In this document: in pieces, positions 1 through 64,000 of the stretch
Layout of the letters: each line of letters begins with the position of its first letter
Numbering within the stretch: the stretch's first letter is position 1
Assembly: GCA_902568465.1 (NCBI GenBank)
Contig: CACFQR010000006.1
Span: 1-64,000, forward strand
From: an uncultured Pelagibacteraceae bacterium
Lineage (GTDB): Bacteria; Pseudomonadota; Alphaproteobacteria; Pelagibacterales; Pelagibacteraceae
Reading direction: 5' to 3'
DNA: 64,000 nt
Translations under genes and position numbers: made by a program
Notes under the pieces: model-generated
Seen by the model: only the letters and a program-made list of their open reading frames with translations
Databases searched by the model: none
What the model was told of the DNA's origin: nothing

Positions 1-153
1 TCTATAGAAGATAATCTCGTTAAAATCTTTTATACAAAGTTTGGCCTTATCGAAATTAAAAATTCTGCCTTAGATCATTCCCTTGAAATTGTAAGAAGGC
101 GTATTGACGAAGTTGGTACTAAGGAGCCAACTATAATTAAAAGGGGGAAGTAA
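1..153 (+). CDS. secD: SecD, proximal fragment (upstream of an apparent frameshift; 5' end outside window)
   Basis: Reading frame 1 is open from the window edge to a TAA-TAG pair at 151-156. It encodes a segment of the SecD periplasmic domain, recognisable from the stretch SLEIVRRRIDEVGTKEPTI, which matches the family consensus around SIEIVRRRIDELGTREP. The frame breaks just after a run of five G at 143-147. Removing one G joins this fragment to the next reading frame and restores the family motif RGSNRILIELPGL. SecD is a subunit of the SecDF complex that uses the proton gradient to help the Sec translocon release exported proteins. The fragment is therefore part of one gene with the following entry, not a separate gene. 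Confidence 0.85.
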   Translation, partial: SIEDNLVKIFYTKFGLIEIKNSALDHSLEIVRRRIDEVGTKEPTIIKRGK

Positions 154-160
154 TAGAATT

Positions 161-1162
161 TTGATCGAATTGCCAGGTTTAGATGATCCAGATAGAATTA
201 AAAATCTTTTGGGTAAAACAGCGAATTTAACTTTTAGATTTGTATCAAGTGAAGAAAGTGATTTTGGATCTGAAATTCTTTCTTTTGAAGATGGAAATGG
301 ACAACTTGAAGTTAATAAAAGAGTTATTATTAGCGGAGACAACTTAGTTAATGCCAGACCCAGTTTTAATAATCAAAACAATGAAACAGTAGTAAGTTTT
401 TCTTTAGATAGAGTAGGTTCTAAAAAATTTGGAAGAGCTACTTCAAAAAATGTTGGTCGAAAGTTAGCTATTATTTTAGACAACAAAATTATAAGTGCCC
501 CAGAAATAAGAGAACCTATTTTAGGAGGTAATGGTCAAATTTCAGGCAATTTTACATTACAGACAGCTACAGATCTAGCTTTGCTTTTAAGATCAGGAGC
601 TTTACCAGCCCCACTAAATATTGTTGAAGAAAGAACTGTGGGTCCCGACCTTGGAGAAGACTCTATTAAAGCTGGAGCGATTTCTCTTATGATAGGGTTT
701 TTTATGGTCATTGCTTATATGCTTTTCAAATACAAGTTTTTAGGAGTTATTGCTAACACCTCATTAATTGTAAATTTAATTTTACTTGTTGGAATTTTAA
801 CTATTTTAGAAGCTACATTAACGCTTCCAGGAATAGCTGGAATAATTTTAACAGTAGGCATGGCTGTCGATGCCAATGTATTAATTTTTGAAAGAATTAA
901 AGAAGAGATGAAAACCGAAAAATCTAATATACATGCTTTTGATATAGGTTATAAAAGGGCTCAAACTGCTGTTTTAGATGCGAATATTACGACATTAATT
1001 TCTGCAATAATATTATTTTTTTTAGGTTCAGGTCCAGTAAAAGGTTTTGCAGTAACTTTAGGAATAGGAATTTTAACAACATTATTTACAGCTTATTTCT
1101 TTGCACGTCATTTATCATCTTTTTATGTTATGAAAAATAAAGACAAGGAAATTAAAATATAG
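161..1162 (+). CDS. secD: SecD, distal part (protein translocase subunit), downstream of frameshift
   Basis: This frame carries the end of the SecD periplasmic domain and the C-terminal membrane domain. Its nominal TTG start at 161 lies inside the conserved sequence ILIELPGL, so it is almost surely not a real start. The P1/head region runs to about residue 160 and includes the DNKIISAPEIREPI segment. Five membrane segments follow, and the RND-type signature GMAVDANVLIFERIKEE sits near residues 233-249. The C-terminus is short and basic. secF follows after 6 bases, the usual secD-secF operon. Family and role are clear. What is uncertain is whether the frame break is real or an error in the G run at 143-147. 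Confidence 0.93.
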   Translation: MIELPGLDDPDRIKNLLGKTANLTFRFVSSEESDFGSEILSFEDGNGQLEVNKRVIISGDNLVNARPSFNNQNNETVVSFSLDRVGSKKFGRATSKNVGRKLAIILDNKIISAPEIREPILGGNGQISGNFTLQTATDLALLLRSGALPAPLNIVEERTVGPDLGEDSIKAGAISLMIGFFMVIAYMLFKYKFLGVIANTSLIVNLILLVGILTILEATLTLPGIAGIILTVGMAVDANVLIFERIKEEMKTEKSNIHAFDIGYKRAQTAVLDANITTLISAIILFFLGSGPVKGFAVTLGIGILTTLFTAYFFARHLSSFYVMKNKDKEIKI

Positions 1163-1168
1163 ATCAAA

Positions 1169-2077
1169 ATGAATAAAGATATAAAATTTACAAACTACTA
1201 TAAAAAATTTAATTTATTATCACTAATTTTAATTATATTATCTATATTCATATTTTTATTTAAAGGATTAAATTTAGGTGTAGATTTTAAAGGTGGAACC
1301 TTAATTGAAGTACGTACAGAAAATTCCTCTGCATCTATATCTGAAATTAGACAGTCTTTTCTTCAAATGAACCTAGGTGATGTTACTGTAAAGAACTTTG
1401 GAAAAAAAAATGACTATTTAGTTAAAATAGAAAAAACAGAAAACGAAGATCCAAATATGATAAAATCTATTAAAAAAGAATTATCTTCCGATCTTGGTTC
1501 AGAAGTAAATTTTAGACGTGTGGAAAATGTAGGTCCAAAGGTTAGCGCAGAATTGATAAGGGCAGGCTTGCTGGCTATTTCATTGTCGCTTGCAGCAATG
1601 TTGTTATACATATGGATTAGATTTGAATGGCAATTTAGTGTAGCTGCTATAGCAGCAATTGTTCATGATGTAATTATTACCATCGGGATTTTCTCTCTTT
1701 TATCCTACGAAGTTAATTTGTCAATTGTTGCTGCTGTTTTAACTATAGTTGGTTATTCAATGAATGATACCGTAGTAATATTTGATAGAATCAGAGAAAA
1801 CTTAAAAAAGTATTCAAAAATATTAATTGGAGATATTTCTAATATATCAACAAACGAAACTTTATCTAGAACACTGATAACTTCAGTTACTACTTTGTTA
1901 GCTTTGTTGTCTATATATATTTTTGGTGGTGAAATTTTAAAAGGATTTTCTTTTGCTATGATAATTGGAGTTATTGTTGGAACATACTCATCAATATTTG
2001 TAGCAACTCCTATTCTAAATTATACAAAAGTTAGTCAAAAAACAGTTCTTAAAGACAATATTGAAAATAATAATTAG
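1169..2077 (+). CDS. secF: Protein translocase subunit SecF
   Basis: SecF partners SecD in the inner membrane and drives late steps of Sec-dependent export using the proton motive force. The 302-residue length is normal. A first membrane helix spans about residues 12-32, followed by the GVDFKGGTLIEV motif that opens the periplasmic domain. Five membrane helices come after about residue 130. The RND signature VGYSMNDTVVIFDRIREN lies near residue 195. It starts 6 bases after secD and is co-transcribed with it. Its stop overlaps by 4 bases the stop of the convergent PuuD-like gene, so there is no room for a terminator between them. Confidence 0.97.
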   Translation: MNKDIKFTNYYKKFNLLSLILIILSIFIFLFKGLNLGVDFKGGTLIEVRTENSSASISEIRQSFLQMNLGDVTVKNFGKKNDYLVKIEKTENEDPNMIKSIKKELSSDLGSEVNFRRVENVGPKVSAELIRAGLLAISLSLAAMLLYIWIRFEWQFSVAAIAAIVHDVIITIGIFSLLSYEVNLSIVAAVLTIVGYSMNDTVVIFDRIRENLKKYSKILIGDISNISTNETLSRTLITSVTTLLALLSIYIFGGEILKGFSFAMIIGVIVGTYSSIFVATPILNYTKVSQKTVLKDNIENNN

Positions 2078-2676
2078 TATAAGTTTTGTGCCATTACCAT
2101 TGTTAGTAGCATCGGCAAAGATAAAAGAGTATTTATTCTAGATGTAAGCATGGCAGTCTTAGCAGCTTTTGGTTTTTCGTCAGGCGAGCATTCAACAATT
2201 CCTAGAGCTTTTTTTTGATTTGGCCAAATAATAAACCAAACATTAAAAGCCATTATTAGTCCTAACCACATACCAATTCCAATTGCAGTATTTTTTCCTC
2301 CGCCACTTCCGATACCTAAGGTCATAGCTTCATGAGCATATCCATTTAAATATGCAACAATTAAACCAGTAATTATAGTTGCGAAAGCTGCCCATCTAAA
2401 CCAAAACAGAACTGCTGGTGCAATAACTTTACCGATAGCCGGTTTTTGCTCATCAGGAATTTTTGGCATGCTTGGTATTTGAACAAAATTAAGGTACCAA
2501 AGAAGACCAATCCACATTACACCTGCAAGAACATGAAAATACCTGAATAACCAACTCCAAAATATTTGATCAAAAGCAAATTCACCACCACCAAAAAATA
2601 GACCTAAAAATAATATAATGGCTAAAATTATGGACAAATGTATTGTTTTTGACAAAGATTGTAGAATTGAAACCAT
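2074..2676 (-). CDS. PuuD-like membrane protein (urate hydroxylase membrane-domain family)
   Basis: A 200-residue integral membrane protein with about five hydrophobic helices (near residues 12-32, 42-62, 90-110, 133-155 and 178-196). The segment FHVLAGVMWIGLLWYLNFVQ and the later RWAAFATIITGL resemble the membrane domain of PuuD, the urate oxidase that normally carries a C-terminal cytochrome c domain. Here there is no CXXCH haem motif, so only the membrane half is present. No purine-catabolism gene lies nearby: secF converges on it and uvrA is upstream. The conserved histidine in FHVLAG could bind haem, but this is inference. Urate oxidation should not be assumed from the family name. Confidence 0.7.
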   Translation of the reverse strand: MVSILQSLSKTIHLSIILAIILFLGLFFGGGEFAFDQIFWSWLFRYFHVLAGVMWIGLLWYLNFVQIPSMPKIPDEQKPAIGKVIAPAVLFWFRWAAFATIITGLIVAYLNGYAHEAMTLGIGSGGGKNTAIGIGMWLGLIMAFNVWFIIWPNQKKALGIVECSPDEKPKAAKTAMLTSRINTLLSLPMLLTMVMAQNLY

Positions 2677-2705
2677 GACTTACTATATCACCTTTTCCAA
2701 AAAAA

Positions 2706-5582
2706 CTAAGCGGTTTTTTTATAGCTATTGTTAATAATATTTTTTAAAAAATTACCTGTATAACTCTTATTTACCTCAATAATTTTTTCTGGAGTTCCTT
2801 CCCCAATGATTTGACCTCCATTTATACCGCCATCTGGTCCCATATCTACTATCCAGTCAGCTGTTTTAATTACATCTAGGTTGTGTTCTATTACTACAAC
2901 TGTATTTCCTTGTGCTACAAAAGTTTGAAGTATTTCTAACAATTTTTTAATATCGTGTGTATGTAATCCTGTAGTTGGTTCATCTAATATATACATTGTT
3001 CTTCCAGTAGATCTCTTTGATAATTCTTTTGCCAACTTAATTCTTTGAGCCTCTCCTCCAGATAATGTAGTAGCCTGTTGACCAATTTTGATATATCCAA
3101 GTCCTACTTTTTTTAATGTTAGTAATTTGGATCTTACTGAAGGTATATTTATAAAAAAATCACAACCTTCATCTACAGTCATATTTAAAACATCAGCTAT
3201 ATTTTTTTCTTTATACTTTATCTCAAGAGTTTCACGATTATATCTACTTCCTTTACAAACATCACAGGCAATATAAACATCGGGAAGAAAATGCATTTCA
3301 TATGTTATAACACCATCTCCTTCACAAGATTCACATCTTCCACCCTTCACGTTAAAAGAAAATCTTCCAACTTTATAACCTCTAGCTTTAGATTCAGGTA
3401 AACCTGTAAACCAATCTCTTATAGGTCCAAATGCGCCAGTGTAAGTTGCTGGGTTAGATCTCGGTGTTCTTCCTATTGGAGACTGATCAATATCTATAAT
3501 TTTATCTATGCTTTCTATACCTTTATAATTTTTAAAAGGCTGTGGTATTTTTCTTGATTTATTATTATTTAACATCAAATTTAAAGCGTTGTATAAAGTA
3601 TTAACTATAAGAGTAGATTTTCCACTGCCAGATACTCCTGTTACACAAGTAAATGTACCTAATGGTATTTTAAGATTTACATTTTTGAGATTATTTCCAG
3701 TGGCCCCTAATATTTCTAAAAATCTACCATTTTTTGCAGAACGTCTTTTATTAGGAATTAGTATATTTTTTTTCTTAGATAAATAATTCCCTGTTATGCT
3801 GTCTTTGCAATTTATTATTGTATTAATCTCTCCTTGAGCAACTATATTACCTCCTTTAATTCCAGCTTCAGGACCTAAATCAATAATGTGATCTGCATTC
3901 TCCATTGTTTCAGTGTCATGTTCTACTACAATTACAGTATTACCTAAGTCTCTAAGTCTCTTTAAAGCGTTAATTAATTTAACATTATCTTTTTGATGTA
4001 ATCCAATAGAAGGTTCATCTAAAACATAAATCACCCCAGTTAAACCCGAACCAATTTGAGAAGCCAATCTTATTCTTTGTGATTCTCCCCCTGATAATGT
4101 GCCAGACTCTCTTGATAAAGTAAGATAATCTAATCCTACATTTAATAGAAAGTCTAATCTTTCATTTATTTCTTTTAATATATGTTGGGCAATCTTTTTT
4201 TCTTTTTCATTAAGTTTTTTACTTAAGCCTGAGAACCAGTTTTTTGCTTCTAGAATTGATTTTTTCGTAACTTCACTAATGTTTGAATTGTCTATTTTAA
4301 CACATAAAGCCTCGTCTTTTAGTCTCATACCTTTACATTTTTCACAGTTTGACTCACTTTGATATTGTGAAATCTCTTCTCTTTTCCACTCGCTTTCAGT
4401 CTCAAGATATCTTCTCTCTAAATTGTTTATAACACCTTCAAAAGTTTTTTTAGTAGAATATTTTTCATACCCGTCGTCGTAAGAAAATTTTATCTCATCT
4501 TGATCAGATCCATACAAAATAATATCTTTTATTTCTTTTGTAAGTTTTTTCCATGCCGTATCTAATGAAAAATTATAATGCTTAGCTAAAGAACTTAATG
4601 TTTGAGCATAGTACAAAGTTGTTGATTTAGACCATGGTTCAATAGCACCATCAGCTAAAGTTTTTTTGTTGTTTGGAATCACTAAATTTGGATCTACATT
4701 TAAATTTACACCTATACCCTCACATTCTTCGCAAGCTCCGTATGGACTATTAAATGAAAATAACCTTGGTTCAATCTCTTCAATTGTAAAACCACTTTCA
4801 GGGCATGCAAACTTTGATGAAAAAACCATCTTTTCGATTTTTCTGTATTTTTTTGGTAGAGTCTCATTTTCATACTCTACAAATAATATACCATCAGCTA
4901 GGTTTAAAGCAGACTCAACCCCTTCGGCTAATCTGTTACCTAAATCATTATTAATTATTATTCTGTCAACCACTATTGAAATATCATGCTTAATTTTTTT
5001 ATTTAAAACAGGAAAGTCATCTATATTATAATATTCACCATCTACTTTTATTCTTTGAAAACCTCTTCTTTTATAACTAGCTATTTCTTTTTTATATTCG
5101 CCTTTTCTTCCCCTAACAATTGGAGCAAGTAAATAAATTGTATTTTTTTGTGGTAAATTTTTTATCTTGTCAACGATTTCAGCTACACTCTGTGATTTTA
5201 TTGGTTTGCCTGTAAAGGGTGAGAACGGCGTTCCTGCTCTAGCAAACAAAACTCTCATATAATCATAAATTTCAGTAACCGTGGCAACTGTAGATCTTGG
5301 ATTTTTCGATGTGTTTTTTTGTTCAATAGATATGGCTGGACTCAATCCTTCAATTAGATCAACTTTAGGTTTTTTCATTTTATCCAAAAATTGTCTTGCA
5401 TAGGCAGATAAACTTTCTACATATCTTCTTTGACCTTCTGCATATATGGTATCGAATGCTAATGATGATTTTCCCGATCCTGATAGTCCAGTTATTACAA
5501 TAAATTTATCTTTTGGGACTTCCAATGAAATATTTTTTAAGTTGTGTTCTTTTGCGCCTTTTATAACGATTTTTTTACCCAT
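2706..5582 (-). CDS. uvrA: UvrABC excinuclease subunit UvrA
   Basis: UvrA is the damage-sensing ATPase dimer of nucleotide excision repair, which loads UvrB at bulky lesions. The 958 residues contain two ABC modules. The first has Walker [15 protein letters not shown] near residue 32, signature [12 protein letters not shown] near 495 and [11 protein letters not shown]. The second has Walker [11 protein letters not shown] near 650, signature [12 protein letters not shown] near 840 and [11 protein letters not shown]. The C-terminal zinc module (CESC and CDVC) is complete. The first zinc module reads CPES then CEEC, so one of its four cysteines is replaced. This is also seen in other alphaproteobacterial UvrA proteins. 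It is transcribed divergently from ssb across 98 bases, where I see no LexA-type box. Confidence 0.98.
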
Positions 5583-5680
5583 TTTTTTAAAAGTCTATAT
5601 CTAACCTATTAATAAAAGGATGGAAATATGGTATATTTGTCTATATTAACATTTAATCTTTTACTAAATCTATAAATAAT

Positions 5681-6139
5681 ATGGCTGGAAGTCTAAATAA
5701 AGTTCTTTTAATTGGTCGATTAGGTAACGACCCCGAAATCAAACAAATGGTGAATGGTAAAAATGTAGCAAGGCTAAGCATTGCAACCAGCAATACGTGG
5801 AAAGATAAAAATACTGGTGAAAAAAAAGAAAAGACCGAATGGCACAGAGTTGTTATTTTTAATGAAGGGTTAGTTAATGTAGTCCAGCAGTATGTAAAAA
5901 AAGGTACCCAAGTTTATATAGAGGGTCAATTAACCACAAGAAAGTGGAAAGACGAAAAATCTGGAATGGATAGATATTCTACTGAAATTGTTCTTCAAGG
6001 ATTTAATTCAGCTTTTAAAATTTTAAGTAGCAAAAATAATCAAATAGAAAATTTCAAAGACTCTAATATAGAAAAGAGTGCTCTTCCTAGTGATGAAGCA
6101 GCCGCATCTACCGATTTGGATGATGAAATTCCTTTTTAA
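5681..6139 (+). CDS. ssb: Single-stranded DNA-binding protein
   Basis: SSB coats single-stranded DNA during replication, repair and recombination, and recruits partners through its acidic tail. The 152-residue protein has an N-terminal OB fold (about residues 4-110) opening with [16 protein letters not shown]. The motifs TEWHRVVIF and [13 protein letters not shown] are conserved, a variable linker follows, and the classic DDEIPF tip ends the chain. The gene is divergent from uvrA, a common arrangement in proteobacteria. gyrA follows after 5 bases, suggesting co-transcription. Confidence 0.98.
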
Positions 6140-6144
6140 ATTAT

Positions 6145-8742
6145 ATGGAGCGATCAGAAATTAATTTAGAGAAAAAAAATCATAAGCCAATATTTGTTTA
6201 TGATGAAATGAGCTCATCTTATTTATCTTATGCGATGAGCGTGATAATTAGTAGAGCTCTTCCAGATGTTAGAGATGGTTTAAAACCAGTTCATAGAAGA
6301 ATAATTTATGCGATGTATAAAGGTGGTTTTGATTGGAGCAAACAATTTAGAAAATCAGCAAGAATTGTAGGGGACGTAATTGGTAAATACCATCCACATG
6401 GTGACCAAGCAGTTTACGATGCTCTCGTTAGGCTTACGCAAGATTTTTCTATGAGTTTACCTTTAATTGATGGCCAGGGAAATTTTGGTTCTATTGACGG
6501 AGATCCACCTGCTGCGATGAGATATACCGAAACTAAACTTGGTAAAATTTCACAATATTTATTAAATGACATTGAGAAAGATACAATTGATTTTACTAGT
6601 AATTATGATGAAACAGAGAAGGAACCAACGGTCCTACCATCACAGTATCCAAATTTATTAGTTAATGGAGCAGGAGGTATTGCAGTTGGAATGGCAACAA
6701 ATATACCCCCACATAATTTAAGCGAAGTTATAGATGCTACAACAGCATTTATCAAAAATAGAGATATAACAATTTCTCAATTAATGAAAAAAATTCCTGG
6801 ACCTGATTTTCCTACAGGAGGAGTAATAATTGGTAAAGAAGCTTTAAAAACTGGATATAATGGAAAAAAAGGTTCGATTAAAATTAGAGGTGAAATTGAA
6901 GAGGAGAGTTTAAAAAACGGAAAGGAAAGACTTGTAATAAAATCTATACCTTACCAAGTTAATAAATCTGTTTTAAACGAAAGAATTGCAGAACTAGCAA
7001 GAGAAAAAAAAATCGAGGGTATTAGTGATATAAGAGATGAATCAAATAGTAAGGGTATAAGAGTAGCAATAGATTTAAGAAGAAATGTTGAGCCTGAAAC
7101 TATTAAAAGGCAACTATACAAGCTTACTTCGCTGGAAAGTTCTTTTGGTTTTAATACTCTTGCAATAGTTGATGGAAAACCTAAATCTCTCAATCTAAAA
7201 GAATTTATATCTTACTTTGTAAGTTTTAGAGAAAAGACACTAACCAAAAGTATTAATTTTGATTTAAAAAAAGCTAAAAATAAAGCTCATGTGTTAATAG
7301 GTATATCTGTTGCTGTAGAAAATATAGATGCTGTTATTAAAATAATTAAAAACTCGACAAATGTAGATCTAGCTAAAAAAGCGTTGATGAGTAAAAAATG
7401 GAAAATCAACAAAACTTCAAAATTAATAAAATTAATAAAATCAGAAAAAGGAAAAGGTAATTATTCTTTGTCAATTGATCAAGTTGTTTCCATACTTGAA
7501 CTTAGATTACAAAAATTAACAGCTTTTGGAATTAACGAAATAGAAAATGAAATAAAAAAATTGGCTACACAAATTAATGAATATGAGAAAATTTTAGGAT
7601 CAAAAAAAGAACTTTTTAACGTAATAATTAATGAACTAAATAATATTAAAGATAAATTTGGAGTTAAGAGAAGAAGTAAATTTTCCGATGAAGTCTTAAA
7701 TTATAATATTGAAGAAACCATTCAAAAAGAAGCTGTTGTTATCACTATTACGCACAAAGGATATATAAAAAGAGGTTCTCTTTCGTCTGTAAAAGTTCAA
7801 AAACGAGGAGGAAAAGGTAAAAGTGGTATTAAAACAAGAGATGAAGATTATGTTGTGCAAAATTTAACTGCAAATTCACACACTCCTATCTTATTTTTTT
7901 CAACACAGGGACTAGTTTACAAACTTAAGGCTTGGAAGATACCACAGGGAACTGCAAATTCTAAAGGTAAAACTTTATTTAACTTATTACCTCTTAAGAG
8001 CCATCAGTCAATAAGTTCAATAATGCCTTTACCTGAAAATGAAAACGAGTGGAAAAATCTCCATGTCATTTTTGCTACGTCTAATGGAAAAGTAAGAAAA
8101 AACAGTCTTGAGGATTTTGTAAATATTCAATCCACTGGAAAAATAGCAATGAAGCTTGATAGTGATGACAAAATTGTTGGCGTAAAAATCTGTAGAGAAG
8201 ATCAAGATGTTATTCTAAGCACCAAGTTAGGTCAGTGTATAAGATTTAAATCCAAAAAGTTAAGGATATTTAAGGGAAGATCGTCAAAAGGTATTAAAGG
8301 TATAGAACTTAAATCAGGAGATAAAGTCATATCTTTATCAGTACTAGATGCGGTAGATATTAGCCCAAAAGATGCAAAAAATTTACTTAAGAATGGTTCT
8401 GCTGATAAAGGAAAGAAGTCAGAGATTATAGCAAAACAAAAATTTATTTTATCAGTGACAGAAAATGGATTCGGAAAAAGAACTTCTTTTTACGAGTATA
8501 GAGTTACAAATAGGGGAGGTAAAGGAATCATCGGAATTGACACATCATCCAGAAATGGAAATGTTGTTGCTTCTTTCCCAGTAAATGAAGGAGATGAGGT
8601 AATTTTATCAAGTGATAAGGGAAGAATGATTAGGTGTGCAGTTCAAGAAATACGCAGCGCAGGAAGGAACACGCAAGGAGTTAGGATTTTTAAATTATCA
8701 GGAGAAGAAAAAGTTGTTTCAGCAATAAAAATATATGAATAA
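6145..8742 (+). CDS. gyrA: DNA gyrase subunit A
   Basis: GyrA cuts and rejoins DNA in the heterotetramer that introduces negative supercoils. The 865 residues include the catalytic tyrosine in RYTETKLG (near residue 130), and the winged-helix segment [21 protein letters not shown]-terminal beta-pinwheel carries the GyrA-box-like [10 protein letters not shown] motif near residue 551, which favours GyrA over ParC. In the quinolone-resistance region, the position equivalent to Ser83 of Escherichia coli is Gln (GDQAVYD), while the Asp87 equivalent is kept. It is preceded by ssb, and coaD starts inside its last codons (8 bases of overlap), so the genes form a tight operon. Confidence 0.96.
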
Positions 8743-9229
8743 AAAAATTGGAATTTATCCTGGAACATTTGATCCTATTACTTATGGGCATATTGATGTA
8801 ATTAAAAGGGCACTTAAAATCGTATCAAAACTAATTATTGCCGTATCAAATGATTATTCAAAAGAGTATTTATTTAATTCTGAAGAAAGAGTTTCAATAA
8901 TTAAAAATTCTTTATTTAAAGATTTAAGAATAAATAGTCGTAATATTAAAGTTTTGTATTTTAACACTTTAACCACTTCATTTTGTAAAAAAAACAATGC
9001 TACAATAATTTTTAGAGGATTAAGAGCTGTTTCTGACTTTGAATACGAATTTCAATTAGCTGGGATGAATAGAAAGTTAGACAAAAACATTGAAACTGTT
9101 TTTTTGATGTCAGACGTTGAAAAGCAAGTTATATCATCAAAATTTGTTAAAGAAATAGCTAAACTAAATGGTAAAATTGATAATTTTGTTACAAAGAGTA
9201 CAATTAAGTCGATCAAAGAAAAAATATGA
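8735..9229 (+). CDS. coaD: Phosphopantetheine adenylyltransferase
   Basis: CoaD transfers AMP from ATP to 4'-phosphopantetheine, the penultimate step of coenzyme A synthesis. The 164 residues match the normal length. The nucleotidyltransferase signature [10 protein letters not shown] is at residues 10-19, and the [20 protein letters not shown] block (near 90-109) is diagnostic for the family. The second ATP-contacting motif reads [12 protein letters not shown] near residue 130. It overlaps gyrA by 8 bases and the next gene by 4 bases (ATGA), indicating translational coupling. Confidence 0.97.
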
Positions 9230-9780
9230 TTAAAAAATTTTTTATATTATTTTTTTTAATTATTTTAAATAACAAATCTTATGCAAAGGAGGATTTAATG
9301 ATCTTAAAATTAGAATATGGTGATGTTGTCATAGAACTTTTTAATGAAATTGCACCAAAAACTGTAGAAAGAATAAAAAAACTAGCTTCTGAAAAAAAAT
9401 ATGATGGAGTGGTATTTCATAGAGTTATTGATAAGTTTATGGCCCAAACTGGAGATGTTCAGTTTGGAAACTCAAATTCTGATAGTTATAACATTAGGAG
9501 AGCTGGAACAGGAGGCTCTGAATATCCAGATTTAAAATCTGAGTTTAGTGATATTCCTCATGAGAGGGGAACACTTTCAATGGCTCGATCAAGTGATCCT
9601 AATAGTGCTAATAGTCAATTTTTTATTTGTTTGGAGTCAGCACCACATTTAGATAGGCAGTATACTGTATTTGGAAAAGTTGTTTCTGGTATGGAATTTG
9701 TAGATCTAATTAAAAAGGGTGAGGGTTCTAACGGCGAGGTAGTTAATCCAGATAAAATTATTAGTTTTTCAATTAAGTAA
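9226..9780 (+). CDS. Periplasmic cyclophilin-type peptidyl-prolyl isomerase
   Basis: This enzyme catalyses cis-trans isomerisation of Xaa-Pro bonds and assists protein folding. The 184 residues start with a hydrophobic segment (about 4-20) ending in a likely signal-peptidase site after SYA, so the protein is probably periplasmic like PpiA. The cyclophilin core is complete: FHRVIDKFMAQTGD carries the catalytic Arg and Phe, and MARSSDPNSANSQFFI and LDRQYTVFGKV follow. The start overlaps the coaD stop by 4 bases. A cyclophilin between coaD and tgt is a common alphaproteobacterial arrangement. Whether it should be called ppiA or ppiB cannot be settled from sequence alone. Confidence 0.93.
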   Translation: MIKKFFILFFLIILNNKSYAKEDLMILKLEYGDVVIELFNEIAPKTVERIKKLASEKKYDGVVFHRVIDKFMAQTGDVQFGNSNSDSYNIRRAGTGGSEYPDLKSEFSDIPHERGTLSMARSSDPNSANSQFFICLESAPHLDRQYTVFGKVVSGMEFVDLIKKGEGSNGEVVNPDKIISFSIK

Positions 9781-9792
9781 TTATTATTTTTA

Positions 9793-10905
9793 ATGACTAG
9801 CGAAAAATTTTCCTTTGAATTATTAAAGGAAAGCAAGAGCGCTCGTTTGGGAAAAATAAACACTCATAGAGGGTTTATCGATACACCAGTATTTATGCCT
9901 GTAGGTACACTTGCTACTGTTAAGGCAGCATTCATAGAAGATATAATCTCATCTGGAGCACAAATAATTCTATCTAATACATATCATTTAATGTTAAGAC
10001 CGGGCACTGAAACTATTAAACGCTTCGGTGGTCTACATAAATTTATGAACTGTAAACTTCCAATATTAACTGACTCTGGAGGTTTTCAAATTATGTCTTT
10101 ATCTAAACTTGTTAAGATTGATAAAAAAAAAGGCGCAATTTTTAATTCTCATCTTGATGGAAAAAAAATTATCTTAAGTCCAGAAGAAAGTATTCGAATT
10201 CAAAAAGATTTAAATTCTGATATTGTTATGGTTTTAGATGAGTGTCCTAAACTTACTAAGGATAAAAATAAGTTAAGCGAATCACTAAAACTTTCAAACC
10301 ATTGGGCTGAAAGATCAAAAATTGAATTTGGTTTAAATCCCAAGAAAGCTTTATTTGGAATAGTACAAGGTGGAATTTACAAAGATCTACGTTTAGAAAG
10401 TTTAGAAGGGTTAGAAAAAATTGGATTTGACGGATACGCTTTAGGTGGTTTAGCTGTTGGTGAATCTCAATCTCAAATGTTTAATGTTTTAGAAAATATA
10501 ACATTTAAAATGCCAAAAAATAAACCTAGATATCTCATGGGTGTTGGCACACCATCAGATATTTTAGGTGCAGTGAAAAGAGGCATTGATATGTTTGATT
10601 GTGTTATGCCAACAAGATCGGGCAGAACCGGACTGGCTTTCACATGGGAGGGAAGGCTTAATTTAAGAAACTCAAAGTATAAAAAAGATGATAGTCCTAT
10701 AAATAAATACATCCAATTAAGAAACAGCAACTTATATTCTAAGAGTTATATCAATCACCTTATTAATTCAAATGAGATACTAGCCTCAATGCTTCTTACA
10801 TTAAATAACATAATTTTTTATCAGGATTTGATGAATAAAATCAGAGAAGCAATCAAAAATAATACTTTTGATCAATTTTATAACAAATATATCAATATAA
10901 TTTAG
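9793..10905 (+). CDS. tgt: tRNA-guanine transglycosylase without the usual zinc site
   Basis: Tgt exchanges guanine 34 for the queuosine precursor in Asn, Asp, His and Tyr tRNAs. The 370-residue protein has the catalytic features: DSGGFQIMSL holding the general acid Asp, GGLAVGE in the substrate pocket, and MFDCVMPTRSGRTG with the nucleophilic Asp. The family's structural zinc site (CxCxxC plus a His about 26 residues later) is absent. The corresponding segment reads NKYIQLRNSNLYSKSYINHL, and the later TIHN motif is TLNN. All four ligands are thus replaced while the surrounding sequence still aligns. The gene ends the coaD operon, and tRNA-Lys follows. The call is firm, since no other family has this core. 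Confidence 0.95.
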   Translation: MTSEKFSFELLKESKSARLGKINTHRGFIDTPVFMPVGTLATVKAAFIEDIISSGAQIILSNTYHLMLRPGTETIKRFGGLHKFMNCKLPILTDSGGFQIMSLSKLVKIDKKKGAIFNSHLDGKKIILSPEESIRIQKDLNSDIVMVLDECPKLTKDKNKLSESLKLSNHWAERSKIEFGLNPKKALFGIVQGGIYKDLRLESLEGLEKIGFDGYALGGLAVGESQSQMFNVLENITFKMPKNKPRYLMGVGTPSDILGAVKRGIDMFDCVMPTRSGRTGLAFTWEGRLNLRNSKYKKDDSPINKYIQLRNSNLYSKSYINHLINSNEILASMLLTLNNIIFYQDLMNKIREAIKNNTFDQFYNKYINII

Positions 10906-10972
10906 TTTTTTTAACAATTGGGCAAATATTACGATTGCAAAATGATTAAAAAAATATAGAAATGTTTTTCTG

Positions 10973-11048
10973 GGGCCGTTAGCTCAGCTGGTAGAGCACT
11001 TCCCTTTTAAGGAAGGTGTCGTTGGTTCGAATCCAACACGGCTCACCA
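10973..11048 (+). tRNA. tRNA-Lys (anticodon UUU)
   Basis: A 76-base cloverleaf with the 3' CCA encoded. Acceptor strands GGGCCGT and ACGGCTC pair over seven positions with one G-T. The D arm starts at GCTC, the anticodon stem is CTTCC/GGAAG with loop CTTTTAA (anticodon TTT), and the T arm is GTTGG TTCGAAT CCAAC. It stands alone between tgt and the convergent M48 peptidase gene. Confidence 0.97.
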
Positions 11049-11083
11049 CTTTATTTTAATTATTTATTTCTATTTGTATTAAC

Positions 11084-11932
11084 TCACCCAATTTTTTTAA
11101 TTGGTGGATATTTAATTATTATTTCAGGTATCCATTTTTTTAATGATAAAATTCTTCGATCGCTTGATGGGTGGGTGCTCATCCATTCAGGTGGTTCTTG
11201 ACCTTTGTAAGATTCTTTCATTCTCTCCCATATTTTTACTGACTCTCTTATATCGTAACCTGCTAATGAAGAAAAAATTAAACCTAAATAATCTGCTTCG
11301 CTTTCTTGTTTTCTACCAAAAGGATTATCTATTCCAAAAGTTCTTAACATACCGGCAACATCTACACCTGTAGTTCTTTGTGTATTTGAAATAGCTCCAC
11401 CAGTGAAAATATCTACAGCGGCTGTTCCGACGTTTAATATCAATGCTCTGCTTGCTCTCTCTACAGAATGTTTTGCAACAGCATGAGCAATCTCATGTCC
11501 CATGACAGCAGCAAGTCCGTCTTTATTTTTTGTTATATCTAAAATTCCAGTGTAAACTGCAATTTTACCTCCTGGCATACACCATGCATTTTTTATTTTA
11601 TCGTTATCTACCAAAATATATTCCCACTGAAAGTTATAGGTAGGATCTTTTTTTCCAGCCGAATCAAAGTAAGAAGATACAGATTCTTCTATCTTTGAGC
11701 CAATCTCTTTAATTTCTTCAAGTTGCTTCTTGTCATCACTTAATTTAGTTTTAGCTTTCACTCTTTCATATAATTGAGCTGCCTGTCTATTTAAAGTACT
11801 TTCGGGTATTAGTTTTAATTGCCTTCTATCTGTTATGGGAGCATTTGTGCATGAAGGGATCATCAATCCGCAAGCACAACATCCAAAATAACCAAGAAAT
11901 TCTCTTCTATTTATGTTATTATTAGATTTCAT
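11084..11932 (-). CDS. M48-family metallopeptidase, exported lipoprotein
   Basis: A zinc endopeptidase of the M48 (Ste24/HtpX/BepA/LoiP) superfamily, probably acting in envelope protein quality control. The N-terminus has a twin-arginine-like motif (NRREFLGYFG), a short hydrophobic stretch and a lipobox-like IPSC near residue 28, suggesting an exported lipoprotein. The catalytic HEXXH motif is MGHEIAHAVAKHS near residue 143, and the third ligand lies in ESEADYLGL. The segment WMSTHPSSDRRI near the C-terminus is typical of the family. There is no TPR extension, so it is closer to YcaL/LoiP types than BepA. It starts only 15 bases from the divergent DUF502 gene. Confidence 0.9.
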   Translation of the reverse strand: MKSNNNINRREFLGYFGCCACGLMIPSCTNAPITDRRQLKLIPESTLNRQAAQLYERVKAKTKLSDDKKQLEEIKEIGSKIEESVSSYFDSAGKKDPTYNFQWEYILVDNDKIKNAWCMPGGKIAVYTGILDITKNKDGLAAVMGHEIAHAVAKHSVERASRALILNVGTAAVDIFTGGAISNTQRTTGVDVAGMLRTFGIDNPFGRKQESEADYLGLIFSSLAGYDIRESVKIWERMKESYKGQEPPEWMSTHPSSDRRILSLKKWIPEIIIKYPPIKKIG

Positions 11933-11947
11933 ATATTATTTATATTA

Positions 11948-12562
11948 ATGGTAAAAAAAGAAAAAAAAAGAAGTATTTTTGCAAGAATAAGAAACTATTT
12001 TATTGCAGGCATAGTTGTACTTATCCCGATAGGCATAACTTTATATTTGACAATTTTTTTTGTATCAATATCGTCTAAAATACTACCTAAAGAAATTAAT
12101 CCTAACCATTATTTGCCCTATAATATTCCTGGTCTTGAAATATTAATTTCTCTAATTTTGATTACATTAATAGGTTGGTTGTCATTATCATTTTTAGGTA
12201 AAAGATTATTAGATCTTTTTAACAATGTGCTTAAGAGAATCCCAATTCTTAGAACAATTTATTCTGCTATAGGTCAAATGACCGAAAGTTTTACAAGTAC
12301 TGATAAAGAAAAAAAAAATGTTGTACTTGTTGAATATCCACGTAAAGGATCATGGGCCGTTGGTTTCGCTACAAAAGAAAATCAAGGTGAAATATCTGAT
12401 AAAACAGGAAAAAAACTCATAAATGTTTTCGTACCCACAACACCTAATCCAACAAGTGGTTTTTTACTCATGTTTCCAAAAGATGAAGTAATTTTCTTAG
12501 ATTTAACATTTGAAGAAGCTTCTAAATTTATTGTTTCTGCAGGCACATCAAACCCTAAATAG
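11948..12562 (+). CDS. DUF502-family membrane protein
   Basis: A 204-residue inner-membrane protein of the DUF502 family, which has no established biochemical role. Two strong hydrophobic segments lie near residues 14-36 and 62-86. They are followed by the conserved soluble signature RIPILRTIYSAIGQMTESF and the motif FVPTTPNPTSGFLLMFP near residue 158. The basic N-terminus (KKEKKRS) suggests it faces the cytoplasm. The last codons overlap the end of the convergent recG gene by 8 bases. Adjacency of DUF502 and recG also occurs in other alphaproteobacteria. Confidence 0.88.
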   Translation: MVKKEKKRSIFARIRNYFIAGIVVLIPIGITLYLTIFFVSISSKILPKEINPNHYLPYNIPGLEILISLILITLIGWLSLSFLGKRLLDLFNNVLKRIPILRTIYSAIGQMTESFTSTDKEKKNVVLVEYPRKGSWAVGFATKENQGEISDKTGKKLINVFVPTTPNPTSGFLLMFPKDEVIFLDLTFEEASKFIVSAGTSNPK

Positions 12563-14621
12563 AATTTTCAAAATTTATTTGATTTATAATATCTGCTTTA
12601 TCGAATAATTTTAAAAGTAAATCATATTTCTTAAAATTATTTTCATTTTTCTCTATATTTTTTATATTTAATTCTGCTATCTTAAATAAATTTTCGTGAT
12701 GTATTGGGTCAGCAATTTTAAAATACTTTATACCACTTTGTTGATAACCTAGAACATCACCATAACCTCTTAATTTCATATCTTCTTCGGCAATAAAAAA
12801 ACCATCATTTGATGATTTTAAAATCTTTATTCTTTTTTTAGCATTTTCACTTAGATTGTTTTTATATAATAAAATACAAGTTCCTTGATTAATTCCTCTC
12901 CCAACCCTGCCTCGTAATTGATGGAGTTGAGATAATCCAAACTTATTTGAATTTTCTATTACTATAATATTAGCATTGGGAAAATCTATTCCTACTTCTA
13001 TAACTGTGGTTGATACTAATATGCTTATAGTCTTATTTAAAAATTCTTTTAAAACAGCATCTTTTTCTTCCTTTTTCATATTTCCATGAATTAATCCAAC
13101 CTTACCAACAAATTTTTTTTTTAAATATTCAAATTTTTTAACGGCCGCTGAATAATCTAACTTTTTTGACTCATCAATTAATGGGCACACCCAAAAAGCT
13201 TGGTTACCTAATGAAATTTTTTTTTTCATATATTCTAAAATTTCATTAATTTTATCTTCTGGCTTGCTAATAGTTAGCACATCTTTTCTGTTAAGTGGTT
13301 TTTCTATAAGTTTTGATATATCCATATCACCATAAATCGAAAGAATTAAACTACGAGGTATAGGTGTTGCTGACATTAAGAGCACATCGCAATCTTTTCC
13401 TCCTTTGCTTGATAGATTTATTCTTTGTTTAACTCCAAATTTATGCTGTTCATCGATTATAACCAATCCTAAGTTTTTGAATTCTATTTTTTTTTGGAAT
13501 AATGCATGAGTCCCAATTAAAAATTTAATTTTACCGCTAAGCAAATCTTTTTCGATTTCCTTTCTTAATTTAATTTCTGATTTTCCGCTTAAGAACTGAA
13601 TTTCAATATCAGGTAGTACTTGCTTAGCTAAATTATAATGTTGTTTAGCTAAAATTTCAGTAGGTGCCATTAAGGCTACTTGATAGTTTGATTTAATAAC
13701 ATTAACTGCAGAAATAAAAGATACTATTGTTTTTCCACTCCCTACATCTCCTTGTAGTAGGCGGAACATTTTAATATTAGATTTAAGGTCTTTGTTAATT
13801 TGTTTGATTATTTCAATCTGATTGTTTGTTAATTGAAATTTGAGACTTTTAATTAATTTGTTAGAGTAATCTTCATTAAAAACTTTTCCTTTCTTTTTTA
13901 ATTTTTTAATTCTTTTTCTAACCTGAGATAGTACAATTAAATTTGCCAATATCTCATCGTACGCTAATCTTTGGTAGTATTCAGAATTTATGTCATTTTT
14001 TTTATTTTGATGAATGTTAAAAATTGATTTATTCCAACTGACATTTCCTAAATTTTCTAAAGTTTTTTCATCATGCCATTCATTTAAAATTGGTATCTTG
14101 TTTAAGACTTGCTCTATTATTTTTCTGTAAGTTTTTTCATTAATTCCTTCTGTTAATGAATATTTAGGTATTATTTTTTTCACGTAATCTTCTTTGTCCG
14201 GGCTTACCACATAAGCTGGGTTAGTGATTTGATAATTATTTTTAAAATATGAAACTTTACCGCTGATAACTACTTCTGAACCAATGGGTAGTATTTTTCT
14301 AATATAACCCTCTCTACTGTTGAAGAAGACTATATCAATTTTTCCTTTACTATCTTTGCATTTTACTTTGCTGGGTAAATTTCTAATTCTAGGAAAATTG
14401 TACTTATCAACTTTAACTTTGATTGTAGTTATCTTACCTATTTCAAGGTTGTTAAGATCCTGCAAATTTGTGCGATCTGTAAAATCTTGAGGAAAAGTCC
14501 ATAGTAAATCTGAAATTTTTTCCATTCCCTTTTTTTTTAAAAGTTTTTTTGTTTTATTCCCAACACCATTTAATATACTTATACTTTGGTTAATGAACTC
14601 TTCTATTTTGATTTGATTCAT
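12555..14621 (-). CDS. recG: ATP-dependent DNA helicase RecG
   Basis: RecG remodels stalled replication forks and Holliday junctions. The 688 residues hold an N-terminal wedge/OB region (about 60-160, with ITTIKVKVDKYN) and a superfamily 2 helicase core. Walker A is LLQGDVGSGKT near residue 290, motif II is DEQH near 392, motif III is SATPIPRS, and motifs V/VI read ATVIEVG-type TTVIEVGIDFPNA and QLRGRVGRG. The C-terminal EEDMKLRGYGDVLG segment is a RecG signature. It is slightly shorter at the N-terminus than the E. coli enzyme. sdhE starts 32 bases away on the other strand. Confidence 0.97.
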   Translation of the reverse strand: MNQIKIEEFINQSISILNGVGNKTKKLLKKKGMEKISDLLWTFPQDFTDRTNLQDLNNLEIGKITTIKVKVDKYNFPRIRNLPSKVKCKDSKGKIDIVFFNSREGYIRKILPIGSEVVISGKVSYFKNNYQITNPAYVVSPDKEDYVKKIIPKYSLTEGINEKTYRKIIEQVLNKIPILNEWHDEKTLENLGNVSWNKSIFNIHQNKKNDINSEYYQRLAYDEILANLIVLSQVRKRIKKLKKKGKVFNEDYSNKLIKSLKFQLTNNQIEIIKQINKDLKSNIKMFRLLQGDVGSGKTIVSFISAVNVIKSNYQVALMAPTEILAKQHYNLAKQVLPDIEIQFLSGKSEIKLRKEIEKDLLSGKIKFLIGTHALFQKKIEFKNLGLVIIDEQHKFGVKQRINLSSKGGKDCDVLLMSATPIPRSLILSIYGDMDISKLIEKPLNRKDVLTISKPEDKINEILEYMKKKISLGNQAFWVCPLIDESKKLDYSAAVKKFEYLKKKFVGKVGLIHGNMKKEEKDAVLKEFLNKTISILVSTTVIEVGIDFPNANIIVIENSNKFGLSQLHQLRGRVGRGINQGTCILLYKNNLSENAKKRIKILKSSNDGFFIAEEDMKLRGYGDVLGYQQSGIKYFKIADPIHHENLFKIAELNIKNIEKNENNFKKYDLLLKLFDKADIINQINFENSI

Positions 14622-14653
14622 AATTTAATAATATATATTAATTTTTATAAAAC

Positions 14654-14908
14654 ATGAAAAACATTGAATCCCTAAAAAAAAGAATAATATTTAGGTCTAC
14701 ACACAGAGGAACAAAAGAAATGGATCTATTGTTAGGGGAGTTTGCAAAAAAATATATTAATGTCTTTTCATATGATGAACTTAAATTACTTGATGATTTG
14801 ATGGCTGTTGATGATGAAACTTTATATGACTGGTATTTTAAAAAAATAAAAAATAAGCTAGTTTCTGCTAACAAAATTTCCATTAAATTAAAAAATTTTA
14901 AAATATAA
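14654..14908 (+). CDS. sdhE: Succinate dehydrogenase assembly factor SdhE
   Basis: SdhE (Sdh5/SDHAF2 family) promotes covalent FAD attachment to the flavoprotein subunit of succinate dehydrogenase. The 84-residue protein contains the essential RG motif (STHRGTKEMDLLLGEF, residues 15-30) and the conserved end YDELKLLDDLMAVDDETLYDWYF. Its position next to recG is a common alphaproteobacterial neighbourhood. The gene is monocistronic here. tRNA-Ser lies immediately downstream on the opposite strand. Confidence 0.93.
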   Translation: MKNIESLKKRIIFRSTHRGTKEMDLLLGEFAKKYINVFSYDELKLLDDLMAVDDETLYDWYFKKIKNKLVSANKISIKLKNFKI

Positions 14909-14912
14909 ACTT

Positions 14913-15002
14913 TGGCGGAGAGGGTGGGATTCGAACCCACGAATGAGTTGCCCCATTGCTAGTTTTCAAGACTAGTGCTTTCAACCGCTCAGCCACCTCT
15001 CC
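14913..15002 (-). tRNA. tRNA-Ser (anticodon UGA)
   Basis: A 90-base class II tRNA on the minus strand with CCA encoded (14913-14915). Acceptor GGAGAGG pairs with CCTCTCC. The anticodon loop is CTTGAAA within stem CTAGT/ACTAG, giving anticodon TGA. A long variable arm of the Ser type separates it from the T arm (GTGGG TTCGAAT CCCAC). A surface-sugar cassette begins just beyond its 5' end. Confidence 0.96.
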
Positions 15003-15112
15003 AAAGACTTTATATGGCCACTTTAATATATTTTTTGTAAATTAAACACAACATCATTTTTACCTCATTTTAGTTGTTGAAAAAAAATGCTACAAACTAC
15101 AATAATATTAAA

Positions 15113-16099
15113 ATGATAATTTCAAAAACACCTTATAGAATATCATTTTTCGGCGGAGGATCGGATTATCCTGCCTGGTACCGTGAAAATGGTGGTGTAG
15201 TTTTGTCTGCCGCTATAGACAAATACATTTATATTTCTTGCAGAGAGCTACCTCCTTTTTTTAAACATAAATATAGAGTTATTTGGTCGAAAACAGAAGC
15301 TGTAAAGAAAATTAGTCAAATAAAACATAATGCTGTTCGTGAAATGCTTAAACACTACAAAATAAAAAAAGGTCTTGAAATCCACTATGATGGAGATCTT
15401 CCAGCACGAAGCGGCATGGGCTCAAGTTCAGTATTTGTTGTTGGTTTAATGAATGTTTTAAATAATTATAAAAAAATTTTTATAAATAAAAAGAAATTAG
15501 CAGTTAAAAGTATTGATTTTGAACAAACAACTTTGAAAGAAACTGTTGGGTCACAAGATCAGATAGCCGCTGTCTATGGTGGGTTCAATAAAATAATTTT
15601 TAAAACTAATGGTGACTTTAAAGTAATGAATCTCCCAATACATAAAAAAACTATAAAACAATTAAATGATAATCTAATACTTCTCTACACAGGTATTCCA
15701 CGAACCGCTCATCACATAGCCAATACATATGTTAATAAACTTAAAAAAAATAAAAAAATAAATATCTTAAATATATTAAATTTTGCAAATGAAGCTGAGA
15801 TTGCTTTGAAAAAAGGTGACGTTAATACTTTTGGAGAGCTTTTACATGAATCGTGGCTTGAGAAAAAAAGATTAAGTACTTTTATATCTAATTCTAAAAT
15901 TGATAATATTTACAAAGATGCTATTTCTAAAGGTGCTTTGGGTGGTAAATTATTAGGAGCTGGAGGAGGAGGTTTTTTTGTATTTTACGTTCCAGTATCA
16001 AAGCAAAAAAAATTTATTCAGTACTTTAAAAATTTAGTACATATACCTTTTAACTTTACAAACGCAGGAAGTAAAATAATACTTAATAATTATAATTAA
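15113..16099 (+). CDS. GHMP kinase, D-glycero-alpha-D-manno-heptose-7-phosphate kinase-like
   Basis: A sugar kinase of the GHMP fold resembling HddA, which phosphorylates heptose 7-phosphate at C1 on the route to GDP-heptose. The N-terminal motif TPYRISFFGGGSDYPAWY is typical of HddA-like enzymes. The ATP-binding loop reads LPARSGMGSSSVFVVG near residue 99. The C-terminal GALGGKLLGAGGGGFFVFY near residue 285 is GHMP motif 3. I prefer the ATG at 15113 (328 residues) because the conserved core begins there; an upstream TTG at 15074 adds 13 unremarkable residues. It is followed one base later by the DegT-like gene, forming a three-gene cassette. The precise sugar substrate is inferred only. Confidence 0.8.
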   Translation: MIISKTPYRISFFGGGSDYPAWYRENGGVVLSAAIDKYIYISCRELPPFFKHKYRVIWSKTEAVKKISQIKHNAVREMLKHYKIKKGLEIHYDGDLPARSGMGSSSVFVVGLMNVLNNYKKIFINKKKLAVKSIDFEQTTLKETVGSQDQIAAVYGGFNKIIFKTNGDFKVMNLPIHKKTIKQLNDNLILLYTGIPRTAHHIANTYVNKLKKNKKINILNILNFANEAEIALKKGDVNTFGELLHESWLEKKRLSTFISNSKIDNIYKDAISKGALGGKLLGAGGGGFFVFYVPVSKQKKFIQYFKNLVHIPFNFTNAGSKIILNNYN

Positions 16100-16100
16100 T

Positions 16101-17285
16101 ATGAAATTTTCTCATCCATTAATGCAAGACAACTTCTCAAACAGTGATATGAATGCAGTTGTTAAATTAGTTAAAAGAAAAAAAAGAGTATTAACACAAT
16201 CAAAATATGTTTTAGAATTTGAAAAAAAGTGGTCTAAATGGCTTGGTGTCAAATATAGCATATTTGTCAACTCGGGATCTTCGGCAAATCTTCTCTCAAT
16301 GACTGCTGTAAAAATTATTTACGGTAGTGGCAACATAATTTTACCCACTTTGACTTGGGTATCAGATATCAATTCAGTTATTCAAAATAACTTAAAACCT
16401 ATTTTTGTTGATATCGATCCTAAAACTTTATGTATGTCTGAAAAAGCTATAAAAGAAAAAATTAATAAAAATACCAAAGCTGTTTTTTTAACTCATGTTC
16501 AAGGATTTAATGGATTAACATCAAAACTTATTTCTTTTCTTAAAAGAAAAAAAATCTTATTGATAGAAGATGTTTGTGAGTCTCATGGTGCTACTTTTAA
16601 TAATAAAAAATTAGGAACGTTTGGTAAAATATCCAATTTTTCATTTTACTACGCCCATCACATGTCTACTATTGAAGGTGGAATGGTATGCACTAATGAT
16701 AAAAAAATACATGATTTAGTACGTATGCTTAGATCTCATGGTATGGCTAGAGAAATTAATGATAAGAAAGTCGAAAATAAAATAATAAAAAAATATAAGA
16801 ATTTATCACCTAAATTCATTTTCTTACATCCGGCATACAACTTTAGAAACAATGAAATTGGCGCAGTAATAGGTCTAAATCAATTAAAGAGACTAGACTC
16901 TAATAATAAAAAAAGAATATATAATTTTAATATCTTTTTAAGAAATCTTAATCCAGATAAGTACAGAACAGATTTTAAAACCAAAGGTAATTGTAATTAT
17001 GCGTTTCCTCTAATTCTTAAAAAAAGAAGTTTAAAAAATCGAGACAAATTGGAAAGAATTTTAAAAAGAAATAGAATTGAATTCAGAAGAGGGAATGCAG
17101 GTGGAGGCAATCAGTTAAGACAACCTTACTTAAAAAAATATGTTAAGAAAATTAATCTAAATTTATTTAAGGAAGTTGATCATATTCATTTTTATGGGTA
17201 TTACATAGGCAACTATCCTACATTACCTAAAAATAAAATTATTAAAATCTGCTCTATATTAAACTCTATTAGTTATGAAATTTAA
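16101..17285 (+). CDS. DegT/DnrJ/EryC1-fold enzyme with His for the PLP lysine (probable sugar 3-dehydratase)
   Basis: A 394-residue fold-type I PLP protein of the sugar aminotransferase family. In aminotransferases of this family a lysine in a motif like SFHATKNLTTGEGG holds PLP as a Schiff base. Here the aligned motif is FSFYYAHHMSTIEGG (near residue 189) and the lysine is His. The same replacement is known in the 3-dehydratases ColD (GDP-4-keto-6-deoxymannose) and RfbH/E1 (CDP-sugar), which remove the C3 hydroxyl rather than transaminate. EDVCESHGATF carries the PLP-ring Asp. The likely role is 3-deoxysugar formation for surface polysaccharide, together with the flanking kinase and epimerase. 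The nucleotide carrier is unknown. Confidence 0.82.
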   Translation: MKFSHPLMQDNFSNSDMNAVVKLVKRKKRVLTQSKYVLEFEKKWSKWLGVKYSIFVNSGSSANLLSMTAVKIIYGSGNIILPTLTWVSDINSVIQNNLKPIFVDIDPKTLCMSEKAIKEKINKNTKAVFLTHVQGFNGLTSKLISFLKRKKILLIEDVCESHGATFNNKKLGTFGKISNFSFYYAHHMSTIEGGMVCTNDKKIHDLVRMLRSHGMAREINDKKVENKIIKKYKNLSPKFIFLHPAYNFRNNEIGAVIGLNQLKRLDSNNKKRIYNFNIFLRNLNPDKYRTDFKTKGNCNYAFPLILKKRSLKNRDKLERILKRNRIEFRRGNAGGGNQLRQPYLKKYVKKINLNLFKEVDHIHFYGYYIGNYPTLPKNKIIKICSILNSISYEI

Positions 17286-17766
17286 TATTAAGAAAAAAAA
17301 AATTATAAAATTTAAAGACCATAGAGGTTATTACTGGACTTCTTGGAGAACTGGATCTTTTAAAAATATTAAATTTAAGCATGATAAATTTTCTTTATCA
17401 AAAAAAAATGTTTTAAGAGGTCTTCATGGCGACTCAAAGACATGGAAACTAGTAAGTTGCCCTTACGGTAAATTTCTATTAGTAGTTGTTAACTGTATTA
17501 AAAATTCTAAAAATTATTTAAAGTGGCAATCATGGGTATTAAGTCACGATAATGGTGTGCAAATACTTATTCCACCAAATTACGCTAATGGGCATCTATG
17601 TCTTTCAAAAGAGTGTTTATTTCATTATAAACTTTCTTATAAAGGATCGTATTTAGATGCAGATAAGCAGTTTTCTTTAAAATGGAATGATCCAAAAATT
17701 AAAATTAAATGGCCAATTAAAAAACCAATTTTAAGTTCAAGAGACAAAAAAGCTAAACTGTTATAA
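17275..17766 (+). CDS. RmlC-like sugar 3,5-epimerase (cupin fold)
   Basis: A 163-residue protein of the dTDP-4-dehydrorhamnose 3,5-epimerase family. It shows DHRGYYWTSWR near the N-terminus, KNVLRGLHGD (catalytic His region, about residue 49), ILIPPNYANGHLCLS (second conserved block, about 98) and a C-terminal SLKWNDPKIKIKWPI, which closely follows the RmlC pattern. It overlaps the dehydratase gene by 11 bases, so the two are translated together. With a heptose kinase and a 3-dehydratase alongside, it likely epimerises a keto-deoxysugar for lipopolysaccharide. The substrate need not be the rhamnose precursor. metG follows one base later. Confidence 0.82.
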   Translation: MKFNIKKKKIIKFKDHRGYYWTSWRTGSFKNIKFKHDKFSLSKKNVLRGLHGDSKTWKLVSCPYGKFLLVVVNCIKNSKNYLKWQSWVLSHDNGVQILIPPNYANGHLCLSKECLFHYKLSYKGSYLDADKQFSLKWNDPKIKIKWPIKKPILSSRDKKAKLL

Positions 17767-17767
17767 A

Positions 17768-19303
17768 ATGAAAAGAGATAATTTCTATATAACCACTCCT
17801 ATTTATTACCCATCTGGGTCACCACATATGGGGCACGCTTATTCAAGTATTGTAGCAGATGTTTTTGCTCGATTTAAACGAAACGATAATTGTAAAGTTT
17901 TTTTTCTTACAGGAACAGATGAACATGGTTTAAAAATCCAAAAAGCTGCCGAGAAGGCGAATTTAGAACCCTTAATTTTTTGTGATAAAATTTCTAAAGT
18001 ATTTGAAAATCTAACAAAAAAATTAAATTTATCAAATGATGACTTTATTAGAACTACGGAAAAGAGGCATCATAACTCTGTTAATGATTTATGGAATAAA
18101 CTAATTAACTCTGGAGATATTTATTTGTCTAAATATAAAGGTTGGTACTCTGTTTCTGATGAGGCTTACTATAATGATGATGAAATAAATGAAAAAAACG
18201 GTAAAAAATTTTCAACATTTTCAGGTTCCCCAGTAGAGTGGGTCGAAGAAGAATCTTTTTTTTTCAAACTATCATCATGGCAAGATAAGTTATTAAAGTT
18301 TTATGAAGAAAATGATAAATTTATACTTCCTCTTTCGAGAAAAAATGAAGTGGTTAATTTTGTTAAAAAAGGTCTTAAGGATTTATCTGTAAGCAGGACC
18401 TCATTTACCTGGGGTATAAAAGTTCCCAATAATCAGAAACATGTTATTTACGTCTGGTTAGATGCTTTGACAAACTATCTAAGCGCACTTAACTACCCTG
18501 ATGTATCGAATAGTTTATTCAAAGATTTTTGGCCAGCCTCAGTACATGTAATAGGTAAAGATATATTGCGATTTCATGCAATATATTGGCCTGCTTTTTT
18601 ACTAGCAGCTAAAATAAAGCCTCCAAATAGAGTATTCGGCCATGGCTGGATACTGTCTGGAGATGAAAAAATGTCAAAATCTAGAGGAAATATACTTAAT
18701 CCAATAGAGATAATAGATAATTATGGTATAGACGAACTTCGTTATTATTTAATGAAAGAGGTTTCCCATGGAAGCGATGGTAACATTTCATTAAAGAGCT
18801 TAGAAAATTGCATAAATAGTGACCTAGCAAATAATTATGGAAATTTATGCCAACGAATATTTTCATTTATTAAAAACAACTGCAACAATACGGTAAAGAA
18901 AAATCATATTGTTTCTGAAGCAGACAAAAAGCTAGTTAATGAAACAGAAACTCTTACTAAGGATTTAAGAGAAAACATGGATAATCAAAACTTAAATTCT
19001 TATTTAAAATCTGTAATTAATATAAGTTTTTTAACTAATAAATATATAAATGATGAAGAGCCTTGGAAACTTAAAAAGTCTGATGCTCAAAAAATGAATA
19101 ATATATTACATTTAAGCTTGGTGCAGATTGCTAAAATTTCAATTTTGTTGAATCCAATTATTCCAGAGGCTACTTCAAAAGTACTTAATGCTCTTAATTT
19201 AGAAAAAAATGAAAGAAATATATCGTTTGTTGATGGAAAGGAAATATTTTCCGATGAGATCAAAATTAAAGAATTAAATATATTATTTAAAAAAATTACT
19301 TAA
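17768..19303 (+). CDS. metG: Methionyl-tRNA synthetase
   Basis: MetG charges tRNA-Met. The 511-residue protein is the short form without the C-terminal dimerisation domain. The HIGH-type motif is SGSPHMGHAYSS near residue 17, FLTGTDEHGLKIQ follows, and KMSKSRGN lies near residue 302. The connecting-peptide region GWYSVSDEAYYNDDEI has no zinc-knuckle cysteines, the usual state of this MetG subtype. In many alphaproteobacteria metG lies downstream of tmk and holB. Here those genes are more than 29 kb away and metG instead follows the sugar cassette and overlaps recJ by one base. Confidence 0.97.
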   Translation: MKRDNFYITTPIYYPSGSPHMGHAYSSIVADVFARFKRNDNCKVFFLTGTDEHGLKIQKAAEKANLEPLIFCDKISKVFENLTKKLNLSNDDFIRTTEKRHHNSVNDLWNKLINSGDIYLSKYKGWYSVSDEAYYNDDEINEKNGKKFSTFSGSPVEWVEEESFFFKLSSWQDKLLKFYEENDKFILPLSRKNEVVNFVKKGLKDLSVSRTSFTWGIKVPNNQKHVIYVWLDALTNYLSALNYPDVSNSLFKDFWPASVHVIGKDILRFHAIYWPAFLLAAKIKPPNRVFGHGWILSGDEKMSKSRGNILNPIEIIDNYGIDELRYYLMKEVSHGSDGNISLKSLENCINSDLANNYGNLCQRIFSFIKNNCNNTVKKNHIVSEADKKLVNETETLTKDLRENMDNQNLNSYLKSVINISFLTNKYINDEEPWKLKKSDAQKMNNILHLSLVQIAKISILLNPIIPEATSKVLNALNLEKNERNISFVDGKEIFSDEIKIKELNILFKKIT

Positions 19304-21048
19304 TGAATAATATTTCTGTAAGTGGAAAAAATTGGATATTAAAAAAATATAATGAAGAAGATATAAAAAATTATTCTGAAACTTATTCATTAAGTCAAAT
19401 AGTTTCAAAATTACTATCAATTAGAAAAAAAAATATTCAAAATATTGATTTATTTCTTAATCCTACAATTAAAAATCTTTTACCAAATCCATTTAGTTTA
19501 AAAGATATGAAAACTGCAGTTAATAGAGTTTATTCTTGTTTATTAAAAAATGAAGTAATTGGTGTCTTTGGTGATTATGATGTTGATGGTGCAACATCGA
19601 CTGCACTATTAGTTCGTTATTTCAATTCTATAAATCAAAAAGTTGTTTCCTATATACCAAACAGGAAAAAAGAAGGATATGGACCCAGTGTAGATGGCTT
19701 TAATAATCTTATTAAAAAAGGATGTAAAATTATTTTAACTGTTGATTGTGGAACTTTATCTTTTGATCCTGTAAATAATGCTCAAGATCAAAATATTGAT
19801 GTAATAATTTTAGATCATCACCAGTCTGATACAAAGCTCCCCAAAGCGTATGCGATAATAAATCCGAACAGATTTGATGAGTCATCAGAATTAAAATATT
19901 TGTGTGCTGCTGGAGTATGTTTTATGTTTTTAGTAGCTCTTAATAAGAAACTAAGAGATGAAAAATGGTTTTTTTCTAACCAAGTTAAAGAACCTAATAT
20001 TTTAGACCTATTAGATCTTGTTTCTCTCGGAACAGTTTGTGATGTAGTGCCATTAGTTGGACTCAATCGTGCTATTGTTAAACAGGGATTAAAAGTTATA
20101 AAAAAAAGATCTAATCTAGGTTTAAAAACATTGTATGATTTATGTAATATAGAGTCATCACCAAATACACATCATTTAGGATTTGTTATTGGACCTAGAA
20201 TAAACGCCGGTGGTCGTGTTGGTAAGTCCACTCATGGAGCAGAACTTCTTATTTCAGAAGATCCTCAAAAAGTTTATCAAATTGCAATTGATTTAGATAA
20301 ATCAAATAGTGAAAGAAAAAGCATAGAGTCATTGTTGTTAGAAAAAATTAAAAACGAAGCTAAGAAATTTCACAATTATCCAGTTTTAGTAATATCGGGT
20401 GAAAATTGGCATGAAGGCATTATAGGTATAGCAGCTTCTAGAATTAAAGATAAATACGGAAAACCTACTATTTTGATATCTACAGATGGTCAGGTAGGAA
20501 AGGGATCTGCAAGATCAATCTTTGGTTTTGATATAGGTACAAATATAATTAAGGCTGTACAGATGGGTATCCTCGAAAAGGGTGGCGGCCATAAAATGGC
20601 GGGAGGTTTTACTATTAAACAAAAAAACATTTCTATACTAAGGGATTTTTTAATTAAAAATTTTGAAAAATCTAAAGTTAATTTACAAGACAGCCAAAGC
20701 TTATATTTAGATGCTATAATAGCCCCCAGTGCTTTAAATGAAGACTTTTTTAACGAGGTTAATTATTTAGCACCATTTGGTTCAGGAAACAATGAACCTA
20801 AGTTTTTAATAGAAAATTTAAAGGTTATTAATTCAAATGTAGTTGGTAATTCACACATAAAATCGCTTTTATCTGGAAAGGATGGCTCAGTGTTTAATTC
20901 TTTTGCTCCCAACGCTAAAGACACACCTTTAGAGGCTTTATTAGATAAAAAAAATAAAAGAATGATAAATATTGCTGGTAAAATGAGTCTTAATGAATGG
21001 AAAGGAAAAAAAAAGGTTGAATTTACTATAGAAGATATATCTTTATAG
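19303..21048 (+). CDS. recJ: Single-stranded-DNA-specific exonuclease RecJ
   Basis: RecJ degrades single-stranded DNA 5' to 3' in recombination and mismatch and base-excision repair. The 581 residues carry the DHH-family motifs: FGDYDVDGATSTALL (motif I, near residue 87), TVDCGT (motif II), ILDHHQSD (motif III, near 170), and LDLVSLGTVCDVVPL (motif IV). The DHHA1 motif GGGHKMAGGF lies near residue 428. The metal-binding Asp and His residues are present. A C-terminal OB-like region ends the protein. It overlaps the last base of metG, and a transporter gene follows 6 bases later. Confidence 0.97.
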   Translation: MNNISVSGKNWILKKYNEEDIKNYSETYSLSQIVSKLLSIRKKNIQNIDLFLNPTIKNLLPNPFSLKDMKTAVNRVYSCLLKNEVIGVFGDYDVDGATSTALLVRYFNSINQKVVSYIPNRKKEGYGPSVDGFNNLIKKGCKIILTVDCGTLSFDPVNNAQDQNIDVIILDHHQSDTKLPKAYAIINPNRFDESSELKYLCAAGVCFMFLVALNKKLRDEKWFFSNQVKEPNILDLLDLVSLGTVCDVVPLVGLNRAIVKQGLKVIKKRSNLGLKTLYDLCNIESSPNTHHLGFVIGPRINAGGRVGKSTHGAELLISEDPQKVYQIAIDLDKSNSERKSIESLLLEKIKNEAKKFHNYPVLVISGENWHEGIIGIAASRIKDKYGKPTILISTDGQVGKGSARSIFGFDIGTNIIKAVQMGILEKGGGHKMAGGFTIKQKNISILRDFLIKNFEKSKVNLQDSQSLYLDAIIAPSALNEDFFNEVNYLAPFGSGNNEPKFLIENLKVINSNVVGNSHIKSLLSGKDGSVFNSFAPNAKDTPLEALLDKKNKRMINIAGKMSLNEWKGKKKVEFTIEDISL

Positions 21049-21054
21049 CATTTT

Positions 21055-21957
21055 ATGGATCTTATAATTAAACTTTTTGATGTACTTTTCCCTGTTTTCT
21101 TAATTATAGGAATAGGTTACTGGTATGGCAAAAAAGACCCTAAATTTGATACAAAATTTATTACTACTTTTGCTGGAAATTTTGGTCTCCCAGCAATTAT
21201 TTTTTACTCTCTAACTAGCACAAATATAACAATAGAACTTTTTTTAAGGTTTTCTTATTACATAACATTATATGTATTAATTTTTTCAGTAATAGGAATA
21301 ATAATATTAAAAATATTAAATAAGGATATTTATAGATTATTACCACCACTAATTTTGCCTAATACAGGCAACATGGGTATGCCACTTTGTTTATTTGCGT
21401 ATGGTAAAATGGGTCTTGCCATAGCTACGGCAGCAACAGCAATGATATTAGTGTTTCATTTTAGTGTTAATATATTGCTATCAAGTAAAAAATTTTCAAT
21501 TAAACCATTATTAAAATGCACTCCTGTATATGCATTACTAGTGTCACTAATATTTGTTTATTTTGAGATTCCGTCGCCGAAATTTCTGGAAAATGCTACT
21601 TTTTTGATTGGGTATTCTACAATCTTTTTAGTTTTAATGTCTTTAGGAGTAGCTTTGTCTAAACTTAAAGTTTTTTCTTTTAAAGAGACATTAATCTATT
21701 CAATTACAAGAGTTATTATTGGACCAATTGTAGGTTTTTGTTTTGTTAGATTTTTTAATCTTTCAGGAGTTGAAGCTGGTGTCATGTTTATACAAGCATC
21801 AATGCCATCTGCAATACTAACTTATCTCATAAGTAAAATCTACTCACCTAAAAAAATATCTGACAGTGTTGCTAGCACTGTTGCTTTATCCACATTCATG
21901 TCATTTTTTACTTTAATAGTTGTAGTATTTATTTCTTTGAAATACTTTAACTATTAG
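21055..21957 (+). CDS. AEC-family transporter (auxin efflux carrier-like permease)
   Basis: A 300-residue inner-membrane protein with about ten hydrophobic helices split into two halves, as in the AEC (PIN-like) carriers. Typical features are NFGLPAIIFYSL near residue 43, LPNTGNMGMPLCLFAYG near 100 (the helix break of the first half) and QASMPSAILTYLISKIY near 248 (the matching break of the second half). Family members move organic acids or related anions, often in symport or efflux. The substrate cannot be read from sequence. Its stop shares one base with the GTG start of the following DMT transporter, suggesting a two-gene transport unit downstream of recJ. Confidence 0.88.
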   Translation: MDLIIKLFDVLFPVFLIIGIGYWYGKKDPKFDTKFITTFAGNFGLPAIIFYSLTSTNITIELFLRFSYYITLYVLIFSVIGIIILKILNKDIYRLLPPLILPNTGNMGMPLCLFAYGKMGLAIATAATAMILVFHFSVNILLSSKKFSIKPLLKCTPVYALLVSLIFVYFEIPSPKFLENATFLIGYSTIFLVLMSLGVALSKLKVFSFKETLIYSITRVIIGPIVGFCFVRFFNLSGVEAGVMFIQASMPSAILTYLISKIYSPKKISDSVASTVALSTFMSFFTLIVVVFISLKYFNY

Positions 21958-22808
21958 TGAAAGCAATTTTTTATAATTTATTAGCTTGGGCAATACTTCC
22001 TTTTATGGATACTATTGCTAAATATTTAAGTTCTGATATTTCTTTTTTTCAAATTACTTGGGCAAGATATTTTTTTACTGTTTTTTTTACTTTACCTATT
22101 ATGTTTTTCTTTTTTAAAAAAAACTTAACATGGACTTCTCAACCCAAACTACAATTGTTTAGAGGCCTAACTTTATTTTCTGCAAATGTTTTGTTCTTTT
22201 ATTCTATTTCTGTAATTTCCATGGCTAAAGCTTTGACTTTAGCATTTGTTGCACCATTGATTACTACAGCTTTGTCTCCAATTATTTTAGGTGAGAAAGT
22301 TGGAATTAGAAGATGGTCAGCTGTAATAGTTGGCTTTATAGGAAGTTTAATTGTAATTAGACCAGGTTTTATAGAGTTTAATTCAGCAAGTATTGCCGCT
22401 CTCGGTACTGGTTTTTTTTATGGAATATATCTTGTTATAACTCGTCAGCTTCACACTTCTGATAGTCCTTTATTAACTTTATTATTAACTGGTGTAGTAG
22501 GGGCTGTCATTGGCTCATTCTTAGTACCTATTGTTTGGGTAGATCCTACTTTTAACCAATGGTCATTACTTGCATTGATGGGTATTTTTGCATGCTTAGG
22601 TCATTTATTTTTAATACTATCTTTAAAATATGCTGATGCTTCTAAACTAGCTCCTTTTGGATACTTTGAAATAGTAACTAATGTAATTCTTGGCTATTAT
22701 TTCTTTGGTGACTTCCCGCATTATTGGACTTGGATTGGCTTAGCGATTATTGTCTGTTCAGGTATTTACATCTCACTAAGGGAGAGGGCATCGGTCCTGG
22801 TCAAATAA
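21957..22808 (+). CDS. DMT-superfamily (EamA) transporter
   Basis: A 283-residue membrane protein with ten predicted helices in two EamA repeats (about residues 4-135 and 145-275). Repeat landmarks are SVISMAKALTLAFVAPLITT in the first half and SLKYADASKLAPFGYFEIV in the second. The GTG start is set by the preceding stop (shared base 21957). Members export or import amino acids, nucleobases and other small metabolites, and the substrate here is unknown. It is the last gene before the 400-base gene-poor stretch that opens the recombinase locus. Confidence 0.9.
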   Translation: MKAIFYNLLAWAILPFMDTIAKYLSSDISFFQITWARYFFTVFFTLPIMFFFFKKNLTWTSQPKLQLFRGLTLFSANVLFFYSISVISMAKALTLAFVAPLITTALSPIILGEKVGIRRWSAVIVGFIGSLIVIRPGFIEFNSASIAALGTGFFYGIYLVITRQLHTSDSPLLTLLLTGVVGAVIGSFLVPIVWVDPTFNQWSLLALMGIFACLGHLFLILSLKYADASKLAPFGYFEIVTNVILGYYFFGDFPHYWTWIGLAIIVCSGIYISLRERASVLVK

Positions 22809-23208
22809 GTAATTATATATTAATGTATTACTTTAAGTATTATAAAATATATAATAAAATCAACGACATAATTACATAACTTAAACTATATTATAATAAA
22901 GCCACATTAAAGCTAATATCATTAAATAAGCTAATAAAATCGCCATTTTTTGAATTACTAAACTCACTAGATAAAAAGTATAATCATATGATTAAAAAAG
23001 TGGCTAAAATAAAGGGAAATTTAAGTGAAAAATATAAAAAAATAGGATAAAAAAATTCATCATTTAAAAGGGTTGCAGTATAGGAATATAGCGATTAAAC
23101 GGCCATAGAAGGGGTGCATTTAACAAATTGCTGGTAAATGGTACAACTGGAAGCTGTATAATGCGATTTCAAAAAATAGGGGTCAAAATATTAATAAAAT
23201 AGCTTAAA
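22809..23208. other. 400-base stretch with no convincing gene
   Basis: Both strands are closed by frequent stops, and no tRNA fold or known riboswitch is evident. The left two thirds are extremely AT-rich. The right third (about 23070-23180) is less so and has no long frame. A weak hairpin (cattta...taaatg arms around 23117-23140) is present. A 21-codon minus-strand frame (22881-22946) encodes a hydrophobic peptide and is discussed as a finding. In an otherwise tightly packed sequence this looks like the decayed edge of inserted DNA. Confidence 0.6.
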
Positions 23209-23601
23209 TCAAGGCTTATTTGCGTATTTAGAGGTCATTTTTGCTGATCTTTTAGGTCCAACAAATAACAAAGTCCAGGCGCATTTCCCTTCAGGCATCT
23301 TAAGACTATGTCGATTGTTGTACCTTCGAAAGCCAATATAACCAGGTTTTCTCCAAAAAGTACCCTTTTCAGTCGTCTCCCAATAGCCTCCTTTAAGTAT
23401 TATAGTAATATATGACCAATAATGGTCGTGTAAGTCACCTAAATCGCTCTTTAGAAGCTTATGGATGAATATATTGAAGGGAAACCACTTAGGTCTGGTT
23501 CTAAAAAATGGGTAATATCGTATTACAAACGGTTCTGCAGCCCTATAATCAGGCCAACTTGGACCTCTGTCTAATATTATTCGTTTTCTATTAGCAAACA
23601 T
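23209..23601 (-). CDS. Cupin-like hypothetical protein
   Basis: A 130-residue protein whose centre reads LHDHYWSYITIILKGGYWE (about residues 56-74), followed by RKPGYIGFRRYNNRHSL and CAWTLLFVGPKRS. This is the layout of a small single-domain cupin: an HxH metal pair in the first cupin motif, GGYWE as its end, and a later His (NRHSL) for the second motif. Similar HDHPW-type cupins occur in phages and in bacteria, with no proven reaction that I know of. The sequence is richer in Trp, Arg and Pro than its neighbours, and the DNA looks less AT-rich, suggesting transfer. It is divergent from the tyrosine recombinase, with an 83-base gap. Confidence 0.65.
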   Translation of the reverse strand: MFANRKRIILDRGPSWPDYRAAEPFVIRYYPFFRTRPKWFPFNIFIHKLLKSDLGDLHDHYWSYITIILKGGYWETTEKGTFWRKPGYIGFRRYNNRHSLKMPEGKCAWTLLFVGPKRSAKMTSKYANKP

Positions 23602-23626
23602 GTTTATAGTAATTATAAATCATTAC

Positions 23627-23655
23627 TTGACATCTTCAAATAACTCTATTATAAC
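23627..23655 (+). promoter_or_regulatory. Consensus sigma-70-type promoter for the tyrosine recombinase
   Basis: TTGACA at 23627-23632 matches the -35 consensus at all six bases. TATAAC at 23650-23655 matches the -10 at five of six. The spacer is the ideal 17 bases. The predicted transcription start is near 23662, about 23 bases before the ATG at 23685 and inside the inverted repeat that follows. Confidence 0.75.
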
Positions 23656-23680
23656 TTCCGATAATTAATGGTTATCGGAA
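23656..23680. repeat. Perfect 9-bp inverted repeat between promoter and start codon of the recombinase
   Basis: Arms TTCCGATAA (23656-23664) and TTATCGGAA (23672-23680) are exact reverse complements around the spacer TTAATGG. It begins one base after the -10 hexamer, covers the predicted transcription start and ends 4 bases before the ATG. It could be an operator for a repressor or the recombinase itself, a recombinase core site, or an mRNA hairpin hiding the translation start. Sequence alone does not decide. Confidence 0.8.
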
Positions 23681-23684
23681 CATT

Positions 23685-24599
23685 ATGAATGAAATAGTAA
23701 CAGATGTAAAAAGTTTGGAATTAGAAACGTTACAGAACTTAAAAAGCTCTAAGGCTTTAAACACACTAAGAGCATATAAGGCTGACTATAAAGATTTTGC
23801 TGGTTTCTGCATTAAGAACGGTTTTAAACCAATGCCGTCTGAACCTAAAGTAATTACACTTTACTTAACTCACCTTTCAAAATCGAGCAAGTTTAGCACA
23901 CTGAAAAGGAGGTTGGCTTCTATAAGTGTTATTCATAAACTTTCAGGACATTATATAGATATAAAACATCCAATGATTACAGAAAACTTAATGGGTATAA
24001 AAAGAATATTAGGGAGCCATCAGAAAGCAAAAAAACCTATATTAATCAATGAGTTAAAGTTAATAATTAATGCAATTAATAAAGAAAAAAATGAGTCAAG
24101 TAAAATAAAAAACAAAGCATTAATACTTTTAGGTTTTGCAGGAGGTTTTAGAAGATCTGAATTAGTTTCAATAGATTATGAAGATGTAGAGTTAGTTCCT
24201 GAAGGAGTAAAAATATTTGTTAAAAGATCAAAAACAGACCAGTCAGGAGAAGGAATGACTAAGGGCATACCCTACTTTCCTAATACTGAATACTGTCCTG
24301 TGCTTGCATTAAAAGAATGGCTTAATAAATCAAAAATTAATTCAGGAAAGATATTCGACAATTCCGATAAAAATGTAGCTCTTACAATTAAAAAATACAC
24401 AGCACTCGCTGGACTAGATGCTAAAAAGTACTCAGGACATAGTCTTAGATCAGGTTTTGCTACAACAACAGCTGAACAGGGTGCGGAGGAAAGAAGTATA
24501 ATGGCTATGACTGGTCATAAAACTACCCAAATGGTACGAAGATACATTCAAGAAGCAAATTTATTTAAAAATAACGCTTTAAAAAATATTAAATTTTAG
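23685..24599 (+). CDS. Tyrosine recombinase / phage-type integrase
   Basis: A 304-residue site-specific recombinase. An N-terminal SAM-like core-binding domain (about residues 15-105) contains NTLRAYKADYKDFAGFC and STLKRRLASISVIHKLSG. The catalytic domain has the Arg in GGFRRSELVSID (near 156), Lys near KRSKTDQ, the HxxR box in SGHSLRSGFATT (near 250), the second His/Trp box in MTGHKTTQ, and the nucleophilic Tyr in VRRYIQEA (near 288). All catalytic residues appear intact. It resembles stand-alone integrases rather than XerC/XerD. A strong promoter and inverted repeat precede it. It converges with, and overlaps by 11 bases, a GIY-YIG gene. No flanking att repeats or phage structural genes are visible. 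Confidence 0.92.
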   Translation: MNEIVTDVKSLELETLQNLKSSKALNTLRAYKADYKDFAGFCIKNGFKPMPSEPKVITLYLTHLSKSSKFSTLKRRLASISVIHKLSGHYIDIKHPMITENLMGIKRILGSHQKAKKPILINELKLIINAINKEKNESSKIKNKALILLGFAGGFRRSELVSIDYEDVELVPEGVKIFVKRSKTDQSGEGMTKGIPYFPNTEYCPVLALKEWLNKSKINSGKIFDNSDKNVALTIKKYTALAGLDAKKYSGHSLRSGFATTTAEQGAEERSIMAMTGHKTTQMVRRYIQEANLFKNNALKNIKF

Positions 24600-24834
24600 A
24601 TTTTAATTTATTTCTAAATTTTTTATCTTTTTTTAAATAATACTCTCTCGACAAAGCTTTACTTTTTAAAAAAAATTTTTCTTTATAAAGAATTTTCCAT
24701 TTTCTTCCTCTGGTAGATTTAGCACCTTTGCTTGTATTATGTAAAAAGAGTCTTTTTTTTAAGTTATTTGTATAGCCTACATAAGTTTTTACTTTATTTT
24801 TTTTAATACTTCCTAATAAGTATACATAGTACAT
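24589..24834 (-). CDS. Small GIY-YIG domain protein (UPF0213-like)
   Basis: An 81-residue single-domain GIY-YIG protein. YYVYLLGS at residues 2-9 and TYVGYTNNLKKRLFLHN near 17-33 correspond to the GIY and YIG strands plus the conserved Arg helix. AKSTRGRKWKILYKE and KALSREYYLKK, with the catalytic-type Glu, follow. These small proteins are widespread, and the nuclease activity of most is unproven. The start at 24834 shares its last base with the stop region of the FAH-family gene upstream on the same strand, so it may be co-transcribed with that gene. Its 3' end overlaps the integrase gene. Confidence 0.88.
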   Translation of the reverse strand: MYYVYLLGSIKKNKVKTYVGYTNNLKKRLFLHNTSKGAKSTRGRKWKILYKEKFFLKSKALSREYYLKKDKKFRNKLKSKI

Positions 24835-25679
24835 TAAGACAAATTTGAAACTTTTTGTTTTTGTGATCCTAAAAAATCAATGGATAGATTCATTTCATCG
24901 CCAGCTTTAAGAAAAATTTGAGGTTTACGTGCCATACCCACTCCTGGCGGAGTCCCAGTTGTTATTATATCCCCAGGCAATAAAGTCATAAAATTACTTA
25001 TGTATGAGACTAAGTAGTTAACATCAAAAATCATTTTATTAGTGTTTCCTTTTTGCATAACATTACCATTTAATTTTAATTCTAAATTTAAATTTTTAAT
25101 ATCTTTGATTTCATCTTTGGTGACAAGATATGGCCCAACTGGACCAAAAGTATCACAACTTTTACCTTTGTCCCATGTACCTCCTCTATCAATTTGAAAT
25201 TCTCTCTCACTAACATCGTTTACAATGCAATAGCCAAATATATGCTTCTGGGATACTGCTTCGCTTATATACTGAGCTTTTTCACCTATAATAATACCCA
25301 ACTCAACTTCCCAATCAGTTTTTTTAGATTTTTTTGGTATTTTAACATCATCATTAGGTCCAGATAAACAACTGGTAGCCTTCATAAAAATAATTGGTTC
25401 CTTTGGTGTAGCCATACCAGTTTCAGCAGCGTGATCACTATAGTTTAAACCTACCCCAATAAATTTTTGCGGTTTTGATATGCATGGACCTATTCTAAAT
25501 GGGTTTTTTACTAATGGGAGATTGTTGATCTTCTTTTCTTCTATCTTTTTTATTGTATTTTTATTAATGGTAGAGGGATCTAAATCTAGAATTATAGACG
25601 ATAAATCTCTAGCTTGACCTTTATCATCTAAAACTGCTGGCTTTTCATTGTTTATATCCCCTACCCTTAAAAATTTCAT
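24834..25679 (-). CDS. Fumarylacetoacetate hydrolase-family protein
   Basis: A FAH-fold enzyme that likely cleaves or isomerises a beta-dicarbonyl or 2-oxo acid intermediate of aromatic, sugar or related degradation. Metal-binding and core motifs are GVGLNYSDHAAETGM (about residue 72), EVELGIIIGEKAQYI (about 126), FGYCIVNDVSEREFQ, KSCDTFGPVGPYLV and DIITTGTPPGVGMARKPQIFL near the C-terminus. The open frame extends upstream through tRNA-Glu, so I place the start at the ATG at 25679 (281 residues, beginning MKFLRVGDIN). Sequence style resembles 2,4-didehydro-3-deoxy-L-rhamnonate/ureidoglycolate-type members, but the substrate is not certain. Confidence 0.9.
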   Translation of the reverse strand: MKFLRVGDINNEKPAVLDDKGQARDLSSIILDLDPSTINKNTIKKIEEKKINNLPLVKNPFRIGPCISKPQKFIGVGLNYSDHAAETGMATPKEPIIFMKATSCLSGPNDDVKIPKKSKKTDWEVELGIIIGEKAQYISEAVSQKHIFGYCIVNDVSEREFQIDRGGTWDKGKSCDTFGPVGPYLVTKDEIKDIKNLNLELKLNGNVMQKGNTNKMIFDVNYLVSYISNFMTLLPGDIITTGTPPGVGMARKPQIFLKAGDEMNLSIDFLGSQKQKVSNLS

Positions 25680-25697
25680 AGTAAAATAATAGTATTT

Positions 25698-25772
25698 TGG
25701 CGGTCCCACGGGGAATCGAACCCCGATTAGATGATTGAAAACCATCTGTCCTAACCGTTAGACGATGGGACC
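25698..25772 (-). tRNA. tRNA-Glu (anticodon UUC)
   Basis: A 75-base cloverleaf on the minus strand with CCA encoded at 25698-25700. Acceptor GGTCCCA pairs with TGGGACC. The anticodon stem-loop is GATGG TTTTCAA TCATC (anticodon TTC), and the T arm is CGGGG TTCGATT CCCCG. It sits 18 bases upstream of the FAH-family start codon, so the two may share a transcript. Confidence 0.96.
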
Positions 25773-25858
25773 TATTAAATTATCCTTTTATTTATTATAT
25801 ATTAAAAATTGTTTCAACGATCAATATAACATGTTGGTAAGTTTAAATTGTATTAATA

Positions 25859-27394
25859 ATGATAAAACTTCAAGAAAAAATCCAGACAGTCCTGGCATTG
25901 TATAAATCAAGAAACTTAGTAGATGCTGAAAAGCTATGCAAAGATCTTATAAAACAAAATCCAAAGCAAGTATACTTATATAACTTGCTCGGTCTTATTT
26001 TAGCTGAAAATAGAAAAACCGAGGAAGCAATTGAATATTATAATAGTGGTTTAAAAATAGATCCTAAGAATCCCTCCATTTATAATAACTTAGGTAATTT
26101 ATACAAATCAATTAATGATTATGATCTTGCAGAAAGTTATTTTATTAAATCAATAAATTTAGATGAAAAAATTTCTGAACATCACAATAATCTTGGAAAT
26201 CTATATTTAGATCTAAATAAATTTAATGAAGCAATAAAAAGTTTTAAGAAGGCAATCAAGCATAATGCACAATTTTTTCCCTCTTATTATAATCTTGGTA
26301 TACTCCATATTAATATTGGAAAATTTGATTTAGCTAAAATTTATTTAACTAAAGCTATAAACCTAAATAACTATTTATTTTCTGCCCATAGAAGTTTAAG
26401 TCAGATCACTAAGTATAATGCTAAGGATAAACATTTTAATTTACTAAAGAAAATTTATAGCAATTCCAAAATGGATAACGCTGGTCAATCACAAATTTGT
26501 TTTGCATTAGGAAAAGCTTATGATGATTGCAAAAATTATAACAAGGCTTTTCATTATTATAAAATCGGAAATGACCTAAGACGAAAAAGTATTCTTTTCT
26601 TTTTACATGATGAAAAAGAGGAATTTGATACCATTAAAAAAATTTTTAACAAAGAAATGTTTAAATTTAAAGACATTAAATTTAATAAAAGTCAAATGCC
26701 AATCTTTATTGTTGGCATGCCCAGATCTGGCACAACTCTAATAGAACAAGTCATCTCGAGCCATCCGGATGTTTATGGAGGTGATGAATTAAATTATTTA
26801 CCTAATTTAGTTAAAAAATATATTGGAAATTTTACTAATTTCAGTCCAAGAGATAATAATTTAAACAATTTAGCAAATAGTTACATTTCTTGTTTAAAAA
26901 AAATATCCAATAATTCTAAAAAAGTTACAGATAAACTTCCAATAAATTTTAAATATATAGGTTTATTGAAAATGATTATGCCAAATTGTAAAATTATTCA
27001 CTGCTCTAGAAATCCAAGAGACATTTGTCTTTCTATTTTTAAAAATTACTTTGTTAATCCCAATCTTAATTTTGCTTATAATTTAAATGAGATGTGTGAA
27101 TATTATAAACTCTATTTCGATATGATGAAATATTGGAATAAATTATTTCCAAACTATATTTATAATGTTAAATATGAAAATGTTGTTAAAAATCCTAATC
27201 ATCAAATTCCTCAACTTATCAATTTCTGTAATCTTAAGTGGGACAAAAGATGTTTAAGTTTTTATAATAATAAAAGAGCAATTAAAACTGCTAGTCATAC
27301 TCAAGCTAGAAAAAAAATATATAAAACTTCTTTAAACACTTGGTTAAATTATAAATCTTTTTTAAGCGATAACTTTAAAAATTTACCCGAATAG
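25859..27394 (+). CDS. TPR-repeat sulfotransferase
   Basis: A 511-residue two-part protein. The N-terminal half (about residues 1-240) contains six or more tetratricopeptide repeats with units such as YNNLGNLYKSINDYDLAESYF and HNNLGNLYLDLNKFNEAI, forming a protein-binding solenoid. The C-terminal half (about 275-490) is a sulfotransferase. The PAPS 5'-phosphate loop is IFIVGMPRSGTTLIEQVISSHP near residue 281, and the 3'-phosphate motif is IIHCSRNPRDICLSIFKNYF near 380. No signal peptide is visible, so a cytoplasmic enzyme is expected. The acceptor (sugar, peptide or small molecule) is unknown. The gene stands alone with its own upstream gap and converges on the SbmA-like gene. Confidence 0.9.
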   Translation: MIKLQEKIQTVLALYKSRNLVDAEKLCKDLIKQNPKQVYLYNLLGLILAENRKTEEAIEYYNSGLKIDPKNPSIYNNLGNLYKSINDYDLAESYFIKSINLDEKISEHHNNLGNLYLDLNKFNEAIKSFKKAIKHNAQFFPSYYNLGILHINIGKFDLAKIYLTKAINLNNYLFSAHRSLSQITKYNAKDKHFNLLKKIYSNSKMDNAGQSQICFALGKAYDDCKNYNKAFHYYKIGNDLRRKSILFFLHDEKEEFDTIKKIFNKEMFKFKDIKFNKSQMPIFIVGMPRSGTTLIEQVISSHPDVYGGDELNYLPNLVKKYIGNFTNFSPRDNNLNNLANSYISCLKKISNNSKKVTDKLPINFKYIGLLKMIMPNCKIIHCSRNPRDICLSIFKNYFVNPNLNFAYNLNEMCEYYKLYFDMMKYWNKLFPNYIYNVKYENVVKNPNHQIPQLINFCNLKWDKRCLSFYNNKRAIKTASHTQARKKIYKTSLNTWLNYKSFLSDNFKNLPE

Positions 27395-28396
27395 TTAAGA
27401 ACTTATAGATGTTTTTATTTCATCTTTTGAGGTTTTGTATCCAATAGATTTTTCAAATTCGCTTAATCTTTTATAAATAGATCTTAATTCTGTTATCCTG
27501 GTCCAATTTTGCATAAACAATGAAAAACTACCTTGAACTTCCCTAAAAGCACTAGAGGTTTGGATAAGAATTCCTAATGTCATAGCTCCAGTAAATAGTC
27601 CTGGCCCCATTAATATATAAGGAACTATTATCATAGACTGGTTGTACATTATTAGCCACAAATCAAAATAACCATAATGTAAAAAAAGTCTGTGATAGTT
27701 AAATTTTATTCCTGCAAAAAGTTCCAATATGGTTGGAGGCTTAGCATACTCTACTCTATCGTCTTCACCGTAAACTAATTCTTTTCTAAAAGCTGCTTCA
27801 ACAACTTGGTTGTTATATTCGAGGCCAGGAAGTTTATATCCTACTAACCAACTAATAATCACTCCGCCTAAACTTGCAGTCAAAGAAATCCATACTAGAG
27901 ATCCATTAATATCTTTTAACCATGGAATTACAACGTTCGAAGATAGGCCCCAAAGTATAGGAATAAAAGCTATGAGTAGCATTATTGCTCTAACAACTTG
28001 TAACCCTATGCTTTCGACAATTTTTGCAAAGTTCATACAATCTTCCTGAATTCTTTGCGAAGCGCCTTCAACTTTTGCATCAACTTTTTTCCAAAAAGGC
28101 ATATATGCAAATGTCATAGCCTCTCTCCATCTAAAAGCATAAAGTCGTGTAAAGTAGTTTGTAATTGTATAAATTATAACGTAAGGAATCGCTAATTTCA
28201 TAAACAACAATAAACCATCATAAAATTCAGACACATCCCTTTCCGTAGCTTTTTGCAACAAGTCATAAAAATTTTTGTACCACTCATTTATTTTTACATC
28301 TATCCATGTTTGGGCCAACAGGGATCCAATAATAAAAGCGAATCCACCCCAAGCCCATAAAGCCCATTTTTTTGTTAGAAAAAAACTTTTTAACAT
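27395..28396 (-). CDS. SbmA/BacA-like peptide transporter
   Basis: A 333-residue polytopic membrane protein of the SbmA/BacA family. This family imports modified peptides using the proton gradient and resembles the membrane half of ABC exporters. Typical features are KINEWYKNFYDLLQKA near residue 35, the loop YAFRWREAMTFAYMPFWKK near 88 and ASQRIQEDCMNFAKIVE near 112, which matches the family QRI(Q/A)ED motif. A C-terminal segment carries SSAFREVQGSFSLFMQNW near 287. No ATPase domain is attached, consistent with the family. It starts one base from the NDUFS4-like gene. In other alphaproteobacteria BacA affects very-long-chain lipid A modification and peptide uptake. Confidence 0.9.
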   Translation of the reverse strand: MLKSFFLTKKWALWAWGGFAFIIGSLLAQTWIDVKINEWYKNFYDLLQKATERDVSEFYDGLLLFMKLAIPYVIIYTITNYFTRLYAFRWREAMTFAYMPFWKKVDAKVEGASQRIQEDCMNFAKIVESIGLQVVRAIMLLIAFIPILWGLSSNVVIPWLKDINGSLVWISLTASLGGVIISWLVGYKLPGLEYNNQVVEAAFRKELVYGEDDRVEYAKPPTILELFAGIKFNYHRLFLHYGYFDLWLIMYNQSMIIVPYILMGPGLFTGAMTLGILIQTSSAFREVQGSFSLFMQNWTRITELRSIYKRLSEFEKSIGYKTSKDEIKTSISS

Positions 28397-28684
28397 CTAA
28401 TTATCTTTCATAAAATTTGAAGCGTATGTTTTTTTAATAATTTTACGTTTTTGTGGTTCAACAATATAAAAATTAATATTATTTTTTTTAGCAAAATTTA
28501 CTGCCTGTTCTTTGCTTTCAAATTCTATTTTAACCTCTGACATAGTATCTTTGGATGTTTCCCAACCCATTAAAGGGTTTATACCTGTGTCTAAAGTATC
28601 AAACTCTAGTAACCAGCTTTTAGTATTTCTTAGGCCAGATTGCATTGCAGTTTTAGAAGGTTTATATATTTTTGCTTTTTTCAT
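28397..28684 (-). CDS. NDUFS4-like accessory subunit of respiratory complex I
   Basis: A 95-residue protein of the family containing the mitochondrial 18-kDa complex I subunit NDUFS4 and its alphaproteobacterial relatives. The diagnostic stretch is [25 protein letters not shown] (residues 24-48, quoted in part), followed by [24 protein letters not shown]. The basic tail KKTYASNF is also typical. It probably binds the peripheral arm of NADH dehydrogenase. The nuo operon is not in this window. The gene lies just downstream of tRNA-Pro on the same strand, and the SbmA-like gene follows directly. Confidence 0.9.
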
Positions 28685-28690
28685 TTTTTT

Positions 28691-28767
<77 letters not shown>

Positions 28768-28877
28768 AGTTCGAGATTTTATAAGACAATTAAACACAAC
28801 TTTCAATGAAGTTAATGGTAAAAAATTTTAATCATTTTACCCTATCAAATATCATTTAACTATGTTTTATATACGTA

Positions 28878-29318
28878 ATGGGCATAGTAGTCGAAATTGG
28901 AACATCTAATACTAAGGGAGGCAAAATAAAAAATGTTGATAAAGTTGATGTTTTAAAAGGAAAAGGTGTAGTTAGCGACAGGAAATTTAGAGAGAATAAT
29001 GATAAAAATTGTCAAATTACAATTATAGAAATCGAGAATATTAAATATTTTAATAATAAGAACAAAACAAATATTGCTCCAGTAGAGTTCAGACGTAATA
29101 TAATTTCTAAGGATATAAGATTAAATGAATTGCTTGGCAGAGAGTTTAAAATTGGAATGGTGAAAGTTAAAGCTCACGATCTTTGTAGACCCTGCAAATA
29201 TTTACAAGATAAATTAAAACAAAATAATTTTGTTAAGGAATTTCTACAAAAAGGTGGTCTTCGCTGCGAGATATTGACGAATGGGCAAATTTCAGTAAAT
29301 GATATAATAGAAATATAA
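28878..29318 (+). CDS. MOSC-domain protein
   Basis: A 146-residue stand-alone MOSC domain, the sulfur-carrier fold found in molybdenum cofactor sulfurases and YiiM-type proteins. Visible landmarks are VLKGKGVVSDRKF near residue 25, FRRNIISKDIRLNELLGREFKIG near 72 (the family R-N-I pattern) and VKAHDLCRPCKYLQ near 96, which contains the conserved cysteines typical of MOSC domains. It is probably translated with nhaA, which starts one base after its stop. A molybdoenzyme-related role is inferred from the family. No molybdopterin genes are nearby. Confidence 0.85.
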   Translation: MGIVVEIGTSNTKGGKIKNVDKVDVLKGKGVVSDRKFRENNDKNCQITIIEIENIKYFNNKNKTNIAPVEFRRNIISKDIRLNELLGREFKIGMVKVKAHDLCRPCKYLQDKLKQNNFVKEFLQKGGLRCEILTNGQISVNDIIEI

Positions 29319-29319
29319 A

Positions 29320-30498
29320 ATGATTAGTTATATTACAGCACCTTTCAAATGGTTTTTTAAACTTGAAGCAGCTAGTGGACTAGTTTTGTTAATAGCTGCA
29401 ATATTAGCATTAATAATAAGTAATACAAATTTAAGTTCTATTTACTTTGATATTTTAAATACACATTTTCTAATTGGTACAGATAATTTTGGATTAGATT
29501 TAAGTATTTTACATTGGATCAATGATGTTTTGATGGCAATATTTTTCTTTGTAGTTACTTTGGAAATTAAAAGGGAGTTTATTCAAGGTGAATTATCAAA
29601 ACCTAAACAGGCACTACTACCAATAATAGCTGCTGTTGGCGGAATGTTTGTTCCAGCTTTAATTTATATTGTTATTAATATAAATGCCGTGGACACTTTA
29701 AGAGGTTGGGCTATTCCATCTGCAACTGATATAGCCTTTTCTATAGGAGTTTTATCATTATTAGGTTCAAGAGTTCCTATATCTTTGAAAGTTTTTTTAA
29801 CCGCACTTGCTATAATAGATGATCTTGGTGCAATAGTTATTATAGCTTTATTTTACTCATCAGATCTCCAGTTTATATTTTTACTTTTAATGTTAATTTC
29901 ATTTATTTTACTTATCGTTTTAAATAAATTTGGAATTAAAAAATTTGTACCTTATTTAATTATAGGTTTATTTTTATGGTACTTTACACATGGGTCAGGT
30001 ATTCATGCCACTATCTCAGGAGTGCTTCTAGCGACTGTTATACCGCATAGAAAAAATGAGAAAGATTTTTCATTATTACTTAAACTGGAACATTTTTTAT
30101 CACCTTATGTTGCATTTGGAATAATGCCTTTATTTGCTTTAGCAAATGCAGGTGTTGTATTAGATGGTTTTTCATTTAATACATTAATGTCCCCCATCCC
30201 CTTAGGTATAATAGCCGGCCTATTCTTGGGTAAACAAATAGGTGTTTTTGTATTTTCTTTTATATCTATTAAATTGAAATTAGCTGAAATGCCTTCTAAT
30301 TCTAATTGGGTAAAACTTTACGGTGTAGGTATATTAACAGGGATCGGATTCACAATGAGTCTTTTTGTTGGAAATTTAGCATTTACAGACAATGTAAATT
30401 ATATGGATGGTGTAAAGATTGGTGTTTTAGTTGGTTCCTTTTTGTCTGCTGTGGTGGGCTATTTATTACTATTGATAGCAAGCCATAAAAAACATTAA
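29320..30498 (+). CDS. nhaA: Na+/H+ antiporter NhaA
   Basis: NhaA exchanges intracellular sodium for protons to keep pH and salt balance. The 392-residue protein has about twelve membrane helices. The hallmark LAIIDDLGAIVIIALFY near residue 163 holds the two adjacent aspartates used for ion binding. Other signatures are NDVLMAIFFFVVTLEIKREF near 69, GWAIPSATDIAFSIGVL near 130 and GIGFTMSLFVGNLAF near 340. The length equals E. coli NhaA. It follows the MOSC gene by one base. A glutathione peroxidase gene starts 11 bases downstream, so three genes may share a transcript. Confidence 0.97.
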   Translation: MISYITAPFKWFFKLEAASGLVLLIAAILALIISNTNLSSIYFDILNTHFLIGTDNFGLDLSILHWINDVLMAIFFFVVTLEIKREFIQGELSKPKQALLPIIAAVGGMFVPALIYIVININAVDTLRGWAIPSATDIAFSIGVLSLLGSRVPISLKVFLTALAIIDDLGAIVIIALFYSSDLQFIFLLLMLISFILLIVLNKFGIKKFVPYLIIGLFLWYFTHGSGIHATISGVLLATVIPHRKNEKDFSLLLKLEHFLSPYVAFGIMPLFALANAGVVLDGFSFNTLMSPIPLGIIAGLFLGKQIGVFVFSFISIKLKLAEMPSNSNWVKLYGVGILTGIGFTMSLFVGNLAFTDNVNYMDGVKIGVLVGSFLSAVVGYLLLLIASHKKH

Positions 30499-30509
30499 AT
30501 GTTAAGATA

Positions 30510-31061
30510 ATGTTAAATAAAATTAAAACAATAACTTTGATTATGATTATATCTTTTTTTCAAACTAACCTTAGTGCTAATTATGATAAACTTGCATATG
30601 ATTTTAGTTTTAAAGATTTAGATGGAAGCAATTTAAGTCTATTAGATTATAAAAATAAGGTAATAGTCGTCGTGAATGTTGCTAGTCAATGTGGGTTCAC
30701 CAGTCAATATGAAGATATGCAAAAAATATGGGATCAGTACCAACAAAAAGGAATAGTAATAATTGGTGTTCCATCAAATGATTTTGGTAATCAAGAGCCA
30801 GGAAATAATGAAGAAATTAAAAATTTTTGTGAAGCTAAATTTGGCATCACTTTTCCAATGACAGAAAAAGTTTCAGTTAAAGGTGAAAATGCACACCCTT
30901 TTTACAAATGGGCAAAAAAAAATTATGGAAAAAGCGCTGTTCCAAAATGGAATTTTCATAAAATTATAGTAAATAGAGAAGGTAAAATAGCGAACACATT
31001 TTCGTCGATTACTAACCCCTCATCAAATAAATTTAAAAAAGTTATAGAAGAACTGTTATAA
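30510..31061 (+). CDS. Glutathione peroxidase-family thiol peroxidase, exported
   Basis: A 183-residue member of the GPx family that reduces hydroperoxides with glutathione or thioredoxin. The catalytic site is Cys (VNVASQCGFTSQYEDMQ, Cys61), not selenocysteine. The conserved Gln (GVPSNDFGNQEPG) and Trp (PKWNFHK) complete the catalytic triad. The first 23 residues are a signal peptide with a hydrophobic core and a cleavage-like LSA site, placing the enzyme in the periplasm. It follows nhaA by 11 bases and converges on a glycosyltransferase gene. Confidence 0.93.
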   Translation: MLNKIKTITLIMIISFFQTNLSANYDKLAYDFSFKDLDGSNLSLLDYKNKVIVVVNVASQCGFTSQYEDMQKIWDQYQQKGIVIIGVPSNDFGNQEPGNNEEIKNFCEAKFGITFPMTEKVSVKGENAHPFYKWAKKNYGKSAVPKWNFHKIIVNREGKIANTFSSITNPSSNKFKKVIEELL

Positions 31062-31068
31062 TTCAGTT

Positions 31069-33207
31069 TTAATTATCCCACAAAGTTTTTTTCTTATCAT
31101 TAAAATCAAACACTTTGTTTATCATATATTCTGTAACTATTTGTGAGTTAAAAAATTTATGATATTTAGCCCATCCATTTTTTGCAATTCTTTTCCTTTC
31201 ATGATCATCTAAAGATAATTTTTGCATTTTTTCAGATAAGTCATCTAAACTTTTATAAAAAACAAGTTCTTTATTACTAAAAAAATGATTAAATTTAGTT
31301 TTTTCATCTATAAATGTTAACAAACCATTCCCTAATATCGATGCAATTCTGTTACTTGAATAATATTTTTTAGGAACTCCCCTGCTCAAATTTAAAGCCA
31401 TTTTAGATTGTGAGATTACATTAAAAAAACTCTCTGCCCAAATAGGTTGTCTTCCATTTAATCCATATACATCGAATTTAATTGTAGGGTTATTTTTTAT
31501 TAACTGTTCTAAAAATTCCTCTCTGCCATCTGTTTTACCTCTTTTTAAAACACCTCTATTAACACCATGACTCATTGCGAAAAAGACATCATAAATAGGA
31601 TTTTGTAATTCAAACACCTTTAATCTTTCTACTGAATCATCAACTGGAATAGGCATGTAATGGAAATTCGAACCATTAACATCAAACTCCAAAACATCAG
31701 GACTTGTTGTTACAAAGGTATTGTCTATAAAATCTAATTTATCTAAAACTTTTCTAGCATTATCGTTAAAGTCAGGGCCACTTTTGATTAATGGATCTTC
31801 AAACCATTGTGCAATTTTCAGATTTTTATTAAAATCTTTTAACTCTTCTAAAGTTGATGAATAAATTAAGTCAGCGTGACCTATAAGCAGTAAATCTGGG
31901 TTATAATTTTTTACTGTAGAGATAATTTTTTTGTTTAAACTTTTTTTTCCAAAAATATCAAAAACACCACGTCCAATTCTCATCATGTCCCTATCACTAA
32001 AGTTTAATACACTATGACCAGATTTTACAAATCCACGTGAAAGTTTTTGACCTATTGATACAAAATATAAACGCCCATTATGTCTATCAGCAAAATTTGT
32101 AATATGCATAATACGAAGTTTTCTTTTATTAACTCCATTAACTTTATTGATAGGTTTTTCTCTAAAAATCTTATCTCTGATTTCATCGATTTGCTTAACT
32201 GCTGTAGTTAAGTTTTTATTAAAGTTTTTATAAGATAATTCACAAATTTTCTTACGATATGAATGATCAGTAACTAATTTCTCCAGTGCTGCAAAAAGAG
32301 ACTCCTCATTCAAATCGTTCAATATAATTCCATGTGATATAGTTTCTGGTAGACCGCCTCTATTACTAACTATAGTTGCGCAGCCACGACTACTTGCTTC
32401 CAGTCCGATTCGACCCAGTGGTTCTTGCCATTTAGAACACCCTACAGCAATACTAGCTTTGTTATAATACTTTAATACATTTTTGTGATCAACGAAACCT
32501 AACTTGAATAATCTTTCATGTGTATAATCAATTTTTTCTCGTGGTTCATCTCCAATTACATAAGCTTTCCATTTAGGGTATTTTTCTAAAATTCTAATTA
32601 CTGATGAACAAAACAAATCATAGCCTTTAGATCTATTTAACTTACCGACAAATAAAATTATTTTATCTTTTTTGGTATAAAATTTTTGCTTATTAACACT
32701 CGGATAAACTACATAAACTTTTTCATGATTAGGAGAATAATCTAGATTTTTAAAAAACCTTTTTTTTGTCCATTCACTAACAAAAACAATAGCGCTAGCA
32801 TTATACAATATATTTTCTCGCTGGTTTTTAGTAATTGATCCTCTCAATGAAAGTGGATCATTGTGAAAATATAAAATAAGTTTTTTGCCTTTATTAACCT
32901 TACTAGCTAAATAATTAAATACTGCTGGCCTGTTGTGGATTTCAATTAGATTTGACTTATCTTTAACATCTAATCTTAAAAAGTTTTCTGCGTACTTAAT
33001 ATTAGAACTTTCAAAAAAATACTTTTTAAAATTAATATTTTTATAGTTTCCGTAAAATTTTTCTTTAAAATCAGTAGACCCATATACTGTTGTATTTCTT
33101 TTGTATTTGCTTGATAAGACTGTATCATTAACTAAAATCGATACTGCACCAGCATATCTTGGAGAAAAATTTTCTTTATATGGCAATAAAATAGAAATTT
33201 TTTTCAT
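31069..33207 (-). CDS. Two-domain glycosyltransferase (GT4-like plus CgeB-like)
   Basis: A 712-residue cytoplasmic protein joining two glycosyltransferase units. The first (about residues 1-350) is GT4-like: AGAVSILVNDTVLSS at the N-terminus, ILFVGKLNRSKGYDLF near 190, and the donor-binding stretch EPLGRIGLEASSRGCATIVS with GGLPETIS near 270. The second (about 365-700) resembles the CgeB/GT1-type domain, with MHITNFADRHNGRLYFVSIG and, near 610, LNLSRGVPKKYYSSNRIASILGNG. It likely builds a surface polysaccharide or lipopolysaccharide, and its sugars and acceptors are unknown. Its start overlaps the stop of the upstream MBL gene by 4 bases, an odd pairing with housekeeping genes. Confidence 0.88.
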   Translation of the reverse strand: MKKISILLPYKENFSPRYAGAVSILVNDTVLSSKYKRNTTVYGSTDFKEKFYGNYKNINFKKYFFESSNIKYAENFLRLDVKDKSNLIEIHNRPAVFNYLASKVNKGKKLILYFHNDPLSLRGSITKNQRENILYNASAIVFVSEWTKKRFFKNLDYSPNHEKVYVVYPSVNKQKFYTKKDKIILFVGKLNRSKGYDLFCSSVIRILEKYPKWKAYVIGDEPREKIDYTHERLFKLGFVDHKNVLKYYNKASIAVGCSKWQEPLGRIGLEASSRGCATIVSNRGGLPETISHGIILNDLNEESLFAALEKLVTDHSYRKKICELSYKNFNKNLTTAVKQIDEIRDKIFREKPINKVNGVNKRKLRIMHITNFADRHNGRLYFVSIGQKLSRGFVKSGHSVLNFSDRDMMRIGRGVFDIFGKKSLNKKIISTVKNYNPDLLLIGHADLIYSSTLEELKDFNKNLKIAQWFEDPLIKSGPDFNDNARKVLDKLDFIDNTFVTTSPDVLEFDVNGSNFHYMPIPVDDSVERLKVFELQNPIYDVFFAMSHGVNRGVLKRGKTDGREEFLEQLIKNNPTIKFDVYGLNGRQPIWAESFFNVISQSKMALNLSRGVPKKYYSSNRIASILGNGLLTFIDEKTKFNHFFSNKELVFYKSLDDLSEKMQKLSLDDHERKRIAKNGWAKYHKFFNSQIVTEYMINKVFDFNDKKKTLWDN

Positions 33208-33974
33208 AAATTCAATTTGAGCCCATCATAAGCTGGAATTATGTTTTTTGGAAGCTTTTGCTTTAAAAAATTATAATCTAAGTCAGAATGTAGGTTTGTT
33301 AGTATTGTTTGTTTAGGTTTCAAATGTTTATGAATGTACAAAGTCTCGCTTAGTTTAAAATGTGCATAATTATCCTTAATTTTCAAACAATCAATTATTA
33401 AATAGTTCAAATTCTTTAAGTCAGTATTTTTAATTATCGAAATATCATTACAATCACTTAGATAAGCGGTTTTTTCAAATACGTAAGCTACAGCCTTAAC
33501 TCGACCATGTTGTACTGGGAAGGTTTTAAAAAAAATTTTTTTATTAGAGCTGCCTATTGAAAATTTACTCTTAACTATATTAGCTTTAACAATAGCTGGA
33601 TAATAAGATTCTTTCTTAAAGCAGAATTTAAATCTCTTTTTTAACAAACTCATTGTATTAGAGTTGCCGTAAATATTTATTCTCTTTTTATTATTCCAAA
33701 AAAAGGGTCTTAATTCAAATAAACCGTTAGTTTGATCGGCATGTTCATGTGTATAAAGAACAGCGTCTAGTTTCTTAATGTTATTGTTTAAAAATTGAAT
33801 TTTAATATCAGGAGAAGTGTCAATTAATATATGGTTTGAGCCCTTTTTAATTATTGCAGAACATCTAGTACGATGATTTTTCTTATTGTTTTTTTGACTT
33901 TTGCCCCATTTACCGCGAATATCGGGAACTCCTAGTGAATTTCCACAACCTAGTATTATCAAATGTGTTTTCAT
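33204..33974 (-). CDS. MBL-fold hydrolase, PhnP-like, with altered metal motif
   Basis: A 256-residue metallo-beta-lactamase-fold protein like those encoded beside tatD in alphaproteobacteria. The N-terminus LIILGCGNSLGVPDIRGKWG and TRCSAIIKKGSNHILIDTSPD match that group. The metal motif normally reads HxHxDH but here is THEHADQTNG (near residue 77), with Gln in place of the last His. AYLSDCNDIS (near 172) and a late His in LTNLHSDLDY are retained. A phosphodiesterase-type activity is suggested by the family. The Gln may change metal occupancy. It overlaps tatD by one base and the glycosyltransferase by four, within a minus-strand operon. Confidence 0.88.
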   Translation of the reverse strand: MKTHLIILGCGNSLGVPDIRGKWGKSQKNNKKNHRTRCSAIIKKGSNHILIDTSPDIKIQFLNNNIKKLDAVLYTHEHADQTNGLFELRPFFWNNKKRINIYGNSNTMSLLKKRFKFCFKKESYYPAIVKANIVKSKFSIGSSNKKIFFKTFPVQHGRVKAVAYVFEKTAYLSDCNDISIIKNTDLKNLNYLIIDCLKIKDNYAHFKLSETLYIHKHLKPKQTILTNLHSDLDYNFLKQKLPKNIIPAYDGLKLNL

Positions 33975-34744
33975 TATAAATTAAAAATACTAAGAAAATT
34001 ATTTGATGTTTTGTTCATAACTTCATCAATTGATATTTTTTTGATCTCGGCTAATTTTTTTACTGTATATTTTAAATATGAAGGTTCATTAGTTTTCCCT
34101 CTGTAAGGCACAGGAGATAAGTATGGTGAGTCAGTTTCAACTAAAAGCTTGTCAATCGGAATATTCTCAACGGTTTTAATTAGATCGGTAGCTTTCTTAA
34201 ATGTGATAATTCCACTAAGAGAGATATAGCAGCCAATATCTAAAAGTTTTTTAGCAAAATCATTTGTACCAGTAAAACAGTGTATTAAAACCTTTAAATT
34301 AAAATTTTTATTCTCAGATTTTAATATTTCGTACGTCTCCTTCTCGGCGTCACGGGTATGAACGATTAAAGGAATTTTTAGGTTAGCAGCAGCATCAATG
34401 TGCTCGCAGAATATTTTTTTTTGAACAGATTTATCACTATGATTATAATAAAAGTCTAAACCAGTTTCACCTATTCCAATTATTTTTTTATTATTTTTTA
34501 TTGTATCGGAAATAAAATTACTATCTAAGCCAGTATACTTTGATGTTTCATGTGGATGAATACCAAATGTACCATAAATATTATTGTATTTTTCTACTAT
34601 TAATTTTATTTTTTCAAAACTTTCTAAAGTTGTTGATATAGATAACAAATATTTAATATTGTTTGCGTTGGCTCTTTTTACCACATCGTCTAATTGGTTA
34701 AATAAATCTGGGTAATCTAAATGACAATGTGAATCTATAATCAT
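33974..34744 (-). CDS. tatD: TatD-family metal-dependent deoxyribonuclease
   Basis: TatD proteins are TIM-barrel hydrolases with 3'-5' exonuclease activity, linked to DNA repair and turnover. The 256-residue chain has the metal ligands DSHCHLDYPDL (residues 3-13), the Glu in GIGETGLDFYYN near 92, VHTRDAEKETYEIL near 128, CFTG near 156 and the final Asp in LLVETDSPYLSPVPYRGK near 202. The length is standard. It overlaps glpX by 4 bases upstream and the MBL gene by one base downstream. In many alphaproteobacteria tatD follows metG, but here metG is 16 kb away. Confidence 0.96.
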   Translation of the reverse strand: MIIDSHCHLDYPDLFNQLDDVVKRANANNIKYLLSISTTLESFEKIKLIVEKYNNIYGTFGIHPHETSKYTGLDSNFISDTIKNNKKIIGIGETGLDFYYNHSDKSVQKKIFCEHIDAAANLKIPLIVHTRDAEKETYEILKSENKNFNLKVLIHCFTGTNDFAKKLLDIGCYISLSGIITFKKATDLIKTVENIPIDKLLVETDSPYLSPVPYRGKTNEPSYLKYTVKKLAEIKKISIDEVMNKTSNNFLSIFNL

Positions 34745-35685
34745 TTTTTTATTTTTTTTCTTATTTTTTTATTAGTATTACTAGATTTATGCAAAACTAA
34801 AGTTTCTGACTCGAACATATCATTTAAATCTTTAATTCCGTTTACTAAATCCCCACTAGTAACACCTGTGGCGCAAAAAATAACATCATCTTTTACCATA
34901 TCATTAATGTTATATTTCCTATCTAAATTTTCTATACCTAAAGATTTTGCTCTTTTTTTTTCATCCTCATCTTGAAAATATAATCTAGTTTGCATTTGAC
35001 AGCCAAGACAATCTAAAGCAGCGGCTGCTAAAACACCTTCTGGGCCACCTCCTATTCCAATATAAATATCGTTTCCTTTTGTTGAATCAGCTACTGATAT
35101 TACGCCAGAGACATCTCCATCAGATATAAAATTGATTGAAACACCCATTTCATTTAATGAATTAATAATTTTATCATGTCTAGGACGTTTTAAAATGCAG
35201 GCAGATAATTTATTTGGGGTAGTGTTCTTCGCATCCGACAATAACTCAATATTTTTTTTAATATCAAAATCTAAATCTATTAGATTTTTAGGAAGTTTTG
35301 GACCTATTGCTATTTTTTCCATGTATATATCAGGAGCTTTTAGCAAATTTCCCTTTTCTGCTACAGCCAAAACTGACAATGCATTAGGTAGATTTTTTGC
35401 AGCAAAATTTGTTCCCTCTAAAGGATCAACGGCAATATCCAGAGATAAACCCTCATTAGTGCCAACAGATTCATTAATGTAGAGCATTGGGGCTTCATCC
35501 ATTTCACCCTCACCGATAACAATTTTTCCTTTCATATTAATTTTGTTGAGCATGTTTCTCATTTCATCAACAGCAGCTTGATCCGCAGCAATTTTATCAT
35601 TTTTGCCTTTAAATAAAGAGGCTCCATAAGCAGCACGAGATGTTGTCAAAATAAATGAATCAATAAATTTTCTATCAATAGTCAT
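34741..35685 (-). CDS. glpX: Class II fructose-1,6-bisphosphatase
   Basis: GlpX removes the C1 phosphate of fructose 1,6-bisphosphate, the committed step of gluconeogenesis. The 314-residue protein carries KIVIGEGEMDEAPMLYINE near residue 54 (metal-binding Glu residues) and DIAVDPLEGTNFAAKNLPNAL near 82. GIGGGPEGVLAAAALDCLG lies near 206, and the C-terminal VIFCATGVTSGDLVNGI near 268. It overlaps tatD by 4 bases and directly abuts hom upstream (stop and start adjacent). This hom-glpX order is shared with other alphaproteobacteria. Confidence 0.97.
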   Translation of the reverse strand: MTIDRKFIDSFILTTSRAAYGASLFKGKNDKIAADQAAVDEMRNMLNKINMKGKIVIGEGEMDEAPMLYINESVGTNEGLSLDIAVDPLEGTNFAAKNLPNALSVLAVAEKGNLLKAPDIYMEKIAIGPKLPKNLIDLDFDIKKNIELLSDAKNTTPNKLSACILKRPRHDKIINSLNEMGVSINFISDGDVSGVISVADSTKGNDIYIGIGGGPEGVLAAAALDCLGCQMQTRLYFQDEDEKKRAKSLGIENLDRKYNINDMVKDDVIFCATGVTSGDLVNGIKDLNDMFESETLVLHKSSNTNKKIRKKIKK

Positions 35686-36978
35686 TTAAACTTTTTCGAT
35701 TCTTATAAAAGTAGGACGCTGTGTAACAAAATTATTTTTAGAAAGATTTAATAATAATTTATTAAAATTTTTCTCTAAATTTTCATGAGTAATTATAATA
35801 ATGTCAGCTTTTTTATTTTTTTTGTCGGGTAGCTGAATAAGATTTTTGATAGATATATGATTTTTTGCAAAGTTTTTAGTAATTGATGATAAAACTCCAG
35901 GAATATCTTTTACTTCAATTCTAAGGTAAGAAGAACATATATGATTAGAAATATCAAAATTTTGTATTCTTTTTCTAAGTAATGATGAAACTCCAAATGG
36001 ATAATTTATATTTTCGCGTAATATTGAACAAAGATCTGAGATAATTGCTGATGTAGTCGGTCCAGGACCTGCTCCTTCTCCCTGCAAAATCGATCTACCA
36101 ACAGGGAATCCGTCCACTATAATAGCATTTAACACACCGTCAATATTTCCAATATATGAATTTTTAACTACAAGGCATGGATGAACTCTTTGTACTAACT
36201 TATTTTTTCTTATTTCTGATATTCCAAGTAGCTTAATTTTATAACCTAAGCTTTTCGCATGTATAATATCAACTAGATTTATATTTTGAATGCCTTCTAC
36301 TAAAATTTTCTCATTAGATATTTTTTTATTAAAAGCTAAAGAAGATAAAATTTTAATTTTATCAGCAGCATCATTTCCATTTAAATCTGAAACGGGGTTA
36401 CTCTCTGCAAAACCAAGTTTTTTAGCTTTAGATAAAACATCGTTAAATGGTTTTCCACTTTTTTCCATCGTAGATAAAATAAAATTTGTTGTACCATTTA
36501 AAATTCCATAAATTTTACTAATTTTGTTTGCAATCAAACCTTGCTTTATTGATCTAATTATCGGAACACCACCTGCTACTGAGGCCTCATATTCTAAATT
36601 GACTTTGTTTTTTTCTGCAATTTTAGATAATTCATCGCCATATTTTGCTATTAAAGATTTATTAGCTGTAATAACATGCTTTTTGTTTTTAAGTGCTGAA
36701 AAAACAAGTTTTTTTGCCATTCCTTCAGAGCCCCCAATTAGTTCAATTATTATATCTACATCTTTCAAGTAAACCAGTGATAGCGAATTTTTTACCCATT
36801 TAGATTTAGGAATTTTAGTTTTTCTATTTTTCTTTAAATTTTTGGCTGATATATATTTTATAATAGGAATTTTGCCAGTTTTAAGTGCGATTAATTTTTT
36901 ATTTTTTAATAGAGTTTTATAAAAATAACTTCCGATGTTACCAAACCCTACCATTGCTATTATAACTTTATTTTTCAT
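35686..36978 (-). CDS. hom: Homoserine dehydrogenase
   Basis: Hom reduces aspartate semialdehyde to homoserine, the branch point to threonine and methionine. The 430 residues have a Rossmann NAD(P) domain (MVGFGNIGSYFY, residues 10-21), TANKSLIAKYG near 113, the catalytic region ASVAGGVPIIRSI and GILNGTTNFILS near 135-170, and NGNDAADKIKILSSLAF with the catalytic Lys near 203. A C-terminal ACT domain (LRIEVKDIPGVLSSITKNFA, near 350) probably gives threonine feedback control. Homoserine made here feeds the MetY route encoded at 39.6 kb. It lies between a lipoprotein gene and glpX. Confidence 0.97.
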   Translation of the reverse strand: MKNKVIIAMVGFGNIGSYFYKTLLKNKKLIALKTGKIPIIKYISAKNLKKNRKTKIPKSKWVKNSLSLVYLKDVDIIIELIGGSEGMAKKLVFSALKNKKHVITANKSLIAKYGDELSKIAEKNKVNLEYEASVAGGVPIIRSIKQGLIANKISKIYGILNGTTNFILSTMEKSGKPFNDVLSKAKKLGFAESNPVSDLNGNDAADKIKILSSLAFNKKISNEKILVEGIQNINLVDIIHAKSLGYKIKLLGISEIRKNKLVQRVHPCLVVKNSYIGNIDGVLNAIIVDGFPVGRSILQGEGAGPGPTTSAIISDLCSILRENINYPFGVSSLLRKRIQNFDISNHICSSYLRIEVKDIPGVLSSITKNFAKNHISIKNLIQLPDKKNKKADIIIITHENLEKNFNKLLLNLSKNNFVTQRPTFIRIEKV

Positions 36979-36983
36979 TGTAA

Positions 36984-37544
36984 TTAATTCGGTATATCAT
37001 TTATATCAGGGTAAGGTCTAAGAGAATCTTTTTTCATAATGTTTTCTACTAACTCATCAAATTCCTTTAGTTTATTGTTAGTTGGTTCAATTTTTTGAGA
37101 AATAGAGGTATCGTTTTTAATAGGTTTCTTTTTCTCTATATTTTGCTTTTTGATCAATTTTTTTTCTTTTTTAGCATTTTTTTTTTGTAATCGTTTTTGT
37201 TCCTTTAATTTTTTTTTTTCTAATAGCTTTTGCTCTTTTATTAATTCTTTTTCTAATTTAGCCTTTCTTTTTTCATCAATACGTTTTTGTTTAGCGATTA
37301 TTTTTTCATTAGCTATTCTCTCCTTTTCATCAATTTTAGCTTGTTTCATTAGTTTTTCAATTTGTGAGTTTTTACTTTTATTTTTTTTGTCAAATGTTCT
37401 AACTTCAACTATCATTGTTTTATTAAAGTAAGCCTCTTTTTCCTTTTTATTAATACAAGGATGATCTCCACACCAATAAACTTTGTTTTGTGAGACACAA
37501 CTAGATATAAAAAATATAAAAATAAAATATAATAATATTCTCAT
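36984..37544 (-). CDS. Lys-rich coiled-coil lipoprotein, function unknown
   Basis: A 186-residue protein with an N-terminal signal and lipobox (FFISSC, Cys near residue 16), so probably a membrane-anchored lipoprotein. The mature N-terminus contains a conserved-looking block YWCGDHPCINKKEKEAYF with two cysteines that might form a disulfide. Residues about 60-150 are almost entirely Lys, Glu, Gln, Ile and Leu and should form a long charged helix or coiled coil. The C-terminus (LRPYPDINDIPN) is short and distinct. I do not recognise a family with known function. It overlaps argC by 4 bases and precedes hom by 5. Confidence 0.75.
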   Translation of the reverse strand: MRILLYFIFIFFISSCVSQNKVYWCGDHPCINKKEKEAYFNKTMIVEVRTFDKKNKSKNSQIEKLMKQAKIDEKERIANEKIIAKQKRIDEKRKAKLEKELIKEQKLLEKKKLKEQKRLQKKNAKKEKKLIKKQNIEKKKPIKNDTSISQKIEPTNNKLKEFDELVENIMKKDSLRPYPDINDIPN

Positions 37545-38566
37545 GATAAACCAATTTTCTCATTTAAATTAAAAGCAATATTCATATTTTGAACTGCCTG
37601 ACCTGACGCTCCTTTAATAAGATTGTCGATTACAGATATAATTATAATTTTATTATTAACTCTATCTTTGCAAACAGAAATTTTACAAAAATTTGTATTA
37701 ATTACATCCCCTGTACTTAGTGAAGAGTTAAATTTAGCTATTTTTATAAAAAAGTTTTTTTTATGATATTTTTTTAAATATGAATAAATTTTTTTTGCAC
37801 TATTATTTCCTGAAATTTCTAAATGCATTGTAGATAAAATACCTCTAAACATGGGTAAAATATGTGGTGTAAAAAAGATTCTAACTTTCTTTTTGCTAAT
37901 TTTAGAAAGCTCCTGATCGATCTCAGGCATATGTCTATGAAGACCAACGCCATATGCTGAAATTGTATTATAGATGTTTGTAAAAGAAAATTTTCTTTCT
38001 GCATTTTTACCTGCACCGGAATAACCAGATTTAGAATCGATGATAATATTCTTAATATTAATCATTTTATTTTTAATTAAAGGGATTAATGGTAATTGAA
38101 TTGATGTAGGGTAACATCCGGGGCAAGAAATAATTCTATATTTTTTTATCTTGTTTTTTGAAAATTCTGTTAAAGAATAAATAGAATGCTTTATTAAATT
38201 TTTTGCTTTATGATCTATTCCATACCATTCTTTGTATGTTTTGTGGTTATTTAGCCTAAAGTCGGCAGACAAATCAATTAATTTTACATTTTCAGGAATT
38301 ATTTTTGAGATCTTTTGGGCTTCACCATTAGGTAGTGCTGAAAATACGACATCAATTTTTTTCCAGTCTATTTTATTAATTTTAGAAATTCTTGGTAAAC
38401 TTTTCTTCTTAATATTTTTATCAAAATTACTAATACTTTTTCCAATCGATTTTTGTGCACACAGATATAAAACTTTAACTTTGGGATGCTTAGATAAAAT
38501 TTTAATTAATTCAATTCCCACATATCCAGTGGCTCCAATTACCCCAACTTTTATAGAATCTTTCAT
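37541..38566 (-). CDS. argC: N-acetyl-gamma-glutamyl-phosphate reductase
   Basis: ArgC makes N-acetylglutamate semialdehyde in arginine synthesis. The 341-residue protein starts with the NADP-binding motif GVIGATGYVGIELIKIL. The catalytic cysteine lies in RIISCPGCYPTSIQLPL near residue 149. KSGYSGAGKNAERKFSF near 180 and AYGVGLHRHMPEI with the catalytic His near 208 follow. It is the type 1 (about 340-residue) form. The gene overlaps the lipoprotein gene by 4 bases. In alphaproteobacteria argC often follows rplM-rpsI, as here with a 50-base gap. Confidence 0.97.
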   Translation of the reverse strand: MKDSIKVGVIGATGYVGIELIKILSKHPKVKVLYLCAQKSIGKSISNFDKNIKKKSLPRISKINKIDWKKIDVVFSALPNGEAQKISKIIPENVKLIDLSADFRLNNHKTYKEWYGIDHKAKNLIKHSIYSLTEFSKNKIKKYRIISCPGCYPTSIQLPLIPLIKNKMINIKNIIIDSKSGYSGAGKNAERKFSFTNIYNTISAYGVGLHRHMPEIDQELSKISKKKVRIFFTPHILPMFRGILSTMHLEISGNNSAKKIYSYLKKYHKKNFFIKIAKFNSSLSTGDVINTNFCKISVCKDRVNNKIIIISVIDNLIKGASGQAVQNMNIAFNLNEKIGLS

Positions 38567-38616
38567 TGTTTCTAGTTATAACAGTTATTATTGATAAGAG
38601 ATATTTTAATACTGGT

Positions 38617-39057
38617 CTATCTTTTAGAAAACTGAAAGCTTCTCCTAGCTTTCCGATGACCATATTTTTTACGTTCTACGGTTCTAGAATCTCTGGTTGT
38701 TAGCTTCTCTTTTTTTAAAGCAGGTTTCAAAGCACTATCAAAGGCTACTAGAGCTCTAGCTATTCCATGTGTAATAGCTCCAGCTTGACCAGATAAACCA
38801 CCACCTTTTACAAAACATCTAACATCAAATTCATTTTCTCTTTTAATTACATTAAAGGGTCTTGATACAACAATTTGTAAATTGGGTTTTTTGAAATACT
38901 CAATCATTTTTTTACCATTTATATATATATTTCCAGAACCTTTTTTTACCCAAACTTTTGCTATAGATCTTTTTCTTCGCCCTGTCGCATATTTCGAATC
39001 TTTGAAATCAATTTTAATATTTTTTTTAACAGGCTCGGCGTTTAAAGTAGTTTCCAT
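38617..39057 (-). CDS. rpsI: Ribosomal protein S9
   Basis: S9 belongs to the small-subunit head, and its C-terminal tail reaches the P-site tRNA. The 146-residue protein has a short alphaproteobacterial N-terminal extension, then YATGRRKRSIAKVWVKKGSG near residue 24 and GGGLSGQAGAITHGIARAL near 84. The basic tail KKYGHRKARRSFQFSKR ends in the universal Lys-Arg. It follows rplM by one base, the conserved rplM-rpsI pair. Confidence 0.98.
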   Translation of the reverse strand: METTLNAEPVKKNIKIDFKDSKYATGRRKRSIAKVWVKKGSGNIYINGKKMIEYFKKPNLQIVVSRPFNVIKRENEFDVRCFVKGGGLSGQAGAITHGIARALVAFDSALKPALKKEKLTTRDSRTVERKKYGHRKARRSFQFSKR

Positions 39058-39058
39058 A

Positions 39059-39520
39059 TTAATTCAACAAAATTTTATTTTTTAAATTTAATTTTCCAAA
39101 ATCTACAATAGTTGGACTTTGGGTATCATGGGGGTGATCTTTTCCTTTGTACATTTTTAACTTTGATAGTTGTTTTTTGGCTAATGGACCATGTGGCAAC
39201 ATTCTTTTGACTGCTAATTTTAGAATTTCTTCGGGCTTCGATTTATGCAAAGTTTTTGGATTAGTAACTTTAATTCCTCCAGGGTGACCAGTGTGTCTAT
39301 AATATTTTTTGTCACTAAATTTTTTACCTGTAAACTTCATTTTTTCAACATTAGTTACAACGACAAAATCTCCATTATCCATGTGAGGTGTATACTGATT
39401 TTTATTTTTACCTCTTAAAATAATAGAGATATAAGCAGCCAACCTGCCTACAACAGCATTTTCAGCATCAATTATTATCCAATTATTTTTTACTTCACTT
39501 TTTTTAACAAAATTTGTCAT
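39059..39520 (-). CDS. rplM: Ribosomal protein L13
   Basis: L13 is an early-assembly large-subunit protein. Its 153 residues contain WIIIDAENAVVGRLAAYIS (about 14-32), the family signature NGDFVVVTNVEKMKFTGKK (about 48-66) and RMLPHGPLAKKQLSKLKMYKGKDHPH near 107 (quoted in part). It opens a two-gene operon with rpsI. Its start is divergent from metY across 121 bases that contain the SAM-V-like riboswitch. Confidence 0.98.
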   Translation of the reverse strand: MTNFVKKSEVKNNWIIIDAENAVVGRLAAYISIILRGKNKNQYTPHMDNGDFVVVTNVEKMKFTGKKFSDKKYYRHTGHPGGIKVTNPKTLHKSKPEEILKLAVKRMLPHGPLAKKQLSKLKMYKGKDHPHDTQSPTIVDFGKLNLKNKILLN

Positions 39521-39544
39521 TCTAATTCGCGCATAAGTACTTGT

Positions 39545-39586
39545 ATTTGGCTATAAAGTCAAATTTATTAGCTTAAAAAGGCTTTA
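39545..39586 (+). promoter_or_regulatory. SAM-V-like riboswitch aptamer upstream of metY
   Basis: The leader of metY can form an H-type pseudoknot. A hairpin pairs ATTTG (39545-39549) with CAAAT (39560-39564). Loop bases TAAAGT (39554-39559) pair with the downstream GCTTTA segment (39581-39586, one G-T), leaving an A-rich connector AGCTTAAAAAG. This is the architecture of SAM-II/SAM-V aptamers, and SAM-V was described in Pelagibacter upstream of metY. The AGAGG ribosome-binding site lies near 39631. High S-adenosylmethionine would be expected to lower MetY synthesis. Assignment rests on location and hand folding. Confidence 0.72.
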
Positions 39587-39641
39587 CAATAGTGGTTTTT
39601 AATAAGAAAATACTGCATCTAAATAACAAAAGAGGTTAAAA

Positions 39642-40970
39642 ATGAGTAAACAAATTAAAAATCCTGAAACAATAGCTTTACATGGTGGTGAATATAGAAG
39701 TGATCCTGCGACAACTGCAGTTGCGGTCCCTATTTATAGAACTACTTCATATCAATTCAAAAATACAGACACTGCAGCAAATCTTTTTGCTCTAAAAGAA
39801 TTTGGAAATATTTATACAAGAATTATGAATCCAACGAATGACGTGTTGGAAAAAAGAGTAGCTGCTTTAGAAGGTGGTCTTGCGTGCGTTACGGTAGGTT
39901 CTGGTCAAGCTGCTTCAACTTTTGCAATAACAAATTGTTGCCAAGCAGGAGATAATTTTATTAGTTCTACAGATCTTTATGGTGGAACAGTTAATTTATT
40001 TACACATACATTAAAAAAACTAGGTATAGAAGTTAGATACGCAGATCCATCTGACCCAAAAAACTTTGAAAAACAAATTGATGAAAAAACAAGATGTATT
40101 TATGCTGAAACTTTACCAAATCCATATTTACGTGTTTTTCCAATTAAAGAAGTTGCTGATATAGGAAGAAAACATAATATTCCTTTAATTATGGATAATA
40201 CAGCTGCTCCCGTTATATGTAGACCGATTGAGCATGGAGCTGCTGTTGTAATTCACTCTTTGACTAAATTCATCGGTGGTCATGGTACTGTAATTGGTGG
40301 ATGTTTGGTTGACGGTGGTAATTTTGATTGGACTGCAGACCCAAAAAGACAGCCGCTATTTAATGAACCAGACCCAAGTTATGGTGGTGCCGTTTGGGGA
40401 AAAGTTGTGCCTGAGCTAACTGGAGCAAACGTTGCTTACGCAGTGCGTGCTAGGGTAGTTTTGTTGAGGGATTTAGGTTCAGCATTAGCACCTGACAATG
40501 CTTTTGGAATAATTCAAGGACTAGAAACAGCTCCTTTAAGAATGAAACAACATTGCTCAAATGCTCAAAAAGTTGTTGATTTTTTATCAAAACATAAAAA
40601 TGTTGATAGAGTTATTTATCCAAATATACACAAAGGTGAAATTGGAGATAGAGCAAAAAGATACTTTAAAGGCGGCAATGGAGGATTGGTTGGCGTAGAG
40701 GTTAAAGGTGGTGTTGAGGCAGGAAAAAAGTTTATCGAAGCTTTAAAGATGTTTTACCATGTTGCAAATATTGGCGATGCAAGAAGTTTAGCTATTCATC
40801 CCGCTACTACTACTCACAGTCAGTTAACATCTGAAGAACTGTTAGCAGCTGGAGTAACACCTGGTTATGTTAGATTATCCATAGGTATTGAACATCCAGA
40901 TGATATTATTGCAGACTTAGACCAAGCTCTAAAAGCTTCTGGTTCAGCAAACCTTAAAGCTGTTAGTTAG
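39642..40970 (+). CDS. metY: O-acetylhomoserine sulfhydrylase (O-acetylhomoserine aminocarboxypropyltransferase)
   Basis: MetY condenses O-acetylhomoserine with sulfide (or methanethiol) to make homocysteine (or methionine), bypassing cystathionine. The 442-residue Cys/Met-metabolism PLP enzyme has YTRIMNPTNDVLEKRVAALEGG near residue 65 and VGSGQAASTFAI near 88. AETLPNPYLRVFPI precedes the PLP Lys in VIHSLTKFIGGHGTVIGG near 206. HPATTTHSQLTSEELLAAGV near 386 is typical of the sulfhydrylase branch. It is preceded by a good ribosome-binding site (AGAGG) and a SAM-V-like aptamer, consistent with end-product control. Its end overlaps the convergent ctaA by 8 bases. Codon use is slightly less AT-biased, as for an abundant protein. 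Confidence 0.95.
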   Translation: MSKQIKNPETIALHGGEYRSDPATTAVAVPIYRTTSYQFKNTDTAANLFALKEFGNIYTRIMNPTNDVLEKRVAALEGGLACVTVGSGQAASTFAITNCCQAGDNFISSTDLYGGTVNLFTHTLKKLGIEVRYADPSDPKNFEKQIDEKTRCIYAETLPNPYLRVFPIKEVADIGRKHNIPLIMDNTAAPVICRPIEHGAAVVIHSLTKFIGGHGTVIGGCLVDGGNFDWTADPKRQPLFNEPDPSYGGAVWGKVVPELTGANVAYAVRARVVLLRDLGSALAPDNAFGIIQGLETAPLRMKQHCSNAQKVVDFLSKHKNVDRVIYPNIHKGEIGDRAKRYFKGGNGGLVGVEVKGGVEAGKKFIEALKMFYHVANIGDARSLAIHPATTTHSQLTSEELLAAGVTPGYVRLSIGIEHPDDIIADLDQALKASGSANLKAVS

Positions 40971-41973
40971 TATTTGAATTTAGGTACAAAAAATAAACAC
41001 TTGAACTAACTAAAAAAATTGAAGTTATTTGGTGCATAGATGCTAAATAAATCTGTGCACCATATAGTAAAGTAAGAATTCCCAATAAAATTTGAATAAA
41101 TACTATTAAACCAATAATATTTACTGTGTAAAATAATCTTGAAAAATTGTTTTTATAAATTTTAAAAGCCAAGAATAAATAATAAATTAAGATTAGATAA
41201 GCTAAATTTCTGTGAAAAAATTGAACTAAAGATGGATCACTGAATGCTGTTGATTTGAACACATTAGTAAAATCATTATCGTCTGGAAAATATGTGGATC
41301 CCATTAGTGGCCATGAATTATATATTGTCCCAGCATCCATTCCAGAAACAAATGCTCCTATTGTTATTTGACAAAAAATTAATAGCAAAAAAATAAAAGG
41401 TAGATAAAATTTTAGTTTCTTGTGAGATAAATCAATTTTTTTTAACTTAAAATAGTCCCACAATATTAAAGAAAGAATAAAAAAAGCAATTAATAAATGT
41501 AAAGCTAATCTGTAGTGGCTAACATCCACTCTATCAATTAAACCACTAGACACCATATACCATCCGATGAATCCTTGGAAACATATAAGAAAGAATATGA
41601 AATAAAGACTTTTTAAACTTTTAAAACCTAATTTAAATGTAAAATAAATTAAAGGTATTAAAAAAGAGATTCCAATTAATCTTCCTAAAAACCTATGGGC
41701 CCACTCCCACCAAAATATTACTTTGAATTCATTTAATGTCATAGAATAATTTTGAAGTTTAAATTCAGGAATTTCTTTATATAAATTAAAATAATTATCC
41801 CAGTCAGTGTTGTTTAAAGGCGGTAAAAAGCCTGTAAATAACTCCCATTTAGTAATTGATAATCCAGAATCTGTTAATCTTGTTAATCCACCGACAACTA
41901 TCATTAAAACAATTAATAAAGTTATTAACAACAGCCATCTGGATATATAAATATCTTTGTTATCCTCGGTCAT
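40963..41973 (-). CDS. ctaA: Haem A synthase (CtaA/Cox15)
   Basis: This integral membrane mono-oxygenase oxidises the C8 methyl of haem O to make haem A for cytochrome aa3 oxidase. Eight hydrophobic helices are visible. The N-terminal signature VVGGLTRLTDSGLSITKWELFTG (quoted in part, about 27-49), WWEWAHRFLGRLIG near 91, HYRLALHLLIAFFILSL near 153, FFHRNLAYLILIYY near 260 and MHQITSIFLVSSS near 318 supply the conserved haem-ligand histidines. I prefer the ATG at 41973 (MTEDNKD). An in-frame ATG five codons upstream is possible. It is divergent from the chorismate mutase gene and convergent with metY. Confidence 0.95.
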   Translation of the reverse strand: MTEDNKDIYISRWLLLITLLIVLMIVVGGLTRLTDSGLSITKWELFTGFLPPLNNTDWDNYFNLYKEIPEFKLQNYSMTLNEFKVIFWWEWAHRFLGRLIGISFLIPLIYFTFKLGFKSLKSLYFIFFLICFQGFIGWYMVSSGLIDRVDVSHYRLALHLLIAFFILSLILWDYFKLKKIDLSHKKLKFYLPFIFLLLIFCQITIGAFVSGMDAGTIYNSWPLMGSTYFPDDNDFTNVFKSTAFSDPSLVQFFHRNLAYLILIYYLFLAFKIYKNNFSRLFYTVNIIGLIVFIQILLGILTLLYGAQIYLASMHQITSIFLVSSSVYFLYLNSNTN

Positions 41974-42028
41974 TAAATTAATATACATATCTATTTAGTA
42001 AATATAAAATTATTAAATTGTCGCTTGT

Positions 42029-42310
42029 ATGAATAGAATTAGATTAAAAAGTGAGAGAAATAAAATTGATAAGATAGACCAGAAGTTGTTTAAACTTATT
42101 AAAAAAAGAACATTTATTGTTAAAAAAATGCTAACTCTCAAAAAATATAAACATGAAATTATTGATCACCAAAGAATTGATAAAATTCTTAAAAAAATAC
42201 GAAGTAAATCAATTCAACATAAAATTGATCCAAGAATTACCAAGAAAATTTGGAAATCAATGATATGGAGTTATGTTGATTTTCAAAGAAGAAATTTTAA
42301 AAAAAAGTAG
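42029..42310 (+). CDS. Chorismate mutase (AroQ class)
   Basis: A 93-residue all-helical AroQ-type chorismate mutase that makes prephenate for phenylalanine and tyrosine. The first helix (RNKIDKIDQKLFKLIKKR) carries the conserved Arg and Asp pattern. ILKKIRSKSIQHKIDPRITKKIWKSMI matches the distal helices with the K-x-x-W motif (quoted in part). It is unusually Lys-rich. It is a stand-alone domain, not fused to prephenate dehydratase. Its stop directly abuts the stop of the convergent rpmG. Confidence 0.85.
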   Translation: MNRIRLKSERNKIDKIDQKLFKLIKKRTFIVKKMLTLKKYKHEIIDHQRIDKILKKIRSKSIQHKIDPRITKKIWKSMIWSYVDFQRRNFKKK

Positions 42311-42502
42311 TTATTTACTATGGGGTGGTAGTTTTTTTTCTATAAAGAATTCGTGTTTTCTAGTTTCAGGATTATACTTTTTAACTTTCAATTTTATTTT
42401 AGCTTTTTCACCAGACGAAGGTTTTTTAACATAATAAAAAAATGCACTATCTGGTTTTTTTTCAGGTACAAGGCGAACTTTTATAGATGTTTTTTTAGCC
42501 AT
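42311..42502 (-). CDS. rpmG: Ribosomal protein L33 (cysteine-free form)
   Basis: A 63-residue large-subunit protein. SIKVRLVPEKKPDSAFFYYV and KKYNPETRKHEFFIEKKLP follow the L33 pattern (KIKL...FFY...KYDP...RKH..F.E.K). The CxxC pairs of the zinc form are absent, as usual for alphaproteobacteria. A seven-residue C-terminal extension (LPPHSK end) is present. The start overlaps the end of the MerR-type gene by 8 bases, so it belongs to the plsX-ihfA-merR transcript. Confidence 0.93.
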   Translation of the reverse strand: MAKKTSIKVRLVPEKKPDSAFFYYVKKPSSGEKAKIKLKVKKYNPETRKHEFFIEKKLPPHSK

Positions 42503-42899
42503 TTGTTAACTTTCTAATTTCTTTAATAATATTTACAATTTTTTTAATTCTTTGTTTTACTTTTTTTGTTTTTTCTTGATTGTCCGTATATAGACCTAAA
42601 TTTTCATTACCGTCAATAGACAGATTATTTTGATTGCTCATTATCTTTTTTACACCATTTATCGTTAAACCTTTATCTTTTAATAGAAATTTAATTTTTT
42701 TAATAATCTCTACATCTTTGTTAGAGTAGTACCTTCTTTTACCAGCTCTAATAGTAGGTTTTATTTGCTTAAATTGAGTTTCCCAGTACCTAATAGTATG
42801 GGTTTGCAAGGAGCCATTTTTCTTATCAAATAAACCAAGATCTTTGGTAACCTCGCCTATGGTCTTATAAGCTTCATTGCTTTTTTTTATAACATTCAT
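42495..42899 (-). CDS. MerR-family transcriptional regulator
   Basis: A 134-residue DNA-binding protein. The MerR winged helix is visible in KTIGEVTKDLGL, THTIRYWETQFKQIKPTIRAGKRRYYSNKDVEII (quoted in part; RYWE near residue 38) and IKFLLKDKGLTINGVKKIM. The C-terminal tail is short, Lys-rich and without cysteines, so it is not a classical metal sensor. A gene of this type directly downstream of ihfA is standard in alphaproteobacteria, and its regulon is generally unknown. It overlaps ihfA by 4 bases. Confidence 0.93.
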   Translation of the reverse strand: MNVIKKSNEAYKTIGEVTKDLGLFDKKNGSLQTHTIRYWETQFKQIKPTIRAGKRRYYSNKDVEIIKKIKFLLKDKGLTINGVKKIMSNQNNLSIDGNENLGLYTDNQEKTKKVKQRIKKIVNIIKEIRKLTNG

Positions 42900-43189
42900 T
42901 TTCTATTTAATTTTTCTTTAATAATTGATGAAGGTATAAATTTAACAACTTTTCTCGCACTAATTTTAGCTTCAATCTTTGTTTTAGGGTTTCTCCCAAT
43001 TCTTTCCTTTTTATTAAGAATTTTAAAAGTACCGAAAGATGTAATTTTAACTTTTTTCTCTTTAATAATTTCCTTTGTCAAAGATTCAAAAAAATTATCA
43101 ATTAAAGATGATGAAAAATTTTTAGAAAATCCTACATCATGAAATATTTTATCTCTAAGTTTTTTTCTCGTTAAACTTTTTTTTAGCAT
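42896..43189 (-). CDS. ihfA: Integration host factor subunit alpha
   Basis: A 97-residue DNA-bending protein of the HU/IHF family. SLIDNFFESLTKEIIKEKKVKITSFGTFKILNK (about 27-59, quoted in part) and the beta-arm signature RIGRNPKTKIEAKISARKVVKF (about 64-85, quoted in part) match IHF-alpha, with the GRNPKT tip that intercalates DNA. Context (plsX upstream, merR downstream) supports ihfA rather than hup. The fabH gene usually found between plsX and ihfA is not there. Confidence 0.93.
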   Translation of the reverse strand: MLKKSLTRKKLRDKIFHDVGFSKNFSSSLIDNFFESLTKEIIKEKKVKITSFGTFKILNKKERIGRNPKTKIEAKISARKVVKFIPSSIIKEKLNRK

Positions 43190-43214
43190 TTAACAAAAAG
43201 TATTATTGGATTAT

Positions 43215-44219
43215 TCAATGGTCAATACTAATTAAATCTGCTTTTATCTTTTTTATTAGATTAGCTGCAACAATTTTATGACATAATTCAATTGAATGAG
43301 CGAATCCCAGAGAGTCAGTTGATCCGTGGCTTTTCACAACTGGGCCTTGTAAACCCAATAAGATTGCACCATTATACTTTCTTGGATCAAGTTTCTGTTT
43401 AAATTTTTTTAAGGAATTATATGAGAATAGTATTGAAATTTTGTTAAGAGAATTTTTAAGGTTTTTTGTAATAAAGTTAGCCGTTCCTTCAGCAGTTTTT
43501 AGGGCAATATTCCCTGTAAAGCCATCAGTAACTATAACATCAATATCGCCACTCATCATTTGCGTACCTTCAATGAAACCTCGAAAATCAAAATTTTTAA
43601 TACCTTTTTTTTTAAGTAAAGAATAAGTTCTTTTTAAAATATCATTACCTTTATTTTCTTCTAGTCCAACATTTAATATAGCAACTTTTGGTTTTGGATT
43701 ATTAAATAAAGATTTATATAAAGCTGAGCCCATGCTGCAAAAATCTGTTAAATTTTTTTCATTATATTCAATATTAGCTCCTAAATCTAAAACTATGCTC
43801 ATATTATTATTATTTGGCCAAAGACCAGCAAGTGCAGGTTTATCAATTCCTTCAATACAATTTAAAATAAGTCTAGAAACAACTAAAAGTGCCCCTGTAT
43901 TTCCAGCCGACAAAGATATATCTGAAATTTTATTTTTTTGCGATTCAACAGTTTTCCACATACTTGAATTATTACCTTTTTTAGCTGCCGTAAGTGGAGA
44001 TTCATCGTCTAGTATTTTGTTTTCAGCATGAATAATTTCACAATAGTTTTTTATTTTAGCGTATTTGGATAGTTCATTTTCTAAAAGATTTTTATCTCCA
44101 AATAGATAAAAAAAGTTATCTTTATTAGATTTAAGAGATATATTAATACCCTCTAAAATTTTACCTGGTGAATTTTCCCCACCCATAGCATCAATTGCAA
44201 TTTTTACTTGCTCGGACAT
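43215..44219 (-). CDS. plsX: Phosphate acyltransferase PlsX
   Basis: PlsX converts acyl-ACP to acyl-phosphate for phospholipid synthesis. The 334-residue protein has KIAIDAMGGENSPGKILEG at the N-terminus, SLSAGNTGALLVVSRLIL near residue 103, LAGLWP, VLDLGANIEYNEKNL near 145, VGLEENKGND near 195, and VTDGFTGNIALKTAEGTANF near 230. These are family hallmarks. It lies 14 bases downstream of rpmF, the common rpmF-plsX pairing, and 25 bases before ihfA. Confidence 0.97.
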   Translation of the reverse strand: MSEQVKIAIDAMGGENSPGKILEGINISLKSNKDNFFYLFGDKNLLENELSKYAKIKNYCEIIHAENKILDDESPLTAAKKGNNSSMWKTVESQKNKISDISLSAGNTGALLVVSRLILNCIEGIDKPALAGLWPNNNNMSIVLDLGANIEYNEKNLTDFCSMGSALYKSLFNNPKPKVAILNVGLEENKGNDILKRTYSLLKKKGIKNFDFRGFIEGTQMMSGDIDVIVTDGFTGNIALKTAEGTANFITKNLKNSLNKISILFSYNSLKKFKQKLDPRKYNGAILLGLQGPVVKSHGSTDSLGFAHSIELCHKIVAANLIKKIKADLISIDH

Positions 44220-44233
44220 AAAATATATTAAAA

Positions 44234-44413
44234 TTATTTCTTAGGTTCTAAAACCTGTCTGCCGTTATACATGCCTGTTTTCAAATCAATGTGGTGTGAA
44301 AGTCTAAATTCTCCGGATTTTTTATCCTCTATAATATTAGCACCTTTAATTCTATGGTGAGATCTCCTTTTATTCCTACGAGACTTTGAAGTTTTCCTTT
44401 TTGGTACAGCCAT
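44234..44413 (-). CDS. rpmF: Ribosomal protein L32
   Basis: A 59-residue protein read on the minus strand. It begins [20 protein letters not shown] and continues with [21 protein letters not shown], which matches bacterial L32. The zinc cysteines of the Cys form are absent, as in other alphaproteobacteria. It starts one base after the stop of the upstream bc1-chaperone gene and is followed by plsX, so the three are probably one operon. Confidence 0.96.
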
Positions 44414-44414
44414 T

Positions 44415-44942
44415 TTATTTATCTATTTGTTTATAATTAAAATTTAATTCACCTTTTAATACACTATCTGGCCTCAAATCAAAACAAAAAGCTTTATATT
44501 GAGTAAAATAATGACCTAAACCATCAATATCTAAGCTTTTATTTGTCTTATTTTTATCTAAATAAGTATTAAAAAAAATCTCCTTATTTTCGTAGCTTAA
44601 ATTCCCGTATGACTCGCATTTAAACAATATTTCATAAAACTTTTTAACCAAAAGTTTCATATCTTTGTTTACTTTAACATCACCAAAACCAATCTCTCTA
44701 ATATTTATTTCAATTTTAGTGAATATAATATCAAAAAAGTTTTGGTTAAAATTTTTATTATGAGGGTAATTTTTTTTAAGCTTTATTAGTAAAAAAGCTG
44801 TATGTATAAAAATAAGAACGATTCTGTTGCTAAAACTGTCCTCTAAATTAAATTTGGTATAAAAAAATTTATTTCGTGATAATGAAACAATTTTATTATA
44901 TAATTCACTTTCGTATGATTTGTTTTTAAAATTTGTGAACAT
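44415..44942 (-). CDS. Ubiquinol-cytochrome c chaperone-family protein (CBP3-like)
   Basis: A 175-residue protein related to mitochondrial Cbp3/UQCC1, which assists assembly of cytochrome b into the bc1 complex. Landmarks are [17 protein letters not shown] near residue 12, [28 protein letters not shown] (about 69-96, quoted in part) and [13 protein letters not shown] near 100. The pattern of a D/E-rich helix, REIGFGD and a following F-Y helix is diagnostic for the family. Its start codon directly abuts that of the divergent bamE gene (CATATG). In place of this gene, many alphaproteobacteria have yceD beside rpmF. Confidence 0.85.
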
Positions 44943-45398
44943 ATGAAAAAAAAAACAATTTTATTTATAATATTAACTTTAGTTTTAACAAACTGTCAAA
45001 GAACTGAGTTGGTTAAAACACACGGTTTAGCATATCTTGAAAAAAGAGAAAAGTTAATAGTTGTTAATGAAACAAACAAAAATGATGCTATAAAAGTTTT
45101 AGGCCAACCCAATACAAAAGGGATGACTAATGATAATTTATGGATTTACATTGAAAGAACTCAAACTAGAGGAAAATTACTTAAATTAGGAAGAAATTAT
45201 TTAGTTAAAAACAATGTGCTAGTCCTTGAATTTAGTAAATTTGGTATTTTAACTAGAAAAGAATTTTATAATAAATCTGATATGAAACGAATAAATTTTG
45301 CTAAAGATGAAACAATTAATGAAATAAGGAAAGAAAATTTTATTTATAGCTTTTTATCGAGTATTAGACAAAAAATGGCAATCAAAAGAAAAGATTAG
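44943..45398 (+). CDS. bamE: Outer membrane assembly lipoprotein BamE (SmpA/OmlA family)
   Basis: BamE is a lipoprotein subunit of the BAM complex that inserts beta-barrel proteins into the outer membrane. The 151-residue protein has a signal with lipobox LTNC (Cys near residue 18). The SmpA/OmlA fold follows, with [32 protein letters not shown] near 49-80 (quoted in part; the family pattern is V..LG.P......W.Y). The distal part [22 protein letters not shown] is also typical. A bamE gene beside a bc1 chaperone gene is an alphaproteobacterial arrangement. The end overlaps the convergent hppA by 4 bases. Confidence 0.93.
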
Positions 45399-47488
45399 TG
45401 CGCTATTACAGCAAGGAGTAGTAACGCGACAATATTAGTAATCTTAATCATTGGATTAACAGCTGGGCCAGCAGTATCTTTGTAAGGGTCACCAACAGTA
45501 TCACCAGTAACAGCAGCTTTGTGAGCTTCAGAACCTTTACCTCCAAATTTACCATCCTCGATATATTTTTTTGCATTATCCCAAGCTCCACCTCCTGCAG
45601 TCATTGATATTGCTACGAATAAACCTGTAATAATTACACCCAGCAACATTGCACCTACTGATGAAAGAGCAGCCTCCATACCCCCAATTAATAGAATAAC
45701 AAAATACAAAAATATTGGAGATAAAACTGGTAATAAAGATGGAACTATCATTTCTTTAATAGCAGCACGAGTTAGTAAGTCAACTAACCTGCCATAATCA
45801 GGCTTTCTTTTTCGCTTCATAATACCTGGGATACTTTTAAATTGTCTTCTTACTTCAAGAACTACAGCACCACCTGCTCTACCGACAGCTTGCATTGACA
45901 TAGATCCAAATAAATAAGGAAGCATACCACCAAATAAAAGACCAACCACTACAAACGGATTTGATAAATCAAAACTTACAGAAATATTTTCTAAAGTAGA
46001 TCCGCTGACTTTTGAGAAAAATTTAATATCTTCTGTGTAAGCAGCAAACAATACTAAAGCGCCAAGTCCAGCAGATCCTATAGCATAACCTTTAGTAACA
46101 GCTTTCGTTGTATTTCCAACAGCATCCAAAGCATCTGTAGTTTTTCTTACACTTTTTGGAAGATTTGACATTTCAGCAATTCCTCCAGCATTATCAGTTA
46201 CTGGTCCATAAGCATCTAAAGCAACTACCATACCTGCCAAAGCTAACATGGTTGTTACTGAAATTGCTATTCCATACAATCCAGCTATGTGATTTGTTAA
46301 TAAAATTCCAGAAACAATTATTAAAGCAGGTAACGCTGTAGCTTCCAAAGAAACTGCTAGACCTTGAATTACGTTTGTTCCATGACCAGTTATTGAGGAC
46401 TTAGCTACACTAATTACTGGTCTAAATTTTGTGCCTGTATAATATTCTGTAACCCAAATTATTAATCCAGTTATAATCAAACCAATAATTCCACACATAT
46501 AAAGGCCAAACCCATTAAATTGCGCATTACTTGATGAATAAACATTATCTAAACCAATCACTTTATCTGTAACAAAGTATAAAATTATTATTGAAAACAC
46601 TGCTGTAGCAATAAATCCCTTGTAAAGAGCTCCCATTATATTCTTGCTTTTACCTAGTCGAACAAAAAAGGTTCCTAATATTGAAGTTATTATGCAAGCA
46701 CCCCCGATAGATAAAGGGTAAATCATCATGTCAGCGTTGTTTACGAAAAAAATTGAAGATAAAACCATAGTAGCAACAATTGTAACCGCATAGGTTTCGA
46801 AAAGATCAGCTGCCATTCCAGCACAATCACCAACATTATCACCTACATTATCTGCTATAACAGCTGGATTTCGTGGATCATCCTCCGGTATGCCCGCTTC
46901 TACTTTACCAACCAAATCTGCTCCAACATCTGCTCCCTTAGTGAAAATACCGCCACCTAATCTAGCAAAAATAGAAATTAGAGATGCTCCAAATCCTAGA
47001 CCCACCAAAGCATTTACCACCTCTCTACTTTCAACATTTAATTCGATTAATATGTAATAATAAATTGCTATGGATAATAAAGCTAAACCGGCTACTAACA
47101 TTCCTGTTACTGCGCCAGATTTAAATCCTATATTAAGTCCTGAAGATAATCCTTTTCTTGAAGCTTCGGCAGTCCTGACATTAGCCTGCACAGATATAAG
47201 CATTCCAACATATCCAGCAACTCCAGATAAAAAGGCACCAATAAAATAACCTAATCCAACCCAAAAACCTAATGCATATGTAATTATAATAAGAATAATA
47301 AATCCAACTATAGAGATGGTCTTATACTGACGATTCAAATATGCTCTAGCTCCTACCTGTATAGCTTCGGCAATTTCTTGCATTTTAGAATTACCAGGAC
47401 TAGCTGCTAAAATTTGCTTTCCAGTAAAGTAACCATAGATGATTGCTAAAAAACCAGAAAATATGATTAAGTTAATTACACTAAACAT
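45395..47488 (-). CDS. hppA: Membrane-bound proton-translocating pyrophosphatase (K+-independent type)
   Basis: This ion pump hydrolyses pyrophosphate and exports protons. The 697-residue protein has about sixteen helices. Substrate-binding motifs are [22 protein letters not shown] near residue 175 (quoted), [27 protein letters not shown] near 206 (quoted in part), [17 protein letters not shown] near 424 and [21 protein letters not shown] near 661 (quoted in part). The segment [18 protein letters not shown] has Lys and Thr at the two positions that mark K+-independent enzymes (Ala/Gly in K+-dependent ones). Independence from K+ is therefore expected, and proton rather than sodium transport is inferred. 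Such pumps suit energy-limited ocean bacteria. Confidence 0.96.
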
Positions 47489-47585
47489 AAATTAAACTAA
47501 AATTAATTAAAAAAACGCAAAATGCCAAAAAAAAGAGCAAAAGGCAACAATAATATTTATAACAATTGTTAATATATTAAGGTAT

Positions 47586-47972
47586 TCACTTATAATCAAT
47601 CCGACTTACTTTTGATAATTTGTCTAATACAGCATTTAAAAAACTTTTTCTTGACTGATCGACAAAGGAGTCGCAGACCTTTAAATATTCAGTGATCACT
47701 ACTTTTATGGGTATTTTATGCATAAACATAAATTCATATGTAGCCGCCATCATCATCAATTTAACTATTAAGTCAGTCTTGTTTTTATTAACATCATCTT
47801 TTAATTTATTGTCAATCAAATTTTCAATTAACTGCTGTCTTTCTATTGTTCCATTTACAACATCTTTTATAAATTTTTTATATCTATGTTTAGGGAAAAT
47901 AATTTCAGAATCTTTATTTAAAAAGTAACTATATAACTTCTGGATTACAACAACTCTAGGATTTATAATCAT
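47586..47972 (-). CDS. nusB: Transcription antitermination factor NusB
   Basis: NusB with NusE (S10) binds boxA RNA and supports rRNA transcription. The 128-residue all-helical protein has RVVVIQKLYSYFLNK near residue 5, and the C-terminal signature KIPIKVVITEYLKVCDSFVDQSRKSFLNAVLDKL (about 79-112, quoted in part), equivalent to the family P..V.INE.VE.AK.F....S..FVNGVL. The N-terminal part is slightly shortened. It overlaps holB by 17 bases. Its usual partner ribH is 6 kb away in this window. Confidence 0.88.
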   Translation of the reverse strand: MIINPRVVVIQKLYSYFLNKDSEIIFPKHRYKKFIKDVVNGTIERQQLIENLIDNKLKDDVNKNKTDLIVKLMMMAATYEFMFMHKIPIKVVITEYLKVCDSFVDQSRKSFLNAVLDKLSKVSRIDYK

Positions 47973-48918
47973 TTACTAAAATATCTTTTATAGAAGCAAA
48001 AACATTTTTCTGATCTAGGGTAAATTTATTAAGATCATGCAAATAATTTATAATCAGAGAATAGTTAATAAAATTATTTAATGAATTTTTTCCATTGTAT
48101 AATACTATATCACTATAAAACTTTTGTATAAAGAGAGATAGAATAGATAAAGTTTCAGGATTTTTGTCTACACTATATTTATCCATGTAAAAAATAATAA
48201 GTTTTAAGTTATCATTATCTAATTCTATATTATTAGATGACAACATTAAAAAATACTTCAATAAATTTCCAGGAGTGTCGAAAGAACAAAAGTTATCAAT
48301 TTGTTGAGAATTATTTTTTAATTCATAATTATCTATTAAATTATTAAATACCTCTTTTTTTTTCTCATAAGAAAAAAAAACTTTAAACTCTAGACATCTA
48401 GATTTAATTGTTTTTAATAGTTTTGACTCACTATTGTTGATTAAAAAGAAATAAGTATTTTGAGGAGGCTCTTCAATAATTTTTAAAAGTGCGCTCAGGG
48501 CATTTAAATTAAAATATTCTAAATTATCAATTATGACTATTTTCATACCTTTGGAGTATGTAGATTTGCTCGTAAATGTTATTAAATCTCTTACTTGATC
48601 AATTTTAATCATTTTTTCAGATTTTGCATTCTTAAGAAGAAAAAAATTAGGATGTATACCTTCTTGCATAAGCTTGTAAGTTTTATTTTCTTCATTAATT
48701 TTAAAATTATTTATAGAATAACTGTGCTCTTCATTTTTTGATAATAAATAGTTAGCTAAATGATAAGCAAACGTAAACTTTCCCAGACCTTTTGATCCAC
48801 TAATCAATATACTCTTTGAATTAGCACCATTTTGAAAAATATTATTAATATTGTGAAATAAATTGGAATATCCATAAAGTGAAAGTTGATTTACGGGTTT
48901 AAGAACTTCTGTTGGCAT
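47956..48918 (-). CDS. holB: DNA polymerase III subunit delta'
   Basis: HolB is a clamp-loader subunit that helps place the sliding clamp on DNA. The 320-residue chain has an AAA+ core. The Walker A-like loop is SGSKGLGKFTFAYHLANYLL near residue 40, IKIDQVRDLITF lies near 109, VIIDNLEYFNLNALSALLKIIEEPP near 128 (quoted in part) includes the Walker B region, and SRCLEFKVFF is the sensor-1 SRC motif. The Zn-binding cysteines of E. coli delta' are not present. It overlaps tmk by 20 bases and nusB by 17. tmk-holB is a widely conserved pair. Confidence 0.92.
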   Translation of the reverse strand: MPTEVLKPVNQLSLYGYSNLFHNINNIFQNGANSKSILISGSKGLGKFTFAYHLANYLLSKNEEHSYSINNFKINEENKTYKLMQEGIHPNFFLLKNAKSEKMIKIDQVRDLITFTSKSTYSKGMKIVIIDNLEYFNLNALSALLKIIEEPPQNTYFFLINNSESKLLKTIKSRCLEFKVFFSYEKKKEVFNNLIDNYELKNNSQQIDNFCSFDTPGNLLKYFLMLSSNNIELDNDNLKLIIFYMDKYSVDKNPETLSILSLFIQKFYSDIVLYNGKNSLNNFINYSLIINYLHDLNKFTLDQKNVFASIKDILVNDYKS

Positions 48919-49561
48919 TCTGGTAACTCATTATAAACTTGTTTAATATAATATTTTCAACATTATTTGAATCTTTTGAATTATCTATCATAAAATATCT
49001 TTTAGTATTTTTTTTGGCTATTTTAATAAAAGCATTTTGGGCTCTTGTATAAAAAGACTTGCTCAGTTTATCATATCTATTTTTACTTTTTCTTTTATTC
49101 ATTCTCTTTAATGCCTTAGATATTTTAACCCTTAAAACAAAAGTTAGGTTTGGTTTTAAATTACCCAAAATTTGTTTATGAATATTTTCTATAAATTTAT
49201 AATTAACCTTTTTTCCATATACTTGATAGGCTGTGGTAGAATCGGTAAATCTATCACATATAACAATTTTTTTTTCTGACATTGCTGGACCAATCTTATT
49301 TTTTATATGTTCGTTTCTGGCAGCAAGATAAAGTAAAGTATCAGTATATTTATCAAATTTTTCTTTAGATTTATTATTAAAATAATCCTTAAGAATAATA
49401 TTCCTAATTCTTTCTGCTCTTAGAGTGCCGCCGGGCTCTCTAGTATAAATAGTTTTAAAACCCATTCTTTTAATTTTTTTATAGAATCTTTTACTTAAGT
49501 AGGATTTACCAGAACCCTCTATACCTTCAAATGTTATAAAAAATGCTTTTTTTTTATACAT
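48899..49561 (-). CDS. tmk: Thymidylate kinase
   Basis: Tmk phosphorylates dTMP to dTDP. The P-loop FEGIEGSGKSYLSKRFY lies near residue 10, the DRX-type YTREPGGT near 38, CDRFTDSTTAYQVYGK near 100, and the lid region with Lys/Arg-rich KALKRMNKRK near 155. The open frame extends 27 codons upstream through the end of dacA. I place the start at the ATG at 49561 (220 residues, beginning MYKKKAFF) because the family core begins there and it overlaps the dacA stop by only 8 bases. holB overlaps its end by 20 bases. Confidence 0.95.
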   Translation of the reverse strand: MYKKKAFFITFEGIEGSGKSYLSKRFYKKIKRMGFKTIYTREPGGTLRAERIRNIILKDYFNNKSKEKFDKYTDTLLYLAARNEHIKNKIGPAMSEKKIVICDRFTDSTTAYQVYGKKVNYKFIENIHKQILGNLKPNLTFVLRVKISKALKRMNKRKSKNRYDKLSKSFYTRAQNAFIKIAKKNTKRYFMIDNSKDSNNVENIILNKFIMSYQNANRSS

Positions 49562-50708
49562 CTCCCCAAACCAGGAAACTAAAAGATTTATATAATCTTG
49601 AAAAAATATTAGCTCTTTTAACATCTTCAGAAGAAAAAACACTGAGTTCCTTTTTTAGCTCTCCTGAGACATAAATATTTAATTGGCCAATTTTATCACC
49701 TTTTTTTATTGGAGCTTCTATTGGTCCATCGTATTCAATAACAGCTTTAATATTTTTCTTCTTTCTTTTTGGAACTGTTATAAAAACATCTTGATCTAAG
49801 TGAACCTTAACTTTATCCTTTTTACCAAGCCAAACATTGAGCTCGTTGAAAATCTCTTCTTTTTTAGCAATTTTTACTGTATCAAAACTTCTTAGAGCCC
49901 ATGTTAACATTTTTGCAGACTCTCTTGATCTAGAATTTTTTGTTTTGAATCCACTTCCTACAGAATTTATTCTCCTATTTCCTACTTTCATTGAGGCCGC
50001 TAAAGAATATTTTTCTACAGTAAGAAAACCTGTCTTAATACCATCAACTCCCATATTTTTGTACAACAAAGGATTTCTGTTACCCTGTGTGATTGGATCT
50101 CCACCAGTTCGATCCCATGTAAAAGTTGTTTCCTTGAAGTAAGCATATAAATCTGGATGGGCTTTAATTAAATGCCTTGATATTTTTAAAATATCACGCA
50201 CTGAAGAATAATTGTTTACATCATTGATTCCGGATGAATTATTAAAGTTTGTATTTTCTAATTCTAATTCTTCAGCTTTTTCATTCATCATTTCTACAAA
50301 ATCAGCTTCAGAACCTGCTAGTCCTGTAGCAAGTGCCACACAAGCATCATTTCCAGAGACGACAATTATTCCTCTTAACAAATCCTCAACACTTACTTGG
50401 TCATTTAGCATAATAAACATAGATGAATATCCACTTTGTGACATTCTCCAAGCTTCTTCGGGGATAGTAATCATTTCGTCTAAAGTTGTTTCTTGCTTTT
50501 TTAGTAAATCAAAGACTACTAAAGTAGTCATAATTTTAGTCATTGATGCTGGGTAAATTTTATTATCGGCATCTTTTTCATACAAAATTTCACCTGAAAG
50601 ATGATCTTGTAAAATTACATAATTAGCATCTACATCAAGTTTTGCATAAACTTTTGGTACAAAAATTAAAAAAAGAGATAAAAAAAATAAAATTGCTGAA
50701 TTTTTCAT
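49554..50708 (-). CDS. D-alanyl-D-alanine carboxypeptidase (DacA/DacC-type PBP)
   Basis: A low-molecular-weight penicillin-binding protein that trims the terminal D-Ala of peptidoglycan stem peptides. The 384 residues start with a signal peptide (about 1-22, ending VYA). The catalytic motifs are complete: PASMTKIMTTL (SxxK, near residue 53), VVSGNDACVAL (SxN, near 116) and GIKTGFLTVEKYSLAASM (KTG, near 222). A C-terminal PBP5-type beta domain and an amphipathic end helix (SRLYKSFSFLVWGD) that may anchor it to the membrane follow. It sits in an envelope operon after mltB and the RlpA-like gene, and overlaps tmk. Confidence 0.95.
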   Translation of the reverse strand: MKNSAILFFLSLFLIFVPKVYAKLDVDANYVILQDHLSGEILYEKDADNKIYPASMTKIMTTLVVFDLLKKQETTLDEMITIPEEAWRMSQSGYSSMFIMLNDQVSVEDLLRGIIVVSGNDACVALATGLAGSEADFVEMMNEKAEELELENTNFNNSSGINDVNNYSSVRDILKISRHLIKAHPDLYAYFKETTFTWDRTGGDPITQGNRNPLLYKNMGVDGIKTGFLTVEKYSLAASMKVGNRRINSVGSGFKTKNSRSRESAKMLTWALRSFDTVKIAKKEEIFNELNVWLGKKDKVKVHLDQDVFITVPKRKKKNIKAVIEYDGPIEAPIKKGDKIGQLNIYVSGELKKELSVFSSEDVKRANIFSRLYKSFSFLVWGDV

Positions 50709-50710
50709 TG

Positions 50711-51463
50711 TTAATCCGTATAAATATTTAAATCCTCAAAACCTAAATTATTTAAACTAATATAGGTAGATTTTAAAGAGCTAAAATCCTTAAATGGGCC
50801 AACTGAAAGCCTATATTTGTTGGCAGCAATTTTTTTAACTTTAAAATTTGAATATTTAGTCTTGCTGATTAGGTTATTTTTTAAATTTTCAGCAGAAGTA
50901 AGGTAAAAAAAATCAGAAATCACTATAATATAATTTTTCTGAATATCATTATTTTTTGTGGATGTGGTTGCTTGTTTTGATAAATCATCCATTACTATTT
51001 CTTCGACAGGAGCTTTTTCAGCAACATTTTTCTCCTCGTCAAATGTAGTAGTTTTTTTTGATACAAAAGTTTTATTTTTTTTAACCTCAATAATTTCAAC
51101 ATAAGGGTTGTTTGAGTCCAGCTCCAATAATTTTGCGATTTTTTTACTAATAACTATATTAAATATAGCCGGATAATTAGCTTTTTTTGAAACATTAAGG
51201 TTTACACTTTTGGAGTTACTTAAATTAATAATTTGAATCGGTGTTCCAGGTTTTAAAAAACTATGTATTGATGATATTTTCTCATTATTAATTTTTTTAT
51301 TAACAAGGCCTTCTTCGAAAAGTTTTTTATCATAAATTAAAGCAAAACCTTTGGAGGTAAAATATAATTTTTCTTCTTCATCTGATTTTTTTTCGATAGT
51401 AACAGCACAAGAGTAGAGTGTTATAAACAAAACTAAAATTACAAACTTTTTAATGATATTCAT
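50711..51463 (-). CDS. RlpA-like lipoprotein with SPOR domain (degenerate)
   Basis: A 250-residue exported lipoprotein (lipobox YSCA, Cys near residue 19). Residues about 32-125 look like an RlpA double-psi barrel (KPGTPIQIINLSNSKSVNLNV corresponds to the usual P.GT.V.VTN..NGR...V). The active-site block GxASWYG...G..TA.GE is reduced to KGFALIYDKKLFEEGLV. The C-terminus (about 172-248: YIIVISDFFYLTSAENLKNNL ... KYRLSVGPFKDFSSLK, quoted in part) is a SPOR domain that binds denuded septal glycan. Lytic transglycosylase activity is doubtful and a septal scaffold role is more likely. It overlaps mltB by 4 bases and precedes dacA by 2. Confidence 0.8.
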   Translation of the reverse strand: MNIIKKFVILVLFITLYSCAVTIEKKSDEEEKLYFTSKGFALIYDKKLFEEGLVNKKINNEKISSIHSFLKPGTPIQIINLSNSKSVNLNVSKKANYPAIFNIVISKKIAKLLELDSNNPYVEIIEVKKNKTFVSKKTTTFDEEKNVAEKAPVEEIVMDDLSKQATTSTKNNDIQKNYIIVISDFFYLTSAENLKNNLISKTKYSNFKVKKIAANKYRLSVGPFKDFSSLKSTYISLNNLGFEDLNIYTD

Positions 51464-52446
51464 GACTTAATCATCTCAGCTAAGGTACAAACACTTATCC
51501 CAAATCTTAAAGATCTATTCCATTTTAGAATTTTTTCATAATTAGAAAATACTAAAAAAGCAGGTGGATTAAAATCACCATCAGGTATAATTAATGCAGC
51601 TTTAGTGTTGTTGTTGATATTTTGTTCGTTAATAATTTTTATACCTTTTTTTTTCCATTGCTTTATAGATAATTTATTTTTAATTTTTTTTGCTGAATAA
51701 TTAATATATTTTTTGTTAATATTGTTTGGCACAGTTATATTAACATAGCAATGAGTTGATTTTTTCCATCCTATTTTGTTAATATAGTTTGCAGCTGAAG
51801 CTAATGAATCTTCCAATGAAGTTTTTAATTCGATCTTGTTATTATTATCAAAATCTATTGCATATCTAGATATTGTTGTTGGCATAAATTGAAAGTTGCC
51901 ATAAGCTCCAGCCCATGAGCCGTATAGGGTGTCTTGATTAATCAATTTCTCATCAATTAGTTTTAACAAAGTTAATAGTTGCATTGAAAAAAAATCTCTT
52001 CGTCTTTTGTCGTAACTTAAGGTGGCTAATGAGGAAATTATATCCATTTTTCCAACATGTCTTCCGAAATTTGTCTCAATTCCCCATAAAGCTAATAAAA
52101 CTTCTTTTTCAACATTAAAATTGTCCTCTACCTTTTTAAAAAGATCGATGTTGTTTTTAAGTAATTTTTTTGCTTTTTGAGCTCTTTGATTTGTAGCCCT
52201 TTTGTTTACGTATGTATTTGTGTCTTCAATAAATTCTGGTTGAGCTCTGTCATATTTAATAACTTTTTCAATAAATCTTACATTAGTAAAAGCTCTCTCT
52301 ACTGTATTTAGTGATACACCTTCTTTTATTGCAAATTTTTTATACGAGATTATCCATTCATCAAAACTTTGTTCTTGAGATATTGCTATATTAGCATGTA
52401 GAAAAATGAATAATAATAAAATTATGGCTTTTAATTTTAGGAACAT
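51460..52446 (-). CDS. Lytic murein transglycosylase, MltB family
   Basis: A peptidoglycan-cleaving enzyme that forms 1,6-anhydro ends. The 328-residue protein has an N-terminal signal (about 1-23) without a clear lipobox, so it may be soluble in the periplasm. The catalytic Glu lies in LLALWGIETNFGRHVGKM near residue 124. SSLATLSYDKRRRDFF and YGSWAGAYGNFQFMPTTISRYA near 183 (quoted) are hallmarks of the SltB/MltB family. The C-terminal peptidoglycan-binding domain of some relatives is missing. It heads a run mltB-rlpA-dacA-tmk-holB-nusB and is divergent from gmhB across 55 bases. Confidence 0.93.
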   Translation of the reverse strand: MFLKLKAIILLLFIFLHANIAISQEQSFDEWIISYKKFAIKEGVSLNTVERAFTNVRFIEKVIKYDRAQPEFIEDTNTYVNKRATNQRAQKAKKLLKNNIDLFKKVEDNFNVEKEVLLALWGIETNFGRHVGKMDIISSLATLSYDKRRRDFFSMQLLTLLKLIDEKLINQDTLYGSWAGAYGNFQFMPTTISRYAIDFDNNNKIELKTSLEDSLASAANYINKIGWKKSTHCYVNITVPNNINKKYINYSAKKIKNKLSIKQWKKKGIKIINEQNINNNTKAALIIPDGDFNPPAFLVFSNYEKILKWNRSLRFGISVCTLAEMIKS

Positions 52447-52501
52447 ATTATATGAATCTTATACATATATTACATTAAAAATTAAGTATATAAAAAGTTG
52501 A

Positions 52502-53029
52502 ATGAAAAAAAAAATTAAGAGTAAAGCCATATTTTTAGATAGAGATGGTACAATAAATTATGATTCAGGGTATACGTATAAATTTTCTGAATTTAGATTT
52601 AGGCCTTATGTAATTAAAGGACTAAAGTATTTATGTAAAAATAAATATTTTATATTTATTGTTACAAATCAAGCAGGCATCGCAAAAGGGAAATTTAAAA
52701 TTAAAGATTTGCGAAAATTAAACATTCAATTAATCAAATATCTCAAAAAAAAAAGTATCTATATAAATGAGATTCAATTTTGTCCTTATCATCCTAAAGC
52801 TTTAATTAAGACTTATAGAAAAAAGACAGCATATAGAAAACCTGGCAATTTGATGATTAAAAAAATATTAGGTCGTTGGAAAGTAAATAAAAAGCAAAGT
52901 TTTATGTTAGGTGATAAAAAAACAGATAAATTGGCTGCTAAAAAGAGTAATCTATATTTTGAATACGTTGGAAAAAATTTTTATAAACAAGTGAAAAAAA
53001 TAAATGAAAAATTGTCTAATAATTATTAA
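52502..53029 (+). CDS. gmhB: D-glycero-D-manno-heptose 1,7-bisphosphate phosphatase-like HAD enzyme
   Basis: A 175-residue HAD-IIIA phosphatase. The nucleophile motif is FLDRDGTINYDSGY (residues 11-24), motif II is VTNQAGIAKG near 57, and motif IV lies in MLGDKKTDKLAAKKSN near 137. GmhB removes one phosphate from heptose bisphosphate on the way to ADP- or GDP-heptose. The enzyme family usually binds zinc with CxH and CxC. Here CPYHP is kept but the later CxCRKP reads TAYRKP, so half the zinc site is lost. The substrate assignment fits the heptose-type kinase at 15.1 kb. It converges on, and overlaps by 14 bases, the sugar epimerase gene. Confidence 0.85.
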   Translation: MKKKIKSKAIFLDRDGTINYDSGYTYKFSEFRFRPYVIKGLKYLCKNKYFIFIVTNQAGIAKGKFKIKDLRKLNIQLIKYLKKKSIYINEIQFCPYHPKALIKTYRKKTAYRKPGNLMIKKILGRWKVNKKQSFMLGDKKTDKLAAKKSNLYFEYVGKNFYKQVKKINEKLSNNY

Positions 53030-53951
53030 TAACTTTTTCACTACTATTATTAAAAACCTTAATTAGCTCGTCAATTCCTTGTTCTAGACTTGTTTTTGCT
53101 TTAAAACCTTTTTTTTCTATTTTTTTATTACTTACAAAATAATCTCTTTGGTCAGGATCCTTTTTATTTTTTATAATTTTTACTTTTAAATACTTTAATT
53201 TTTTTTTAATCTTTTTAACAAGCATAAGCTTAGTAAGGTTAGCTGATGACAATCCTAAATTATAAACATTTGATTTTAGGTGAGCAAAATTAGATATTGA
53301 ATATACTATTGCTTCTACTACATCATTAATGTGTATATAATTTCTTCTAAAGTGAGGTTCATAAAGAGTCAATTTTTTATCTTTTATTGATTTATATACA
53401 AAATTATTTACTAAAAGATCTGTTCTCATTCTATAGGAATAACCAAAAACAGTAGCCAATCTAAAAGCAATGACATTATTTTTTTTCATTACTGCTTTTT
53501 CAGCTTCAACCTTGGTCCTACCATATAAAGAAATTGGATTTAAAGATGTTTGCTCATCGCAGTACTTAGTTTTCGATCCAACTCCATATCCAGAGTTAGT
53601 AGTTAGATAAATTAATTTATTTTTCTTTTTAATAATTTTGGTTAGATATTTTATTGAATTTAAATTAACTGCAGTAGCTTCTTTTTTATTTTTTTCACAT
53701 AATGGAGCGCCAACTAATCCTGCTAAAGGTATTATATATTCATTTTTATTAACTAATTTTTTTAATAACTTTTTATCTCTCACATCACCTTTATAAAAAT
53801 AAAAATTTTTATTATTGAACAAATGATTTATGGAACTGCTAGTATATTTTAAGGAATCTAATACAGTAACTTTAAAGTTTAGATCTAATAATTTTGTAAC
53901 TAATTTTGACCCAATGTATCCAGCTCCTCCAGTAACTAAAATTCTTTTCAT
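53016..53951 (-). CDS. NAD-dependent sugar epimerase/dehydratase
   Basis: An extended short-chain dehydrogenase of 311 residues acting on a nucleotide sugar. The NAD-binding motif is VTGGAGYIGSKL at residues 5-16. GDVRDKKLL lies near 55, the catalytic Thr-Tyr-Lys in TTNSGYGVG and SLYGRTKVEAEKA near 117-148, and substrate-binding RRNYIHINDVVEAIVY near 205. The final part EKKGFKAKTSLEQGIDELIK is typical. It overlaps ribH by 4 bases although it has no role in riboflavin synthesis. A polysaccharide or lipopolysaccharide role is likely given gmhB next door. The exact reaction is not clear. Confidence 0.88.
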   Translation of the reverse strand: MKRILVTGGAGYIGSKLVTKLLDLNFKVTVLDSLKYTSSSINHLFNNKNFYFYKGDVRDKKLLKKLVNKNEYIIPLAGLVGAPLCEKNKKEATAVNLNSIKYLTKIIKKKNKLIYLTTNSGYGVGSKTKYCDEQTSLNPISLYGRTKVEAEKAVMKKNNVIAFRLATVFGYSYRMRTDLLVNNFVYKSIKDKKLTLYEPHFRRNYIHINDVVEAIVYSISNFAHLKSNVYNLGLSSANLTKLMLVKKIKKKLKYLKVKIIKNKKDPDQRDYFVSNKKIEKKGFKAKTSLEQGIDELIKVFNNSSEKVINNY

Positions 53952-54358
53952 TTAAGTTTAATTCCTAGGACTGATAGAACAGCTCTGGCTGTTTCCCCGC
54001 CTTTATTTTTAATTTTGGGGTCAGATCTTTCTTCTGCCTGTTTTTTATTTTGGCAAGCAATAATACCATGTCCAATTGGTTTTTTGTGATCTGTTGACAA
54101 ATTCATTATGGCATTAGTCGTAGTTTTTGAGATTAAATCAAAGTGGGCAGTTTTCCCTTTTATAACGCAGCCTAAAGCTAAAAAGCCATCAAAAGAATTT
54201 ATATTTCTAGAGATTACAACTGGTACTTCAAATACTCCCGGAACAATAATAGTTTTAAATTTTTTAATACCATTATTCTTCAAAACTTTCGAAGCTCCTG
54301 CTAATAAATCTTTTGAAATCTTTGGATAATAATTAGCTAATACAATACAAATTTTCAT
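53948..54358 (-). CDS. ribH: 6,7-dimethyl-8-ribityllumazine synthase
   Basis: RibH joins the pyrimidine and 3,4-dihydroxybutanone phosphate to form lumazine. The 136-residue chain has VPGVFEVPVVISRNI near residue 40, ALGCVIKGKTAHFDLISKTTT near 62 (quoted, with the catalytic-site His-Phe) and PIGHGIIACQNKKQAEERSD near 94. These are family signatures. It is somewhat short at the N-terminus. Overlaps of 4 bases on both sides tie it to ribBA and to the sugar epimerase gene. Confidence 0.96.
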   Translation of the reverse strand: MKICIVLANYYPKISKDLLAGASKVLKNNGIKKFKTIIVPGVFEVPVVISRNINSFDGFLALGCVIKGKTAHFDLISKTTTNAIMNLSTDHKKPIGHGIIACQNKKQAEERSDPKIKNKGGETARAVLSVLGIKLK

Positions 54359-55449
54359 TTGATTATTTCCTGTTTGGTAATTTTGATACCATATCCTTCT
54401 AATCCTATAACTTTTTTCTTTGATCTTGTAACCAATATCATTTTTTTGATGTTTAATGTTTTAATAATTTGTGCACCAATACCGTAATTTCTTATTAATT
54501 TATCACTTCCTGATTTATAAAATCTTTTATTTTTATATGTCTTTAAAGTTTCTGATACAGATTTAAGATTAGTATCTCTTATAAAAATCAATACACAGTT
54601 TTTATATTTTTTAAAATACTGAATAGTATGATTAAATGAATTTGGTAATTTTTCTCCCATTAAATAGTTCTTAACTATATTTGATGATATAACTCTAACT
54701 CTTGGGATTTTTTCAGAATTAATATCTCCTTTTATTAATGCAAAATGTTCTGAACCGTCTAACAAATTTTCGAAAATACTTATTTTAAAATTTTCATTAT
54801 TGATTTTTATTAAAGAGGTTTTTTTAAATTTTATTAATTTTTCTTTTGATAAACGATAAGATATAAGATCATCAATTTTTCCTATTTTTAGATTGTGTTT
54901 TTTAGCAAATTTCATTAACTGTTTCCCTTTTGCCATTGAACCATCCTTGTTCATTATTTCACAAATTACTGCTGTGGTTCCTTGTTTAGATAATTTTGCT
55001 ATATCAACAGATGCCTCGGTGTGCCCAGCTCGAATTAAAACTCCTCCATTTTTTGAGACTATTGGAAAAAGATGACCAGGTGAGACAAAATCTCTTGATG
55101 AAACATTTTTTTTAATTGCAGTTTTTATTGTTTTTGCTCTATCGTACGCAGATATGCCTGTGCTAATACCTTTTTTAGCATCAATAGAAACGGTAAATGC
55201 TGTTTGGCTTCTCGATAAATTTTGAGCAGACATCAAAGGTAGGTTTAACTTATCTGCCTGTTTTTGGCACAAAGTTAAACATATTAAACCTTTGCCATGA
55301 GTTGCCATAAAATTTATTAACTTTGGAGTAATTTTGTTAGCTGGAACTATAAGATCTCCTTCGTTTTCCCTTTGTTCATCATCAACCAAGATAAACATTT
55401 TTCCACGGCTTGCATCTTTAATTATTGTGCTTATTTTTGAAAATTTCAT
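54355..55449 (-). CDS. ribBA: DHBP synthase with degenerate GTP cyclohydrolase II domain (RibBA/RibBX type)
   Basis: The N-terminal domain (about residues 5-205) is 3,4-dihydroxy-2-butanone 4-phosphate synthase. It shows GKMFILVDDEQRENEGDLIVPA (quoted), TGISAYDRAKTIKTAI and FVSPGHLFPIVSKNGGVLIRAGHTEASVD (quoted in part), so that activity should be intact. The C-terminal domain (about 206-364) has the length and fold of GTP cyclohydrolase II. It lacks the catalytic zinc cysteines of H.EC.TGD..GS.RCDCG; the region reads RVRVISSNIVKNYLMGEKLP. GTP cyclohydrolase activity is therefore unlikely, and another gene must supply it. It overlaps ribE and ribH by 4 bases each. Confidence 0.93.
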   Translation of the reverse strand: MKFSKISTIIKDASRGKMFILVDDEQRENEGDLIVPANKITPKLINFMATHGKGLICLTLCQKQADKLNLPLMSAQNLSRSQTAFTVSIDAKKGISTGISAYDRAKTIKTAIKKNVSSRDFVSPGHLFPIVSKNGGVLIRAGHTEASVDIAKLSKQGTTAVICEIMNKDGSMAKGKQLMKFAKKHNLKIGKIDDLISYRLSKEKLIKFKKTSLIKINNENFKISIFENLLDGSEHFALIKGDINSEKIPRVRVISSNIVKNYLMGEKLPNSFNHTIQYFKKYKNCVLIFIRDTNLKSVSETLKTYKNKRFYKSGSDKLIRNYGIGAQIIKTLNIKKMILVTRSKKKVIGLEGYGIKITKQEIIK

Positions 55450-56036
55450 TTGTACCTTAAAAAGTTACTTATATATTTGCTTAAAACATCAAATTCAACA
55501 TTAACTAAATCTCTTTTCTTTAAATTGCGTAAATTAGTGCATTTATACGTCCACGGGATTATGACTACCTGAAATCCATTATTTAATAATTTTGAAATAG
55601 TAAGTGATATACCATTTAAAGTTATAGAGCCTTTTTTAATAATATATTTTTTATACTTTTTGTCCAAACTAATATCAATGTATTTTGATTTGCCTTGTGA
55701 AATAATTTTTTGAACTCTACAAGCTGTATCTACATGACCTTGAACAAAATGTCCAGAAATGCGCTGACCATGTTTCATGGACTTTTCTAAATTAATTATA
55801 TCTCCAGCCTTTAAGTGTTTAAAATTAGTTTTATCAAGAGTTTCTTTTGAAACATAAAAACTAACAGTATTTTTATTTACATTATTAACCGTAAGGCAAG
55901 CACCAGAGCAGGAAACAGAAGAACCTAACTCGTTTTTGGAAAAATTCATTTTAGAATTAACGCTGATTATAAAATCTTTTTTATACTTAATAATTTTAGT
56001 AATTTTACCAGTAAAATTTATAATTCCATTAAACAT
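55446..56036 (-). CDS. ribE: Riboflavin synthase alpha chain
   Basis: This enzyme dismutates two lumazines into riboflavin. The 196-residue protein has two lumazine-binding repeats. The first starts [15 protein letters not shown] and includes LGSSVSCSGACLTV and NLEKSMKHGQRISGHFVQGHVD (quoted in part). The second, from about residue 98, includes KKGSITLNGISLTIS and FQVVIIPWTYKCTNLRNLKKRDLVN (quoted in part). Motifs and length are normal. It overlaps ribD by 8 bases and ribBA by 4. The gene is also named ribC in some organisms. Confidence 0.96.
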   Translation of the reverse strand: MFNGIINFTGKITKIIKYKKDFIISVNSKMNFSKNELGSSVSCSGACLTVNNVNKNTVSFYVSKETLDKTNFKHLKAGDIINLEKSMKHGQRISGHFVQGHVDTACRVQKIISQGKSKYIDISLDKKYKKYIIKKGSITLNGISLTISKLLNNGFQVVIIPWTYKCTNLRNLKKRDLVNVEFDVLSKYISNFLRYK

Positions 56037-57138
56037 TTTTGATATTAAAATAAATTAATTTATCACCAAATAAATTGACTTTTATATAGTTCTTTTTTTT
56101 TCTTTTAAGATAAATATTAAATATACTTTTAAAACTTTTTTTACCATTTTTTTTTAAAAAAGTTTTTGATTGAAATAAATAAAAATCATCAATTAAATTA
56201 TTTGATAAAAGATTTTTAATTAAACTTGTTCCTGATTCAACCAATAATCGAGAGAAACCAAATTTTTTTATCTTAATTAAAATTTTTTTAAGATCAAAAT
56301 TTCCATCTTGTTCTAAAGGTGCATAAAATAATTTAACTTTGTTTTTTTTTAAATATTTAATTTTGGATTTATTAAACCTATTAAAAAAAATTATAGTATT
56401 ATGCTTTTTTGAAGTTTTAAAAACAGATGACTTTAAAGGAATCATTAAATTTTTATCTAAAATAATTCTAGAGGGAGATCGATTTTCAAGGCCAGGGATT
56501 CTGCAGGTCAGTTTAGAATTGTCATCTAAAATTGTTTTAGATGTGCTTAGTATTGAATCGCAGGAACTTCTTATGTAATGCCCCCTGCTTCTAGCATAAA
56601 AGTTTGTAATCCATTTGTTTCTTCTATCTTTTGTAAAAAAATCATTAGAAATTGCAATTTTTGCAGTTACAAAAGGTAAATTGTTTTTTTTATATTTAAA
56701 ATAACTCTTATAAAAATTTTTAATTTCACTATAAAGAATGTTTTTCTTAATCTTAATTTTTTTCTTTTTAAAAAAAGCTATACTTTTTTTATAAGATAGT
56801 GGATCTGGATCTAAAACTGAAAAAAAAACTTTTTTAATACGTTTCTTTGAAATAAGATTTACACAAGGAGGTGTTTTTCCATAATTTGAGCAGGGTTCTA
56901 AAGTTACATATAAATCAGTATTTTTAACTTCATCTTTGGCAAATGTTATCGCATTGAACTCAGCGTGAGGTCTTCCATTTATACTAGTTTGACCAGCTCC
57001 AATAACACTATTATTTTTAACTATAACACATCCAACAGAAGGGTTGTCTTTGGTTTGACCTAAATTCTTATAAGCTTGCATCAATGCAAGTCTCATATAA
57101 AATTCGTCTTTTGAGTAATTATTCCGATTTATAAACAT
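56029..57138 (-). CDS. ribD: Bifunctional riboflavin deaminase/reductase
   Basis: RibD deaminates the pyrimidine intermediate and then reduces its ribosyl side chain. The N-terminal deaminase (about 12-150) has the zinc motifs [10 protein letters not shown] near residue 56 and [17 protein letters not shown] near 80, all intact. The reductase domain (about 155-369) has [15 protein letters not shown] near 160 and [26 protein letters not shown] near 292 (quoted in part), with several conserved positions diverged. It overlaps nrdR by 20 bases and ribE by 8. nrdR-ribD is a widespread pairing. Confidence 0.94.
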
Positions 57139-57583
57139 TCAAGTTGCCTATAAATTGTTCAAAATCTTTTGCTTCTTTAAAATTTTTATAAACTGAAGCA
57201 AAACGAACAAAAGCTACTTGATCAAGATTAGCAAGGCCGTCCATGATGAACTTCCCTATCGTAGCTGTGGGAATTTCATTTTCACCTAAACCCTCTAGAT
57301 TTCTCACTATTTTCGAAATAAATTTTTCGATTGTTTCGCTATCGATGGGTCTTTTTCTTAAGGATATTATTATAGATTTTGAGATTTTATCTCGATCAAA
57401 CGGTTCACGATGTCCATTTGCTTTTATAACCGTTAATTCTCTAAATTGTACTCTCTCAAAAGTGGTAAATCTCTCTTTTCTTTCACATGCACATACACGT
57501 CTTCTTCTAATTGCAGTTCCATCCTCGGTTGGTCTTGAGTCAACTACTGAAGTATCTTTTTCTCTACAAAATGGACAAAGCAT
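57119..57583 (-). CDS. nrdR: Transcriptional repressor NrdR
   Basis: NrdR represses ribonucleotide reductase genes in response to dATP/ATP. The 154 residues comprise an N-terminal zinc ribbon and an ATP-cone (about 49-138: [43 protein letters not shown]). The first knuckle CPFC is normal. The second is CAC followed by ERKERFTT, a C-x-C spacing with one extra residue compared with the usual CxxC..RFTT. It sits between glyA (3-base gap) and ribD (20-base overlap). Confidence 0.95.
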
Positions 57584-57586
57584 AAA

Positions 57587-58903
57587 TTAATTTTTTTTTA
57601 AATGTTTATAAATAGGAAATTTTGAGCATAGCTCTATAACTTCTTTTCTTACCTCGTTTTCTACTGTCGTATTATCATTAGGGTTGTTTGAAAGACCTTT
57701 GACAACTTTGGTTATCAACTCACCTACTTTTTTAAATTCATTTAATCCAAAACCTCTTGTGGTAGCTGCTTGTGTTCCTAATCTTATACCAGACGTTATA
57801 GTTGGCTTAGCAGTATCAAATGGTATTCCATTTTTATTGCATGTAATATTAGCTCTACACAGGCTAGTTTCAGCATCTTTTCCAGTAACATTAAAAGGTC
57901 TTAAATCAACCAGCATCAAATGCGTGTCAGTGCCTCCAGAAAATATTTTAAAACCATTATTTTTCATAGTCTCAGATAAAATTTGAGCATTTTCTAAAAC
58001 AGATTTAATATATTCTTTAAAACTTGGTTGTAAAGCTTCATGAAATGCCGCAGCTTTTGCAGCTATAACATGCATAAGTGGGCCTCCTTGATACCCAGGA
58101 AAAACAGCAGAATTAATTTTTTTAAATAAATCTTCTCTATTGGTTAATATTATTCCTCCCCTACCTCCACGCAAGACTTTATGAGTTGTTGATGTAACTA
58201 CATCAGCAAATTCAATTGGGTTTGGATATCCTTTTCCCGCAACCAAACCAGAGAAATGAGCCATATCTACCATTAAATATGAATTAACTTTTTCTGCAAT
58301 TTCTTTAAATTTTTTAAAGTCAATGACTCTCGAATATGCACTACCGCCCGCTATTATAAGTTTTGGTTTACATTCTTTAGCAATTTTTTCTACCTCATCA
58401 TAATTAATAAGACCAGTATCTTTATCTACTTCATAATGATGAGAGTTTAGCCATTTTCCAGAAAGTGCTACTTTAGCACCATGTGTTAGATGGCCTCCTG
58501 AATTTAAACTCATACCTAATATAGAGTCACCAGGTTTCAAAAGAGCTAAATAAACTGCTCCATTTGCTTGAGCTCCTGAATGTGGTTGAACATTAGCGTA
58601 TTTACAATCGAACAATTTTTTAACTCTTTCTAAAGCAAGCTCCTCAGCTTTATCAACAAACTCGCATCCTCCATAATAACGTTTTGAAGGATAACCTTCA
58701 GCATACTTATTTGTTAAAATTGATCCTTGAGCATCTAATGTGGCTTTAGAAACTATATTTTCTGAAGCAATAAGTTCAATATGCTGCTGCTGTCTTTCTA
58801 ATTCTTGCTTAATAGAATGAAACAAAGTTGGATCTGTTTCAGAAAGATTTTTATCAAAAAAATCTTGGTATGTATCAGGAGTATATTTATTTAATTTTTC
58901 CAT
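57587..58903 (-). CDS. glyA: Serine hydroxymethyltransferase
   Basis: GlyA interconverts serine and glycine with tetrahydrofolate, the main source of one-carbon units. The 438-residue PLP enzyme has [21 protein letters not shown] (quoted in part, near 37), [20 protein letters not shown] near 64 (quoted), [15 protein letters not shown] near 105 and the PLP Lys in [20 protein letters not shown] near 240 (quoted). [13 protein letters not shown] lies near 345. The length is slightly above average. Its start shares a base with the rpiB stop. No glycine riboswitch is visible upstream because rpiB is directly adjacent. Confidence 0.98.
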
Positions 58904-59334
58904 TAAATTTTTTTAATTCTACGCAAGTGTCTTCCGCCCTTAAATTTAGTTTTTAAAAATAAATTTACACATTTTAAGGCAGTCTCTTTATTAGTTAAAC
59001 GAGATCCAATAGCCATAACGTTAGCATCATTATGTTGTCTACTTAATTTTGTAGATTTAATATTATAACATAATGCTGCTCTAACATTTTTATGTTTATT
59101 AGCTGCCATATCCATACCTATGCCAGACCCACAAACTAAAATGCCAAATTGATTTCTTTCTTTTTTTATTTTTTTTGATAAAAGATGTGCGAAATCTGGA
59201 TAATCAACTCTGTTCTTGTTATTGGGGCCTAGATCAAAAATTTTTTTACCTTTGCTTGCTAGAAATTTTTTAATATCTTCTTTAAGGTTATACCCAGCGT
59301 GATCCGATGCTAAAAAAATTTTATTTGTTCTCAT
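58903..59334 (-). CDS. rpiB: Ribose-5-phosphate isomerase B
   Basis: RpiB interconverts ribose 5-phosphate and ribulose 5-phosphate. The 143-residue protein has [20 protein letters not shown] at the N-terminus (quoted), [17 protein letters not shown] near 36, the catalytic Cys in [18 protein letters not shown] near 64, and RAALCYN and [17 protein letters not shown] near 95-110. The length is typical. It heads the rpiB-glyA-nrdR-rib transcript, a common alphaproteobacterial order. Confidence 0.96.
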
Positions 59335-59424
59335 AAATTGTTTTTTGCCTTATTAATCCACTCAATACTAAATATATATAGTATAACAAAATATACCACA
59401 ATATTTTGATGTGTTTTTTTAAAA

Positions 59425-60015
59425 TTAGTGGAATTTATAATCGGTTAGGCAAGCAACTATGTGAACTCTATCTTCTTCGCCACCGTTAAAGGCGTTATGA
59501 TACTTTATATTATTTGTAATCCAAGCGGAACCATCGGCCGGAAGATGCTTAGCGACATTTTCTATAACCATCATACATCCTGGATTAGTAATAATAGGTA
59601 TATGAAGTCTTGGTTCAGGGTCTCTGTGCCAGCTTAACGTAGATCTTGGTTCTTTTAGCAAAATTCTGACTCTACCTAACTTGAATTTTTTAGATAATGC
59701 ATCATAAACTTCTTTAAAATATGTGTGCTCTAAATCTTTTACAAACTCTGTATAAGCATTTTCATTTATTGGTTTAGCTCTTCTTGTTTCTTTTCCTGAG
59801 CTATCTGGTTTGGTCCAATAAAAACCTCTTACACTATCTCCTTTGATCGACTCAGGGTCACCTGGGATTTGATTTAGAGGTATTGCTGCAATATATTTAG
59901 TTTCATTTGCACTATCATATTTTTTTTTTGAAAGAACTTCTTTTAATGCTTTACGAAGTTTAACTATATCAAATTCTAAATCTGCTACTTTGTGAAAATC
60001 ATCAAATTGGGGCAT
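59425..60015 (-). CDS. Aspartyl/asparaginyl beta-hydroxylase-like 2-oxoglutarate dioxygenase
   Basis: A 196-residue protein of the AspH-like branch of Fe(II)/2-oxoglutarate dioxygenases. The iron ligands are in TLSWHRDPEPRLHIPII (HxD, near residue 131) and IKYHNAFNGGEEDRVHIVACL (distal His and 2-oxoglutarate-binding Arg, near 170). Small soluble members like this occur in marine bacteria and phages and may hydroxylate a protein, peptide or free substrate. The target here is unknown. The gene stands alone and is divergent from hemB across about 110 bases containing a Fur-box-like palindrome. Confidence 0.85.
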   Translation of the reverse strand: MPQFDDFHKVADLEFDIVKLRKALKEVLSKKKYDSANETKYIAAIPLNQIPGDPESIKGDSVRGFYWTKPDSSGKETRRAKPINENAYTEFVKDLEHTYFKEVYDALSKKFKLGRVRILLKEPRSTLSWHRDPEPRLHIPIITNPGCMMVIENVAKHLPADGSAWITNNIKYHNAFNGGEEDRVHIVACLTDYKFH

Positions 60016-60108
60016 TAATGAATTATATATTATATTATATAGCTAATTAATAGGTTGGATTTGTCGCAATATTGTTATTTATTAATATAATATAAACTTA
60101 AAATTGTA

Positions 60109-60123
60109 TGAGAATGATTCTCA
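60109..60123. promoter_or_regulatory. Fur-box-like palindrome upstream of hemB
   Basis: TGAGAATGATTCTCA is a perfect 7-1-7 inverted repeat (arms TGAGAAT and ATTCTCA around G). It fits the classical 7-1-7 Fur model TGATAATnATTATCA with one symmetric change. It lies 18 bases after a TATAAT hexamer (60086-60091) and upstream of the hemB start. Repression of hemB by a Fur-type regulator when iron is sufficient is inferred. Confidence 0.6.
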
Positions 60124-60169
60124 ATAGATGAAAAGAAAGGGAAAAATAAAATATAAAAGTGATTTAACG

Positions 60170-61165
60170 ATGAAAAACATAGGTTCATATCCTGAGGTTA
60201 GATTAAGAAGAAATAGAAAAAGTGAATGGTCTAGAAGATTAGTTCAAGAAAATTCATTATCCACGAATGATTTAATTTGGCCGATATTTATTTGTGATGG
60301 TAAAAATAAAACTGAGTCAATAAAGACAATGCCTAATGTTTACAGGTATTCAATTGATAGTCTAGATAGAATTGTAGAAAAAGCGTTAAAAAATAAAATT
60401 CCTATGATTGCTTTATTTCCAAATACGCCTGAAATTAAAAAAAATGCAAAAGGTACAGAGGCTCTGAACAAAAATAATTTAATTTGTAAAGCGCTTAAAC
60501 AAATCAAAAAAAATTATAAAAGAAAAGATATTGGTATTATGTGTGATGTTGCCCTTGATCCATATACAAGCCATGGGCACGATGGGATTATAATTGATAA
60601 TTATGTTAATAATGACCAAACTTTAAAAGTTCTTGTTAAACAAGCTTTGCTTCAGGCTAAGATGGGATGTGATGTTATTGCACCGTCAGATATGATGGAT
60701 GGTAGAATTGGATTAATAAGAAAGGCACTTGATAAAAATGGTTTTAAAAATGTACAAATATTATCATACGCAGTTAAGTATGCTTCAAATTTTTATGGTC
60801 CTTTTAGAGATGCAGTTGGATCAAAAAAATCACTAAAAGGAGATAAAAAAAGCTACCAGATGGATTTTAATAATTCTGAAGAAGCACTAAGAGAGACATT
60901 ATTAGATATTAAAGAAGGCGCAGATTTCGTAATGGTAAAACCTGGTATGCCGTATTTGGATATAATTAAACTAGTAAAAACAAATTTTAAAATACCCGTT
61001 TTTGCTTACCAGGTTTCTGGTGAGTACAGCTTGATAATGAACGGAATCAAAAATAAAATATTAAAGGAAGCCTCTATTATTGAAAGTCTGGTTGCATTTA
61101 AAAGAGCTGGAGCCAGTGCAATTGTGACTTATTTTGCAGACAGAGTAGCTAAAATATTAAAATAA
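60170..61165 (+). CDS. hemB: Delta-aminolevulinic acid dehydratase (porphobilinogen synthase)
   Basis: HemB condenses two 5-aminolevulinates to porphobilinogen, the first common tetrapyrrole precursor. LRRNRKSEWSRRLVQEN starts the conserved core, so I prefer the ATG at 60170 (331 residues). An in-frame ATG at 60128 adds 14 Lys-rich residues. The catalytic Lys residues lie in VIAPSDMMDGRIG / ILSYAVKYASNFYGPFRDA and FVMVKPGMPYLDII. The metal site reads CDVALDPYTSHGHDG, the Asp-containing type that uses Mg rather than the catalytic zinc of the Cys type. A Fur-box-like palindrome precedes the gene. It converges on recO. Confidence 0.96.
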   Translation: MKNIGSYPEVRLRRNRKSEWSRRLVQENSLSTNDLIWPIFICDGKNKTESIKTMPNVYRYSIDSLDRIVEKALKNKIPMIALFPNTPEIKKNAKGTEALNKNNLICKALKQIKKNYKRKDIGIMCDVALDPYTSHGHDGIIIDNYVNNDQTLKVLVKQALLQAKMGCDVIAPSDMMDGRIGLIRKALDKNGFKNVQILSYAVKYASNFYGPFRDAVGSKKSLKGDKKSYQMDFNNSEEALRETLLDIKEGADFVMVKPGMPYLDIIKLVKTNFKIPVFAYQVSGEYSLIMNGIKNKILKEASIIESLVAFKRAGASAIVTYFADRVAKILK

Positions 61166-61176
61166 ATTATATTTTT

Positions 61177-61752
61177 TTAGTTGTAATATTTTTCAAGAAT
61201 GTGTCTTGATAGAGGCAATTGAATCCTGTTTGGAGCAAATAAATTATCGTTTAATAAAGATTTGCTGAAGTTTAAAGCTTGTTTTATACCAAAATTTGTA
61301 ATTTTTGAATCATAGTTGCCAAAACCTAGTTCTTTAACTAACGATAATTCCCAGGATACATAATTTTCAATCCAATTCTCAGAATTAAGCTTATTTAAGA
61401 AATCTTCATATAATAGGTAAATTTTTTTATTCACCTGACCCTCTGGTAGCAAACTATTTAGAATTGTAACAGATGATAAAATGCTTGTAGTTTTTCTTTT
61501 ATCTTCAAAAAATTGAGGAGAGATTGGTTTAATCAATTCTATATTAAAATATCCAATTTTGTGTTCATTTTTAGCTTTCCAATTAAAAAAAAATTTATTA
61601 CCTATCTGAATTATTCTTTTTTGTTTTCGTGAAGAACCACCATAAACTATACCTTTGCATTTTCCATGATTGGCAGTAAAAATTTCAATTATAATAGAAT
61701 TTTCATTATAGTTTTTTTTCGATAATAAATAACCTTCATCTTCCCAATTCAT
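61177..61752 (-). CDS. recO: DNA repair protein RecO (short form)
   Basis: RecO helps load RecA onto SSB-coated DNA in the RecFOR pathway. The N-terminal OB-fold (about residues 1-80) is recognisable: WEDEGYLLSKKNYNENSIIIEIFT, GKCKGIVYGGSSRK and NKFFFNWKAKNEHKIGYFNIE (quoted in part). VSWELSLVKELGFGNYDSKIT near 129 matches the helical domain. The 191 residues are well below the usual 230-250, and the zinc-finger cysteines (C..TG pattern) are missing. It overlaps rnc by 4 bases. The era gene commonly found between rnc and recO is absent. Confidence 0.88.
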   Translation of the reverse strand: MNWEDEGYLLSKKNYNENSIIIEIFTANHGKCKGIVYGGSSRKQKRIIQIGNKFFFNWKAKNEHKIGYFNIELIKPISPQFFEDKRKTTSILSSVTILNSLLPEGQVNKKIYLLYEDFLNKLNSENWIENYVSWELSLVKELGFGNYDSKITNFGIKQALNFSKSLLNDNLFAPNRIQLPLSRHILEKYYN

Positions 61753-62423
61753 ACTCTTCTATCTACTATATTTTTTAATAAATTATTAGCAGCATTTTGT
61801 TCAGCTTCTTGTTTAGAATTTCCATAACCAATAAATTTTTTACTACCTACTATAGAAACAGAAATTTTAAAAACTGGATTATGCCTAGGTCCTTTGGAAC
61901 TTAATAATTTATAATTTGGAAGTTTTTTATTAATTTTGAGAGAGTACTCCTGGAGTTGGGTTTTGGAATCTAACAAAGTTACATTTGATAATTTAATATA
62001 ATCACTCCAAAGTCGTAAGACAAAATCTTTAACATAGTCAAAACCTCGGTCGATATAAACGGCACCAACAATTGCTTCGCAAGCGTCACTAAGTATTTTT
62101 TCATCATTTACAGTAATATTTTTTTTTTTATCTCCCAAAATAATAAAATCTTGAAAGCCAAACTTCCAACCTATAGAGGCACATGTTTTTTTATTCACCA
62201 ATCTTGCAAATCTTTTATCTAAGGCACCTTCGTTTTCTTTGGGATACAATTCTAAGAGTTTGCTAGATAATACTAATCCAATTACTCTATCACCTAAAAA
62301 TTCAAGTTTTTCATTATTGTTAAATTGATTTGCACTTTTATGAGTTAAAGAGTTAGTTAATAACTTTTTGTTTTTTATTTTTATTCTTAATTTATTTTCA
62401 AATTTTGATATGTTTAAAATCAT
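61749..62423 (-). CDS. rnc: Ribonuclease III
   Basis: Rnc cleaves double-stranded RNA in rRNA maturation and mRNA control. The 224-residue protein has the catalytic domain signature NEKLEFLGDRVIGLVLSSKL near residue 37 (quoted, with catalytic Glu and Asp). The second acidic cluster lies in DACEAIVGAVYIDRG near 114. A C-terminal dsRNA-binding domain (about 150-222) contains KTQLQEYSLKINKKLPNYKL (quoted) and GYGNSKQEAEQNAANNLLKNI. It overlaps lepB and recO by 4 bases, a tight lepB-rnc-recO unit. Confidence 0.97.
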   Translation of the reverse strand: MILNISKFENKLRIKIKNKKLLTNSLTHKSANQFNNNEKLEFLGDRVIGLVLSSKLLELYPKENEGALDKRFARLVNKKTCASIGWKFGFQDFIILGDKKKNITVNDEKILSDACEAIVGAVYIDRGFDYVKDFVLRLWSDYIKLSNVTLLDSKTQLQEYSLKINKKLPNYKLLSSKGPRHNPVFKISVSIVGSKKFIGYGNSKQEAEQNAANNLLKNIVDRRV

Positions 62424-63148
62424 TTTATTTTATTAAAAAATCTTTCAAATCTTATGGACTCATGCCATTTCCATACCTGAAAGAAACTTCCTTTTTTTTT
62501 ATCGTTAGAAAAAAAAATCCATCTCGCTTTACCAACTAAATTTTCAAACTTGACATAACCTACACTTACTAAAGAACGACTATCATTTGAGCAATCTCTA
62601 TTATCTCCCATAAAAAATAAGTTGTTCTCTGGAACAATAAATTTGTTCGTATTCATCATAGTTCCATTTTTACGGTAGACAGCAATGTATTTAATTTCAT
62701 TTTGTAAAGCTTCTTCATAAAAATTTACTTCGATTTGTTGATCACCACAATTTATTATTTGTTGATTTATTTTTTTTTCACGCAACACTTTTTTTTCATT
62801 AATGTATAAGTCGCCATTAGTTATTTGTATTTTATCTCCAGGTAAACCAATGAGTCTTTTTATAAAGTCGGTTCTATTGTCTTGGGGTGTCTTGAATACA
62901 ATTATATCTCCTCTTTTTGGATAGCTTCCCAAAATACGACCTTTAAATATATTGGGGCTAAATGGAAATGAGTGTTTGCTAAATCCAAAAGAATATTTTG
63001 AAACAAAGATTCTGTCACCAACTAATAGATTTGGTTCCATTGATGAAGAAGGAATATAAAAGGGTTGAAAAAAGAAACTCCTTATAAACAATGCAATTAA
63101 AAGAGCATAAAATAAGACTTTTATATTTTCTATTATTTTTTTTTTCAT
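62420..63148 (-). CDS. lepB: Signal peptidase I
   Basis: LepB removes signal peptides from Sec- and Tat-exported proteins. A single N-terminal membrane anchor (about residues 8-27) precedes the catalytic Ser in PFYIPSSSMEPNLLVGDRIFV near residue 36 (quoted in part). The catalytic Lys lies in FIKRLIGLPGDKIQI near 102, and box E is FFMGDNRDCSNDSR near 180. The frame is open upstream into acpS. I place the start at the ATG at 63148 (242 residues), which overlaps the acpS stop by one base. rnc follows with a 4-base overlap. Confidence 0.97.
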   Translation of the reverse strand: MKKKIIENIKVLFYALLIALFIRSFFFQPFYIPSSSMEPNLLVGDRIFVSKYSFGFSKHSFPFSPNIFKGRILGSYPKRGDIIVFKTPQDNRTDFIKRLIGLPGDKIQITNGDLYINEKKVLREKKINQQIINCGDQQIEVNFYEEALQNEIKYIAVYRKNGTMMNTNKFIVPENNLFFMGDNRDCSNDSRSLVSVGYVKFENLVGKARWIFFSNDKKKGSFFQVWKWHESIRFERFFNKIK

Positions 63149-63540
63149 TAATTGTGAGATATAATTACAGTAGCTTGAGCCCAAGGAGCGTCATCAGATA
63201 AAGATAAATAAATTGAATATTTTTTTTTTTTCATTTTTTTTTTTAAAAAATTTGCAGTAGTTCCGCTTAGTTTAATTGAGGGTTTGCCATAAATATCATT
63301 GCTTACTTCAATATTTTTAAAATTTATACCTCTTCTTATTCCTGTCCCTAAAGCTTTACTTAATGCCTCTTTTGCTGCAAATCTTTTAGCGTAAAAAGGA
63401 ACTGGGTTATTTTTTTTTTCACAATAATTAATCTCTTTTTTTGAAAAAATTCTATTTTTGAAAACTTTGCCTTTTTTTTTTAGAGTTTTTTCTAATCTTT
63501 TAATATTAATTATATCTGTACCTATACCAAATATTTTCAT
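63148..63540 (-). CDS. acpS: Holo-[acyl-carrier-protein] synthase
   Basis: AcpS transfers 4'-phosphopantetheine from CoA to acyl carrier protein. The 130-residue protein has GIGTDIINIKRLEKTLKKKG at the N-terminus (quoted), the Mg-binding Asp in that motif, and FAAKEALSKALGTGIRRGI near residue 54. YSIYLSLSDDAPWAQATVII closes the chain (quoted). Substrate CoA is made by CoaD, encoded at 8.7 kb. It follows pdxJ by one base and overlaps lepB by one, the standard pdxJ-acpS-lepB order. Confidence 0.97.
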   Translation of the reverse strand: MKIFGIGTDIINIKRLEKTLKKKGKVFKNRIFSKKEINYCEKKNNPVPFYAKRFAAKEALSKALGTGIRRGINFKNIEVSNDIYGKPSIKLSGTTANFLKKKMKKKKYSIYLSLSDDAPWAQATVIISHN

Positions 63541-63541
63541 T

Positions 63542-64000
63542 TTAATTTATAATTTTTTTAAATTTCCTGATAGTGTTCTTCATACCAAGAAATATAGATT
63601 CTGAAACAATAAAGTGACCAATATTAAATTCTGATATATTCTTTATTTTAGATATTATTGCTGTTGATTTAAATGTTAAACCATGACCTGCATGAACATC
63701 TAATCCTAAATTTTTTCCATATTGTGCGCATTTTTTTAGTTTTTCAAATGTCGATTTTGCAAGACCTTTTTTTTTATTATTTACAGCATTACAGAAAGAT
63801 CCTGTATGAAGTTCAATACAATCAGCACCTAATAAAAAAGAATTTTCTACAGCAGATATTTGCGGCTCAATAAATAGGCTTACTCTAATTCTTTTTTTTT
63901 TAATTTTTTTAATAATATTTTTTAAATATTTTCTATTTTTATTTAGGTTTAATCCACCTTCAGTTGTTATTTCCTTTCTTTTTTCAGGGACTATACAAAC
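63542..64000 (-). CDS. pdxJ: Pyridoxine 5'-phosphate synthase (partial; N-terminus outside window)
   Basis: PdxJ makes pyridoxine 5'-phosphate from 3-amino-2-oxopropyl phosphate and deoxyxylulose phosphate. About the last 152 residues are inside the window. VCIVPEKRKEITTEGGLNL opens the visible part (family: CLVPE.R.E.TTEGGLD). RVSLFIEP, GADCIELHTGSFCNA (phosphate-site Glu and His) and LGLDVHAGHGLTF follow. The stop is at 63542-63544, one base upstream of acpS. The missing N-terminus should carry the first beta-alpha units of the TIM barrel. Confidence 0.95.
   Translation of the reverse strand, partial: VCIVPEKRKEITTEGGLNLNKNRKYLKNIIKKIKKKRIRVSLFIEPQISAVENSFLLGADCIELHTGSFCNAVNNKKKGLAKSTFEKLKKCAQYGKNLGLDVHAGHGLTFKSTAIISKIKNISEFNIGHFIVSESIFLGMKNTIRKFKKIIN

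Follow-up and report, generated by a model that had tools for sequence, protein, structure and literature searches.

A Cre-like tyrosine recombinase and its adjacent 25-bp dyad: a candidate chromosome dimer resolution system in SAR11 bacteria

The window analysed here, a 64,000-nucleotide stretch of DNA from an uncultured member of the Pelagibacteraceae (SAR11), holds 69 non-overlapping open reading frames of at least 75 codons each and only one gap longer than 250 bp, the 400 bp at 22809-23208. The locus beside this gap comprises a cupin-like gene, a tyrosine recombinase and a small GIY-YIG domain protein (Table 1), with an EamA gene on one side, an FAH family gene on the other and no adjoining phage structural genes. 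This much agrees with a first-pass annotation of the window, which had reported a sole gap of more than 300 bases, a cupin-like gene of deviant composition, an intact tyrosine recombinase, a small GIY-YIG protein, transporter and FAH-family flanks, and an absence of phage structural genes. The recombinase reading frame is intact, its R/K/H-x-x-R/H/Y motifs span residues 154-287, and its GC content is ordinary when set against the window's 69 genes (z 0.77). The cupin-like gene, for which a Pfam search returned no match, stands at the top of these 69 genes in GC content (0.374, z 2.45), and the GIY-YIG gene at the bottom (0.199). Features overlooked in the earlier description are a 25-bp dyad, a turn in GC skew and a non-coding block inside the 400-bp gap.

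Table 1. Features at the recombinase locus (positions in the 64,000-nucleotide window)
Feature	Position	Strand	Evidence
Conserved non-coding block, lying in the gap at 22809-23208	23060..23165 (core at 23094)	+	conservation in relatives
Cupin / cysteine-dioxygenase-like gene	23209..23601	-	PHROG 4786 'cysteine dioxygenase', E 5e-22
Likely recombinase promoter: TTGACA 23627-23632, 17 bp, TATAAC 23650-23655	23627..23655	+	conservation, by eye
Candidate dif-equivalent core site, TTCCGATAA-TTAATGG-TTATCGGAA, 25 bp	23656..23680	+	dyad, alignment, pattern scans
Cre-like tyrosine recombinase, 304 aa	23685..24599	+	PF00589, E 1.5e-20
Small GIY-YIG domain protein	24589..24834	-	PF01541, E 5e-16

Comparison of the neighbourhood across relatives separates the recombinase from the genes beside it. 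The order EamA-cupin-recombinase is retained in most same-genus loci, the downstream side of the recombinase varies, and a GIY-YIG gene adjoins the recombinase in just two other loci, at 55-56% identity. After this comparison we dropped both genes as candidate parts of a system, and the earlier treatment of the three genes as one locus does not stand: the cupin gene is a conserved neighbour within the genus and the GIY-YIG gene a sporadic one, and we judge both to lie outside the recombinase system. Farther along, the FAH-family gene is immediately preceded by a tRNA-Glu gene (25698-25772, minus strand). The start assigned mechanically to the FAH-family frame, 25745, runs into the tRNA, so that 25679 is the likelier start of that gene.

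A 25-bp dyad, its perfectly symmetric 9-bp arms set around an asymmetric 7-bp spacer (23665-23671), ends four bases short of the recombinase start codon. The first-pass annotation had seen no obvious att repeats here, and had thus passed over a site of recombination type that directly precedes the gene. The 64 kb contain no other match to it with three or fewer mismatches, and shuffled sequences average 0.03 matches. When gene starts were aligned with their upstream sequences, a dyad stood directly before the start codon in 23 of 23 relatives' loci. Two arm types occur in these aligned loci, TTCCGATAA/TTATCGGAA and TAACGATAA/TTATCAATA, and the spacer (TTAATGG, TTAATTG or TTAATAG) is retained even when the arms differ, so that it is less variable than the arms that surround it. 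The core pattern GATAATTAATNGTTATC was matched in 221 of 297 family genomes, once each, and the reversed pattern, used as a control, in none of the same 297; some of the 76 genomes that lack GATAATTAATNGTTATC carry variants and others are incomplete. The site of G066, for example, is a variant with the spacer TTTATTG. Among 24 sister-family genomes, the 18-bp site core was not found. Where the gene is present the site nearly always accompanies it (104 of 106 gene-bearing loci, these being 26 and 80 from two samples with some contigs in common).

The recombinase itself is widespread in the family and usually alone. Its own assembly (1.01 Mb, 80% complete) yielded no other PF00589 gene. A sample of 60 genomes includes 36 from its own family, many of which are incomplete, and 26 of the 36 have a strong match (E below 1e-30), with identities of 63-87% when its own genome is excluded. 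PF00589 matches were found in 110 of 147 Pelagibacteraceae genomes, mostly as a single protein of about 305-325 aa, and additional matches in family genomes are mostly longer, integrase-like frames. Either loss or an assembly gap may explain the six of 53 family genomes at least 90% complete that gave no PF00589 match, as well as the four of 64 family genomes in another sample (G033, G063, G195 and G199) that gave no match. What the family holds is a sole recombinase conserved by descent, as is characteristic of single-recombinase dimer resolution systems.

Several lines of evidence set this enzyme apart from XerC and XerD. Against the XerD model it scores 69.5 bits (cut-off 329.6) and against the XerC model 57.8 (cut-off 335.15). 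The sister family carries a single gene of each kind, XerC-like and XerD-like, whose full-length products score 244-258 and 306-326 bits on the XerD model, the latter themselves slightly under the curated cut-off, whereas SAR11 genes reach only about 58-87 bits; no gene in 64 sampled SAR11 genomes scored in the XerC/XerD range. Nor is a pair of partner enzymes, as in XerCD, to be seen: there is one PF00589 gene in the bacterium's own genome, and likewise in most matching family genomes. A tree of 66 rows, with three short rows left out, gathers the 13 SAR11 proteins in one clade (100/100), and a branch with the same support (100/100) parts the SAR11 side from the XerC and XerD proteins of Escherichia coli and the sister family. 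The SAR11 side also holds plasmid, viral and scattered alphaproteobacterial recombinases together with P1 Cre. On this side of the tree, support for the closest relative of SAR11 is poor (81/72); P1 Cre has a long branch, is placed among other alphaproteobacterial rows and is not the sister group of SAR11.

Structure-based comparisons point in the same direction. Profile matching to the PDB gave Cre at 49.8 bits over residues 26-291, XerD at 48.1 bits over the catalytic part only, XerA at 42 and XerH at 35. With a fold model of moderate quality (pLDDT 75, pTM 0.55), the top 29 Foldseek matches were all Cre chains, followed by XerA and XerH. The recombinase resembles Cre over the full length of its sequence and, on this moderate model, in its fold, and it belongs to the Cre superfamily without being Cre itself.

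Relatives outside SAR11 often bring a comparable site with them. A search of 72,556 plasmid records found recombinase relatives in 2,207, the best being 41-42% identical, and plasmid proteins named 'site-specific integrases' (Alicyclobacillus, Protochlamydia, Paenibacillus, Rickettsiales Ac37b, Methylobacterium) are 33-42% identical to the SAR11 enzyme. Within 300 bp upstream, a dyad with GATAA/TTATC inner arms was found for 5 of the 10 relatives on plasmids and for 9 of 25 rows from other Alphaproteobacteria, with at most 1 in 100 shuffles as good, and for all 13 SAR11 rows, with at most 2 in 100; the other five plasmid relatives have no convincing dyad in that interval, and no such dyad lies upstream of the 11 sister-family XerC/D rows. 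Six of seven viral rows also have an upstream dyad, these rows having been chosen by their arms. The dyads before plasmid and alphaproteobacterial relatives indicate that recombinase and upstream dyad form a wider plasmid/phage module, and recombinase with GATAA/TTATC-like dyad is apparently a widespread plasmid resolution module. Plasmids with the recombinase and a symmetric upstream dyad of this kind come from Bacillota, Chlamydiota and Alphaproteobacteria (L488, L490, L493, L494, L496).

The position of the locus on the chromosome bears directly on its possible function. Cumulative GC skew in the window peaks at 24514, less than 1 kb from the site; to the left of this turn coding bases lie mainly on the plus strand (15,486 versus 7,092 on the minus), and to the right mainly on the minus strand (30,555 versus 8,256 on the plus). 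For six complete genomes skew was calculated from 20 sampled stretches of 20 kb per genome, and in five of them (G082, G066, G030, G024 and G026) the estimated terminus lies 4-28 kb from the gene. In the sixth, G069, which carries both gene and site, a single outlying block moves the fitted terminus to a point 283 kb from the gene, although the sign change is local to the gene; for the six genomes together, G069 included, the combined probability is 7e-5. The pattern is that of one dif-like site at the terminus, found once each in 221 of 297 genomes and at the terminus in five of six complete genomes, with G069 discordant.

Two further elements lie upstream of the site. In most aligned loci the site follows a TTGACA-like element and a TAT-rich -10 region, and from this sequence conservation the segment whose right end abuts the left edge of the dyad is likely to be the recombinase promoter; a consensus promoter scan did not list 23627-23655 and found no excess. 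With the site placed after the likely promoter and ahead of the start codon, recombinase bound there would overlie the point at which its own transcription begins, and would probably limit its own synthesis. Inside the 400-bp gap is a gap-free conserved block, GAATATAGCGTTTAAACGGCCATAGAAGGGGT...ACAACTGAAGGGTGAA, situated 444-1303 bp upstream of the site in most relatives. It recurs in 77 of 104 relatives' site-bearing loci and in none of 120 sampled 20-kb stretches of six genomes. No consensus base pairs were found across 40 sequences of the block, no Rfam family scored above gathering, and no open frame is common to the relatives; a connection with the recombinase is only a possibility.

We propose that in SAR11 (Pelagibacteraceae) the recombinase and the 25-bp dyad resolve chromosome dimers, serving in place of XerCD/dif, and on the strength of these sequence comparisons we assign this reading a probability of about 0.85. 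One recombinase would bind both nearly identical arms as a homodimer. When a chromosome is dimeric, its two sites, one per sister, would come together near the terminus as the cell divides, and a single crossover across the 7-bp spacer would return monomers. FtsK with its gamma domain occurs in 46 of 60 relatives, including the bacterium's own genome, and septal activation is therefore possible. Recombinase bound at the site may in addition repress its own transcription. As to origin, the module probably descends from a plasmid- or phage-type Cre-superfamily resolvase with its own upstream site, which, once captured, would have replaced the XerC and XerD that the sister family still keeps.

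Other explanations would give the recombinase a different task. The first-pass annotation had considered the scar of a mobile element and a minimal mobile unit, and a recent mobile element, whether scar or minimal integrating unit, would accommodate the position of the cupin and GIY-YIG genes at the GC extremes of the window's 69 genes, the differences among relatives downstream of the recombinase and the family genomes without a PF00589 match. Such a reading, which we consider extremely improbable, is hard to reconcile with a gene and site conserved family-wide, one site per matching genome, with the ordinary GC content of the recombinase, with a position at the skew maximum, and with an EamA-cupin-recombinase order that is the same in most same-genus loci. 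Gene order in relatives had been proposed as the test of recent mobility, and there the recombinase and site recur in the same order; presence and absence with clean junctions among relatives, the mark of an integrative element, is not a property of this locus. The recombinase is intact yet not recently mobile. A third suggestion, a domesticated recombinase controlling a distant site, was right in spirit as to domestication, although the site proves to lie beside the gene. It is also very unlikely, in our estimation, that this is a chromosome-borne plasmid or phage resolvase kept for visiting elements and not for the chromosome. Its nearest relatives among the matches listed are indeed on plasmids and viral contigs, and pelagiphage relatives bear like sites, but the chromosome itself has the site, at the terminus and across the family, and no gene scoring as XerC or XerD was found in 64 family genomes.

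The dyad might instead be a mere operator through which the recombinase represses itself while doing another job, as its place between the likely promoter and the ATG would allow. An operator, however, would have no need of a conserved asymmetric 7-bp spacer, and here the spacer is less variable than the arms; site and gene stand at the skew terminus, and a second site is absent, as judged by GATAATTAATNGTTATC, from the 221 matching genomes. Autoregulation and recombination are moreover compatible, and we regard the operator-only explanation as unlikely. Tyrosine recombinases often drive inversion or phase-variation switches, and a DNA-inversion switch acting on the recombinase's own promoter could be imagined from the way in which the site adjoins that putative promoter. 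Inversion requires two sites, and with two sites in none of the 221 matching genomes and a single one in the window when three mismatches are allowed, a switch of this type is scarcely credible. Dimer resolution by the recombinase and its dyad remains our preferred reading: the locus is of interest not as a mobile unit but most likely as the system, descended from a plasmid resolvase, that SAR11 had seemed to lack for separating chromosome dimers.

Known systems share some features with the SAR11 locus and differ in others. The locus has in common with XerCD/dif a terminal site, short inverted arms and FtsK gamma, and differs in having one enzyme where XerCD has two, and a 7-bp spacer, the dif spacer of XerCD being 6 bp. 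Cre/loxP of phage P1 likewise combines one recombinase with symmetric arms and an asymmetric spacer, which in loxP is 8 bp as opposed to 7, and Cre is the best structural and profile match of the SAR11 recombinase. Cre resides on a plasmid prophage, however, whereas the SAR11 system is chromosomal and terminal, and Cre is 19-23% identical to those SAR11 rows to which BLAST aligned it. The plasmid 'site-specific integrases' have the same dyad type 32-269 bp upstream in five of ten cases but, unlike the SAR11 system, are plasmid-borne, with a spacer that varies by element. As described in an excerpt of PMC2409434, Cre/loxP keeps circular P1 monomeric. XerS/difSL and XerH/difH resemble the SAR11 system in their single recombinase and in a site near the gene, and differ in protein length, about 354-362 aa compared with 304 (PMC5357621, available portion); on the XerS model the SAR11 enzyme scores 42.5 bits (cut-off 267), and its profile match to XerH, 35 bits, is below that to Cre. 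XerL/dif of the Legionellales has a single recombinase, symmetric arms and a location near the GC-skew maximum. The accessible part of PMC9765430 describes perfect 10-bp symmetric arms, discovery of the system after the group had been reported to be without dif/Xer, and a catalytic tyrosine at residue 387, from which XerL is a longer protein than the SAR11 recombinase. By analogy with its published description, Legionella XerL/dif is the closest precedent for the arrangement proposed here.

Carnoy and Roten, in a 2009 survey, listed Pelagibacter ubique as without a dif/Xer system, and the accessible portion of that survey reports no evidence of Cre/loxP-like resolvases in dif/Xer-deficient proteobacteria (PMC2731167). 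The SAR11 locus would contradict the former claim, and it provides a candidate Cre/loxP-like resolvase in proteobacteria that had been called dif/Xer-deficient. A later classification, in the section available, held domestication of integrases for dimer resolution to be at odds with vertical Xer descent (PMC8138268); SAR11 offers a concrete candidate case in which a mobile-element integrase was domesticated for this purpose. Our search of the open-licence literature covered SAR11, Pelagibacter and pelagiphages as well as single-recombinase and plasmid systems, and found no earlier report of this system. The locus supplies a testable candidate dimer resolution site for a bacterial group that is among the most abundant.

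Sites of the same kind occur in pelagiphages. An exact IMG/VR scan for the site core gave 89 stretches, and 80 loci, mostly on partial contigs, were examined; within these, tblastn found no recombinase relative. Nucleotide similarity links 71 of the 80, and 61 include a large terminase gene (TerL), which the site precedes by 320-1161 bp. One of these terminases (L182) is 98.6% identical to that of the cultured Pelagibacter phage HTVC106P. Among the matches listed in an arm scan, spacers in HTVC106P relatives are mainly TTAAACG, TTAAATG, TTAATCG and TTAATTG; those of phages resemble the host's and are sometimes identical. At least one dyad is present in 60 of 61 non-redundant terminase loci, and a second, 28-32 bp away, in about 20 (any dyad in 189 of 1,220 shuffled sequences), counts that describe carriers and not the share of all pelagiphages, because the loci were found by the site. 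Type-B arms gave one match in a scan of viral contigs, since the second phage site varies. Site-bearing HTVC106P relatives were recorded at L157-L236, L344-L440 and L246:1510-1570. HTVC106P itself has an imperfect pair of sites at the expected place, read from the alignment and missed by the scan, and no integrase is annotated among the 70 features of its record. Its relatives, known mostly from partial contigs, have what marks an IMEX, or Xer-hijacking phage: a dif-like site without a recombinase of such type of their own.

A mobile element bearing a dif mimic has been described as a hijacker of XerL/dif (Nicholson et al., PMC9765430, excerpted text). A bolder and more tentative reading, to which we give less than even odds, is that SAR11 gave up an ancestral XerCD/dif and took over a Cre-like resolvase from a plasmid together with its site, in a natural counterpart of the laboratory replacement of dif by Cre/loxP, and that a pelagiphage lineage exploits this single host enzyme through its often double site beside the terminase, integrating at the terminus or resolving its own genomes. 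None of 297 family genomes has two GATAATTAATNGTTATC sites, as an integrated phage copy at the host dif might leave; TerL matches occur in 8 of 397 family genomes, at no more than 48% identity, and in two genomes compared by eye (G148 and G014) TerL is distant from the site. With no integrated copy found and an imperfect pair in HTVC106P, use of the host enzyme by phages is a lead and not a result, and a possible handle on the persistence of some SAR11 phages. Cultured HTVC010P-type phages were rejected as clear carriers: sites within three mismatches of one of the two arm types are present in 4 of 10 cultured-phage loci (HTVC010P, HTVC034P, HTVC100P and Lederberg). None of these sites is perfect, and 16 and 59 matches at up to four mismatches arise in 600 kb of host background as well. 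Further viral contigs (L383, L403, L368, L405, L406, L373, L384, L362, L359 and L382) carry arms identical to TTCCGATAA/TTATCGGAA around other spacers and, among the matches listed, have recombinases nearby that are 27-41% identical to the SAR11 enzyme.
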